Shown: in pieces, positions 1 to 44,157 of the stretch
Position numbering within the stretch: position 1 is the stretch's first letter
Layout of the letters: each line of letters starts with the position of its first letter
Assembly (NCBI GenBank): GCA_031272455.1
Contig: JAISTS010000120.1
Location: forward strand, 1 to 44,157
DNA from: Tannerella sp.
Lineage (GTDB): Bacteria; Bacteroidota; Bacteroidia; Bacteroidales; Tannerellaceae
Length of the DNA stretch: 44,157 nucleotides
Direction of reading: 5' to 3'
Notes under the pieces: model-generated
The model's database searches: none
Seen by the model: the letters and a program-made list of their open reading frames with translations, nothing else
Told to the model about the DNA's origin: nothing
Position numbers and translations under genes: made by a program

Positions 1-272
1 TCGAACATCGTATGATGATACGTGTCGTGCCCGACTTCTTCGAGGTCGTTATGCTTGCCGCTCACACGCAGGCATTTCTGGCTGTCCGCCACGCGCGGAT
101 ATTTCACGGGCGCATTACCAAGAATGATGTCCTTAAACTGGTTCATACCCGCGTTCGTGAACATCAGCGTCGGGTCGCCCTTGATTACCATCGGCGCCGA
201 CGGCACTATTTTATGTCCTTTCGACGCAAAAAACGTCTTGAAAGACTCTCTGATTTCTTTTGATGTTAACAT
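1..272 (-). CDS. alaS: Alanine--tRNA ligase, N-terminal 90 codons (cut by window edge)
   Basis: Alanyl-tRNA synthetase charges tRNA-Ala in the cytosol. The minus-strand reading frame begins at the ATG whose complement is at 270-272 and reads [15 protein letters not shown], then class II motif 1 material ([16 protein letters not shown], about residues 34-49) and [18 protein letters not shown]. This is the canonical AlaRS aminoacylation-domain start. Only about a tenth of the usual roughly 870-residue protein lies inside the window; the rest is lost to the left edge, not to mutation. The gene diverges from the M23 peptidase gene and shares an 87-bp intergenic region with it. Family assignment is secure from sequence recall; no irregularity is visible. 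Confidence 0.95.
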
Positions 273-299
273 AATTTAAGTTTATCTGTCGAAAAATAT

Positions 300-330
300 T
301 TTGCAAAGTTACAGCAAATAATTATCTTTG
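300..330 (+). promoter_or_regulatory. Promoter for the M23 peptidase gene (Bacteroidetes type)
   Basis: TTTG at 300-303 and TATCTTTG at 323-330 are separated by 19 bp, an exact fit to the primary sigma (SigABfr) consensus of Bacteroidetes. The start codon follows at 359, leaving a short leader of about 20-25 nt. Confidence 0.7.
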
Positions 331-334
331 CAAC
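304..334 (-). promoter_or_regulatory. Promoter for alaS (Bacteroidetes type)
   Basis: On the minus strand, TAACTTTG (complement of 304-311) matches the -7 consensus TAnnTTTG. A GTTG at 331-334 lies 19 bp upstream and matches three of four bases of the -33 TTTG box. It interlocks with the plus-strand promoter at 300-330. Confidence 0.5.
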
Positions 335-358
335 CCTTTTAAGAAAATTGTTTGCCAA

Positions 359-1342
359 ATGGGACTAATAAAATCGAGGAAAATATATTACCGTTATAAT
401 CCGAATACGCTTGATTATGAACGTGTTTACCCGTCTGCTAAAGAGCGTATCTACTCCGTCCTGAAGCATCTCAGCTCAGGGATTTTAATCGGGGGTGCAG
501 TCTTTTTTGTCTGTTCGCGCGTGTTTGTTTCGCCGTTAGAAACGCTGTTGAAAAAGGAGAATAAACTGCTGCAGACGCAGTACGATGTTTTGTCGGTACA
601 GCTTGATAACGCCTTCGAGGTGCTCGACGACATACAGCAACGTGATGAGAAGCTGTATCGTGCTATATTTCAGGCTCGTACCATACCCGAGTCGGTGCGA
701 AAATCGGGCTATGGAGGCACTAATCGATACGAATATCTGTCTGGAATGTCAAATTCGGAACTTGTCATTGAGACGACAAAAAAGATGGATATACTTAAAA
801 AACAGATGTATATCCAGTCAAATTCGCTTGACGAACTGATTGCGATAGGCAAAAATCTTGAAGCGCGCAACCGCTGCATTCCATCCATTCAGCCGGTGGC
901 AAACAAAGACCTCAAACATACTGCATCAGGCTACGGGATGCGTATCGACCCGATTTACCGCACTATGCGTTTTCATACCGGAATGGACTTTTCGGCTCCC
1001 ACAGGTACCGATATCTATGCCACGGGCGACGGCGTCGTCATCTTTGAAGGCTGGCGGCAGGGCTATGGCAATTGCATCATCATCGACCACGGCTATGGCT
1101 TCAAAACGCTTTACGGGCATCAGAAGAAAAACCTTGTTCGTGTGGGACAGCGTGTTTCACGAGGCGAAATCATTGGTTTGGTAGGCGACAGCGGGCGGTC
1201 AACCGGTCCTCACCTGCATTACGAAGTGCTTGTCAACGACAAACACGACAATCCTGCGAAATATTATTTTCAGGATCTTACGCCCGAAGAATACGATATG
1301 ATGATCCGTCTCGCCGACAATCACGGGCAGGTGATGGATTAG
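359..1342 (+). CDS. M23 family (LytM-type) metallopeptidase, membrane-anchored
   Basis: This is a predicted zinc-dependent peptidoglycan endopeptidase, or an activator of one, anchored in the inner membrane and facing the periplasm. A basic N-terminus is followed by one membrane segment (about residues 39-56), a coiled-coil stretch (about 60-100 and 135-170) and a C-terminal LytM domain. Zinc ligands are visible as HTGMD (His206, Asp210) and HLH (His285, His287), so the active site looks complete rather than degenerate. The length of 327 residues fits the Bacteroidales group of this family. The start at 359 follows a consensus promoter and is the only sensible ATG. A merR-type gene follows 40 bp downstream on the same strand. 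Exact substrate (peptide cross-link type) cannot be told from sequence. Confidence 0.9.
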   Translation: MGLIKSRKIYYRYNPNTLDYERVYPSAKERIYSVLKHLSSGILIGGAVFFVCSRVFVSPLETLLKKENKLLQTQYDVLSVQLDNAFEVLDDIQQRDEKLYRAIFQARTIPESVRKSGYGGTNRYEYLSGMSNSELVIETTKKMDILKKQMYIQSNSLDELIAIGKNLEARNRCIPSIQPVANKDLKHTASGYGMRIDPIYRTMRFHTGMDFSAPTGTDIYATGDGVVIFEGWRQGYGNCIIIDHGYGFKTLYGHQKKNLVRVGQRVSRGEIIGLVGDSGRSTGPHLHYEVLVNDKHDNPAKYYFQDLTPEEYDMMIRLADNHGQVMD

Positions 1343-1382
1343 TTTAAAATATAAAAAATATCAACTGAAATATAAATTATCT

Positions 1383-1727
1383 ATGGGGACGATGCCTGAA
1401 AAACTATATTATTCGATAAAGCAGGTGGCGCAAAAATTTGGCGTCAACGAATCTACTTTACGCTTTTGGGAAAAGGAATTTAAGGAAATATCGCCCCGCA
1501 AAACGGAAAACGGAGTGCGCTATTATACGGAAGACGATATAGCGCAAGTGCGTCTTATTCATCATCTTATCCGCGAACGCAAACTCACCATCGACGGTGC
1601 TCGCCGCCTGCTCAAAGACAACCGCGAAGCGACGGTCAACAACGCCGACGTAGTTCACCGCCTCACAGAGTTGCGCGGTCAGGTAACAGCGCTTCTTGAT
1701 ACTCTCAACGAAATGAATCCCAAGTGA
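1383..1727 (+). CDS. MerR family transcriptional regulator
   Basis: This is a 114-residue DNA-binding protein. The N-terminus holds the MerR winged helix-turn-helix: YYSIKQVAQKFGVNESTLRF (residues 9-28), then the wing with NGVRYYTEDDIAQVRLI. The C-terminal third is a short helical dimerisation segment with no cysteine cluster, so it is not a metal-sensing MerR; the ligand, if any, is unknown. Two in-frame ATGs (1383 and 1395) are possible starts; the second gives MPEKLYYSIK, closer to usual family starts. It lies behind the M23 peptidase gene and probably shares its transcript. Its TGA is directly followed by the last codon of porU on the other strand, leaving no intergenic base. Confidence 0.85.
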   Translation: MGTMPEKLYYSIKQVAQKFGVNESTLRFWEKEFKEISPRKTENGVRYYTEDDIAQVRLIHHLIRERKLTIDGARRLLKDNREATVNNADVVHRLTELRGQVTALLDTLNEMNPK

Positions 1728-4700
1728 TTATCTTCCAAGCACTATCAGCTTTTTGGCTTTGGTAGCTTCGGCTGATGTTTTGGTGCGTATGGCAGCGCGA
1801 TAGATATAAACGCCCGGACGAAGTCTGCCTCCGGCGTTATTTTTCAAATCCCACGTAACAGAATAGGCTTTGAACAGGTCTGACGATCCGTTTTCGCTAT
1901 GCTCCCATTGCAGGCGTCCGGTCAGGTCGTAAACACGGATATTGACCTGCATCTGCGTTTCGGGGCGGTTGTGCGTGAGCAGGAAGGTAACATTTTCGCG
2001 CGCAGGTACGGGCGAGGCGGTCAACTCCGAAATTGTCGGTTTGAGATTATTAACAACCTCAAAAGTAAATGATTGCGTCGAAGAATGATTGAGCACATCC
2101 CATACTTTAAACTCGGCGGAATGTTGTCCTACCGACAGTTCCGGTATGGCAAATTTCACCACTCCTTCGCCCGTGCCGCCCGACAGCGTTTCGTAATATG
2201 CGTTCAGGTTATAGCTCAGGGCAGGATTATTGTCGATGGTCAGCGTTACGTCGTGCCCGATGCTGCTGCCGCCTATATTGACGCCGCTGGCATCCCAGAT
2301 TACGGCTATCAGGAAAGGTGTCTCGTTGACACGGCTACCGTCGGTGAACGTGCTGTCGTTCAGATACAAAGAACGTATTTCGGGACCTTCGTTATCATTG
2401 ATTGCATCGTCGGACGAGCCACCGACACGGAATTTCAGGAAAGCGCCCGATGCTTCTGCATTTGTCTCGGTATCAAGGGCATACAGACTGATTTTGCCCG
2501 GAAGATTGGTGTAGGATATATCTTTGGGAACGACAAACGAAAACGAAAATTCGCCGTCGGTAACGGCATCGTTTATTTTCTGCATCACGCTTGGATAGTC
2601 CTCATATTCAAAAGCTTCGCCCTTGTTGTTGTTGTCTAATGTCTTGATTGTACGCCGACTGTCGAGAATAGTTGCCGACAGTGAGCCGTTGAAATCGGTG
2701 GCTTTTTCGCCTGAATGACTGAGTATGACGCCTTTAATCGTGATATTGTCCAAAGCGCGGAAATTCACCGTGTCGCCCGATGCAGGCAAACCGTTTATTT
2801 CCGTTATCTCGGCTTTGAAATCGGGATACGAGAGCGTCAAAGCGGGGTCGCCGATAAGCAGAAAACGCACGCGGTCGAACTTCGCAATGTCCTGTTTTGT
2901 AGCGCGTATCACTTCGCCGAGCGTCATCCGGCTGCCGTCGGCTCGCTTGTCGAACAGATGCTCCATCAGCTTTTCGTTGATGCTGCCGTTGGTATCCGTG
3001 AAGGCGACGCGGGTAGTGGAAAACAGCCCTATACCTCCGCTTTTGGCGTTGAGAAAGACGTTCTCGCCTGCAGAGGTCTGGAAGCCGTCGAAGGGCGTGA
3101 AATCGCAGGTCGCCGTAATCCACAGCGGCAATGCCGAATAGGTGGCATTCTGGATAAACACCTCTGTGATAATCAGTTCGTCGCTCAATGAACGCTCGTT
3201 GCCATGTCCGGTATAATTGAACACCAGCGTCCCCTCGCGAAATTGTTTTTCAATGCCCGCAGAAACGTCGGGATACGTTACACGCCCGCCTTCGTTCGAT
3301 TTTTTGAACGAATCGAAAAAGAGCCGGTTGTTGATAAATTCGGGACGCTTAAGTTCCATTGTCTGAGCGAGTTGGTTCGATTGGCGGATATGAATTTCAG
3401 AGTAGCCGTCGGTGCCGTTGCCATCGTCTGCCATATAGCAAATCTTGTTTTTCCAGTTGCCCGCATTGCCATTATCCATATACGATATCACCTTATCAAC
3501 CATCTCTTTAGCCTGCGAAACGGTGCGTACCGGAAAGCGTCCGATGCCAAGCAACAGTTTGTCGCTTGCAAGGTTAGTTCCCTCATTATCAGCTAAAAAA
3601 CCAAAATAATCGTCAACGACAACCGAATACCAGTTGAGCGAATTTTGCGTCTGGTAAGTGAGCAGGAAATTGTCCATATTGACATTTTTCCAAGTCGAAG
3701 TGAGCCGTCGGTTATCGTACGAGCCGTCGCCAAAGAGCAGCAGGAAACGCGGCGCGTCGGCGTCGGACGAGCGGCGGTCGTAGAACATCTTCATAAAACG
3801 GCGTATGGCGGTTGCGTCGGGCGTACCGCTCGAAAATTCGTTGTAAACCTGCTCAGGCGTAACTACAACTACGCTGAGGTTGGTTTTTGTGCGGTGATAT
3901 GCAGCCAAGCGCTCAGCTTCGGCGACGAACGAGGGCGGGGCGAGGATAACCATCTCGGTCTGCGGCAACGAGTGCAGGTTTTGCGTTTTCACTTCGCCAA
4001 CCGTTTCGGGCGACGGAAACGATTTTGTCAGATCGACAAGAGCCAATTCGCGAAGCTCGGCGCTTGCAGGGATGGTGAACGACAGCTCCGAGCCTGACTG
4101 TGTCGTTTCGATCAGCGCAGGATGAAAACTGTCTGTAACATCGAACACCAGCATTTCGGATGTAGCATCGGCAACTGTGAATTGTGCCACATTGTTGCGC
4201 GCTTGCAGGCTGCGGAAAAAAGTGAACGGCTCGCTATATGATTTGAGCTGCCTTTTCGCTTGAATAACAATGTAATCGAGAAAACTCTGATGCCCCGAAG
4301 GGCTGTAGCTGACGGTTGCCTTGATTTCCTCGTTTTTTTCGCCTTTCCATGCTGCATAATCGTACGCTTCGATGCCTTTGGTATATACGGCGTCGTAGCC
4401 GATATTTTGGGCTATGCTCTTTTCTATCAGCTGATTGCCGTCAATGCTAAGCGACACCTTTCCCGTCGAGTTTGTAGGATTGGCAATGAAACGCAGCGTA
4501 ACCATCGCGTCGTCGGCTGTGATGCCGGGGATGCGGAAAGTGAAATTTTGTGTAGTGCTCGACTCGAAACTTTCGCCAAACAGCTCGCGACCGGAATTAT
4601 TGACCGATCGCTCGTCTTTTTCGTGAATAGCGTAATCGTCGAAAGTATTGATTTTCAGCGCAGCGCCTGCTGCCGGCGACGCCGCTTCAGCCATCTCTGC

Positions 4701-5135
4701 AACAGGAGTGGCGTCGGTAACAAAATAGTAGCCGTAAGTAGAATACGGATTGTTTTCGTGTACGAACTGCGAGACTTGCGACAGCCCGAAACTGACAGAT
4801 TTATAAGTCCATTTCACCGGACCTTTGGCATAGAAAAGCAGATAGTCGGAGCCGCGCCAGACATCGGTTGCGGGCAGGTCGTCGATATACGGTTGCGAGA
4901 AATCTTCGTCGAGCAGCCATCCGCCGTAGCCGTGTACAGACACTTTGGCGGGGTCGGAAAAGCCCATTTTTTTCAGGTCCTGATATGTGATTTTGAATAT
5001 TCCGGTGTGGTCAACGCGGATTTTCACCCATTTGCCTTCGGACAGAACGGATTGCGCGGCATAGCGGCTGCCGTCCGCCTTTGTTAGGCAGGCAAACAGG
5101 CATAACATCATTACAAGCACACATATCCGATTCAT
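1728..5135 (-). CDS. porU: Type IX secretion system sortase PorU (C25 gingipain-like)
   Basis: PorU is the cell-surface sortase of the T9SS. It removes the C-terminal signal of secreted cargo and, with PorV, PorQ and PorZ, links the cargo to anionic LPS. The protein has 1135 residues, about the family's normal size. A Sec signal peptide covers residues 1-20. A C25 peptidase core in the middle shows a catalytic His-Cys pair: NYTGHGNERS (His644) and LWITATCDFTPFDG (Cys677). The C-terminus (about 1050-1135) is itself a T9SS-type CTD ending with LRPGVYIYRA and a basic tail, as known for PorU. It sits 19 bp behind the FAH-family gene, so it is probably the last gene of a three-gene minus-strand unit. 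The family match is strong from the paired His/Cys motifs plus the CTD. Confidence 0.88.
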   Translation of the reverse strand: MNRICVLVMMLCLFACLTKADGSRYAAQSVLSEGKWVKIRVDHTGIFKITYQDLKKMGFSDPAKVSVHGYGGWLLDEDFSQPYIDDLPATDVWRGSDYLLFYAKGPVKWTYKSVSFGLSQVSQFVHENNPYSTYGYYFVTDATPVAEMAEAASPAAGAALKINTFDDYAIHEKDERSVNNSGRELFGESFESSTTQNFTFRIPGITADDAMVTLRFIANPTNSTGKVSLSIDGNQLIEKSIAQNIGYDAVYTKGIEAYDYAAWKGEKNEEIKATVSYSPSGHQSFLDYIVIQAKRQLKSYSEPFTFFRSLQARNNVAQFTVADATSEMLVFDVTDSFHPALIETTQSGSELSFTIPASAELRELALVDLTKSFPSPETVGEVKTQNLHSLPQTEMVILAPPSFVAEAERLAAYHRTKTNLSVVVVTPEQVYNEFSSGTPDATAIRRFMKMFYDRRSSDADAPRFLLLFGDGSYDNRRLTSTWKNVNMDNFLLTYQTQNSLNWYSVVVDDYFGFLADNEGTNLASDKLLLGIGRFPVRTVSQAKEMVDKVISYMDNGNAGNWKNKICYMADDGNGTDGYSEIHIRQSNQLAQTMELKRPEFINNRLFFDSFKKSNEGGRVTYPDVSAGIEKQFREGTLVFNYTGHGNERSLSDELIITEVFIQNATYSALPLWITATCDFTPFDGFQTSAGENVFLNAKSGGIGLFSTTRVAFTDTNGSINEKLMEHLFDKRADGSRMTLGEVIRATKQDIAKFDRVRFLLIGDPALTLSYPDFKAEITEINGLPASGDTVNFRALDNITIKGVILSHSGEKATDFNGSLSATILDSRRTIKTLDNNNKGEAFEYEDYPSVMQKINDAVTDGEFSFSFVVPKDISYTNLPGKISLYALDTETNAEASGAFLKFRVGGSSDDAINDNEGPEIRSLYLNDSTFTDGSRVNETPFLIAVIWDASGVNIGGSSIGHDVTLTIDNNPALSYNLNAYYETLSGGTGEGVVKFAIPELSVGQHSAEFKVWDVLNHSSTQSFTFEVVNNLKPTISELTASPVPARENVTFLLTHNRPETQMQVNIRVYDLTGRLQWEHSENGSSDLFKAYSVTWDLKNNAGGRLRPGVYIYRAAIRTKTSAEATKAKKLIVLGR

Positions 5136-5154
5136 TATAAATAAGTTATCTTCG

Positions 5155-5766
5155 TTATCTCACATAAAAATCGAGCAGTTTCCTGTCGCCGATAAATCCT
5201 TGCAGATGGTCGCCGACATTGACTTTAGCCACTCCGGCAGGCGTTCCGGTGAATATCAAATCGCCCATTCGCAATGTCATAAAGCGGCTCACGTACTCGA
5301 TGATTTTGTCAATCGTAAAAATCATATCGCCCGAAAATCCCGTCTGTACAGTCGTGCCGTTGACGTCGAGCCTGAACTGCAGTGCGCCAATCTCACCCGC
5401 CTCAGCGAGCGGAATGAATTTGCCCGTAACGGCGGCGTTGTCGAACGCTTTGCTCAGCTCCCACGGCAGTCCGGCGTTGCGCAGTTTCGATTGTAAGTCG
5501 CGGGCGGTGAAGTCTATCCCGACCGTAACTTCGTCGTAATAGCGATGCGCAAACTGTTCGGAAATATTCTTGCCGAGCCTGTTGATTTTGACGACAATTT
5601 CTGTTTCGTGATGCACTTCGGCAGAAAAATCGGGCAGAAAGAACGGCTTTCCGTCCTTCAGCACAGCGTCGCCTTTCATGAAAATCGTTGGCTCTAATCT
5701 ATTTAACGTATGATGCATCTCTTTATTGTGAGTTGCATAGTTCATACCTACGGCGATAATTTTCAT
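5155..5766 (-). CDS. Fumarylacetoacetate hydrolase (FAH) family protein
   Basis: This is a 203-residue FAH-fold enzyme. Members hydrolyse or decarboxylate acylpyruvates and oxaloacetate-like substrates using a divalent metal. The metal-binding triad region is visible as FSAEVHHETEIVVKI (residues about 48-62) and further VGIDFTARDLQ and LIFTGTPAGVAKV near the end, all family signatures. Length fits the short, single-domain type (YcgM-like). The ATG overlaps the stop of the upstream acyltransferase gene (ATGA at 5763-5766), so translation is coupled. The true substrate cannot be predicted; there are no tyrosine-degradation or aromatic-catabolism genes nearby, so a housekeeping role in metabolite repair is an inference. 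Confidence 0.85.
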   Translation of the reverse strand: MKIIAVGMNYATHNKEMHHTLNRLEPTIFMKGDAVLKDGKPFFLPDFSAEVHHETEIVVKINRLGKNISEQFAHRYYDEVTVGIDFTARDLQSKLRNAGLPWELSKAFDNAAVTGKFIPLAEAGEIGALQFRLDVNGTTVQTGFSGDMIFTIDKIIEYVSRFMTLRMGDLIFTGTPAGVAKVNVGDHLQGFIGDRKLLDFYVR

Positions 5767-6914
5767 TGCGCTAAATGATTTTTGAGCGGATTTGAGTACA
5801 TTTCGAGCATTTTTGTACGCAGGAAATCCTCGTCTTTGTTGTTGATGTCAATCTTAGCTATCTGATTTTTAAGGTATTCGCAAAACTCTTCCTTGTCGCT
5901 GATGCCATAGTTATTGCTAAATCGCGAAGTCTTGTACAGCATATCGTAAGCCACATAGTTGCGCGGATAGAAGCGGTAATGTTTGTAAATCTCCCTGTCG
6001 ATAGCGGCGGCTATAGCCGAAAACAGCTCATTTTTTTCGAGCGCAGGGTCGATATGTTGCAGCGCGGGATTGATGGGCGAGCCGATAGTGAAATGTACGC
6101 GCCCCTTGTTTTGCAGTATGCCGATTTCCATGCTGAGCAGGTCGTCGCGTTTGCTTTTCGTGAAGTGCGGATTGTCGCGTTTGAGCTGAAATTCCTGTGC
6201 TTTGAGATAGTCGCAGGGGTCGATTTCGTAGGAGATGGCGACGGGCACGATGTTGAGCGACATCAGGTTAGTAAGGATATCCTCTGTGCCGCCCATATTC
6301 AGCATCTTCAGTACGCTGTTTTGCGTCGTATCGTTCGAGTCTTTCGCCCGTCCTTCGCGCTGGGCGATCCATATCGAATCTTTTGTCTCTTTGATAGTGT
6401 GGTGGATATACGCCGACAGTTTATGGCTCTCTTCGAGCATCTGGCGGACGGGGATATCGCGCTTGACGATGAAGCAGTTATTCATCCTCACGACGAGGTT
6501 TATCCACGGATAAATCAGCAGGTTATCGCCAATAGCAACCTGCGTCATTGCGCGTCCGATGTCGAAGAGCAGCAGATTGAGAAATGCCACGTCCATCACT
6601 ATGTCGCGATGATTGGAAATAATCGTACACGGCGCTTCCGGCAGATTTTTCTTACCTGAAATCGTCAGTGAAAAAGTCGATTTTTTGGCAATCATGCTGA
6701 CTGCCGTATAACCCAAATTTGCCTTGAAATCGTTTTTAGTCTTGCACTTACGCATCTGATTGGCAAACGTTTCCCAATCGAGACCGGGCATAATGTAATT
6801 CAAAGCGTGACGGAAACCGTCAGACTCGATGAGGGTCTCGATAGCTGCGCTCACTTCGCTGTCGTTCAACGGGCGAATGTCGTCAAAATCATACACTTTA
6901 GTCTCTTTTTCCAT
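5763..6914 (-). CDS. PlsC/LPLAT-type acyltransferase family protein
   Basis: This is a 383-residue protein with an acyltransferase core and long extensions on both sides. PCTIISNHRDIVMDVAFLNL (residues about 95-114) is the expected block I; members transfer acyl groups to lysophospholipid or related acceptors at the inner membrane. Later blocks such as NNCFIVKRDI, IWIAQREGRAKD (block III-like EGR) and IVPVAISYEIDPCD (block IV-like) follow in order. The His-to-Asp spacing is HRDIVMD, so a classic HX4D is not met: the Asp residues lie two and six positions after the His. It is the first gene of a unit with the FAH gene and porU. A -7 element (complement of 6937-6944, TAATTTTG) lies 22 bp upstream, but I see no good -33 box. 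The acceptor substrate is unknown. Confidence 0.75.
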   Translation of the reverse strand: MEKETKVYDFDDIRPLNDSEVSAAIETLIESDGFRHALNYIMPGLDWETFANQMRKCKTKNDFKANLGYTAVSMIAKKSTFSLTISGKKNLPEAPCTIISNHRDIVMDVAFLNLLLFDIGRAMTQVAIGDNLLIYPWINLVVRMNNCFIVKRDIPVRQMLEESHKLSAYIHHTIKETKDSIWIAQREGRAKDSNDTTQNSVLKMLNMGGTEDILTNLMSLNIVPVAISYEIDPCDYLKAQEFQLKRDNPHFTKSKRDDLLSMEIGILQNKGRVHFTIGSPINPALQHIDPALEKNELFSAIAAAIDREIYKHYRFYPRNYVAYDMLYKTSRFSNNYGISDKEEFCEYLKNQIAKIDINNKDEDFLRTKMLEMYSNPLKNHLAQ

Positions 6915-6994
6915 CTTTGCTTTCTGGTTTACGATACAAAATTAGTTAAAAAATCATTACAACCTCTCTTGTTAGAATTTTTTATCACTTGTTT

Positions 6995-7966
6995 TCATTC
7001 GTTTTCAATTATTAAGGTAAGGACATCGGTCATATTTAGCCCCATAGCCCTGACTTGCTGCGGGATAAAACTCGTTTCCGTCATACCGGGAGTGGTATTG
7101 ACTTCGAGCATCACCGGCTCGCCGTCGTCGGGAATGATGTAATCGACGCGGATTATGCCTTTTGCGCCCAACGCTTTGTAGATATAACTTGTCGTCTGCT
7201 GCACTTTATCCCTTAGGACGTCCGATATTCTGGCGGGCGTAATTTCCTGAACTTCACCGTTATATTTCGCTCCGTAATCGAAAAATTCATTTTTGGGAAC
7301 GACTTCCGTAACGGGCAGGACGGTCATCTCGTTGCCTGCTTTGAAACACCCGCAGGTTACCTCCGTGCCGGGGATAAAACGCTCGATCATAACTTCGTTG
7401 CCTTCCGCAAATGCGTGATCTATAGCCTGTTTGAGCTGACTCGGTTCGTTCACGCGCGATACTCCGAAACTGCTGCCGTTGTCGTTGGGTTTAACAAAAA
7501 CGGGCACTCCGAGCTTGGCGACAATCTCAAGCATCTCGTATGGCTCGCCGCGCCTCAGGATGAGCGAATCGGCAACTCTGACGCCCATTGCACCGAGAAA
7601 CTTATTGCAGGCAAACTTGTTGAAAGTCAGCGCACTTGCGAATACATCGCAACTCGAATAAGGTATTCCTGTCATATCGAAATATCCCTGTAGCTGTCCG
7701 TTTTCGCCCGGCGTTCCGTGAATGGTGATGTAGGCGTAATCAATCTTGATACGCTGCCCTTCGCTGACGAAACTGAAATCGCTGCGGTCAATCGGCGTTG
7801 CGCCGCCGCCGTCAAGCAGCACATCCCAGCTATCTTTCTTAATTACAGCAATATATGGGTTGTATTTTTTGCGGTCAATAGCCTTATAAATGCCGTTAGC
7901 GCTGCGAAGCGAGACCTCAAATTCGGACGAAAATCCTCCGGCTACGATAGCTATATTTTTCTTCAT
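6995..7966 (-). CDS. ddl: D-alanine--D-alanine ligase
   Basis: Ddl joins two D-alanines with ATP in the cytosol to give the dipeptide for the peptidoglycan stem. The protein has 323 residues, normal for the family. The N-terminus MKKNIAIVAGGFSSEFEVSL carries the GG-xSxE-xxVSL signature. ATP-grasp features follow: FVKPNDNGSSFGVSRV (residues about 157-172), EVTCGCFK, and the C-terminal metal site VMLEVNTTPGMTETSFIPQQ. The ATG overlaps the stop of rluD (ATGA at 7963-7966), so it is the last gene of the PASTA-rluD-ddl unit. Confidence 0.95.
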   Translation of the reverse strand: MKKNIAIVAGGFSSEFEVSLRSANGIYKAIDRKKYNPYIAVIKKDSWDVLLDGGGATPIDRSDFSFVSEGQRIKIDYAYITIHGTPGENGQLQGYFDMTGIPYSSCDVFASALTFNKFACNKFLGAMGVRVADSLILRRGEPYEMLEIVAKLGVPVFVKPNDNGSSFGVSRVNEPSQLKQAIDHAFAEGNEVMIERFIPGTEVTCGCFKAGNEMTVLPVTEVVPKNEFFDYGAKYNGEVQEITPARISDVLRDKVQQTTSYIYKALGAKGIIRVDYIIPDDGEPVMLEVNTTPGMTETSFIPQQVRAMGLNMTDVLTLIIENE

Positions 7967-9039
7967 ATCTCTTTGTTATTTACGTAATTAGTCCATTTAT
8001 TGATTAGCTCGCGCATATCGTCGGGCAGTTCAGAGTCGAAAAACATCATCTCGCCCGTCGCGGGATGAATGAAACCGAGCGTTTTGGCGTGGAGAGCCTG
8101 CCGCGGACAGACGGCGAAGCAGTTGCGCACAAATTGCTGGTATTTCGAGAAGGTTTGACCTTTCAAAATCTGGTTGCCGCCATAGCGCGCGTCGTTGAAA
8201 ACCGGATGACCTAAATATTTAAGATGTACGCGAATCTGATGTGTGCGTCCGGTTTCGAGACGACATTCGAGCAGGCTGACATAGCCGAGCCGCTCAAGCG
8301 TAGTGTAGTGAGTAACAGCCGGTTTACCCTGTTCGCCGTCAGTAAAAACGGTCATTTGCAGGCGGTCGTGAGGGTCGCGTCCGATGTTGCCTTCGATCCG
8401 TCCTTCCATCTCTTTGGGAATGCCCCAGGCGACAGTCCAGTATTTCCGCTGGGTCGTCTTGTTGAAAAACTGTTTGCCCAGATGTGTCTTAATATCAGGA
8501 CGTTTGGCAATCACGAGCAGCCCCGAAGTGTCTTTGTCGATGCGATGTACAAGTCCGACGGCGGGGTCCGACGGGTCGAATGTCGCATCGTCTTTCAGAT
8601 GAAAAGCCAGCGCATTGACCAATGTGCCGGTGTAGTTGCCGTGCCCCGGATGGACTACCAGCCCCGCCGGTTTGTTTACAACAAGCAGATAATCATCCTC
8701 ATAGACAATATTTAGTGGGATGTCTTCGGGCAGGATTTCCGTTTCGTAACGCGGGCGCGACATCACAATACTGACGACGTCGAGCGGCTTGATGCGATAA
8801 TTGCTCTTCACCGGCTTGCCGTTGACGAGGATGCAGTCGGCTTCGGCAGCCAGCTGTATGCGATTGCGGCTGATATGCGTAAGCCTGTCAATCAGGAATT
8901 TATCTATACGGAGAAGGGACTGGTTTTTGTCGGCAGTGAACCGAAAATGCTCATATAAAGGCTGTTCGTCAATCGTGTCGTCGCCCGATTCGGTTAAATC
9001 ATCCTCAGTATCAGGAATTTTGATTAGTTTGTCATCCAT
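7963..9039 (-). CDS. rluD: RluA/RluD family 23S rRNA pseudouridine synthase
   Basis: It converts uridines to pseudouridine in rRNA; by size and domain order it is RluD-like (positions near the decoding-centre helix 69 in model bacteria). An acidic N-terminal tail of about 30 residues precedes an S4 RNA-binding domain (about 40-100), then the catalytic domain with VGLVHRIDKDTSGLLVIAK; Asp168 in HRID is the catalytic aspartate. Further motifs are LVVNKPAGLVVHPG and LETGRTHQIRVH. The 358-residue length is normal. It overlaps ddl downstream by 4 bp and follows the PASTA gene by 12 bp. The exact target uridines are inferred from the family only. Confidence 0.9.
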   Translation of the reverse strand: MDDKLIKIPDTEDDLTESGDDTIDEQPLYEHFRFTADKNQSLLRIDKFLIDRLTHISRNRIQLAAEADCILVNGKPVKSNYRIKPLDVVSIVMSRPRYETEILPEDIPLNIVYEDDYLLVVNKPAGLVVHPGHGNYTGTLVNALAFHLKDDATFDPSDPAVGLVHRIDKDTSGLLVIAKRPDIKTHLGKQFFNKTTQRKYWTVAWGIPKEMEGRIEGNIGRDPHDRLQMTVFTDGEQGKPAVTHYTTLERLGYVSLLECRLETGRTHQIRVHLKYLGHPVFNDARYGGNQILKGQTFSKYQQFVRNCFAVCPRQALHAKTLGFIHPATGEMMFFDSELPDDMRELINKWTNYVNNKEI

Positions 9040-9051
9040 GCCGAGAGGTTT

Positions 9052-9645
9052 TCAATTCTCCGTAGCTATGATGGAGTCGGGGAGGGCATTGCCATTGCCG
9101 TCGCTGACTGTCAGGACAAGCGCCGACGAGATGGGGACAAGCGATCCCGGATTCAGTGTGCGTCCGTTCAGCTCGACCCTGATAGCAAGGTCGCGAAACT
9201 GCCCGGGTACATATTTCGTTTCGATGAGCATAAAGCCTTGAGCCTGAATGAGTGCGTAAGCCTGCCGGTAGGACATATCGGCGACGTCGGGGATTTCAGC
9301 CCTCTGCTCGCCGGTGGCGTTGAGCGTAACCGAGATGATGCGTCCTTCCTTGACTTTCGACCCGACAGCGGGCAAGACCTCTACGATAGCGCCAGGACTG
9401 ACATCGCGCGAATATACCGAGTCAACAATCTGGTAGCGTAGCCCGTTGTTCTCAAAGAATACGGCAGCTTCGGCTACCTGCATACCTTTGACGTCCGGTA
9501 TGACAACAGCCTGATTATGTTTGGTATAACCGCCAAGCAGCGTCAATACAAGAAGCAGAATTAGAAAAGTAAGCGCCGCCGCAGCCGCTATATGATAGAT
9601 TATCGGCATGCAGAGAAACCGCTGATATATGTCTTTAGTGCTCAT
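9052..9645 (-). CDS. PASTA domain-containing membrane protein
   Basis: This is a single-pass membrane protein of 197 residues with a short cytosolic N-terminus, one membrane segment (about residues 14-37) and two extracytoplasmic PASTA domains. The first PASTA starts at VVIPDVKGMQVAEA and the second at AEIPDVADMSYRQAYALI. PASTA domains bind peptidoglycan fragments in kinases and PBPs; here no kinase or PBP domain is attached. I chose the ATG at 9645 (MSTKDIYQRF) over the upstream one at 9669, because a TAnnTTTG -7 element lies between them (9654-9661). It heads the unit with rluD and ddl, which ties it to cell-wall synthesis by context. Confidence 0.82.
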   Translation of the reverse strand: MSTKDIYQRFLCMPIIYHIAAAAALTFLILLLVLTLLGGYTKHNQAVVIPDVKGMQVAEAAVFFENNGLRYQIVDSVYSRDVSPGAIVEVLPAVGSKVKEGRIISVTLNATGEQRAEIPDVADMSYRQAYALIQAQGFMLIETKYVPGQFRDLAIRVELNGRTLNPGSLVPISSALVLTVSDGNGNALPDSIIATEN

Positions 9646-9653
9646 CCGATGCG

Positions 9654-9661
9654 CAAAAGTA
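9654..9661 (-). promoter_or_regulatory. -7 element in front of the PASTA-rluD-ddl unit
   Basis: The complement of 9654-9661 reads TACTTTTG, an exact TAnnTTTG match. Transcription would begin only a few bases before the ATG at 9645, implying a very short or absent leader. No clear TTTG -33 box is present at 19-21 bp. Confidence 0.45.
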
Positions 9662-9736
9662 TTTGGCAACTCTTACAGACGGAATGAAAATAACACGGAT
9701 AAACCGGCAGAACACCCGCGTGAGGTGTCTGTCAGC

Positions 9737-9892
9737 TTATTTTTTGGGGTATTCGTCCGAAACCGTCAGTTTGGACCTGCCTTTTGCACGGCGCATAGCA
9801 AGCACCCTGCGACCGTTTGCCGTCTGCATACGCGAACGAAACCCGTGTTTATGTTTCCTCTTGCAATTAGAGGGTTGAAATGTCCTTTTCAT
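9737..9892 (-). CDS. rpmH: 50S ribosomal protein L34
   Basis: This 51-residue gene starts at the ATG complementary to 9890-9892 and ends with TAA at 9737-9739. Its product begins [20 protein letters not shown] and continues [18 protein letters not shown], which is ribosomal protein L34 beyond doubt: the MKRTFQPS start, HGFRxRMxTxxGRxVLxxRRAKGR core and a lysine end. The C-terminus SDEYPKK is a little longer than the usual 44-46 residue L34, as is common in Bacteroidetes. It has its own promoter and is not next to rnpA or dnaA as it is in many other phyla. Confidence 0.97.
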
Positions 9893-9937
9893 CTCTGTAT
9901 CTGTTACTTAAATGTTATTATCGCTAAAATTGGACTG

Positions 9938-9969
9938 CAAAGTTAATCTGATTTTCTCAGACAGCCAAA
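9938..9969 (-). promoter_or_regulatory. Promoter for rpmH (Bacteroidetes type)
   Basis: On the minus strand, TTTG (complement of 9966-9969) and TAACTTTG (complement of 9938-9945) are spaced by 20 bp, an exact consensus fit. The start codon lies about 45 bp downstream. Confidence 0.7.
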
Positions 9970-9985
9970 TTTTTTGCCTCTTTAT

Positions 9986-10017
9986 TTTGAGATATTTTGC
10001 CTTTTTACGTAATTTTG
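9986..10017 (+). promoter_or_regulatory. Promoter for menA (Bacteroidetes type)
   Basis: TTTG at 9986-9989 and TAATTTTG at 10010-10017 are spaced by 20 bp. The menA start codon follows at 10049. A second TTTG at 9996-9999 is too close to serve as the -33 box. Confidence 0.65.
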
Positions 10018-10048
10018 CACCCTCAAAACGAAATTATTTCTATTTGAA

Positions 10049-10969
10049 GTGCAGACGAAACCAACATTAAATCAATGGATTGCGGCATTCCGCCCGTGGT
10101 CGTTCCCCGCCTCGGCTATGCCCGCGCTGGCGACGATAGCTTTTGTTTATTTCCGCAGCCGGAGCGGAGCGGAACTGTCGGATGTCAACTGGACGGGCGG
10201 CTGGATAGCGCTTGTCGGAGCAGTGATTATTCATGCAGGCGGCAACCTGTTCAGCGATTATTTTGATTACAGGCATAATGTTGACCGAGGCGAGACTTTC
10301 GGCTCAAGCCGCTTGCTCGTTGACGGCGTTTTTACCCCGCGTACGATATATATTTATGCCTGCTCGTTTATGTTATTTGGCATTGCAACAGGCATTTATC
10401 TCAGCTTCCAAGCCGGATGGCAGCTCGTTCCGATTGGTCTTGCGGGTATAGCTGGGGCGTACTTTTATTATAAGTTGAAATATGTGGCGCTGGGCGATGC
10501 TCTGATTTTCGTTATATACGGGCTGCTGATAGCGCTGGGCACGTCTGTTGTGTTGACCGGAACGTGCGATGCGGGCGTTTTGCTGCAGTCGGCGCCCATA
10601 GGTTTTCTCGTTGTCAACATCCTGCACGCCAATAATACGCGCGACATCCTGCACGACCGTAAAGCCAATATCCGGACGCAGGCAATGCTTATCGGCGTCA
10701 AATGGTCTAAATTTCAATATATTGCGCTTGCCGTCGCGAGTTATCTCGTTATTATCGCGCTCGTTGTTGCGCAAATTCTTCCGCCGCTCTGCCTGTCAAC
10801 GCTGCTGACTGCGCCGATTGCCATCCGCAATATCCGCACTATGATGACTGCCGAAGTCGGAAAACCGGAAAAAATCAAGGCTCTCGATACGGCATCTGCT
10901 CAATTAGTGCTGATGTTCAGCCTGTTATTAGTATTATCCAATTTAATTTCCGTGTATTTATGTCAATAA
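10049..10969 (+). CDS. menA: 1,4-dihydroxy-2-naphthoate polyprenyltransferase
   Basis: MenA is the inner-membrane prenyltransferase that attaches the polyprenyl tail to DHNA and releases CO2, giving demethylmenaquinone. The 306-residue protein is of UbiA type with about eight to nine membrane segments. The Asp-rich prenyl-diphosphate site is NLFSDYFDYRHNVDRG (about residues 67-82) and the second is NNTRDILHDRKANIRT. The N-terminal NQWIAAFRPWSFPASAMPAL is typical MenA. The start appears to be GTG at 10049; no in-frame ATG lies near the N-terminus. The next gene overlaps its end by 10 bp. No other men genes lie in the window, so the organism presumably has the rest elsewhere. Confidence 0.92.
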   Translation: MQTKPTLNQWIAAFRPWSFPASAMPALATIAFVYFRSRSGAELSDVNWTGGWIALVGAVIIHAGGNLFSDYFDYRHNVDRGETFGSSRLLVDGVFTPRTIYIYACSFMLFGIATGIYLSFQAGWQLVPIGLAGIAGAYFYYKLKYVALGDALIFVIYGLLIALGTSVVLTGTCDAGVLLQSAPIGFLVVNILHANNTRDILHDRKANIRTQAMLIGVKWSKFQYIALAVASYLVIIALVVAQILPPLCLSTLLTAPIAIRNIRTMMTAEVGKPEKIKALDTASAQLVLMFSLLLVLSNLISVYLCQ

Positions 10970-11589
10970 AATCTGTTACTGTAGGACTAATTATAGTTTC
11001 CGTTCTGTGGTGTGTTTTGTTTACGCCATTTTCGGAAAGTTTCACTCAAATCTACTTCTGGCTGATGATGTCGGTTTCGGCTATTCTGTTGATTTCGTTC
11101 TGTTTATTGCCATTCGTCGAATACGACTGGACGGAGTTGAAGGATTTTTCGTGGAAATCGGTCGTCGTCGGATTGCTCTCGGCAGCAGTGCTTTATGGGA
11201 TTTTCTATGTCGGCAATTACGTCTCTTCCGCCCTGTTCGATTTCGCCCGTCCGCAGGTTATGAATATTTACGGGATAAAAGATAGTGCGGATCCGGTTGT
11301 AATTGGCGTCTTACTGCTGTTTCTGATTGGTCCTGCAGAAGAAATTTTCTGGCGTGGTCTCATACAAAGACAATCTTCGGAGTTGCTGGGCAATTGGTTT
11401 GGACCGGCTTTTACTGCGCTGTATTACACTGCAATACATTTGTTTTCGATGAATATTATGCTCGTTGCGGCAGCCGCTGTGTGCAGCGTCTTTTGGGGCT
11501 TGCTCTATAAATACTACCGCAATCTGCCGGCACTGATTATTTCGCACGCCGTCTGGGATGTTGCCGTGTTTGTCGTCTTCCCGATTTAA
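10960..11589 (+). CDS. CPBP (CAAX/Abi type) intramembrane metalloprotease
   Basis: This is a 209-residue integral membrane protein with about six segments. The Abi/CPBP signature is visible: GPAEEIFWRGLIQRQ (the EExxxR motif), a histidine in YTAIHLFS, and the final ISHAVWDVAVF motif. These form the glutamate and histidine site of Rce1-like intramembrane proteases. The bacterial substrate is unknown; members have been tied to bacteriocin self-immunity and to protein processing. It overlaps menA by 10 bp and must be cotranscribed, which may only reflect packing. The start ATG at 10960 is supported by that overlap. Confidence 0.82.
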   Translation: MSIKSVTVGLIIVSVLWCVLFTPFSESFTQIYFWLMMSVSAILLISFCLLPFVEYDWTELKDFSWKSVVVGLLSAAVLYGIFYVGNYVSSALFDFARPQVMNIYGIKDSADPVVIGVLLLFLIGPAEEIFWRGLIQRQSSELLGNWFGPAFTALYYTAIHLFSMNIMLVAAAAVCSVFWGLLYKYYRNLPALIISHAVWDVAVFVVFPI

Positions 11590-11616
11590 ATTTTTTATCG
11601 CAAATCGCATTTTCCG

Positions 11617-11647
11617 ATTGTCATTTCCAAATAATGTATTATCTTTG
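11617..11647 (+). promoter_or_regulatory. Promoter for the UxaE-like gene
   Basis: TATCTTTG at 11640-11647 is an exact -7 match; ATTG at 11617-11620, 19 bp upstream, matches three of four -33 bases. The start codon is at 11677. Confidence 0.55.
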
Positions 11648-11676
11648 TAAAAAATTTGACTTATAATCAATAGAAT

Positions 11677-12933
11677 ATGCAATTAGGGAAATATTCTTTC
11701 GGAGTAGGCGACCGTTTCGGTCATGAGGGCGAAGCGCAGTTGCGGGCATTGATCGATGCAGAAAAAGAGTTCGGCGTCGCGTTTGAGCCGGTTTGGAACA
11801 AGTCGAACCGCGAACACGTCATCGTGCATACCGAGCCTGAGTCCGTACGCCGCGAAGCTGACGCCGCCGTGAAGTCTCTTGGTTATAGCGGACGGTATTT
11901 TGTTGATGCCGACCATATTAACCTGTCGAATGTGGACAGGTTTATCGCCGCGTCCGACTTTTTCACTATCGACGTGGCTGACTTTATCGGCGATAAGATA
12001 CGCGAGGCTGAAATTCAGGCGTTTATAGCTGCCAATGTGGAGTTTGCAGGGCAGTTGCAAATCCCCGGAATGGATCCTGTAACTGTTATGGAAGACGATT
12101 TGCGGACTATAGCATCGAAATATCTGCTTGCCGTGCGCGAGGCGGGAAATATTTACCGCCATATCGCAGAAGTGAAAGGTGCGGGCAATTTCGTTGCCGA
12201 AGTGTCGATGGACGAGGTTAACGAGCCTCAGTCGCCGGTCGAGATGTTCTTTATACTCAGCGCTATAGCTCAGGAGAAAATCCCCGTTCAGACTATAGCC
12301 CCGAAATTTACCGGACGTTTCAACAAAGGCGTCGATTACGTTGGCGACATCAGCCGTTTTGCTACCGAATTTGAACAGGATCTGCTCGTCATCGACTATG
12401 CCGTAAAAACGTTTGGTCTGCCGAAAAACCTGAAACTCAGCGTTCATTCGGGTAGCGACAAATTTTCGATTTATCCGGTAATCGGCGGATTATTAAAGAA
12501 ATACGACAAAGGTATCCACATCAAAACAGCCGGCACAACCTGGCTCGAAGAAGTCATCGGACTTGCCGAAACGGGCGATGAGGAAGCTATCGACCTCGCC
12601 AAAGCCATCTATTCGGGTGCGCTCGGACGGTTCGACGAGCTGTGCCAGCCATATATGACGGTGATAGATATCAACCAGTCGCGATTGCCTGACAGAAAGG
12701 AAGTTGAGCGGTGGACAGGCGAGAAATTTGCGAACACGCTGCGCCATATACCCGGACATCCCGACTACAATCCCGACTTTCGCCAGCTGATCCACGTGGG
12801 CTATAAGGTGGCGGCAGACTATGGCATTTTCTATAGCGAAGCGCTTGCGAAACACAAGGAACTGATTGGCAAACAGGTGTATGACAACATACTCGATCGC
12901 CATATCAGACGACTGTTCGGTGATGAGAATTAA
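11677..12933 (+). CDS. Tagaturonate epimerase (UxaE) family protein
   Basis: The 418-residue soluble protein starts MQLGKYSFGVGDRFGHEGEA and has the conserved VWNKSNREHVIVHT and FVDADHINLSNVDRF segments. I recognise it as the family named after Thermotoga UxaE, which epimerises D-tagaturonate to D-fructuronate in hexuronate breakdown. The His/Asp/Glu-rich conserved blocks (DADHIN, VHSGSDKFS) would suit a metal-dependent sugar epimerase. It has its own promoter and is followed, 57 bp later, by frr. No other uronate genes (uxaB, uxaC, kdgK or polysaccharide-utilisation genes) lie nearby, so the physiological substrate is open. Identity of the family is moderately sure, the reaction less so. Confidence 0.62.
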   Translation: MQLGKYSFGVGDRFGHEGEAQLRALIDAEKEFGVAFEPVWNKSNREHVIVHTEPESVRREADAAVKSLGYSGRYFVDADHINLSNVDRFIAASDFFTIDVADFIGDKIREAEIQAFIAANVEFAGQLQIPGMDPVTVMEDDLRTIASKYLLAVREAGNIYRHIAEVKGAGNFVAEVSMDEVNEPQSPVEMFFILSAIAQEKIPVQTIAPKFTGRFNKGVDYVGDISRFATEFEQDLLVIDYAVKTFGLPKNLKLSVHSGSDKFSIYPVIGGLLKKYDKGIHIKTAGTTWLEEVIGLAETGDEEAIDLAKAIYSGALGRFDELCQPYMTVIDINQSRLPDRKEVERWTGEKFANTLRHIPGHPDYNPDFRQLIHVGYKVAADYGIFYSEALAKHKELIGKQVYDNILDRHIRRLFGDEN

Positions 12934-12990
12934 CATAATAAGGAAACGAAGAAAATAGACATATAATATTAACAATCAAATTATTGCTCC

Positions 12991-13551
12991 ATGACAGACA
13001 TTCAACCGATTCTGAAAAAAGCTGAAGATAAAATGGAAAGCGCCATTCGTTTTTTAGATGAAAATCTGGCGCGGATTAGGGCTGGCAAAGCCAATCCGAA
13101 AATCCTTGACGGGATAAAAGTTGCGTACTACGGCGATATGACGGCTCTGACTAACGTTGCATCGGTAAACACGCCCGATGCCAAGACCCTGCTTATCACG
13201 CCGTGGGAAAAACCGCTGTTGAAGGACATTGAGAAAGCAATCATCAATTCCGACCTCGGCATTATGCCCGAAAACAATGGCGAAGTCATCCGCATAGGCA
13301 TCCCGCCCCTGACCGAAGAGCGGCGGCGCACGCTGGCAAAACAAGCCAAGCAGGAATCTGAAAATGCGAAAATCAGCATCCGCAATTCGCGCCGCGACGC
13401 CATCGAAGCGCTCAAGAAGAGCACGAAAGACGGTGTGCCCGAAGATGCCGAAAAAGATGCAGAAGAAAAAATGCAGAAGACGCACGACAAGTACATCAAA
13501 AAAGTTGACGACATCTACGCCGCCAAGGAAAAGGAAATAATGACGGTCTGA
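12991..13551 (+). CDS. frr: Ribosome recycling factor
   Basis: RRF splits the post-termination ribosome together with EF-G. The 186-residue length is standard. [20 protein letters not shown] (residues 12-31) is the classic RRF N-terminal helix with the R-x-G-x-A element; [14 protein letters not shown] and [20 protein letters not shown] follow in family order, and the C-terminal half is the long three-helix bundle. It lies directly before rsgA (16 bp), and both act on ribosomes, so they are likely cotranscribed and end at the terminator at 14513-14546. Confidence 0.97.
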
Positions 13552-13567
13552 CTAATATTTGACGCTT

Positions 13568-14500
13568 ATGCACGGACTTGTCATCAGAAATACCGGAAGC
13601 TGGTACTCTGTGCGAACGGAGGGCGGGCAGACTGTCGAATGTAAGGTGAAAGGCAATTTCCGTCTGAAAGCGATAAAAAACACTAACCCTGTTGTGATCG
13701 GCGATCGCGTTGAAATTGAGATGAATAACGAAGGAACGGCATTCATCACGGCTATTGACGACCGCAAAAATTATATGATACGCCGCTCGTCGAACCTGTC
13801 GCGACAGTCGCATATCCTTGCCGCCAACCTTGATCAGGCGCTGCTCGTCGTAACGGTCAATTATCCGCAAACGACTACGGTTTTTATCGACCGCTTCCTT
13901 GCCACTGCCGAAGCCTATAGCGTGCCCGTTGTGCTGGTGTTCAATAAGTTAGACCGCTACGACGACGATGATACCGAATATATGGAAGCGCTGATAAGGC
14001 TCTATCAAACCATCGGTTATTCCTGCTGTCGCGTCTGTGCGCTTACGGGTGAAGGTTTTGACGAGCTGACGGCGATGCTGACCGGCAAGGTATCGCTCGT
14101 TTCGGGACATTCGGGTGTGGGTAAGTCAACCATTATCAACAGGATAATCCCCGGCGCCAACCTGAAAACCAACGTCATTTCGGAATACCATAAAAAAGGG
14201 ATGCACACGACAACATTTTCGGAAATGATACCTTTGCCCGACGGTGGTTATCTGATTGATACTCCAGGAATTAAAGGCTTCGGCACGATAGAGATGGAAG
14301 GGGTTGAAGTGGCGCATTATTTCCCTGAGATTTTCAAATTCTCCGCCGATTGCCGCTATCGCAACTGCACTCACCGTAACGAGCCGGGATGCGCCGTCCT
14401 GCAGGCTGTCGCTGACCATTATATAAGCGAATCGCGCTACAAAAGCTATCTTAACATCCTCGAAGACAAGGACGAAGGCAAATATCGAGAGGCGTATTAA
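13568..14500 (+). CDS. rsgA: Ribosome small-subunit-dependent GTPase RsgA
   Basis: RsgA is a late 30S assembly GTPase that releases RbfA and proofreads the decoding site. The 310-residue protein has an N-terminal OB fold (about 1-70), a circularly permuted GTPase domain with NKLD (126-129) before the P-loop GHSGVGKS (180-187) and DTPG (231-234), and a C-terminal zinc knuckle (Cys262, Cys267, His269, Cys275). The permuted G-motif order is diagnostic. The frame is open three codons further upstream from a TTG, but the ATG at 13568 (MHGLVIRN) is the family start. Confidence 0.96.
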
Positions 14501-14512
14501 AGGGGAAAAGTT

Positions 14513-14546
14513 AAGGGCGGCAATCGTATGATTACCGCCCTTTTTT
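14513..14546 (+). terminator. Intrinsic terminator after rsgA
   Basis: The arms at 14513-14525 and 14530-14542 form a 13-bp stem with one C-A mismatch, a 4-base loop (GTAT) and a run of six T at 14541-14546. It closes the frr-rsgA unit just after the rsgA stop. The minus-strand lipoprotein gene ends on the other side at 14572; the reverse direction has only a short T run and is a weaker candidate. Confidence 0.85.
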
Positions 14547-14571
14547 AAAAGAACAGCTTATGATAATTGAA

Positions 14572-16266
14572 TTATTTTATCAGGCTGGTGAATGCCGAGT
14601 CGGCTGCGTATTTAGCAAATTCGAGGTCGAGACCGGCTTCTTTTGCGAGCGACGGTTTCTTCGCGATAGCTGCTTTCAGATTGCTGATCACGCCGCTGGC
14701 ATCGTTAGTACGAGCTGAAACGACGGCTTTCAGATAGTCGGTTACAGCGTCGGCATTTGTTACAGCGTTGAGCGTCTGCGATGCTTTGCTGTAGTCTTTC
14801 GACAGGATTTGAGCCAGAGCTGCGTTGTTGCTCTTCGTTGCTCCAAACGAACTGACAGCCTTGGCATAGTCGCCCTGTTGCAGGTAGAGGATGCCGAGTG
14901 CTTCGCCCAGTTCGGGCACGCCCGATGCGCCGCCTATCAGCTGTTGAGCTTTCGTGTAGTCGCCTTTGGTCAGCGCCAGAAGTCCGAGGTTGACGTTCGA
15001 CTCGCTGTTGTTCTTGATGCTGTTGGCTTTGTTAAACATTTCTTCAGCTTTGGCAAGGTCGCCTGCACGGTAGCGTTGTACGCCGACGTTGTTCCACGAG
15101 CGCGGGTCGTTCGGGAAGATTTGCGTCGCTTTCGTGTAGATGGCTTCTTTGTCGGTAGCGTTGTTGGTCAGAGTAGCTGCATAGAGCAGTTCTTCGACGG
15201 TCAGCGCTTTCGGGTCGCTCTGGGCGAGGCTGCTGATTTCCTGATCTGACTTGCCGATGATTTCGACATTGGCTGTCAGTCGCGAACGACGCAGCTGAGG
15301 CAGGATTTCGTCTGCCAGCGATTTGTAAACCGACGAGATATTCTTGATTTCGCGTTCGCGTTCAACCGGGTCTTTGTACATCGACAGCACACGCAGTACG
15401 AGGTCTTTGTCCTGCAGGTTCGATTTCGATACAAGGGCTTGGAAGCCTTCCCAGTCCTGAGCCGTGTAGTTGGCGTCAACCGGAACGTCGATTTTCTGTT
15501 TCTTCAGTTCTTTTTCAAGGTACTTCGTGGTGTTTGTTTCGCGTTTTTCGGCGAGGGCATCGTTAAGTTTCAGACCACCGTCGGGCGAAGCATAAGCCGA
15601 TACTTCGATGGCAACGTTCTGATTAGGAGCAGCATTGGCGCCTGCAACGATCTCTTTCCATGCCTTGATTTCGTCCTTGTTCAGCTCTTTGGAACGAAGC
15701 TCGGCTTGCTGGATGATGAACATGATGCTTGCGTCGTGCGCTTCCTTGATGATGCGCTGGAACTTGTCGGGTCCGATAGCCGGATTGGCGGTAGCAGCGT
15801 CGGCAAGGGCAGATGTGGCTACAACGCCGTCTGCGATTTTAATGTCGGGCAACTTAACCGTTTTGTTCTTGATTTTTGCATCGAATGTAAGGTACAGCTC
15901 CGATTTTTTCATTTCGGGTTTGTACTTAAATGTCGATTTCATGGTAACGTTACCGCCGGTCGAGTAGGGGACAGTCGTGTTGTTGGCTTTCACCTTTTCA
16001 CCCTGATAGGTGTAGGCTGTGCCCCATGTTTCGCCCGTTGCGTAACGGAGCACCGGAGTGACGGTTACAACAGCGTTTTTGTTAAACCACTTCGCCGGAT
16101 AAGCGATACTGATGGTTGCCGGTACCTGACCACCAACGGCTTCGAGCGGCTGCGGTTCGGTTTTGATGTATTGTCCTGCAAGCGGTTTAAGTTTCCCCGA
16201 GCAAGAAGTCATGGCGATTATCGCCGCCATAGCGAACAGTGTCATAAAAAGATTTTTTCTGTTCAT
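14572..16266 (-). CDS. Lipoprotein with OmpA-like and TPR regions
   Basis: This 564-residue protein is a predicted lipoprotein: the signal sequence ends in IAMTSCSG with lipidated Cys22. The N-terminal 150 residues look like a beta-rich domain (PATISIAYPAKWFNKNAVVT). The middle part holds an OmpA/MotB-like region with VAIEVSAYASPDGGLKLNDA (about 217-236) and an N-terminal-to-Arg spacing typical for peptidoglycan binding. The last 200 residues are TPR-like helical pairs (RSWNNVGVQRYRAGDLAKAE, and later GILYLQQGDYAKAV). It is therefore probably a periplasmic envelope protein linking outer membrane and cell wall. I do not recognise a named member; it is not PorE, which has a different domain order. 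It stands alone between frr-rsgA and aroA; a -7 element (complement of 16358-16365) lies upstream without a good -33 box. Confidence 0.75.
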   Translation of the reverse strand: MNRKNLFMTLFAMAAIIAMTSCSGKLKPLAGQYIKTEPQPLEAVGGQVPATISIAYPAKWFNKNAVVTVTPVLRYATGETWGTAYTYQGEKVKANNTTVPYSTGGNVTMKSTFKYKPEMKKSELYLTFDAKIKNKTVKLPDIKIADGVVATSALADAATANPAIGPDKFQRIIKEAHDASIMFIIQQAELRSKELNKDEIKAWKEIVAGANAAPNQNVAIEVSAYASPDGGLKLNDALAEKRETNTTKYLEKELKKQKIDVPVDANYTAQDWEGFQALVSKSNLQDKDLVLRVLSMYKDPVEREREIKNISSVYKSLADEILPQLRRSRLTANVEIIGKSDQEISSLAQSDPKALTVEELLYAATLTNNATDKEAIYTKATQIFPNDPRSWNNVGVQRYRAGDLAKAEEMFNKANSIKNNSESNVNLGLLALTKGDYTKAQQLIGGASGVPELGEALGILYLQQGDYAKAVSSFGATKSNNAALAQILSKDYSKASQTLNAVTNADAVTDYLKAVVSARTNDASGVISNLKAAIAKKPSLAKEAGLDLEFAKYAADSAFTSLIK

Positions 16267-16445
16267 AAATGTTACGTTTTTAAATTATTTATTAATTTTT
16301 TTGGTTATAAATTTACATAATTATTACCACGCCGGAAACTATCCGACTAATAACGTGCAAAGCTATTTGTTTTTTTTCAAACTATAAAATATAAAAGCAA
16401 AAAAAATCATTTATTAATACTTATTAACATATTATTTCCATTTTT

Positions 16446-16478
16446 TTTGTCTTTTGCCACGTATTTTCATTAACTTTG
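16446..16478 (+). promoter_or_regulatory. Promoter for aroA (Bacteroidetes type)
   Basis: TTTG at 16446-16449 and TAACTTTG at 16471-16478 are spaced by 21 bp. The start codon is at 16535. The rest of the 268-bp gap from 16267 is very AT-rich and I see nothing else certain in it. Confidence 0.6.
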
Positions 16479-16534
16479 CCACTTTATTGGCGATGGTCTA
16501 TGCCATATATATGTCTATATATAATTAATGTATA

Positions 16535-17764
16535 ATGGATTTTCTGATAAAAGCGCCGGAAGGGAAGTTGCGAACGACAGTCAACCTTCCGGCGTCGAAA
16601 AGTATAAGTAACCGCGTGCTGATACTTAATATGTTGAGCGACAGCCCGCAAGAAGTGTCCAATCTGTCCGATTGCGACGACACGGTCGCTATGCTCGGCG
16701 CGTTGCGTTCCGAATCGTCCGTGATTGATGTTGGTGCAGCCGGCACTGCTATGCGTTTTCTGACCGCCTATCTTGCGGGAAAAGAGGGCGTCAGGACATT
16801 GACAGGCTCGGAAAGGATGAAAAACCGTCCGATCGGACTGCTTGTCGATGCTTTGCGTGCTCTCGGTGCCGATATCGAATATCTTGAAAAAGAGGGCTTT
16901 CCGCCATTGCGTATCAATGGACATCGCTTGCGTGGCGGCGAAATCAGTATCGACGGCGGCGTCAGCTCGCAGTACATATCCGCTCTGCTGATGGCGGCTC
17001 CGCTGATGACTGAAGGGCTTAAATTGCATATTGTCAACCGTTTGTCGTCGCGACCATATATCAGTCAGACCATCAAACTGATGCAGAAATTCGGAGTCGA
17101 GGTGGATGAGTGCGGCGATGCGTTTATCGTTGCACCTCAGCAATATAAGCCTGTTCCTTATACAGTCGAACCGGACTGGAGCGCTGCCTCGTACTGGTAC
17201 GAAGCGGCGGCGCTTGCCGACGAAGCGGAAGTGGATATTGTGGACTTGTCGGTGTCGGGTTTGCAGGGCGATGAAGCTATTATTCCGTTGTTTGCGCACC
17301 TTGGCGTCGATACGTTGGTTATGCCTAACGGCGTTTTGCTGCAAAGAAGATTGCCCGAACGGATGACTGTGTTTAAGCACGATTTCACCGATATGCCGGA
17401 TATGGCGCAGACATTAACCGTTACCTGTGCGGCAATAGGTATGCCATTCGTTTTCAGCGGATTACAGAGCTTGAAAATCAAGGAAACCGACCGACTGACG
17501 GCGCTTGTCAACGAGTTTCGCAAGTTCGGTTATCCGATGCGCGATTCGGCAGACAGCCTCGAATGGGATGGCAGGCAAACACGTATCTCTGCGTCGCCAA
17601 TCGTGGAGACCTACAAAGACCACCGAATGGCTATGTCGTTCGTTCCGTGGGCTTTACGACGTAGCGAAGGCGTGATGATAGCCGACGCGGGCGTTGTCTC
17701 GAAAAGCTATCCGCGATTTTGGGACGATTTACGTGCTGCAGGGTTCATAATAACAGAAATATAG
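16535..17764 (+). CDS. aroA: 3-phosphoshikimate 1-carboxyvinyltransferase (EPSP synthase)
   Basis: AroA transfers the enolpyruvyl group of PEP to shikimate-3-phosphate in the chorismate pathway, in the cytosol. The 409-residue length is slightly short for the family but complete. Visible motifs are NLPASKSISNRVLIL (residues 18-32), VGAAGTAMRFLTAYL (PEP-binding loop), GSERMKNRPIGLL, KIKETDRLTALVNEFRKFG and the C-terminal ETYKDHRMAMSFV. Catalytic Lys, Arg, Asp and Glu positions appear intact. It opens a plus-strand run; the next ATG follows its TAG after only two bases, so translation is probably coupled. Confidence 0.96.
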   Translation: MDFLIKAPEGKLRTTVNLPASKSISNRVLILNMLSDSPQEVSNLSDCDDTVAMLGALRSESSVIDVGAAGTAMRFLTAYLAGKEGVRTLTGSERMKNRPIGLLVDALRALGADIEYLEKEGFPPLRINGHRLRGGEISIDGGVSSQYISALLMAAPLMTEGLKLHIVNRLSSRPYISQTIKLMQKFGVEVDECGDAFIVAPQQYKPVPYTVEPDWSAASYWYEAAALADEAEVDIVDLSVSGLQGDEAIIPLFAHLGVDTLVMPNGVLLQRRLPERMTVFKHDFTDMPDMAQTLTVTCAAIGMPFVFSGLQSLKIKETDRLTALVNEFRKFGYPMRDSADSLEWDGRQTRISASPIVETYKDHRMAMSFVPWALRRSEGVMIADAGVVSKSYPRFWDDLRAAGFIITEI

Positions 17765-17766
17765 CT

Positions 17767-18153
17767 ATGTGGTATCTTGCAGCGGGGATTATTTTGTTGG
17801 GTGCCATTGTCTGGACAGTGGAAAAGCTGACGGGCAAGCAGCGGAAAGTAGAGCCTGCAACGGCGCGGGAAATACCGGCTGAATGTTGCGGACAACACGC
17901 TGTATGCGAGCGCGACAGGTTGCTTGCTGCCTCAGGCAAAACGGTCGAGTATTACGACGACGAAGAGTTGGATGCTTTTAGCGGAATGCCTTCCGACACT
18001 TACAGCGACGAGGCGACGGAACAGTTTCGCGAGGTGCTATATACATTAAATAATAGCGACGTGGCAGGATGGCTGTGCAGTTTGCAGTTGCGAGGAATCA
18101 GCCTGCCCGACGGACTTAAAGATGAAGCAATAATGTTAATTAACGGAAAATAA
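17767..18153 (+). CDS. Small membrane protein with a CC-x2-H-x2-C motif, unknown function
   Basis: The 128-residue product starts MWYLAAGIILLGAIVW, one N-terminal membrane segment (residues 2-16), then a basic stretch and ECCGQHAVCERD with Cys40, Cys41, His44 and Cys47. The remaining 80 residues are acidic and helical (EYYDDEELDAFSGMPS), without catalytic signature. The Cys/His cluster could bind a metal ion or form disulfides; with the metal ABC permease gene starting 7 bp downstream, a metal-related role is an inference, not shown. I have the impression that similar proteins occur in other Bacteroidales but know no named function. The ATG at 17767 was chosen because it directly follows aroA; the frame is open upstream inside aroA. 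Confidence 0.75.
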   Translation: MWYLAAGIILLGAIVWTVEKLTGKQRKVEPATAREIPAECCGQHAVCERDRLLAASGKTVEYYDDEELDAFSGMPSDTYSDEATEQFREVLYTLNNSDVAGWLCSLQLRGISLPDGLKDEAIMLINGK

Positions 18154-18160
18154 GCTCGTT

Positions 18161-18988
18161 ATGGATATTTTACAATATACGTTTTTTCAGAACGCATTAA
18201 TCGGCAGCCTGCTGATTGCCGTAGCCTGCGGGATTGTCGGCACATACATCGTCGTGCGGCGTTTGGTGTTGATCAGCGGCGGCATCACTCACGCTTCGTT
18301 TGGAGGCATAGGACTGGGCTTTTATCTCGGTATCAATCCCTTTCTGACGGCTTTGGGCTTTGCTGTCGTCTCGGCTTTCGGGGTGAAATGGGTAAGCCGT
18401 TCGCAGCAGGTGCGCGAAGACTCGGCTATTGCCGCCGTGTGGTCGCTCGGTATGGCTGTAGGCGCTGTTTTTATGGTTATGACGCCCGGATATGCGCCCA
18501 ATCTGTCGTCGTATCTTTTTGGTAACATACTGACAATCACGCGAATGGATATCGTCGTTGCTGCTATTGCTGTTGCTGCGCTGTGCGTGTTTTTTGCGAT
18601 CCGTCGCAGAGAAATTGTTTATTCGGCGTTCGATCGCGATTTCGCTCTGACACAACGTATTCCGGTCAAAGTGATAGAAAATGTGATGACAGTTTTTATT
18701 GCCGTAACGATAGTGCTGTCTATCCGTCTTGCCGGTATAATGCTGTTGATGAGCCTCTTAACTGTGCCGCAGATGACCGTCAACCTTTTTACATCCGACT
18801 ACTGTAAGATTGTTGTCGGCAGCATCGTGCTTGGGTTTTTGTCCTGTCTTGGCGGTTTGTTCCTGTCGTATATATATAATATCCCGACCGGCGCATTTAT
18901 CATTATTTTGCTGCTGTTTTGTTTTATGGCGGCAAAGACTGTTTTATGGCTGAAGCGTAAAAAGATAAATAGCAGAATGTCAGTATGA
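18161..18988 (+). CDS. Metal ABC transporter permease (ZnuB/MntB family)
   Basis: This is an ABC-3 type inner-membrane permease of 275 residues and about eight membrane segments for Zn, Mn or Fe import. The N-terminus FFQNALIGSLLIAVACGIVG and the loop VVRRLVLISGGITHASFGGI (the coupling and conserved SxAxG region) are family marks; the later LRxxxLLMSLLTVPQM-type block is seen as RLAGIMLLMSLLTVPQMTVN. Neither the ATPase (ZnuC) nor the binding protein (ZnuA) is next to it, which is unusual since these three are commonly together. It sits 7 bp behind the Cys/His protein and overlaps spoIIM by 4 bp. The metal cannot be told from sequence. Confidence 0.87.
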   Translation: MDILQYTFFQNALIGSLLIAVACGIVGTYIVVRRLVLISGGITHASFGGIGLGFYLGINPFLTALGFAVVSAFGVKWVSRSQQVREDSAIAAVWSLGMAVGAVFMVMTPGYAPNLSSYLFGNILTITRMDIVVAAIAVAALCVFFAIRRREIVYSAFDRDFALTQRIPVKVIENVMTVFIAVTIVLSIRLAGIMLLMSLLTVPQMTVNLFTSDYCKIVVGSIVLGFLSCLGGLFLSYIYNIPTGAFIIILLLFCFMAAKTVLWLKRKKINSRMSV

Positions 18989-19950
18989 AAGAAGTGTTGT
19001 TCATCAGGCGTAACATCGAAAAGTGGCGGCAGTTAGAAAAAGTTGTCGAGACGGCGCATGAGCAAAACCCGTGCCGGCTGGCGGATGCATACACCGAAAT
19101 CACAACCGATCTGTCGTTTTCGCGAAGCCGCTACCCGCAATCGCGCATCACGATATACCTTAACAATCTGGCTTCGGCGCTGCATAACGTGCTGTATAAG
19201 AACCGGAAAGAGCCTAAATCACGGATTATTACTTTCTGGACGCGCGAAATCCCGCTGGCTATGTACTCTGCCCGCCGCGAACTGCTTTATTCGTTTCTGA
19301 TATTCCTGCTTTTTTCGATTATCGGCTGTGTATCAACAATATATGACGATGGCTTTGCCCGCCATATCATGGGCGACGGCTATATAGAAATGACGCTCGA
19401 CAACATTGCAAACGGCAATCCGATGGGCGTTTACGATAGCGAATCGCCCGTTTCGATGTTTATACAGATAGCGTTCAACAATATCCGAGTGTCGTTCATC
19501 ATCTTTATTTTTGGGCTGATGACCGGTTTCGGTACAGGTATATTGCTGCTGTACAACGGGATAATGATAGGCACTTTTCAGACGTTTTGTTTTATGCAGA
19601 ACATCGGGCTTGAGTCTATGCTTGCCATCTGGCTGCACGGCGCTCTCGAAATTTCGGCAATCATTATCAGCGGAGCGGCAGGCTTTGTTCTGGGCAACGG
19701 ATGGCTGTTTCCGGGTACTTATCCACGCTCTTACGCCTTTGTGCGCGGGGCGCGGCTCGGTCTGAAAATCATCGTCGGATTAGTGCCGGTTTTTCTGCTG
19801 GCAGCGTTTATCGAAAGTTTTCTGACGCGGCATACCGAAGCGCCTGATGCCCTGCGTGGCGGTTTTATAGTCATTAGCCTCGCTTTTGTGCTGTTTTATT
19901 ACGTATTTTTACCTAAACGATTATATGACAATGGTGTTTCAAAATCCTAA
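18985..19950 (+). CDS. SpoIIM (stage II sporulation protein M) family membrane protein
   Basis: This 321-residue membrane protein belongs to the SpoIIM/DUF95 family. About 95 cytosolic residues come first (KEVLFIRRNIEKWRQLEKVV), then FWTREIPLAMYSARRELLYS leads into five or six membrane segments with FNNIRVSFIIFIFGLMTGFG and LAIWLHGALEISAIIISGAA, the family core. Bacteroidetes do not sporulate; here the family goes with DUF4129 and DUF4350 genes, and its role is unknown. The ATG overlaps the metal permease stop (18985-18988), and the next gene overlaps its end by 26 bp, so the whole group is tightly cotranscribed. Confidence 0.85.
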   Translation: MKEVLFIRRNIEKWRQLEKVVETAHEQNPCRLADAYTEITTDLSFSRSRYPQSRITIYLNNLASALHNVLYKNRKEPKSRIITFWTREIPLAMYSARRELLYSFLIFLLFSIIGCVSTIYDDGFARHIMGDGYIEMTLDNIANGNPMGVYDSESPVSMFIQIAFNNIRVSFIIFIFGLMTGFGTGILLLYNGIMIGTFQTFCFMQNIGLESMLAIWLHGALEISAIIISGAAGFVLGNGWLFPGTYPRSYAFVRGARLGLKIIVGLVPVFLLAAFIESFLTRHTEAPDALRGGFIVISLAFVLFYYVFLPKRLYDNGVSKS

Positions 19951-20878
19951 AATACAGTTGTACCGAACACGCAATTTCAGCGAAAAGTTCAACGCCACAT
20001 TTGCCTATATCCGCGAAACGTGGAAAGTATATCTGCGCTATACGCTTTATCTTATTTTGCCCGTCTGCCTCGCCCAGTCGTGGGCTATGAATTCTTTTCT
20101 GCACGAATATCTCGGATCCGTTGCCAACTCCGAAATGGTGCGCAATTTTGAATTTTCCGATTTTATACTGCGCATCGTCGGCAGCTATTCTGTGCTTATA
20201 ATCTGTGCATTAGTAGGACAATGCCTGCTTTCGGCGCTGTGCTATACTCTGATGCAGCAGTACGACTTGCGCACGACACGGCTTAACGACATCACTTACA
20301 GCGATTTCAGCGATATGTTCAAGTCTAACCTCGCCAAGATGGTGCGCACAGTACTGTTTTTTATCGCTATCGGTCTTGTTATAGTCGCGCTGACAGGACT
20401 TTTTGCTGCTATCACTATGTGGTCGCTCGTCGTTACGGTTCCCTTGCTGATCGTCGCTCTGCTTGTTGTTTTTATTCCGCTAACCATCTTTCAGCCGGTA
20501 TATCTGTTTGGTAACGAGCGTTTTATTCCCTCGCTAAAAAAGTCGTTCAAATATGGATTTGCCGCTTGGGGCGAAATATTTGTCGTGCTGCTCGTGTTCG
20601 GTCTGCTGGCAAATATCATCTCGTCCGTAACGACAATGCCATGGTATCTCGTAACCGTAGTTGTCGAAGTCCTCTCGCAAACCAATTCGGAGTCGATGCT
20701 GAACACTTCGGTATGGTATCAATTCACTGTTTTTGTGCTTGGTATAATTCAGTCGTTCGGGTCTTATATCGCTATGATACTGACGATTACCGGATTAGGA
20801 TTTCAATATTTCAGCATTGCGGAGAAGAAAGAAAATATCACTTTCGACGAACAAATTCAAAATTTTGACAAGCTATGA
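19925..20878 (+). CDS. Multi-pass membrane protein of unknown function (SpoIIM-DUF4129 cluster)
   Basis: The 317-residue product starts MTMVFQNPKIQLYRTRNFSE; a cytosolic N-terminus is followed by about five or six hydrophobic segments (for example YLRYTLYLILPVCLAQSW and FFIAIGLVIVALTGLFAAIT). No catalytic motif is visible. It lies between spoIIM and DUF4129 genes, overlapping the first by 26 bp and the second by 4 bp, so it is probably part of the same envelope complex. The ATG at 19925 was chosen: an earlier in-frame ATG at 19886 lies deep in spoIIM. I do not recognise a named family. Confidence 0.8.
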   Translation: MTMVFQNPKIQLYRTRNFSEKFNATFAYIRETWKVYLRYTLYLILPVCLAQSWAMNSFLHEYLGSVANSEMVRNFEFSDFILRIVGSYSVLIICALVGQCLLSALCYTLMQQYDLRTTRLNDITYSDFSDMFKSNLAKMVRTVLFFIAIGLVIVALTGLFAAITMWSLVVTVPLLIVALLVVFIPLTIFQPVYLFGNERFIPSLKKSFKYGFAAWGEIFVVLLVFGLLANIISSVTTMPWYLVTVVVEVLSQTNSESMLNTSVWYQFTVFVLGIIQSFGSYIAMILTITGLGFQYFSIAEKKENITFDEQIQNFDKL

Positions 20879-21516
20879 CCTTCGCAGCCGCCACTGACAC
20901 AATAGCATATAATACGGCTAAAATTGCTGAATATCAGTCTGATAAGCGTTTCGATTACGCTCCGGAACTTGAGTTTCAGGGCGACAGTATTCTGGATTAT
21001 ATCAACAGATTGATAAACAGTCTTTTAAATAAGCTGTTCGGGATGACGGACGAAAGCGCCGGCTATTGGGTGATGATTGGCATTTTTGTGGCTGCGGCAA
21101 TTCTAATAGTCTATTTTATCTATCGCAAACGACCCGAAATTTTTGTCCGCGACCGTAAACGACCTCTTGAATATGCTGTAGAAGAGGAAAATATCTACGA
21201 AATCGATTTTGAAAGTGAACTGGATACGGCGCTTGCCACCGCTAATTATCGGCAGGCGGTCAGGATTATTTACTTGCAGGCGCTGCGTTTTGCTGCCGAC
21301 CGTAAATGGATTGACTGGCAAATATTTAAGACGCCGACGGAATACACTTACGAATTTCGTCCGGCACAGTTGAAAGCCATATTTCGCAGTATGACAAACA
21401 GCTTTCTGCAAGTGCGTTATGGCAATTTCAGGGCGACAAACGAACTTGTGGCGGCTATGATTCAGATGCGCGACGAATTAATGAAAGGAGGCGGCGATGA
21501 AACGCAGAACATCTGA
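20875..21516 (+). CDS. DUF4129 domain-containing membrane protein
   Basis: This is a 213-residue protein with a short extracytoplasmic N-terminal part (about 1-62), one membrane segment (YWVMIGIFVAAAILIVYFIY, 63-82) and a cytosolic helical domain. The C-terminal half matches my recall of DUF4129: LATANYRQAVRIIYLQALRF, WQIFKTPTEYTYEF and a final NELVAAMIQMRDEL. Members are usually encoded beside MoxR AAA+ ATPases and DUF58 proteins; none is present here. Start ATG overlaps the previous stop by 4 bp. Molecular function is not known. Confidence 0.78.
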   Translation: MTFAAATDTIAYNTAKIAEYQSDKRFDYAPELEFQGDSILDYINRLINSLLNKLFGMTDESAGYWVMIGIFVAAAILIVYFIYRKRPEIFVRDRKRPLEYAVEEENIYEIDFESELDTALATANYRQAVRIIYLQALRFAADRKWIDWQIFKTPTEYTYEFRPAQLKAIFRSMTNSFLQVRYGNFRATNELVAAMIQMRDELMKGGGDETQNI

Positions 21517-22792
21517 AATCTATTTCATTTCGCTGGCGCTGATTATGATACTTCTCTTTGTGTATCAATACAATAAACCCAAACCGTTCAACTGGACTGA
21601 AACCTATTACGGGCGTAGCGACCAGCCTTTCGGAATGTCTGTTTTCGATGATGTAGCCGCCTCGTCTCTTGCCGATTACAGCGTTGAAAATCATACGTTT
21701 TACGAAATGTTGCACGATTCGACTCGCGCTGTCGGCAAATCATATCTCGTAACGGAATATTCTTTAAACAGTATGACAGGCGTTGACCCGATATTGACTA
21801 TGCTCGAACGTGGCGACAGGATTATGCTGTGTCTCAGGGGTTTCCCGTATGATTTGTGCGACAGCCTGCATTTTTATACCCGCTTCGATGACTATTATGA
21901 TTTCTCGCAGATAATTCGCGCACGGCGCCAATATGAGCGCGATAGCATATTCTTTGGAGTGGATTCGCTGGCGCCGGAGCAGGTTTATTCCGTCTATCCG
22001 CAAATGCACCCGGCAGTGCTGACCGAAGGCGCGCCAAGCAGTTATTACGACGAGGATACGGCAGAAGTCAAACGGCATTTCCGGTGCGATTCGGTTGAAA
22101 TTCTCGTTCGCGACAATCAATGTCAAGCCTTGGTAATCAGGATGTTTACAGGCAAGGGCGAACTTTTTCTCGTTACTACTCCGCTGATGTTCACCAACTT
22201 GGGAATGCTCGACAGCGCTAATGCCGAGTACGCTTTCAGGCTGATGTCGTACCTGTCCGACCGTCCCGTTATCCGGCTTGAAGGCTACAATCGCTATGTT
22301 CAAAATGCTGAACGGGGTGCCTCGCCGTTGAGTTTTGTGCTGTCGGAGCCTTCGCTTCGCGCTGCGCTCTATCTTTCGCTTGCCGCTATCCTGCTGTTTA
22401 TGATTTTCACAGCCCGCCGCCGACAGCGCGTTATTCCCGTTACCGAACCTCCTGCCAACGAAACGCTGCGTTTCATCAAGCTGATTTCGGGACTGTATCT
22501 GCGAAAAAAAGACTTCGCCGACCTGCTGACAAAAAAATATGCCTATTTCACAGCCGAAGTGAAGCGGCTGACAGGCATCGAACTTCCGCTAAAGCCGGAT
22601 GCCAATGACGAAACGAACAATTCTTCTTGGCTCAGTCTGGCACAACGGCTCGGCTGCGACTATGCTGATATTCGACAGTCAATCAGCAAGATAGCCCCTC
22701 TGCTCGAAGATAACGTCATCGTTAACGAAAAAGAATTTACGTACGCAGCCGACATAATCAATAAATTTTTCATACTTTTGTATCAAAAATAG
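21497..22792 (+). CDS. DUF4350 domain-containing membrane protein
   Basis: The 431-residue protein starts with an N-terminal membrane anchor (IYFISLALIMILLFVYQYNK), then an extracytoplasmic domain of about 260 residues resembling DUF4350 (FNWTETYYGRSDQPFGMSVF, LFLVTTPLMFTNLGMLDSAN), a second membrane segment (AALYLSLAAILLFMIF, about 289-304) and a cytosolic tail with helical repeats. The domain is thought to be related to glutamine amidotransferase-like folds, but no catalytic Cys triad is obvious. It overlaps the DUF4129 gene by 20 bp. Function unknown; in other genomes this family clusters with MoxR/DUF58 systems. Confidence 0.75.
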   Translation: MKRRTSEIYFISLALIMILLFVYQYNKPKPFNWTETYYGRSDQPFGMSVFDDVAASSLADYSVENHTFYEMLHDSTRAVGKSYLVTEYSLNSMTGVDPILTMLERGDRIMLCLRGFPYDLCDSLHFYTRFDDYYDFSQIIRARRQYERDSIFFGVDSLAPEQVYSVYPQMHPAVLTEGAPSSYYDEDTAEVKRHFRCDSVEILVRDNQCQALVIRMFTGKGELFLVTTPLMFTNLGMLDSANAEYAFRLMSYLSDRPVIRLEGYNRYVQNAERGASPLSFVLSEPSLRAALYLSLAAILLFMIFTARRRQRVIPVTEPPANETLRFIKLISGLYLRKKDFADLLTKKYAYFTAEVKRLTGIELPLKPDANDETNNSSWLSLAQRLGCDYADIRQSISKIAPLLEDNVIVNEKEFTYAADIINKFFILLYQK

Positions 22793-22799
22793 TTAGACA

Positions 22800-24152
22800 A
22801 TGAAACGAACAACCCTAACCTTTTGCTTCGCCATCCTTGCGTTTTCTGCAGGAGCACAAACGATTATGAATCGCGACGCCGCTATATCCGATGCCGTGGC
22901 GGCTATCTCGTCCGCCAATCAGCGGCAATTGATTGAAGAACTTGTCGGTTTTCATAACCGTAACAATTTGAGCAGTATGACCGACCCCGCCAAAGGCATA
23001 GGCGCAGCAGCCGATTATCTCTACCGCAAAGCCCTGTCGTATGCGCCGGAGTCGGGCGGCAGACTGAGCGTCGAAAAAGTGTATTACACCGTCGGCGACA
23101 AATCGCGTCTCGGTCGCGAAGTTACGCTCTGCAATGTCGTCGCCACGATAAAAGGCGTTGACCCGACTGACAGCCGCGTCATCGCAGCGCTTGCGCATTA
23201 CGACAGCCGCGCCGGCGACAACACCGACTCCATAAGCTATGCCCCCGGCGCCAACGACGACGGCAGCGGTGTAGCCTGTCTGATGGAAATGGTGCGCCTG
23301 CTCTCGCGAATGAACCTGCCTGCCACCGTGCAGTTGATGTTTATGTCGGGCGAAGAACACGGCTCTTACGGCGCTGTGCATCAAGCCGGTATAGCTAAAA
23401 AAACGGGTCAAAACCTGATAGCCGTCCTTAATAACGATATGATTGGCAATTCCAATGCCAGCGAAACCGACACGCAGACCAATACCGTAGTGCGAGTTTT
23501 TTCCGAAAACATCCCGGCTGTCGAGAACGACTCTGCGCGCCGCGTCCGAGTGTTTAATTCCGCCGAGAATGACAGCCCGTCGCGGCAGCTGGCACGTTAT
23601 ATCAAGGAAACGGGCGAACGCTATGTTGACAATATGCTCGTCAAGATGATCTACCGTAACGACCGCTTCGGACGTGGAGGCGACCATACACCCTTCAGCC
23701 AGCAGGGATACGCCGCCGTCCGTATGTGCGAAGTGAACGAAAACTACGACCGTACGCATCAGGATATACGCGAAGAAAACGGCATCAAATATGGCGACGA
23801 GATATGGGCTATCAATTTCGAGTATGTGCGCAAAAACACCGGCGTCAACCTCGCCTCGATAGCCAATCTTGCTATGGCGCCTGCCGCTCCGGAAAATGTG
23901 AAACTCATCACTTCGGGACTGACTAATTATGTCAATATCACTTGGCAACCGCCGTCAGTCGGCAAGCGACCGAGCGCCTACTACGTGCTCGTCCGCGAGA
24001 CCGACCAGTCGCAGTGGCAGCAGAAAATCCTTGTCCGCGACACGAAAGCTCGGCTTCCGTTCAGTAAAGACAACTATTTCTTCGCCGTCCAGAGTGTCGA
24101 TGACGAGGGACACGAAAGCCTCGCCGCCTTCGCCTACGGCAGTAACAGATAA
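22800..24152 (+). CDS. M28 family zinc peptidase with C-terminal fibronectin III-like domain
   Basis: This is a secreted aminopeptidase-like enzyme of 450 residues. A Sec signal peptide (KRTTLTFCFAILAFSAGAQ) leads into an M28 core whose two-zinc ligands are all visible: His133 (LAHYDSR), Asp153 (GANDDGSG), Glu185/Glu186 (SGEEHGS), Asp213 (NNDMIGN) and His296 (GGDHTPFSQQG). From about residue 362 (APENVKLITSGLTNYVNITW) a fibronectin type III-like domain follows. There is no T9SS C-terminal signal. It begins 7 bp after the DUF4350 gene, so it is the likely seventh gene from aroA on. Substrate is unknown; N-terminal peptide trimming in the periplasm or at the surface is the family expectation. 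Confidence 0.88.
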   Translation: MKRTTLTFCFAILAFSAGAQTIMNRDAAISDAVAAISSANQRQLIEELVGFHNRNNLSSMTDPAKGIGAAADYLYRKALSYAPESGGRLSVEKVYYTVGDKSRLGREVTLCNVVATIKGVDPTDSRVIAALAHYDSRAGDNTDSISYAPGANDDGSGVACLMEMVRLLSRMNLPATVQLMFMSGEEHGSYGAVHQAGIAKKTGQNLIAVLNNDMIGNSNASETDTQTNTVVRVFSENIPAVENDSARRVRVFNSAENDSPSRQLARYIKETGERYVDNMLVKMIYRNDRFGRGGDHTPFSQQGYAAVRMCEVNENYDRTHQDIREENGIKYGDEIWAINFEYVRKNTGVNLASIANLAMAPAAPENVKLITSGLTNYVNITWQPPSVGKRPSAYYVLVRETDQSQWQQKILVRDTKARLPFSKDNYFFAVQSVDDEGHESLAAFAYGSNR

Positions 24153-24161
24153 ATTAACGAA

Positions 24162-24527
24162 ATGAAAGTACAACAAAAATACTACGACGAAATTTTTGAT
24201 TTCAAAGGGCAGTGGGATATACCGTCCAAATGCGGACTGAAGATCGTGCGTAACGACGATCGCACCTGCGTCATCGTTACGGAACTCTATCAGGATAACC
24301 CCGGCACGTCGGTAACCTACTCCGGTCGTGCATTGATGGAACAGATCTGCGCCGCGAAGGGACTGAAGCCCTCCGAGATAACCTATATCGAATGTAATCC
24401 CGACACCAATTCCAAACTATCCTTCTACGACGAAGAGTTTTTTGAAGTAACCTTCGACGGCACACAGCCGCCCAAGTACCGCAAACTGACGGAAGGCGAA
24501 GTGAGGGAAATTATCAGTAATGAGTAG
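24162..24527 (+). CDS. Small conserved-looking protein of unknown function
   Basis: The 121-residue product is soluble and acidic, without signal peptide, membrane segment or cysteine cluster. It starts MKVQQKYYDEIFDFKGQWDI and continues with mixed alpha/beta-like sequence (RTCVIVTELYQDNPGTSVTY, ITYIECNPDTNSKL). It reads like a conserved hypothetical protein of Bacteroidales; I know no function. It starts 9 bp after the M28 peptidase and ends 22 bp before the PaaK-like ligase, so it is very likely cotranscribed with both. The ATG at 24162 is the only reasonable start. Confidence 0.75.
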   Translation: MKVQQKYYDEIFDFKGQWDIPSKCGLKIVRNDDRTCVIVTELYQDNPGTSVTYSGRALMEQICAAKGLKPSEITYIECNPDTNSKLSFYDEEFFEVTFDGTQPPKYRKLTEGEVREIISNE

Positions 24528-24549
24528 TCAGTAGATAGCAGTTAGAAGT

Positions 24550-25872
24550 ATGATGTCCGAAATAGAATTTTGCCCGCTGCCTGAAATCAAGCGCTTTCAG
24601 GAAGAAAAACTGAAAGATACACTGTCGTACCTGAAGCTGTACTCCCCCTTTTATCAAAAAATGTTTGAACGGGTACGGATAAACATCGACCATATCCGCC
24701 ATATCGAAGACCTGCAAGCCTTGCCCTTCACCACAAAGCAAGATCTCCAGCTCTGCAACGAAGAATTTCTGTGCGTGCCGCGCGAAAAGATTATCGACTA
24801 CATAACTACGTCGGGCACACTCGGCGATCCTGTTACGTTTGCCATGACCGACGCCGACCTCGACCGGCTTGCCTACAACGAGAAGATCTCGTTTGCCTGC
24901 GCAGGCGTCAGACCGTCCGACGTCGTACAGTTGATGACAACCATCGACAAACGTTTCATGGCGGGGCTTGCCTACTTCCTCGGACTGCGGGCGCTGGGAG
25001 CAGGTATTATCCGCGTCGGCAACGGCATACCCGAACTCCAGTGGGATACTATCAGCCGCGTACGCCCCAATGTGATTATGTGCGTACCCTCGTTCATCCT
25101 CCGTATCATACAGTATGCCGAAGAGCACGACATAGATTACCGTCGGTCGAGTATAAAGAAGGTCGTCTGCATAGGAGAGAACCTCCGCGAACAGGATTTC
25201 TCGCTCAACCTGCTTGGACGGCGCATCCGCGAGAAGTGGGATGTCGCCCTACATTCGACCTACGCCTCGACGGAGATGGCAACCACCTTCGCCGAGTGCG
25301 AATATGGCTGCGGAGGGCATCACCATCCCGAACTCATCATCTGCGAAGTTGTTGACGAACAGGGACGCATCGTTCCCGAAGGCGACGTCGGCGAACTCGT
25401 CGTAACCACACTCGGCGTCGAAGGCATGCCGCTCCTCAGATTCAAGACCGGCGACCTTGTCAGCTTCCATAACGAACCGTGCAAATGCGGCAGATGCTCG
25501 ATGCGCGTCGGACCCGTCGTTGGGCGAGCCAATCACCTGATCAAATATAAAGGGACGACGCTCTACCCACCCGCCATCTACGATGTGCTCGACAATACCC
25601 CCTGGGTCGAAAACTATGTCGTCGAAGTCAGCCTCAATGATACCGGCAACGATGATGTAACAGTCAAAGTGGGAGTTAGACAGGAGATTTCAGACTTAAG
25701 ACAGAAGACAAATATGATGTCGAGCAAAATCAAAGAGCTGAAAGACCGCTTCCGCGCCCGCATCCGCGTAGCACCCGACATCGAAATCTGCCCCGCCGAC
25801 CAAATCCGGCGCATCAACTTCCCCGATATAAGCCGTAAACCGGTTAAGTTTATCGACCGGCGCAGGTCCTAA
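24550..25872 (+). CDS. Phenylacetate--CoA ligase (PaaK) family AMP-forming ligase
   Basis: This 440-residue ANL-superfamily enzyme would activate an aryl or other organic acid with ATP and join it to CoA. Visible features are the P-loop YITTSGTLGDPVTF, the adenylate motif ALHSTYASTEMATTF (A5-like), RFKTGDLVSF (A7-like) with ribose-binding Asp, and a C-terminal domain ending DISRKPVKFIDRR with a candidate catalytic lysine. Cysteines in CEYGCGGHHHPE and CKCGRC may hold a structural zinc, as in the PaaK family. No phenylacetate-degradation genes (paaABCDE and so on) are nearby; in gut Bacteroidales such ligases probably serve aryl-acid activation from amino-acid fermentation, which is inference. 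Two adjacent ATGs (24550, 24553) are possible starts. Confidence 0.87.
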   Translation: MMSEIEFCPLPEIKRFQEEKLKDTLSYLKLYSPFYQKMFERVRINIDHIRHIEDLQALPFTTKQDLQLCNEEFLCVPREKIIDYITTSGTLGDPVTFAMTDADLDRLAYNEKISFACAGVRPSDVVQLMTTIDKRFMAGLAYFLGLRALGAGIIRVGNGIPELQWDTISRVRPNVIMCVPSFILRIIQYAEEHDIDYRRSSIKKVVCIGENLREQDFSLNLLGRRIREKWDVALHSTYASTEMATTFAECEYGCGGHHHPELIICEVVDEQGRIVPEGDVGELVVTTLGVEGMPLLRFKTGDLVSFHNEPCKCGRCSMRVGPVVGRANHLIKYKGTTLYPPAIYDVLDNTPWVENYVVEVSLNDTGNDDVTVKVGVRQEISDLRQKTNMMSSKIKELKDRFRARIRVAPDIEICPADQIRRINFPDISRKPVKFIDRRRS

Positions 25873-25904
25873 TGTAAAAAAAGGCGAAAGTTTTACGCGA
25901 TTTA

Positions 25905-25937
25905 TTTGTGCAGACTGAAAACAAATCATTATCTTTG
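25905..25937 (+). promoter_or_regulatory. Promoter for the toxin-antitoxin pair (Bacteroidetes type)
   Basis: TTTG at 25905-25908 and TATCTTTG at 25930-25937 are 21 bp apart. The antitoxin ATG follows at 25966. The pair therefore does not depend on the upstream ligase transcript. Confidence 0.65.
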
Positions 25938-25965
25938 TGTTTGAATTTTTCTAAAATTGACGAAT

Positions 25966-26193
25966 ATGGTTTATAAATTTACTACTCAAGTTTCTGATAC
26001 AGGGGTGCTTACGTTGCCCTTTATGTATGAGTTTCTCAACCAACCGGTCGAGGTAATCGTACAGCCGATTGGCAAGTACAGGCATCGCAATATCGAAGAA
26101 CGACTGTCTGATTTCCGTTCCCAATATGGAAATACGTTTGAGGCATCCGAAGAAATAGACTGGGGCAAACCAATCGGTGAAGAAGTATGGTAA
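25966..26193 (+). CDS. Antitoxin of a MazEF-like pair
   Basis: This 75-residue protein starts MVYKFTTQVSDTGVLTLPF. The N-terminal part resembles the beta-rich swapped-hairpin start of AbrB/DUF2281-type antitoxins; the C-terminus is acidic and ends EEIDWGKPIGEEVW, a likely toxin-binding tail. It overlaps the toxin gene by 7 bp, typical for such pairs. By family logic it would neutralise the toxin and repress its own promoter at 25905-25937. The ATG at 25966 is preferred over the upstream TTG at 25957. Classification rests on context and weak motif similarity. Confidence 0.72.
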   Translation: MVYKFTTQVSDTGVLTLPFMYEFLNQPVEVIVQPIGKYRHRNIEERLSDFRSQYGNTFEASEEIDWGKPIGEEVW

Positions 26194-26510
26194 GTCAAGG
26201 CTCTATCATTTGGGTTGATTTTGAGCCGCAAGTCGGCTTTGAACAGCGAGGTCGGCGTCCGGCTTTGGTAGTCAGCAACGACAGCTTCAACCGTATGTCT
26301 AAGTTGGCTGTTGTTTGTCCCATCACTAATCGAGATAAACATCATCCTTTCCATGTACGATTGAATTCGGTCAAGACAAGTGGAGTTATTCTATGCGATC
26401 AGGTCAGAACCATGGATATTGTTGCCCGAAACTACGAATATATTGAGACTGCGCCTGATGATATTCTTTTTGAAGTTACTGATATCATCAACAGTTTTAT
26501 TGAGATATAG
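26187..26510 (+). CDS. MazF/PemK family endoribonuclease toxin
   Basis: The 107-residue protein is a MazF/PemK-type mRNA interferase. It begins GSIIWVDFEPQVGFEQRGRR (residues 5-24), with the strand-loop region of the active site, and then PALVVSNDSFNRM and LAVVCPITNR, all well-known family motifs. A later CDQVRTMD block contains the conserved catalytic-region Arg and Asp. Such toxins cut mRNA at short sequences and are held inactive by the paired antitoxin. It ends 4 bp before the end of porW on the other strand. Cleavage specificity cannot be inferred. Confidence 0.9.
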   Translation: MVSQGSIIWVDFEPQVGFEQRGRRPALVVSNDSFNRMSKLAVVCPITNRDKHHPFHVRLNSVKTSGVILCDQVRTMDIVARNYEYIETAPDDILFEVTDIINSFIEI

Positions 26511-26514
26511 GTTG

Positions 26515-29500
26515 TCAAGTTGTTTTCTTTGCGGCAGCTTTGCGTTGCGCTTCGCGTTCGCGGAGCTTTTCCTGCTGACGTTTTTTGTTGTCGCGTTCTT
26601 TTTGTTTGCGTTCCTTTTCTTTTTGTTGCTGTAGAGCTTTGCGCTCTTTTTCTTTCTGTTTCTGAAGGGCTTTACGCTCTTTTGCCTGCTGTTTTTTGAG
26701 CGCATCAGCATCTTTACGCTGCTGCTCTTTGGCTTTCTTCTCATCGGCAAGGCGTTGAGCTGTAGCCTCATCTTCGAGACGACGACGTTCAAGCAGCTGG
26801 TCGAGTGTGATTTCCGCGGGACGTTGAAGTATGACTGTATCTTCTTCCACAATTAAGCTGTCGGACACTATTTCGTCGGCGATTTCAGGCAATATCTCGT
26901 CCGGCTCAACCGCCTGATTTACAACCACGGAGTCGAGTTCTACCTGCTCTATCACCGCAGTGTCGGCTGTAGCGATTGTCGGGACAGCCTCTTCTTCCTC
27001 TTCTTCGTCATCATACAGTCCGGCAGCGCGTTCGACGGATTCGTCTTCGGCAAGGGCGGCAGCTTCATCTTCGCCAACGCGGATACGCCAGCGAGCAATA
27101 AGTTCGGGCGCTTTGGCGGCATAATGCTCTGCAAAGAACGCCATATATTCTTCGAGCGTCTTGCCATGCATCAGCACGTCGAAATTATCATTGGAAATGG
27201 GAAAGAATGCAACCACACTGCCAAGCGATTCGGCATATCCGTCAGGAGCGTATGCCATTTTCAGGTATTCAATCGTCTCGTCAAGATGGTTGAAGCCACC
27301 AATAGTCAAAATGCTGATGGTACGGTAGTCTTCGATGCTGATATCGAACTGGTTAACCGTGAAACGTGCGAAGTTGAACGCAGCTACAGTGTAAAGCAGC
27401 TGATTTCTGTCAACGCTGCCTTTCTCATAAACGAGGATGATACGGTGAGGCAGTGTCAGGCTGTCAACAAACTGTCGGGCGGAGTCGTCGGCAGACAGCA
27501 TCCCGCTCTCACTCAAGCCGAAACGCATATCCCAGACCATTCCTGAGAAATTGCCCTGCATCAGCATACGTCCCTGATTTACACCTTTCAACATATCGTT
27601 GGCAAGCTCGGAAACATCGGCTGTAGGAAACTTATCTACAAGCGCTTGCAGGGCAGCTTTAAAGCCTTCCGCATCGCCCGCCTGTACATAAGTCAGCGCG
27701 TAAAGGAACATAAATTTCGGATTGAGCTTCGACAGCGGATATGTCTCCGAAAACGATTTGAAATTGCTGCGTACGGTAACCGTATCGCCCTCAAGATAAG
27801 CCGAATAGGTGGTAGCGTAAATCGAATCCTGCACGCTGTCCATCATTCGTATATTGTACTCGTAATTGGGATCGGATATAGCTATGGCATAGTCGCTTTC
27901 GGGAAATGCCTCAATCAGCTTCGCCTTATATTTCTCGCCGAGCGGATCGTCCTTATACCGCAACGCCATCAGATAGCAGTGGTAGTAGTAGTCCATCCGG
28001 TATTTATTCTCGGGAAAACGGCGTTCAAGCTCCTCGAAAGTCTCGACCGAAAGTTCCTTATTCTCAAGTTTGTCCTTGTAAATCATACCCATATTGAACA
28101 GCCCGTCGGCGATAATCACATTCGATGCTTCGACATCATCTTCCGTGAGCGGGATCTGCTGGAGATAGTATTCGCGCGACTTGGGATCGGACGAGAGCGA
28201 ATCCATCAGCAGCGCCAACGAGTCGGTCGTCTCGATAGGATTACCTTCGGCGTCAAACTGCATCTGAACACCCTCCGTTGCTCCTTCGCCATCGTCCATA
28301 ACACTCATAACCATCGTTTTGTTGCGGCGTCGCCAGTTATCTTCGTTGGCGCGTTTGCCCCATTTGCTCTGGAACTGCACTTTGCCCTGCGCAACTGTCT
28401 GTGGATTATAGAAATAGAACGAACTCTCGCCGCTGCCCACACCCGGCACAGGCGACATACCAATGCCCCCCTGCTGCATTCCGGGACGGTTCATCATATT
28501 ACCCATACCTTGCTGCTGAGCGAGATAATTCTCTTTCTCCGCCTCCTCTTTCATCCGCTTTTCTTCTTCGATATAGTCCTCTATTATCTTGTCAATCAGC
28601 GCTAAACGTTCTGCTTCGGGCATCTTGGCTATGACCTGAAGGCTGTCTTGCAGATGAACAGCTTCGACATATACAACCAACTCGTCGAGCACTGCAGAAA
28701 GACGATAAACGCGCTCATAATCAGCATTTTCTTTCTTCAATCCCGACAATGCGTCGCTGAAGCAGGGCTGCGCATTCACATAGTCGCGCTGTGTGTAATA
28801 GATATCACCGAGACGGATATTGCAAATCGCCTTGTCAAGCCCGTTCTGCGTACTTTTTTCCACTCCAAGTGCATAATTGGTGATGGCGTTGGCGGTGTCC
28901 TGACGGTTCATATAGATATTGCCGATGGCGTAATACACCTGATCAAGATAATCCTTGTTTTTGTCGCTTTTCGCCATGCGTTTCAGCATCTTAAGTATCT
29001 TTTGCGAGTCGTTGCCCGGGAACACCTCAGTCTGACGTATGCGGGCGGCAAATTCGAGTTCGTAAGGCGGGTTCGAGGCTGCCACTTTACGGAAGATGGC
29101 GTAGGCGGCTGCACGGTCGCCCGTCTCGGCATAAATCTGTCCGAGCAGATAGCGCATACGGCTTTTCTGGCGTTTGTTTTTTTCCGTTTTGATAGCCTTG
29201 AGCAGATAGGGGATGGCAGCTTGCAAACTGTCGCTTTTTATCAGTAAGTCAGCATAATAGCGGTCGTAATCTTTCTGTCCGCTTTCAGGAAAACCATTCT
29301 CAGCCAGATTGTCGAATATCGAGCCGGCTTCAAACAGCCAGTCCATCTCGGCATAGCATCGCGCCTGCCATATTCTCGCCTCGGCAACCATCTCAGGATC
29401 AGTGGAATAATGACGTGTGATATACGAAAATGTCGCCGACGCCTGAAGGAAATCGGCATTGTAGAACTGCGCCTGCGCGACAAGCATCCAACAGTGCTTC

Positions 29501-29916
29501 AAAAACGGGTTGTACTCCTCTATCGACTGCAGGGCAAGCTGCTTGGGATCGCTTTTCCAGTTGGCTTTGCGGGCGGGTTTTTGCTGGATGGAATGGCGTT
29601 TGATGGCTTTGTTGCCCTTCTCAATGGCGCGGTCAAACTGTCCGCCGGTGTCTTTTTTGTCTTTCGGCTGGGCGCTGACGGGATACATCAAAATGCGCTC
29701 GGTATAATTCTCCTTATAGCCCTTGTTCATCGCTTCGAGCGACTCGTCAAACGAGGTCTTGCCGTTGAAATACGTGTTGTAACGTGCATTTATGGCATGA
29801 TAACGCCTGCTCACAGCCGTATTCTTTTTCAGGCTGCAAGCCACAGGCAACGCCATCAACGCCGCCAATGCCAACGTCAAACATAGTGTTTTTTTCACCG
29901 ACAAATTATTTATCAC
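26515..29916 (-). CDS. porW: Type IX secretion system lipoprotein PorW/SprE, TPR protein
   Basis: PorW/SprE is a periplasmic TPR lipoprotein required for the T9SS. It is thought to bridge the inner-membrane motor parts and the outer-membrane translocon (recalled). The 1133-residue protein has a lipoprotein signal (ALPVACSLKK, Cys27), then the family start RRYHAINARYNTYFNGK, tandem TPR-like helices (about 130-470) and the diagnostic block FYFYNPQTVAQGKVQFQSKW with KRANEDNWRRRNK (about 500-540). The last part holds an acidic run (DDEEEEEEAV) and then an Arg/Lys/Glu/Gln-rich coiled coil of about 90 residues ending AAAKKTT. The lemA gene lies 64 bp upstream in the same direction, so cotranscription is possible. 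Confidence 0.8.
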   Translation of the reverse strand: MINNLSVKKTLCLTLALAALMALPVACSLKKNTAVSRRYHAINARYNTYFNGKTSFDESLEAMNKGYKENYTERILMYPVSAQPKDKKDTGGQFDRAIEKGNKAIKRHSIQQKPARKANWKSDPKQLALQSIEEYNPFLKHCWMLVAQAQFYNADFLQASATFSYITRHYSTDPEMVAEARIWQARCYAEMDWLFEAGSIFDNLAENGFPESGQKDYDRYYADLLIKSDSLQAAIPYLLKAIKTEKNKRQKSRMRYLLGQIYAETGDRAAAYAIFRKVAASNPPYELEFAARIRQTEVFPGNDSQKILKMLKRMAKSDKNKDYLDQVYYAIGNIYMNRQDTANAITNYALGVEKSTQNGLDKAICNIRLGDIYYTQRDYVNAQPCFSDALSGLKKENADYERVYRLSAVLDELVVYVEAVHLQDSLQVIAKMPEAERLALIDKIIEDYIEEEKRMKEEAEKENYLAQQQGMGNMMNRPGMQQGGIGMSPVPGVGSGESSFYFYNPQTVAQGKVQFQSKWGKRANEDNWRRRNKTMVMSVMDDGEGATEGVQMQFDAEGNPIETTDSLALLMDSLSSDPKSREYYLQQIPLTEDDVEASNVIIADGLFNMGMIYKDKLENKELSVETFEELERRFPENKYRMDYYYHCYLMALRYKDDPLGEKYKAKLIEAFPESDYAIAISDPNYEYNIRMMDSVQDSIYATTYSAYLEGDTVTVRSNFKSFSETYPLSKLNPKFMFLYALTYVQAGDAEGFKAALQALVDKFPTADVSELANDMLKGVNQGRMLMQGNFSGMVWDMRFGLSESGMLSADDSARQFVDSLTLPHRIILVYEKGSVDRNQLLYTVAAFNFARFTVNQFDISIEDYRTISILTIGGFNHLDETIEYLKMAYAPDGYAESLGSVVAFFPISNDNFDVLMHGKTLEEYMAFFAEHYAAKAPELIARWRIRVGEDEAAALAEDESVERAAGLYDDEEEEEEAVPTIATADTAVIEQVELDSVVVNQAVEPDEILPEIADEIVSDSLIVEEDTVILQRPAEITLDQLLERRRLEDEATAQRLADEKKAKEQQRKDADALKKQQAKERKALQKQKEKERKALQQQKEKERKQKERDNKKRQQEKLREREAQRKAAAKKTT
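26586..26684 (-). repeat. Tandem repeats of about 33 bp inside porW (coding)
   Basis: Three in-frame copies of about 33 bp code for KERKALQKQKE, KERKALQQQKE and a diverged KERKQKERDNK. They form part of the basic coiled-coil tail of PorW. Boundaries are approximate; they follow the repeat of the coding pattern. Confidence 0.6.
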
Positions 29917-29980
29917 CTATATATAACTGCAAATCAGGTGAAATATTGTAAGCGTCGGGCGTGGCATCAGGCTGTATTTA

Positions 29981-30646
29981 TCAGAAAAATTTCTTTCGTG
30001 CCTCTTCCTTGATGACTTTCGACGCCGTGAACGGGATGCGGGTGGTATAGCCTGCGCGTGCGGCAACAATCATTTTGGTAGGCCAGTCGAAGATACTCTG
30101 ATTCCATCGCATAACGGAATCGTTATACACCTCGCGGGCTGCCGTAATCTCTTTTTGCAGGTAACTGTTTTGCTGCATCGCATCGGCTAATGCCGCATGC
30201 GCCTTCAATTCGGGATAGGCTTCGACCGTCATATTAAACCGCGCAGAGACGGCATCAATCTGGTTGGAAAATTCACTGCGGGCTTCGTCGGTCAGCTGTC
30301 GTCCGCTTCGCAAAGCCGTGATCGACTTCATCACGTCTTTATCCAAATCAATCGCCTTCTCGACTATTCCTGCTGCATTTTGGAGCACTATCACGCGCTG
30401 TTCGAGATAGTTGTCGATCTGCGATGCGTCGTGCTGGATTTTTTGCTGCAACTGTTGCAGAAAGTTTTTCGCATTGATTTTCATAAACATAAAAATCAGT
30501 CCGGGCAAAATTCCCAGCACCCAAAGCATTATCTCAAACAGCGTAGAGCCGAAACCGACCTTTGCCGGCAGTGGCTTTTCTATCACTCCTACGTCGCGAC
30601 CTTCATCGTTATGGACGGGATTCATTTCGTCTAATTCGTTTGCCAT
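29981..30646 (-). CDS. LemA family protein
   Basis: This is a 221-residue protein with one membrane segment (LFEIMLWVLGILPGLIFMFM, about 36-55) after an acidic N-terminus and a long helical, mostly cytosolic or periplasmic coiled-coil domain. It resembles the LemA family: repeated helices with the order QLQQKIQHDASQIDNYLEQR and SEFSNQIDAVSARFNMTVEA then YPELKAHAAL, a classic LemA block. Function in bacteria is poorly known. It follows DUF3137 by 24 bp, a recurrent LemA/DUF3137 pairing, and may share a transcript with porW downstream. The family match is good, the role is not established. Confidence 0.85.
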   Translation of the reverse strand: MANELDEMNPVHNDEGRDVGVIEKPLPAKVGFGSTLFEIMLWVLGILPGLIFMFMKINAKNFLQQLQQKIQHDASQIDNYLEQRVIVLQNAAGIVEKAIDLDKDVMKSITALRSGRQLTDEARSEFSNQIDAVSARFNMTVEAYPELKAHAALADAMQQNSYLQKEITAAREVYNDSVMRWNQSIFDWPTKMIVAARAGYTTRIPFTASKVIKEEARKKFF

Positions 30647-30670
30647 AATTTTGTGTTATTTATTTGTTAA

Positions 30671-32341
30671 TTATTGAGTTAATAAATCATTCATTGTTAT
30701 ATATAAATTCCCGCTTCCCTGTACCGAAATGTACTTGTCCCAACCAACATTCACGTTGTGATACTTGCCATCGCCGCCATGAACCGTTACAGAAGTGCAC
30801 TTTTTTTCAATGCGATAGCCATAAGCTGTTACGGCAACATTGTCGCTCTCGCCGTCGGAACGCTCATGCCTTGTTTTAAGAATATTTCGTGTAACAGACT
30901 GTGGATGAATGAATTTGCTTGCCTCGCGATTTGCCGCACGCTCGTGTTCAAAACATGAAACGATGGAATCGTAAACATCTTTGTATATAAACTCGTGCGG
31001 CTTGTGGCTCTGATAAAGCGGAATAGCCAGCAAAGGAGCAAAAGCGAAATAAACCGAACGAAAAAACAGCAGGTTAAACTCCACAAATTTGCGGCGAATT
31101 TCAGCAACATCATAATGATAATACATTTTGGGGTCGCACGTAATATCCAGACTGTTAATATGTTCCGGACGGATTGTGTTAAGCATGCAAGTTTTTTCAA
31201 AATCAAAATCATCCCCAAACCCAACAGTTTTATCTTTGATAAGGTTGACTATTTCTCGCTGAGCCACAGGGGTAAAGAGCAATCGAAACTCCACCTCATT
31301 GTTGCGATTCAAAGCCCCGAAAAGCGATTCAAATTCGCCATTGCCCATCAAAGTAAAATTCTCGCCCTGCGTAACCGTTTTTTCCATTTTTTTCTCAATT
31401 CGTTTGGTTTCGCGCTTTACAAATCGCCGTATCTCTCTGTCTGTCATTTTGTTAGTTTTCGACGGTTTGCGTTTAAAGACGAGATTGGGAGCCGCCTCGT
31501 TGCCGTAAATGATGTAAGTAGTTTCGTAGTATTCTGGAAATGGTGCTGTTACTTTGGCAGACAGCGTTTCCGAAACGCGACGCGACGAGCGTTTGCCTTC
31601 GCTGTTGATGTAATACTCTGTCCAATAGATAGTTTTATAACCATAATATGTCATTTCACCCATATAATGATTCAGCGTTTTGAAGATGCAAAACGGGTTG
31701 CCTTTGATTTCCCCACTTTTCACAAAAAGCGTAGATTGGTTTATATCAAAATTATCGCCGAGCTTATATTTTTGCTGCAAATAATCAAAACGTTTGCTGT
31801 CGAAACAGTCGTCAAAATCAATCAGAGGATAGGTTTCTTCCATCAAACGGGCGGGTATGTGTCGAGTAAACAACGCATTAAGCGGCGCCACTTGCGACCA
31901 CGCCTCTTCGGTCAACTTTTTCTTGTTTTCGTTCAACTCTGCCAACACCTCAGTAAGCGACGTCATTCTGGGCTTCAATTTGCTGTCTATCAGATATAAA
32001 GCGACAATAATCACAGCCATCGCCAACAGCAGCACGATAACCATAATGTGTATGGAATCCGGATCACGGAATTTGATGAGAAAGAAAGCTGAAACGCAGA
32101 CTGTCAAAATGATAAGAAAAATCAGCCAGCCGCGCATTGTTTTGTTTGTGCGCAAGGAAGAGTCGTTTGAATCAATTTTTGTTTGCGTTTCGTTAATCTG
32201 CTCGACGGTAGCGCGGTTTGCCATTTCGTCAATCCCGCTTTCAGCGACAAGAACTTCCCAATGCGACTTCACATTCTTTTCGTGCAAAGCCCCATATCTG
32301 TTCTTATACTCCGCAAGCGGCTGATATTCTGAAAATTGCAT
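30671..32341 (-). CDS. DUF3137 domain-containing membrane protein
   Basis: The 556-residue protein has two close membrane segments (residues about 69-86 and 94-112: GWLIFLIILTVCVSAFFLIK and HIMVIVLLLAMAVIIVALYL) after a short cytosolic N-terminus. The rest is a large soluble domain with FYxx-type beta structure (GEMTYYGYKTIYWTEYY), similar to DUF3137 proteins that pair with LemA. No enzymatic motif is seen. It is the first gene of a minus-strand unit with a consensus promoter at 32368-32398. Function unknown. Confidence 0.8.
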   Translation of the reverse strand: MQFSEYQPLAEYKNRYGALHEKNVKSHWEVLVAESGIDEMANRATVEQINETQTKIDSNDSSLRTNKTMRGWLIFLIILTVCVSAFFLIKFRDPDSIHIMVIVLLLAMAVIIVALYLIDSKLKPRMTSLTEVLAELNENKKKLTEEAWSQVAPLNALFTRHIPARLMEETYPLIDFDDCFDSKRFDYLQQKYKLGDNFDINQSTLFVKSGEIKGNPFCIFKTLNHYMGEMTYYGYKTIYWTEYYINSEGKRSSRRVSETLSAKVTAPFPEYYETTYIIYGNEAAPNLVFKRKPSKTNKMTDREIRRFVKRETKRIEKKMEKTVTQGENFTLMGNGEFESLFGALNRNNEVEFRLLFTPVAQREIVNLIKDKTVGFGDDFDFEKTCMLNTIRPEHINSLDITCDPKMYYHYDVAEIRRKFVEFNLLFFRSVYFAFAPLLAIPLYQSHKPHEFIYKDVYDSIVSCFEHERAANREASKFIHPQSVTRNILKTRHERSDGESDNVAVTAYGYRIEKKCTSVTVHGGDGKYHNVNVGWDKYISVQGSGNLYITMNDLLTQ

Positions 32342-32367
32342 ATCACTAAAATCAGTTATTACTCTGA

Positions 32368-32398
32368 CAAAGGTACGGAGAAATTTGCGAAATGCAAA
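32368..32398 (-). promoter_or_regulatory. Promoter for the DUF3137-lemA unit (Bacteroidetes type)
   Basis: On the minus strand TTTG (complement of 32395-32398) and TACCTTTG (complement of 32368-32375) are 19 bp apart. The start codon lies about 27 bp downstream of the -7 element. Confidence 0.7.
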
Positions 32399-32445
32399 AA
32401 ACGTTACTAATTTGCTGCGGATCCGAACGCATTGTAATCAAACCA

Positions 32446-32694
32446 CTATATTCTCCTATGCGAAATAACTCTATAATTGTCAGCTGCTATTTCCATTACA
32501 TAGCGTGCTAATATTTCAAACTTGGTTTCCATCGGCTGACCAAATGGGTCATAGGTTGATTTATAATGACCTCCCACATACTCAATGCGAATAATACCGG
32601 ATTTATATGTTATGGAGTTTATTTTATAATCAGTAATGTCGTCGTTGTTATTTAATCCAAGTGGCGTTTTGTCGAAGTTATATAATAATATGTC
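32446..32694 (-). pseudogene. Orphan C-terminal reading frame, possible gene remnant
   Basis: An 82-codon minus-strand frame lies open between TGA (complement of 32695-32697) and TAG (complement of 32446-32448). Its translation, with NFDKTPLGLNNNDDITDYKI, YKSGIIRIEYVGGHYKSTYD and TKFEILARYVMEIAADNYRV, reads like a real protein end, with sensible mixed beta/alpha composition. It has no good start: the first ATG leaves only about 29 codons, and an in-frame stop precedes the frame. I therefore take it as the remaining 3' end of a lost gene, though an unusual start or a frameshift upstream is possible. I cannot name the family. The rest of the gap 32342-32837 holds the DUF3137 promoter and, at 32695-32837, AT-rich sequence with no feature I can support. 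Confidence 0.38.
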
Positions 32695-32837
32695 TCATAA
32701 TGAGCAATTTATCGCAAAATAAGCACGAAAAATCGCCCAATTACAGCGTCAAATGTACGAATTGTTTTTGAATTGGCAACAAAAATAGGATTATTTTTTA
32801 CGACCGAAAGGAACGGTAAGACTTCGCTTTTTTCCCT

Positions 32838-35153
32838 TTACCTGACGACTGCAATCCGCGCCACGACGCTTTCACGGGCGTTTGGTGTTGCGGCGATGAC
32901 TAAGTAAATGCCTGTTGCTACGCGGTTTCCGCGGCTGTTGCGGCAGTTCCATGCCATTTGACCGCCGGCGGATTTGCCCTGATAGAGCAGGTTGCCGTTG
33001 AGGTCGGTGATTTTCACATTTGAATTGTTCATCAGTCCGGTGATGATGACTTGCCCGTCGTAGTCGGGACGGACGGGGTTTGGATAGGCGTAAACGTCTG
33101 AATAGCTTTCGCTTGGCTCGGTTGCTTCGCTGGTGTATGAAATCAGTCCCTTGTCGGTGCCGATAAAGACTTCGCCTGTCCGTTGGTTCACCGCAATGCT
33201 CTGGATATTATTTGAATACAGTGGCGAATTGTCGGTCGTGAACTGGTGGATTGTCTCCATCCCGTCGGCGCTGACGAGGAAGATACCCGAACCGGTCGTA
33301 CCTATCCATTTGCGATTGCCGCCGTCAACGGCTATTGCATTGATTTGCTCGCCGTTAAGGAAATAATAATTCTCGCCGTCGTCGTTTGTCCTGACAATCC
33401 GGTTGCAGTACAGGTTATCGGGCTTGTCGATAGCATTAGCGGGCGAGGTGCAGTAAATCGGACCTTTATCCGTACCGATCCATATCTCGCCGTTCAAATC
33501 TTCTGTTATACAATAATATACACTGGCTTCGATTGCCGTCCCTGTGCCTGATTTGAAGGATGTGAAAAAGTTGGAAACGTCGTCGGAATTGTCTGTGGGC
33601 GTCTCGCGGTCGTCGAAAACGAGTATTCCGGAGCGGTCTTTGCTTCGTGCCACGTTAACCCATTTATGCCCTTTTTTTGTGATTAAAATCTTGTCCACAA
33701 GATAGGCGGAAGTTCCTGCTCCTGAATATTTTAGCGCTTGCCAGTTGCCATCTGCCGTACGGACGACAATCCCGTTTTCGACCTCGCAGTTTGTCATCCA
33801 CAGATTGCCGTTGCTGTCGAAAGTAACGCTGCCGATGCGGTTGTAGTTTTTGTTGCCTGCGATAGCGCTCTGAATGGGGCTGTTGGTGTGGTTGTATAGC
33901 TGAACGTATTGATAATCATTTATTTCCAGCAGTCCTTCGCCGTAGGTTGAGATGAAAAGATGCGTCTCGTCGTTCGGGTCAACAGCCACTCCGGTATAGT
34001 CTCGGCAGGTGTAGCCAACTTGCTTATTCACAGCGTCTTCGTCGAGATTTGTCCATTCGCCGTTCTCATACGTCATCAGTGTTCCGGCGTTCCAAAAGCG
34101 GTCTGTCCACCGTCCGCCGCCCGCGACAAGCAGTTTGTCGCCGTGCATCGTCATAAATGCCGCCAGATTGCGTTTCGGACCTGCCGGATTAAGCTCCGTA
34201 ACCGTCGTTTCGTATTTGCCTGACGAGATCTGCCTTATTCCCGTCAGACCGTTCAAACCGCCTGCTATCCAGTAAGTTCCGTCGTTTTTCAGACTTGACA
34301 CGCCGTTCACCGTGCCCAGATTTACCGTTTCGCGTGCGGAAAGCGAGCTAAATACGTACATCGTTGATGATGAGTTGATTATAAGGCGGTCGGTTTGCAT
34401 TTTCATCTTTTGCAGTCCGGACTGTTTCAGCAGCGATTTCACACTGCTGCCCGAGTCGATATAATACACCCCGACGCCATCAACGCGCAGACAGATAACA
34501 TTCTGAAACACACAGATATTGCGCACTTTGGCAGCATCAAATTCTTCGGTCTGCAATGGCATCTCTTTCCAATTGTGAATATCGAGCAAATTGTCTGATA
34601 ATGAGCCGGTAAGAATGTCATTATCTGTCGCGGCATAAATTGTCCCGTCTTTGACGCAGCAATCATAAGCCGCGCAGTCGAGTTTATAGGTTTCCGAGAT
34701 TTCCTTTTTCGCAAGCGAGACCGCCATCACCCCGAAAGCCGTTGATATATAGGCGGTTTCGTTGTCGAATGAGATATTGTTGATTGTTTTGTCAGGAATA
34801 TTGGTCGTATTTTTCAGGAAAGGCAAGTTGTAAATGCCATTCTCGCTCAGCAGGTCGATATTGCCGTTTCCGTAAACTATAACTAAAGTCTTTGTGCCTG
34901 AATGATAGTCAATTAAGCTGATATCCGAATCGCTCATACCGTTTTGTTTCGTATGGACGGTTACGCTGTTATCATCCTTGCCATAGCTGTACAAAGTGCC
35001 GTCAGCAAGCGCATAGACGCGATTTGGCGCTTCGGCAACCTGTTTTGTGTCGTAGGTGGCGGGGTAGAGCGTCCACTCGCCAACGCGCTGCGCCGTAATT
35101 GTTTGCGATAAAAGCAGGACGACGGCTATTATTAATTTAAAACGTTCTGTCAT
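32838..35153 (-). CDS. porZ: Type IX secretion system protein PorZ (beta-propeller with CTD)
   Basis: PorZ is a surface-exposed part of the T9SS attachment complex (PorU, PorV, PorQ, PorZ) and is thought to bind anionic LPS and pass it to the sortase PorU (recalled). The 771-residue length is close to the P. gingivalis protein. A signal peptide (residues 1-21, ending in TITAQ) is followed by RVGEWTLYPATYDTKQVAEA. Two blocks of propeller-like repeats come next (GNLWMTNCEVENG, GEIWIGTDKGPIYC, NRKWIGTTGSGIFLV, GEVFIGTDKGLISY). The end is a T9SS CTD (VYAYPNPVRPDYDGQVIITG to VATGIYLVI). Its start overlaps the rdgB stop by 4 bp, and it is the last gene of the leuS'-yitT-rdgB series. The repeats plus CTD could fit another propeller substrate, but start sequence and size favour PorZ. 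Confidence 0.82.
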   Translation of the reverse strand: MTERFKLIIAVVLLLSQTITAQRVGEWTLYPATYDTKQVAEAPNRVYALADGTLYSYGKDDNSVTVHTKQNGMSDSDISLIDYHSGTKTLVIVYGNGNIDLLSENGIYNLPFLKNTTNIPDKTINNISFDNETAYISTAFGVMAVSLAKKEISETYKLDCAAYDCCVKDGTIYAATDNDILTGSLSDNLLDIHNWKEMPLQTEEFDAAKVRNICVFQNVICLRVDGVGVYYIDSGSSVKSLLKQSGLQKMKMQTDRLIINSSSTMYVFSSLSARETVNLGTVNGVSSLKNDGTYWIAGGLNGLTGIRQISSGKYETTVTELNPAGPKRNLAAFMTMHGDKLLVAGGGRWTDRFWNAGTLMTYENGEWTNLDEDAVNKQVGYTCRDYTGVAVDPNDETHLFISTYGEGLLEINDYQYVQLYNHTNSPIQSAIAGNKNYNRIGSVTFDSNGNLWMTNCEVENGIVVRTADGNWQALKYSGAGTSAYLVDKILITKKGHKWVNVARSKDRSGILVFDDRETPTDNSDDVSNFFTSFKSGTGTAIEASVYYCITEDLNGEIWIGTDKGPIYCTSPANAIDKPDNLYCNRIVRTNDDGENYYFLNGEQINAIAVDGGNRKWIGTTGSGIFLVSADGMETIHQFTTDNSPLYSNNIQSIAVNQRTGEVFIGTDKGLISYTSEATEPSESYSDVYAYPNPVRPDYDGQVIITGLMNNSNVKITDLNGNLLYQGKSAGGQMAWNCRNSRGNRVATGIYLVIAATPNARESVVARIAVVR

Positions 35154-35734
35154 AATTCGTTACGGGATAAAAATTCAACTAATTTACTGACGGCGACTGC
35201 GCGATGACTGATGGTATTTTTGATTTCTTCGCCAAGTTGAGCAAACGTTTCAGTCTGATTTTCAGGGATAAACACGGGATCATACCCGAAACCGCCCTCG
35301 CCATGCCGCGTTTCTGCAATCTGACCGTTAACGATGCCTTCAAAAAAATGCTCTTCTCCGTTAATAATCAGAGCAATAACCGTACGGAAACGCGCTGTCC
35401 GGTCGGTCTGCCCCGACAGTTCGTCAAGCAGTTTGCTGATATTGGCATTGCTGTTGTGCTGCTCACCTGCGTAACGTGCTGAATGAACGCCCGGTCTGCC
35501 ATTCAAAGCCTTGACTTCCAGGCCTGTATCGTCGGCAAAACAATCCAATCCGAATTTTTGGCAGACATATTGCGCTTTCTGTAAAGCGTTGCCTTCCAGC
35601 GTGTCAGCCGTTTCCGGTATATCTTCATCCAACTGCAGTTCGGGCAGTCCGACAATCGAAATGCCGTCGGGCATCATTGCGCGTACTTCCTTGAGTTTGT
35701 GCAGATTGTTGGTTGCAAATACGATTTTTTTCAT
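35150..35734 (-). CDS. rdgB: Non-canonical purine NTP pyrophosphatase (RdgB/HAM1)
   Basis: This enzyme hydrolyses ITP, dITP and XTP to monophosphates and so keeps deaminated purines out of DNA and RNA. The 194-residue length is standard. Motifs are FATNNLHKLKEVRAMM (residues 5-20), DTLEGNALQKAQ, CFADDTGLEVKALNG with the catalytic Asp region, GVHSARYAG, GFGYDPVFIP and the end SHRAVAVSKL. All key positions appear intact. It overlaps porZ by 4 bp and follows yitT by 60 bp. Confidence 0.96.
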   Translation of the reverse strand: MKKIVFATNNLHKLKEVRAMMPDGISIVGLPELQLDEDIPETADTLEGNALQKAQYVCQKFGLDCFADDTGLEVKALNGRPGVHSARYAGEQHNSNANISKLLDELSGQTDRTARFRTVIALIINGEEHFFEGIVNGQIAETRHGEGGFGYDPVFIPENQTETFAQLGEEIKNTISHRAVAVSKLVEFLSRNEL

Positions 35735-35794
35735 TAATTTTCCTCTTCGGTTATTGATGATTTAATAACGTCGGGAAAGCTGTAAAATTGTGCT

Positions 35795-36667
35795 TTAGCG
35801 TATCGGGTCGAAACCTTCGCCATAAACGCCGCGCACCGAGCTTTGCGATATAAACGCATCCTGATCTATAGACTTGATCAGGCGGAAGATAGAGATGCTT
35901 TCGCGACTTTTTGCCATCAGTACGACGACCTTGACAGGCTCTTTGGTATAGCCACCCTGACCGTCAAGAATGGTGCAGCCGCGCCCCAAATCGCGTATGA
36001 TGCGATCGGCTATTTCGTCATATTTCTGCGAAAAAATCATAAACTGAACCGACTGATTATTAGCGTTTAGCACCTTGTCGAGAATGTAGTTGTTGAAAAA
36101 CATTTCCACGAAACCGAAAACGATTTTGTCCACGTCGTGGAAGATGAAATACGACGAGCCTATGATGAAAAAATCGCAGAACAGCAATGTTCGTCCGATA
36201 GATATATGCTTGTATTTGTGTATGATAGCTCCGATAATATCCGTGCCGCCGGTGCTGCCGTTCGACGAGAAAATGATGCCCAGCCCCGTTCCGCACAGCG
36301 CACCGCCTATCAGAATGGACATAAACGGCTGACCTTCAATGACCGGCTTGCCGTCGAGCAGCCACTCGAAAAACATCAGCGAGAACGTCAGCGACACGAC
36401 GCCAAAGATGGTGTTGAGCATAAATCGTAGCCCTAACATCTTGTAAGCCAAGATTAAAAGCCCGACATTGATAGCGGCGTAAGTCAGCGAAACCGGTATT
36501 TTCGTTACGAAAAACAGCAGCGAACAGATACCTGTAACTCCACCCGGCACGATCTCGTTCGACAGGATAAAACCGTTGAAACCAAAGCCATAGATCAACG
36601 TCCCGACGATAATAAAGAGGTAGTCGCGCAGGGGATGATAAATCTTGTATAAGGAGTTTTTGACCAT
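35795..36667 (-). CDS. YitT family membrane protein (DUF2179)
   Basis: The 290-residue protein has five to six membrane segments (LFIIVGTLIYGFGFNGFILS, VSLTYAAINVGLLILAYKML and so on) with the family block NEIVPGGVTGICSLLF and SSNGSTGGTDIIGAIIHKY. A soluble C-terminal DUF2179 domain follows (VQFMIFSQKYDEIADRIIRD, GQGGYTKEPVKVVVLMAKS). The transport substrate is unknown. Its ATG lies only 5 bp after the leuS' stop, so it is cotranscribed with it. Confidence 0.9.
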   Translation of the reverse strand: MVKNSLYKIYHPLRDYLFIIVGTLIYGFGFNGFILSNEIVPGGVTGICSLLFFVTKIPVSLTYAAINVGLLILAYKMLGLRFMLNTIFGVVSLTFSLMFFEWLLDGKPVIEGQPFMSILIGGALCGTGLGIIFSSNGSTGGTDIIGAIIHKYKHISIGRTLLFCDFFIIGSSYFIFHDVDKIVFGFVEMFFNNYILDKVLNANNQSVQFMIFSQKYDEIADRIIRDLGRGCTILDGQGGYTKEPVKVVVLMAKSRESISIFRLIKSIDQDAFISQSSVRGVYGEGFDPIR

Positions 36668-36672
36668 GAAAA

Positions 36673-37854
36673 TCAGACAACTACGTTGGCAATCTTATTA
36701 GGCACGACGATAACTTTCTTTACCGGTTTGCCTTCAATCCATTTTTGCGAATTTTCGTTTTCGAGGACGGCTTTTTCGACCTCTTCCTTGCTTGCACCCG
36801 GCTGAAAATCAAGCGTAAACCGCGCCTTTCCGTTGAACGAAACGGTATATTTCACCGTGTTTTCTTTCAGATACTCCTCGTTGTAATCGGGGAAACGGGC
36901 GTCGCAAACGGTAGTCGTGTTGCCCAGACGGTGCCACAGCTCTTCGGCTATATGCGGCGCGAAAGGCGAAAGGACAATGACAAAATCCTGTAATACAGCG
37001 CGTTTATTGCATTTCAGGGCTGTCAGCTCGTTGGCGCAAATCATAAACGCGGCGACGGATGTGTTGAACGAGAAATTTTCGATGTCCTGCCCGATTTTCT
37101 TAATCAGTTTGTGGATGGATTTGAGTTCGTCAGGCGTCGGCTGCGCGTCGGAAACGGAAAAATTATCGCCATCGAAAAACAGGTTCCAGAACTTGCGCAG
37201 AAAGCGGCTTACGCCATCTATCCCGTTGGTATCCCAAGGTTTAGACTGCTCGACCGGACCGAGAAACATCTCGTAAAGCCGCAGCGTGTCGGCGCCAAAT
37301 TTTTCGACCACATCGTCGGGATTGACAACGTTATACATTGATTTTGACATCTTTTCGACTGCCCAGCCGCAGACGTATTTGCCGTCTTCAAGGATAAACT
37401 CAGCGTCGCGGTATTCGGGATTCCAGTTGCGGAACGCCTCCAAATCAAGCACATCATTGGAAACAATATTGACGTCAACGTGGATGGGCGTTACGTCGTA
37501 ACTGTCTTTCAATCCGAAAGATACGAATTTGTTGGCGCCTTTGATGCGATAGACGAAATTCGACCTGCCCTGGATCATCCCCTGATTTATCAGTTTGCGG
37601 AACGGCTCTTCGTCTTTGACATAGCCGTAATCGTGCAGGAATTTATTCCAGAAACGGCTGTAAATCAGGTGTCCGGTAGCATGCTCTGTGCCGCCGACGT
37701 ACAGATCCACATTGCCCCAGTAGTCGTTAGCCACTTTCGACACTAACGCCTTGTCGTTGTGCGGGTCTTCGTACCGCAGATAATAAGCCGACGAGCCTGC
37801 AAAACCGGGCATCGTAGCCAGTTCGAGCGGATATTTCTTGTTTTTTGAGTCCAT
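36673..37854 (-). CDS. leuS: Leucine--tRNA ligase, C-terminal part only (N-terminal half absent)
   Basis: The 393-residue product matches only the second half of Bacteroidales LeuRS. It begins [20 protein letters not shown], i.e. where the catalytic domain resumes after the CP1 editing domain, and carries [30 protein letters not shown] (KMSKS at 168-172), the anticodon-binding helices and a C-terminal domain ending [15 protein letters not shown]. The HIGH-containing N-terminal catalytic part and the whole editing domain (more than 500 residues) are missing. The frame cannot be extended: a TAA lies in frame 9 bases before the ATG, and beyond it comes a promoter and dxs. Nothing in the remaining reading frame is broken. 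It stands at the head of a unit with yitT, rdgB and porZ. Alone it could not charge tRNA-Leu. It may be a split-enzyme subunit, a remnant of a duplicate, or an assembly artefact. Confidence 0.9.
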
Positions 37855-37874
37855 TTTATCTTATTTTCCGACCG

Positions 37875-37905
37875 CAAAAGTAATACTTTTTCAGAGCATT
37901 GCAAA
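37875..37905 (-). promoter_or_regulatory. Promoter for the leuS' unit (Bacteroidetes type)
   Basis: On the minus strand TTTG (complement of 37902-37905) and TACTTTTG (complement of 37875-37882) are 19 bp apart. The ATG of the shortened leuS lies only about 20 bp downstream, so the truncated gene is placed like a gene with its own start signals. Confidence 0.68.
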
Positions 37906-37970
37906 ATTCATTTCTTTATACTAAACAAGTTTTTTCGGCGTTACGAATACACAATATCAGCCGAATTGCG

Positions 37971-37978
37971 TACTTTTG
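37971..37978 (+). promoter_or_regulatory. -7 element for dxs-trkA-trkH
   Basis: TACTTTTG at 37971-37978 matches the -7 consensus and lies 17 bp before the dxs ATG at 37996. No TTTG box is present at the expected distance, so the promoter is weak or relies on another signal. Confidence 0.45.
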
Positions 37979-37995
37979 CGGCGAAATTGAACAGT

Positions 37996-39951
37996 ATGAT
38001 TTCAGACAACGAAGAACAACTATTGACGGGAATTGACAGTCCTGCCGACCTGCGAGCCTTGCCTGCTGCTAAATTGGAGCAGGTTTGCCGCGAGTTGCGT
38101 CAATATATTATTGATGTACTGTCGGTTAATCCCGGACATCTGGCGGCGAGTCTTGGCACTGTGGAGCTGACCGTCGCCCTGCACTACGTTTTCGATACGC
38201 CCCGCGACCGCATCGTGTGGGACGTCGGGCATCAGGCGTACGGGCACAAGATTTTGACGGGCAGACGCGACGCTTTTCACACTTTGCGCCGTTTCAACGG
38301 CATCAGCGGCTTTCCCAATCCGGCTGAAAGTGAGTACGATGCGTTTATTGCCGGACATGCGTCCAATTCCATTTCGGCGGCGCTCGGGATGGCTATCGCT
38401 TCGGAGCTGAAACACGAAGCCGAGCGGCATGTCGTAGCCGTGATTGGCGACGGCGCAATGACCGGCGGGCTTGCCTACGAAGGTCTGAACAACGCCTCGA
38501 CAAATCCAAACAATATACTTATCATCCTCAACGACAACGATATGGCTATCGACCAGAATGTCGGCGGGTTGAGCAAATATCTCGTCAATATCACGACGAG
38601 CAAGACCTACAACTGGATACGTTATAATATTTATCAGCGGCTGCTGAAACTGAATATCATCTCCGAAAATCGTCGCGAGAATATTCTGCGGTTCAACAAC
38701 AGCCTCAAAGCGCTTATCAACCGTCAACATAATCTGTTTGAGGGATTCAGCATACGCTATTTCGGACCGGTTGACGGGCACAACGTCGCCGACCTCGTCC
38801 GTAAGTTGAACGATATCAAGCACATGAAAGGTCCGAAGTTGCTGCATATCAAAACGACCAAGGGCAAGGGCTTCAAACCTGCCGAAGAATCGGCGACCGA
38901 ATGGCACGCGCCGGGGAAATTCAACAAAGAGACGGGCGAGCGCCTAATACACGTTAACCTGAACGAGCCGCAACTCTATCAGGATGTTTTCGGACATACT
39001 CTGGTCGAGCTGGCGGAGCACGACAAGCGCGTTGCAGGCATCACGCCCGCTATGCCGACAGGCTGCTCGATGACGTATATGATGAAGGCATTTCCGGAGC
39101 GCACGTTCGACGTCGGAATAGCCGAAGGACACGCAGTAACGTTTGCCGCAGGATTGGCGAAAGAGGGGATGATACCGTTTTGCAATATCTATTCGTCGTT
39201 TATGCAACGCGCTTATGATGAGGTAATTCACGACGTCGCCATACAGCGACTGCACGTCATCCTGTGCCTCGACCGCGCCGGACTTGTTGGCGAAGACGGC
39301 GTTACGCATCACGGCTTGTTCGATATGGCGTGCCTGCGACCGGTGCCGGGGCTGACTATCGCTTCGCCACTCAACGAAGTTGACCTGCGCAACCTGATGT
39401 ACACGGCGTACAAGACCGACGACGGACCGTTCGTTATCCGTTATCCGCGCGGCAAGGGCGAATTAGTCAACTGGCGCAACGAGATGCAGATGCTGCCCGT
39501 CGGCAAGGGGCGCAAGCTCAGCGACGGCGACGAGGTGGCTCTGCTGTCGATAGGTCCTATCGGCAACGAGGCGCGTAAAGCTATCGAAATACTTGCGAAA
39601 GAGAGCTTTTCGGTTGCGCATTATGATATGATATTTTTGAAACCGATAGATGAAGACATTCTGCACGAAGTTGGTGCTAAGTTTCGGCATATCATCACGG
39701 TTGAAAACGGGACGCTGACAGGCGGTCTGGGCAGCGCCGTGTCGGAATTTATGGTTGAGAACGGCTACGGGGCGCGTATCAAGCGTCTCGGCGTCGGCGA
39801 TGAATTTGTCGCACACGGCAGCATCGCCGAACTGCAGCGCAGCTGCGGATTGGATGCCGAAAGCATTGCCGCTGCTGTCCGCGAACTTGTCCTTCGGGAC
39901 GAAAAGAAAAAGAATACTGCGATGTTGTCATTTTTTAATATACTGTCATGA
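37996..39951 (+). CDS. dxs: 1-deoxy-D-xylulose-5-phosphate synthase
   Basis: DXS condenses pyruvate and glyceraldehyde-3-phosphate, with thiamine diphosphate, in the first step of the MEP isoprenoid pathway. The 651-residue length is usual. Visible features are [15 protein letters not shown], the ThDP site [20 protein letters not shown] with GDG and a later [19 protein letters not shown], the catalytic Glu region [18 protein letters not shown], and [16 protein letters not shown]. The frame is open upstream to a TTG at 37966, but that would place codons over the -7 element, so the ATG at 37996 is the start. TrkA overlaps its end by 4 bp; the pairing of these genes has no obvious metabolic reason. 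Confidence 0.96.
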
Positions 39952-41288
39952 ATGTAGTTATAGCGGGTGCGGGCGAAGTGGGGACGCACCTTGCAAAAAT
40001 GCTTTCCCGCGAACAGCACGACATCGTTATCATGGACGAGAACGATGAGAAATTAGCTTTTGCACAGTCGGGGTTCGACGTGTTGCCGGTTGTAGGCAAT
40101 CCCACCTCGCCCAACGACCTCGAAGCCGCCCGTGTCAGGACGGCAGACCTCTTTGTCAGCGTTACGCCCGAAGAAACGACAAATATCACGGCGTGTATGC
40201 TGGCATCGAACCTCGGCGCACAGAAAACATTCGCCCGTATCAACAATTATGAGTACCTGCTGCCGAAAAACAAAGAACTGTTCGAGAAAATCGGCGTCAG
40301 CTCAATGATATATCCCGAAATGCTTGCAGCAAAGGAAATTGTGTCGTCGGTCAAACGTCCGTGGACACGGCAGTATTGGGAATTGTTTGGCGGCGGACTG
40401 ATACTGCTTGGCGTGAAAGTGCGCGAAAATGCACCTGTCGCCGGTAAACCGCTGTTCGAGCTGCTTGCCAATAACAAAAAGAGGTATCATATCGTAGCCA
40501 TTAAGCGTGAAAACGAGATGATTATCCCTCGCGGACAGGATTGTGTGATGCCCGACGACCTTGTTTTTATCAGCACCACGCGCGAATACGAAGAAGATGT
40601 GCGCATATTCACGGGCAAACACGGACCCGAAATCAAGAATATCTTTATCATGGGCGGCAGCCGAATAGCTTATCGCACAAGCCAGTATCTGCCAAGCAAT
40701 ATCCAGATAAAAATTATCGAACATAACCGCGAAAAAAGTGTCCAGCTTGCCGAGTCGCTGCCCGACAATGTGCTCATTATCAATGGCGACGCCCGCGATA
40801 CCGACTTGCTGATACAGGAAGGCATACGCCAAACGCAAGCGTTCATCGCTCTGACCGACGACTCAAGCGCAAATATCCTCGCATGTATGGCTGCAAAACG
40901 GTTTGGCGTTTATAAAACCATCGCGCAAATTGAGAATATTGACTATATCCCGCTTGCCGCCAAGATGGACATCGGCTCGGTCATCAATAAGAAACTGATT
41001 GCTGCAAGCCATATTTATCAGTTTTTGCTCGACGCCGACGTGTCGAACATCAAATGTCTCGCCATTGCCAACGCCAATGTTGCCGAACTGATAGCGCACG
41101 ACAAATCCTACATCACCCGTAAAGCGGTGAAAGACCTTGACCTTCCGCACGATATGACGCTTGGCGGGCTTATCCGCGACGACCATCCTATGATGGTTGA
41201 AGGCGACACGCAAATACGTCCTAACGACCGCGTGATGGTTTTCTGCCTCGAATCGGCAATGACTAAACTGAAGAAATATTTCAACTGA
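39948..41288 (+). CDS. trkA: Trk potassium uptake system NAD-binding protein TrkA
   Basis: TrkA is the cytosolic gating ring of the TrkAH K+ transporter. The 446-residue protein holds two RCK units. The first starts [19 protein letters not shown], with an intact GxGxxG nucleotide site, and has an acidic DEN after beta-strand 2. The second begins [19 protein letters not shown], where the glycine motif is only GGSRIA, so nucleotide binding may be restricted to the first unit. RCK_C parts follow each ([18 protein letters not shown] and [18 protein letters not shown]). The ATG overlaps the dxs stop, and trkH follows 5 bp later. Confidence 0.95.
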
Positions 41289-41293
41289 ACAGT

Positions 41294-42742
41294 ATGAATA
41301 TCCGGTTTGTAATGAAGGTATTAGGGATGATGCACGTCATCGAGAGCTGTTTTCTGCTCGGAGCGACGGGCGTGGCGTTCTGGTATGACGGTTCCGACTT
41401 TTATCCACTGCTCATCTCTTTCTGTGTGATGATTAGCGTCGGGGCGCTGCTTTGGCTGGCAGGACGCAGCGCGAGCCAGACCTACGCCGGACGGCGCGAA
41501 GGTAGCCTTGCCGTAGCGCTTACTTGGCTGATGCTCACCTGCTTTGGTATGCTGCCGTACTTGCTTGGCGGATATGTTGATAATGTTACAGACGCCTTCT
41601 ACGAAACGATGTCGGGTTTCACAACTACGGGAGCAAGCATTTTTCGAGAGGTCGAAACGCTGCCGCACGGCATACTGTTCTGGCGCAGTCTGACACAATG
41701 GCAGGGCGGCGTGGGCATCATCGTCTTTACTGTGGCGTTGCTGCCTTTGGTCGGCGGTGGGGCAAATCAGCTGTTCGACGCCGAAACCTCGGCAATTATG
41801 CACGAACATTTTCTGCCGCGCATCACGCAGATAGCAAAACGTTTTTTCGGCATTTATGTGCTGATAACTTGCGTGTTGACTTTGCTGCTTTGGCTTGGAC
41901 CGATGGATTTCTTCGACGCGCTGAACCACGCCATGACAACGGTGTCGTCAGGTGGCTATTCGACAAAAAATAATGGTCTCGTGTTTTGGGATTCGCCTTA
42001 TATTTACTATGTTACAACATTTTTTATGTTTGTCGCCGCGCTGAATTTTACGCTGATTTATTTTCTTTTCAAAGGCAAAGGCAGTAAAATCACAAAGAAC
42101 GAGGAGACACGTTATTTCGCTGCTTTTATCTTAATTCCGACATTGTTAATGCTTGTGTTACAGCTTATTCACAATCACGGAGATAATGTTGAGCAGGTCT
42201 TTCGCACGACGCTTTTCCAGATAACTTCACTCATCACGACAACCGGATTTGTGGTTACGGATTATGTAGGCTGGGGTTCGATTTTCACTATGATTGCGCT
42301 GATACTGATGACGGTATGCGGTTGCGCAGGCTCGACAGCAGGCGGATTGAAAATGGGTCGCTTCGTTATCCTGATTAAAAATACGAAAAACGAATTTAAA
42401 AAGCAGACACATCCCAATGCCGTCATTCCGGTTCGTATGAACGGGCAGGTCATCCCAGAACATATCGTGCAGCGCGTTCAGACCTTTGCATTCATCTATC
42501 TTGCTTTGATAATCACGGGTAGCGCCGTGTTGCTCGTTGACGGTCAGTCGTTTGACGAAGCTGTCGGACTGGCTGTTTCGGCGATCAGCAATGTCGGTCC
42601 CGCTCTGGGGCAGTATGCCAACGGAGTTGTTGCCGACCTCGACGAAGTGGTGAAATGGACGCTCGCTTTCCTGATGGTAGTCGGGCGTCTCGAAATATTC
42701 ACCGTATTGGCGCTGTTTATGCCGGCATTTTGGAAACGATGA
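41294..42742 (+). CDS. trkH: Trk potassium uptake channel subunit TrkH
   Basis: TrkH is the inner-membrane K+-translocating subunit. Its 482 residues include about ten membrane segments. The four filter regions are visible as GFTTTGASIF, VSSGGYSTKN, TTTGFVVTDY and ISNVGPALGQ; each keeps the central Gly of the K+ filter. It partners with TrkA encoded just upstream; the KtrB-like or TrkH-like subtype is decided by length and by the RCK ring, here TrkH. It converges with the RidA-like gene at 42743-42776. Confidence 0.95.
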   Translation: MNIRFVMKVLGMMHVIESCFLLGATGVAFWYDGSDFYPLLISFCVMISVGALLWLAGRSASQTYAGRREGSLAVALTWLMLTCFGMLPYLLGGYVDNVTDAFYETMSGFTTTGASIFREVETLPHGILFWRSLTQWQGGVGIIVFTVALLPLVGGGANQLFDAETSAIMHEHFLPRITQIAKRFFGIYVLITCVLTLLLWLGPMDFFDALNHAMTTVSSGGYSTKNNGLVFWDSPYIYYVTTFFMFVAALNFTLIYFLFKGKGSKITKNEETRYFAAFILIPTLLMLVLQLIHNHGDNVEQVFRTTLFQITSLITTTGFVVTDYVGWGSIFTMIALILMTVCGCAGSTAGGLKMGRFVILIKNTKNEFKKQTHPNAVIPVRMNGQVIPEHIVQRVQTFAFIYLALIITGSAVLLVDGQSFDEAVGLAVSAISNVGPALGQYANGVVADLDEVVKWTLAFLMVVGRLEIFTVLALFMPAFWKR

Positions 42743-42776
42743 AATTTATTTGTGTGATTGATTAATAATGTGATAT

Positions 42777-43895
42777 TTAACTCGTAATTTGTAGCGTTGC
42801 CATACATTCTGCTTCAATCAGCCAGCCCGGACGGCATATTGGGGCAAGGAGGATGACTTTTGGCAACGAAGAATACTTGTCGTTGAAATAGCCATTAATG
42901 CACTGATAATCAGCTATATCACGCAGATAAATCAACAGACAGGCGACGTCGCTGAAGGTAGCGTCTGCTTCGGCGAGCAAGGCTCCGATGTTTTCCATCA
43001 TCCGCTCCGCCTGTTTTAATACATTGTGAGGATGTACTATCTGTCCCTTATTGTCGATGCTTGCCGTACCGGAGATTAAGACGTGAGTACGGTCGTCGTA
43101 GCGTATTGCTGTGCCGCGTTCGAAAGTAACGCCGTACTCATGCGTCGGGTTGAGATGCGAGGCGGCATGCAGGTATGTAATCTGTTGAGGAAGCAGTCCG
43201 TCAACAGCATAAGCATCCATTGAAACGACAGAGGGCGAGGCAGCCTGCCGTCCCTCGATGCCGGTGCTGGCGATGAAGTGCGTGTCTTTAGTCAAGCCTT
43301 GGGATGCGAAAAACTCACTGCGGGTTTTAGCCATGCCTGCGTAATGCAGGTCGATGTCGCGCACGAAGACCCATGTACGCATACAGTTGCGTTCAAGAGT
43401 ACAGCCTTCTGCCGCCAGCATGTCGGAGTAAGAGCGAAAAATCTGCGCCGTCTGCGTTGCCGAGGTTTCTGCATCTGTATAAAGACCTGTGTGGATAAAA
43501 TGATGCATACCGGAATGGTTTATCACAGTGGCATTTGCGCTGCGAGATATGCTATTTGAAGGTACGATATAAAGCCATACGGCAAGTTTGGCGCCTGACA
43601 GTGGCGGCTGCTGCACGACAGACACGGCTGTATGTCCCTGATTTACATCTATATATTGGGTTTGATTTACGAGGTCGCTGACAAAATATCGTTTGAAAGC
43701 GACGCCCAAGCCTTGCGGTAAAGTTTGAAGTAGCCTTGCGACGCCTGCCTCTATCCGGTGAAACTGCTCTGCTGCATCGCAAACAATGTCGCCATATAAA
43801 CTCACTATCGCGTGATATTCAGGGAAGTCCGCCTCAAAAGCGCTGTAAGCGGCTTCTACAGACAAGTCTTCCCATGCTGTTTTATGATATGTCAT
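42777..43895 (-). CDS. Long RidA (YjgF/YER057c/UK114)-like protein
   Basis: The 372-residue protein is about three times a single RidA domain. The C-terminal third is the recognisable RidA part: THVLISGTASIDNKGQIVHP, QAERMMENIGALLAEADATF and LLIYLRDIADYQ, ending CRPGWLIEAECMATLQI; the Arg of the deaminase site is suggested in CRPGW. The middle also looks RidA-like in fold (ISRSANATVINHSGMHHFIH, RSYSDMLAAEGCTLERNCMR, TWVFVRDIDLHYAGM), so the protein may hold tandem RidA units or a chorismatase-type fold (FkbO/Hyg5-like). The start is the ATG at 43895 (MTYHKTAWEDL); the frame is open further upstream, but that stretch covers a promoter. Substrate unknown. Confidence 0.72.
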   Translation of the reverse strand: MTYHKTAWEDLSVEAAYSAFEADFPEYHAIVSLYGDIVCDAAEQFHRIEAGVARLLQTLPQGLGVAFKRYFVSDLVNQTQYIDVNQGHTAVSVVQQPPLSGAKLAVWLYIVPSNSISRSANATVINHSGMHHFIHTGLYTDAETSATQTAQIFRSYSDMLAAEGCTLERNCMRTWVFVRDIDLHYAGMAKTRSEFFASQGLTKDTHFIASTGIEGRQAASPSVVSMDAYAVDGLLPQQITYLHAASHLNPTHEYGVTFERGTAIRYDDRTHVLISGTASIDNKGQIVHPHNVLKQAERMMENIGALLAEADATFSDVACLLIYLRDIADYQCINGYFNDKYSSLPKVILLAPICRPGWLIEAECMATLQITS

Positions 43896-43919
43896 CGTTA
43901 AGTATTTCGTTAGAAACCG

Positions 43920-43950
43920 CAAAATTACAAAAAAATAGTCGCAAAACAAG
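43920..43950 (-). promoter_or_regulatory. Promoter for the RidA-like gene
   Basis: The complement of 43920-43927 reads TAATTTTG, a full -7 match. CTTG (complement of 43947-43950), 19 bp upstream, matches three of four -33 bases. Confidence 0.5.
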
Positions 43951-43971
43951 TTTCGTATCAAAAATAAAACG

Positions 43972-43979
43972 TATCTTTG
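43972..43979 (+). promoter_or_regulatory. -7 element for the fumarase gene
   Basis: TATCTTTG at 43972-43979 is an exact -7 match 17 bp before the ATG at 43997. No good -33 box is seen at 19-21 bp. Confidence 0.45.
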
Positions 43980-43996
43980 TGCCAATAATTTAAAAT

Positions 43997-44157
43997 ATGG
44001 CAACAGTACAATTCAAGTATCAGGAGCCTTTCCCGACTGGGAAGGATACAACGGAGTATTATCTACTCACAAAAGATTATGTATCAACGTCTTCGTTTGA
44101 AGGCAAAGAGGTGTTGAAGGTTGCGCCGGAGGCTTTGACGGCGCTTGCACGGACGGC
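43997..44157 (+). CDS. Fumarate hydratase class I, N-terminal 53 codons (cut by window edge)
   Basis: The product starts [20 protein letters not shown] and continues with [20 protein letters not shown], then [13 protein letters not shown]. This is the typical N-terminus of the Fe-S (class I, FumA/FumB type) fumarase in Bacteroidetes, which interconverts fumarate and malate in the reductive succinate branch. Only the first tenth lies in the window; the cluster-binding cysteines are beyond the edge. Assignment rests on the recalled start sequence. Confidence 0.85.

Follow-up and report, generated by a model that had tools for sequence, protein, structure and literature searches.

The window, a contig of 44,157 nucleotides (C22) from the draft Tannerella genome G000, carries the C-terminal half of a leucyl-tRNA synthetase (LeuRS) as a free-standing gene. 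In a joint reading with the matching half and with related loci, this C-half is very likely one subunit of a working two-subunit LeuRS, most plausibly created by insertion into the linker, and paired in G000 with a foreign N-half. An essential LeuRS appears to have become two separable parts.

The LeuRS halves of the window genome

The C-half was identified by ORF reading and by profile and Pfam matches. The relevant features of the window are as follows.

35150..35734, minus strand: rdgB-like (Ham1) gene, following yitT in the order conserved among relatives
35795..36667, minus strand: yitT, the gene after leuS in the ancestral order, 87-89% to fused relatives G024, G015, G062 and G009
36673..37854, minus strand: free-standing LeuRS C-half, 393 aa with ATG start, kept as a free gene in relatives
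37834..37854, minus strand: break point, where the C-half has its new start and opening residues (MDSKNKK before YPLEL) in place of the linker of fused relatives
37875..37904, minus strand: promoter-like site TTG-N19-TACTTTTG, at -50 to -21 of the C-half
37996..39951, plus strand: dxs, divergent upstream neighbour, 80-81% to G015, G024, G009 and G062

The initial annotation described a C-terminal LeuRS part with KMSKS, and this is borne out: the protein covers positions 480-842 of the 843 in TIGR00396, Pfam matches Anticodon_1 and tRNA-synt_1, and KMSKS occupies residues 168-172. The half comprises the KMSKS part of the catalytic domain, the leucine-specific region, which is whole, and the anticodon-binding and C-terminal domains; the stretch before KMSKS is continuous. 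That no HIGH half or editing domain accompanies it in the window, as also claimed, agrees with the TIGR00396 search, which gave no match on the contig besides the C-half. The clean start and promoter with 19-bp spacing that had been noted are both present, in the form of an ATG with an in-frame stop three codons upstream and the TTG-N19-TACTTTTG site at -50, which we take to be the Bacteroidales-type promoter consensus. Sites of this class number 17 in the 88,314 strand-bases of the window, which corresponds to an expectation of about 4% in any 200 upstream bases. Promoter-like sites precede five of seven free C-halves (they are absent in G065 and G066) and all nine N-halves examined, some consisting of the -7 element alone.

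Downstream, yitT starts 5 bp past the C-half stop, and the 3' side was correctly regarded as native context: fused relatives have the order leuS-yitT, so the C-half occupies the former leuS locus. Because dxs is closest to its counterparts in G015, G024, G009 and G062, the window contig is native to G000.

The assembly of G000 amounts to 2.75 Mb in 139 contigs and is 85.5% complete. A whole-genome search for a separate N-terminal LeuRS ORF, proposed with the initial annotation, located the matching half on a different contig (C75).

G000:C75:16536-18194, minus strand: LeuRS N-half, 553 aa, TIGR00396 positions 1-470

This gene has its own ATG and a TGA stop after GRAKGWNYQPSEL, matches the editing domain PF13603 (CP1) and the N-side of tRNA-synt_1 in Pfam, and contains the HIGH-type motif GLHVGHP. 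The two halves together span the whole TIGR00396 model (1-470 and 480-842 of 843), and on the LeuRS of T. thermophilus, for which structures have been solved, the alignment of the N-half ends at residue 460 and that of the C-half begins at residue 496. The complete second leuS that was also sought was not found by TIGR00396 in the contigs of this 85.5% complete genome, where the remaining matches score at most 81.6 bits and are taken to be related synthetases.

The N-half from contig C75 would contribute the CP1 editing domain and the HIGH side of the active site; the KMSKS side, the leucine-specific region, the anticodon-binding domain and the C-terminal domain would come from the C-half. As HIGH and KMSKS are on separate chains, these would have to associate, presumably in a non-covalent manner, to form one active site.

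Structure predictions of the window C-half (mean pLDDT 69.0) and of a fused homologue (mean pLDDT 62.4) were too weak to locate the break or an interface. In the C-half model, residues 98-164 and 211-393 are for the most part confident, unlike the catalytic parts, in a prediction from 29 alignment rows that proves nothing.

Free halves in related genomes and the genes between them

The proposed comparison with close relatives revealed, beside the leuS-yitT order of fused relatives, at least one free-standing LeuRS half in 32 genomes and both halves in 18. The genomes presumably come from termite guts, although the isolate prefixes Nc350 and Md513 do not occur in the termite-gut paper PMC11481507. 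The genus of G000 (41 genomes) comprises 10 split members (G000, G016, G004, G032, G018, G005, G014, G012, G036 and G064), 25 fused frames, part of which are cut by contig ends or gaps, and six genomes with no LeuRS or a fragment. The C-half is seen in G000, G016, G012 and G064; in G005, 39 aa of it stand before yitT at a contig edge. Neither the C-half nor yitT was found in the assemblies of G004, G014, G032, G018 and G036, where the C-half/yitT block may be unassembled. In the family of G066 (45 genomes), a C-half stands free in 17 genomes (in G253 as two pieces, each on its own contig), 19 are fused (four cut by contig ends) and nine gave no C match at E 1e-60. The N-half was looked for in 29 of the 45 and is free, with its own stop, in 18; four of these 18 have no C match. 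The N-halves of G064 and G274 are cut by contig ends, and G067 (labelled Prevotellaceae) has a free C-half with only a short N fragment. Across 198 genomes of the order, all at least 90% complete except G000, G000 has the sole clear free C-half among the matches listed, which also include partial ones in G195 (372 aa) and G042 (299 aa). The 80 nearest loci consist of 72 complete fused genes, four free C-halves and four loci cut by contig ends.

In six genomes of G066's family a single contig carries the two halves, on one strand and with the N-half first.

G271: halves 39 bp apart, no insert
G066: halves 448 bp apart, DUF1016 remnant between them
G253: one DUF1016 gene of 376 aa between the halves, with small gaps on both sides
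G274: DUF3843 between the halves
G259: four ORFs between the halves
G257: about 11.5 kb between the halves, with a type II methylase, a DpdE/ZorD-like SNF2 helicase, DUF1016, RhuM, DUF5655 and others

In the last five the flanks are the same and the cargo between them varies. In G283 the N-half contig and the C-half contig overlap by 119 bases, which would place the halves about 4.5 kb apart. Genes next after free N-halves include DUF1016 (G018, G032), DUF3843 (G065), a methylase (G005) and an IS200-type transposase (G269). Given tandem halves with accessory genes between them, the linker seems to be a site where insertion fissioned leuS; the most plausible origin would be the insertion of accessory genes into the leuS linker of gut Bacteroidales, after which the halves would have drifted apart.

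It is possible, though less likely than not, that the split is real and the inserts are not its cause, the linker having broken by point change or rearrangement and the genes having entered later by chance. Such a course would fit the insert-free junction of G271, the separated halves of G000 and its split genus mates, in which the upstream neighbours of the C-half change, and the PADLOC matches that occur among outer neighbours too. Against it, order and strand are kept in all six one-contig tandems. DUF1016 is uncommon, with 27 matches across 13 split genomes (in G032 a single one, adjoining its N-half), and recurs between or flush with the halves, with none among 44 outer neighbours. Orientation also differs, as 40 of 46 inner neighbours (a count that includes four that are the other LeuRS half, and one gene twice) lie on the same strand as the half, compared with 28 of 45 outer ones. 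PADLOC matches at least 6 of 40 inner neighbours and several of 44 outer ones, so that a general enrichment of defence genes between the halves relative to the outer flanks is not shown; these sets are counted without LeuRS halves, a spurious 87-aa ORF and the repeated gene on the inner side, and without an 83-aa ORF on the outer. Many inner neighbours are ordinary genes.

A wider form of fission by insertion has about an even chance of being right. The leuS linker would be an insertion hotspot in an essential gene, where partly defence-type cargo cuts LeuRS, the halves travel and reassort, and cargo loss occasionally leads to re-fusion, for which G281 is a candidate; G000 would run a mosaic LeuRS.

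At locus L159 (G036), the N-half is followed directly by rdgB (Ham1) fused to a PorZ-type propeller gene, and the C-half and yitT are missing from the order.

Break point, selection and separate inheritance

The same short, length-variable linker is broken in every junction read from split genomes. N-halves end in GRAxxWxY and a short tail, and C-halves begin with M and a few residues, followed by (Y/H/F)PLEL. Measured from PPLG to TMPG, the linker has 15 to 32 residues in 72 fused relatives, a range that marks it as tolerant, and many residues are invariant on both sides of the break. For pairs unsaturated at synonymous sites dN/dS is about 0.07-0.17 in both halves (dN 0.050 and dS 0.47 for the N-halves of G000 and G016; dN 0.057 and dS 0.62 for the C-halves of G065 and G066), and C-half pairs that are saturated at synonymous sites have dN of 0.13-0.18. 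On this sequence evidence both halves are under purifying selection.

It is quite improbable that the halves are duplicate remnants or serve other roles, with an intact LeuRS unseen elsewhere. The completeness of the split genomes, 55-94% where figures are given (59-91% for split genus mates), means that an unseen complete leuS is possible in any single one, and G012 has a 449-aa contig-edge piece of fused-type LeuRS beside its two halves, with contamination put at 4%. Nevertheless, the TIGR00396 search of G000 and of the other split genomes covered, all drafts, did not turn up a complete leuS, and in G066's family the split genomes that have a C-half gave a single C-part match apiece (in G253, two pieces of one). 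The residual duplicate with a new role that the initial annotation entertained is disfavoured by the absence of an intact copy from these searches, by the retained catalytic and editing motifs and by purifying selection. Its suggestion of a lineage with a split LeuRS is the one upheld, given the matching half in G000, the search there that found no complete leuS and the recurrence of the split in many separately assembled genomes. The two-subunit LeuRS is real and conserved, and probably functional as a pair.

The halves of G000 have different histories. RpoB, found in 28 of 30 genomes (none from G018 or G069), groups G000 with the fused G015, G009 and G024 (100/98), and seven split genomes form their own clade (100/100). 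The N-half of G000 instead groups with those of G016 and G036 (100/97), and its placement with G024, G015, G009 and G062 is rejected by the AU test (p=2.3e-42). Third-position identity between G000 and G016 is 76% for the N-half versus 47% for RpoB, 42% for LptD, 43% for yitT and 49% for the C-half. LptD, which lies on the contig of the N-half, is 74-75% to G024, G009, G062 and G015 and 62% to G016. Since LptD, dxs and yitT all point to these four genomes, the two contigs belong to one organism; and since the N-half departs so far from the 42-49% seen elsewhere, beside a native LptD, these comparisons indicate that it was acquired horizontally and that the C-half did not come along with it. 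In G000 the C-half lies by yitT at the old leuS locus, and the N-half would be a foreign copy akin to those of G016 and G036. A Gfo/Idh gene adjoins the N-half in both G000 and G064, with a third-position identity of 60% versus 40-50% for RpoB, dxs, yitT and the C-half. An empty N-half site beside LptD is not demonstrable in G024, G009 and G062, where the other neighbours of the N-half are absent.

An assembly or binning artefact, in which a misjoin broke a complete leuS or a chimeric bin combines two organisms, is hardly credible: the genomes are drafts throughout, the G000 halves lie on different contigs and their nearest relatives differ, but in many genomes each half is a separate gene in the interior of a contig, with a start, a stop and neighbours of its own, six genomes hold both on one contig, and LptD by the N-half shares its nearest relatives with dxs and YitT by the C-half, making the misjoined contig once considered very unlikely. 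Restoration of a single chain by a trans-splicing intron, split intein or frameshift is just as implausible, and nothing was found in its favour: at gathering scores Rfam gives no match, group I/II intron RNA included, in the window or at six further loci, the stretches that end the N-halves and open the C-halves are short, variable and by eye free of intein-like sequence, and the halves are on different contigs in most genomes.

For the C-half of G000 a G024-like origin is not rejected (AU test, p=0.146), yet over its last third it resembles G065, G066 and G068 more closely than G024. Grouping the C-half of G012 with those of G000, G016 and G064 is rejected (p=0.0044), and the N-half of G012 groups with that of G014, as does its RpoB. 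A single clade of all N-halves is not rejected by the AU test (p=0.256), and one of all C-halves is (p=0.037; p=0.315 without G012 and G067). Trees with weak branches require nine (N) and seven (C) changes between the split and fused states. A simple single origin of the split was discarded on the C-half clade test and these 7-9 changes. The LeuRS trees were calculated without the 449-aa piece of G012, without N rows below 400 aa in one tree and 360 aa in another (G064, G273, G265 and G278 among them), and without C rows below 300 aa (among them G253, G262 and G288).

The fused G281 is nested in a split clade and has a longer linker; it is possibly a re-fusion or a state before insertion. The fused G024, G015, G009 and G062 have a long WAWD-type linker, yet their C-part falls among split C-halves in the tree, possibly through replacement by recombination or through re-fusion.

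Comparison with known split synthetases

In Aquifex, the N-terminal LeuRS subunit contains HIGH and the CP1 editing domain and the C-terminal subunit the anticodon-binding side. The two-subunit enzyme of Aquifex aeolicus is, by its title, the subject of Xu et al. 2002, and from the title of Ma et al. 2006 the split reportedly falls in the leucine-specific domain. As in A. aeolicus, the essential LeuRS is here encoded by two genes, with no complete leuS found in the draft genomes. The break differs in lying about 90 residues or more before KMSKS and leaving the leucine-specific region whole in the C-half, the Aquifex site being taken from that title. The phyla are unrelated, and the halves here are dispersed, horizontally moved or flanking inserted genes. 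Natural split LeuRS other than that of Aquifex was not found in the open-access PMC papers (CC0, CC BY, CC BY-SA) that were searched. The Bacteroidales split is apparently a second, independent one at another site. Compared with fused bacterial LeuRS (TIGR00396, for example T. thermophilus 1h3n), the halves have the same motifs and homology over 1-470 and 480-842, whereas those enzymes are one chain, as in the 72 complete fused genes among the nearest loci.

PMC4975002 has a passage on the Aquifex LeuRS and describes the split pheT of Altiarchaeales as natural chain fission of an aminoacyl-tRNA synthetase (aaRS) at a poorly conserved loop, with halves on different contigs and as a shared derived trait. 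The LeuRS split resembles it in being an aaRS chain fission at a poorly conserved stretch with halves on different contigs. It concerns another enzyme in another domain of life, and transfer of a single half is not reported for pheT in these passages of PMC4975002.

With fused, tandem, tandem-with-insert and dispersed stages in many genomes, the path of an essential enzyme from one chain to two subunits becomes traceable. Transfer of one aaRS half without the other amounts to a natural subunit-exchange experiment, and the break point offers a ready-made site for engineering a split LeuRS.

Several further sequence features were noted in LeuRS genes. The N-half of G257 (L341:2937-3545) has about 200 more in-frame residues, which overlap the type II methylase gene and have no Pfam or PADLOC match. 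Fused leuS genes with unusually long, odd linkers occur at L312 (G281) and L363 (G262), either of which may be a re-fusion or precede insertion. An in-frame DUF559 (Vsr-like nuclease) domain, flanked by repeat-like letters, lies in the CP1-entry loop of the N-halves L153 (G012), L158 (G018) and L352 (G268), by Pfam, and of the fused L025, L027, L037/L068 and L039, by sequence; inserts of this type are present in 6 of the 70 distinct CP1-entry loops read, and nothing on DUF559 with LeuRS was found in the open-access PMC literature. Repeat-like letters also stand in frame in the N-halves L009, L151 and L159, such as MENGKWKMEN (G000) and LTPNPSPKERG (G036), and it seems that this essential gene takes up short repeats in its tolerant loops.
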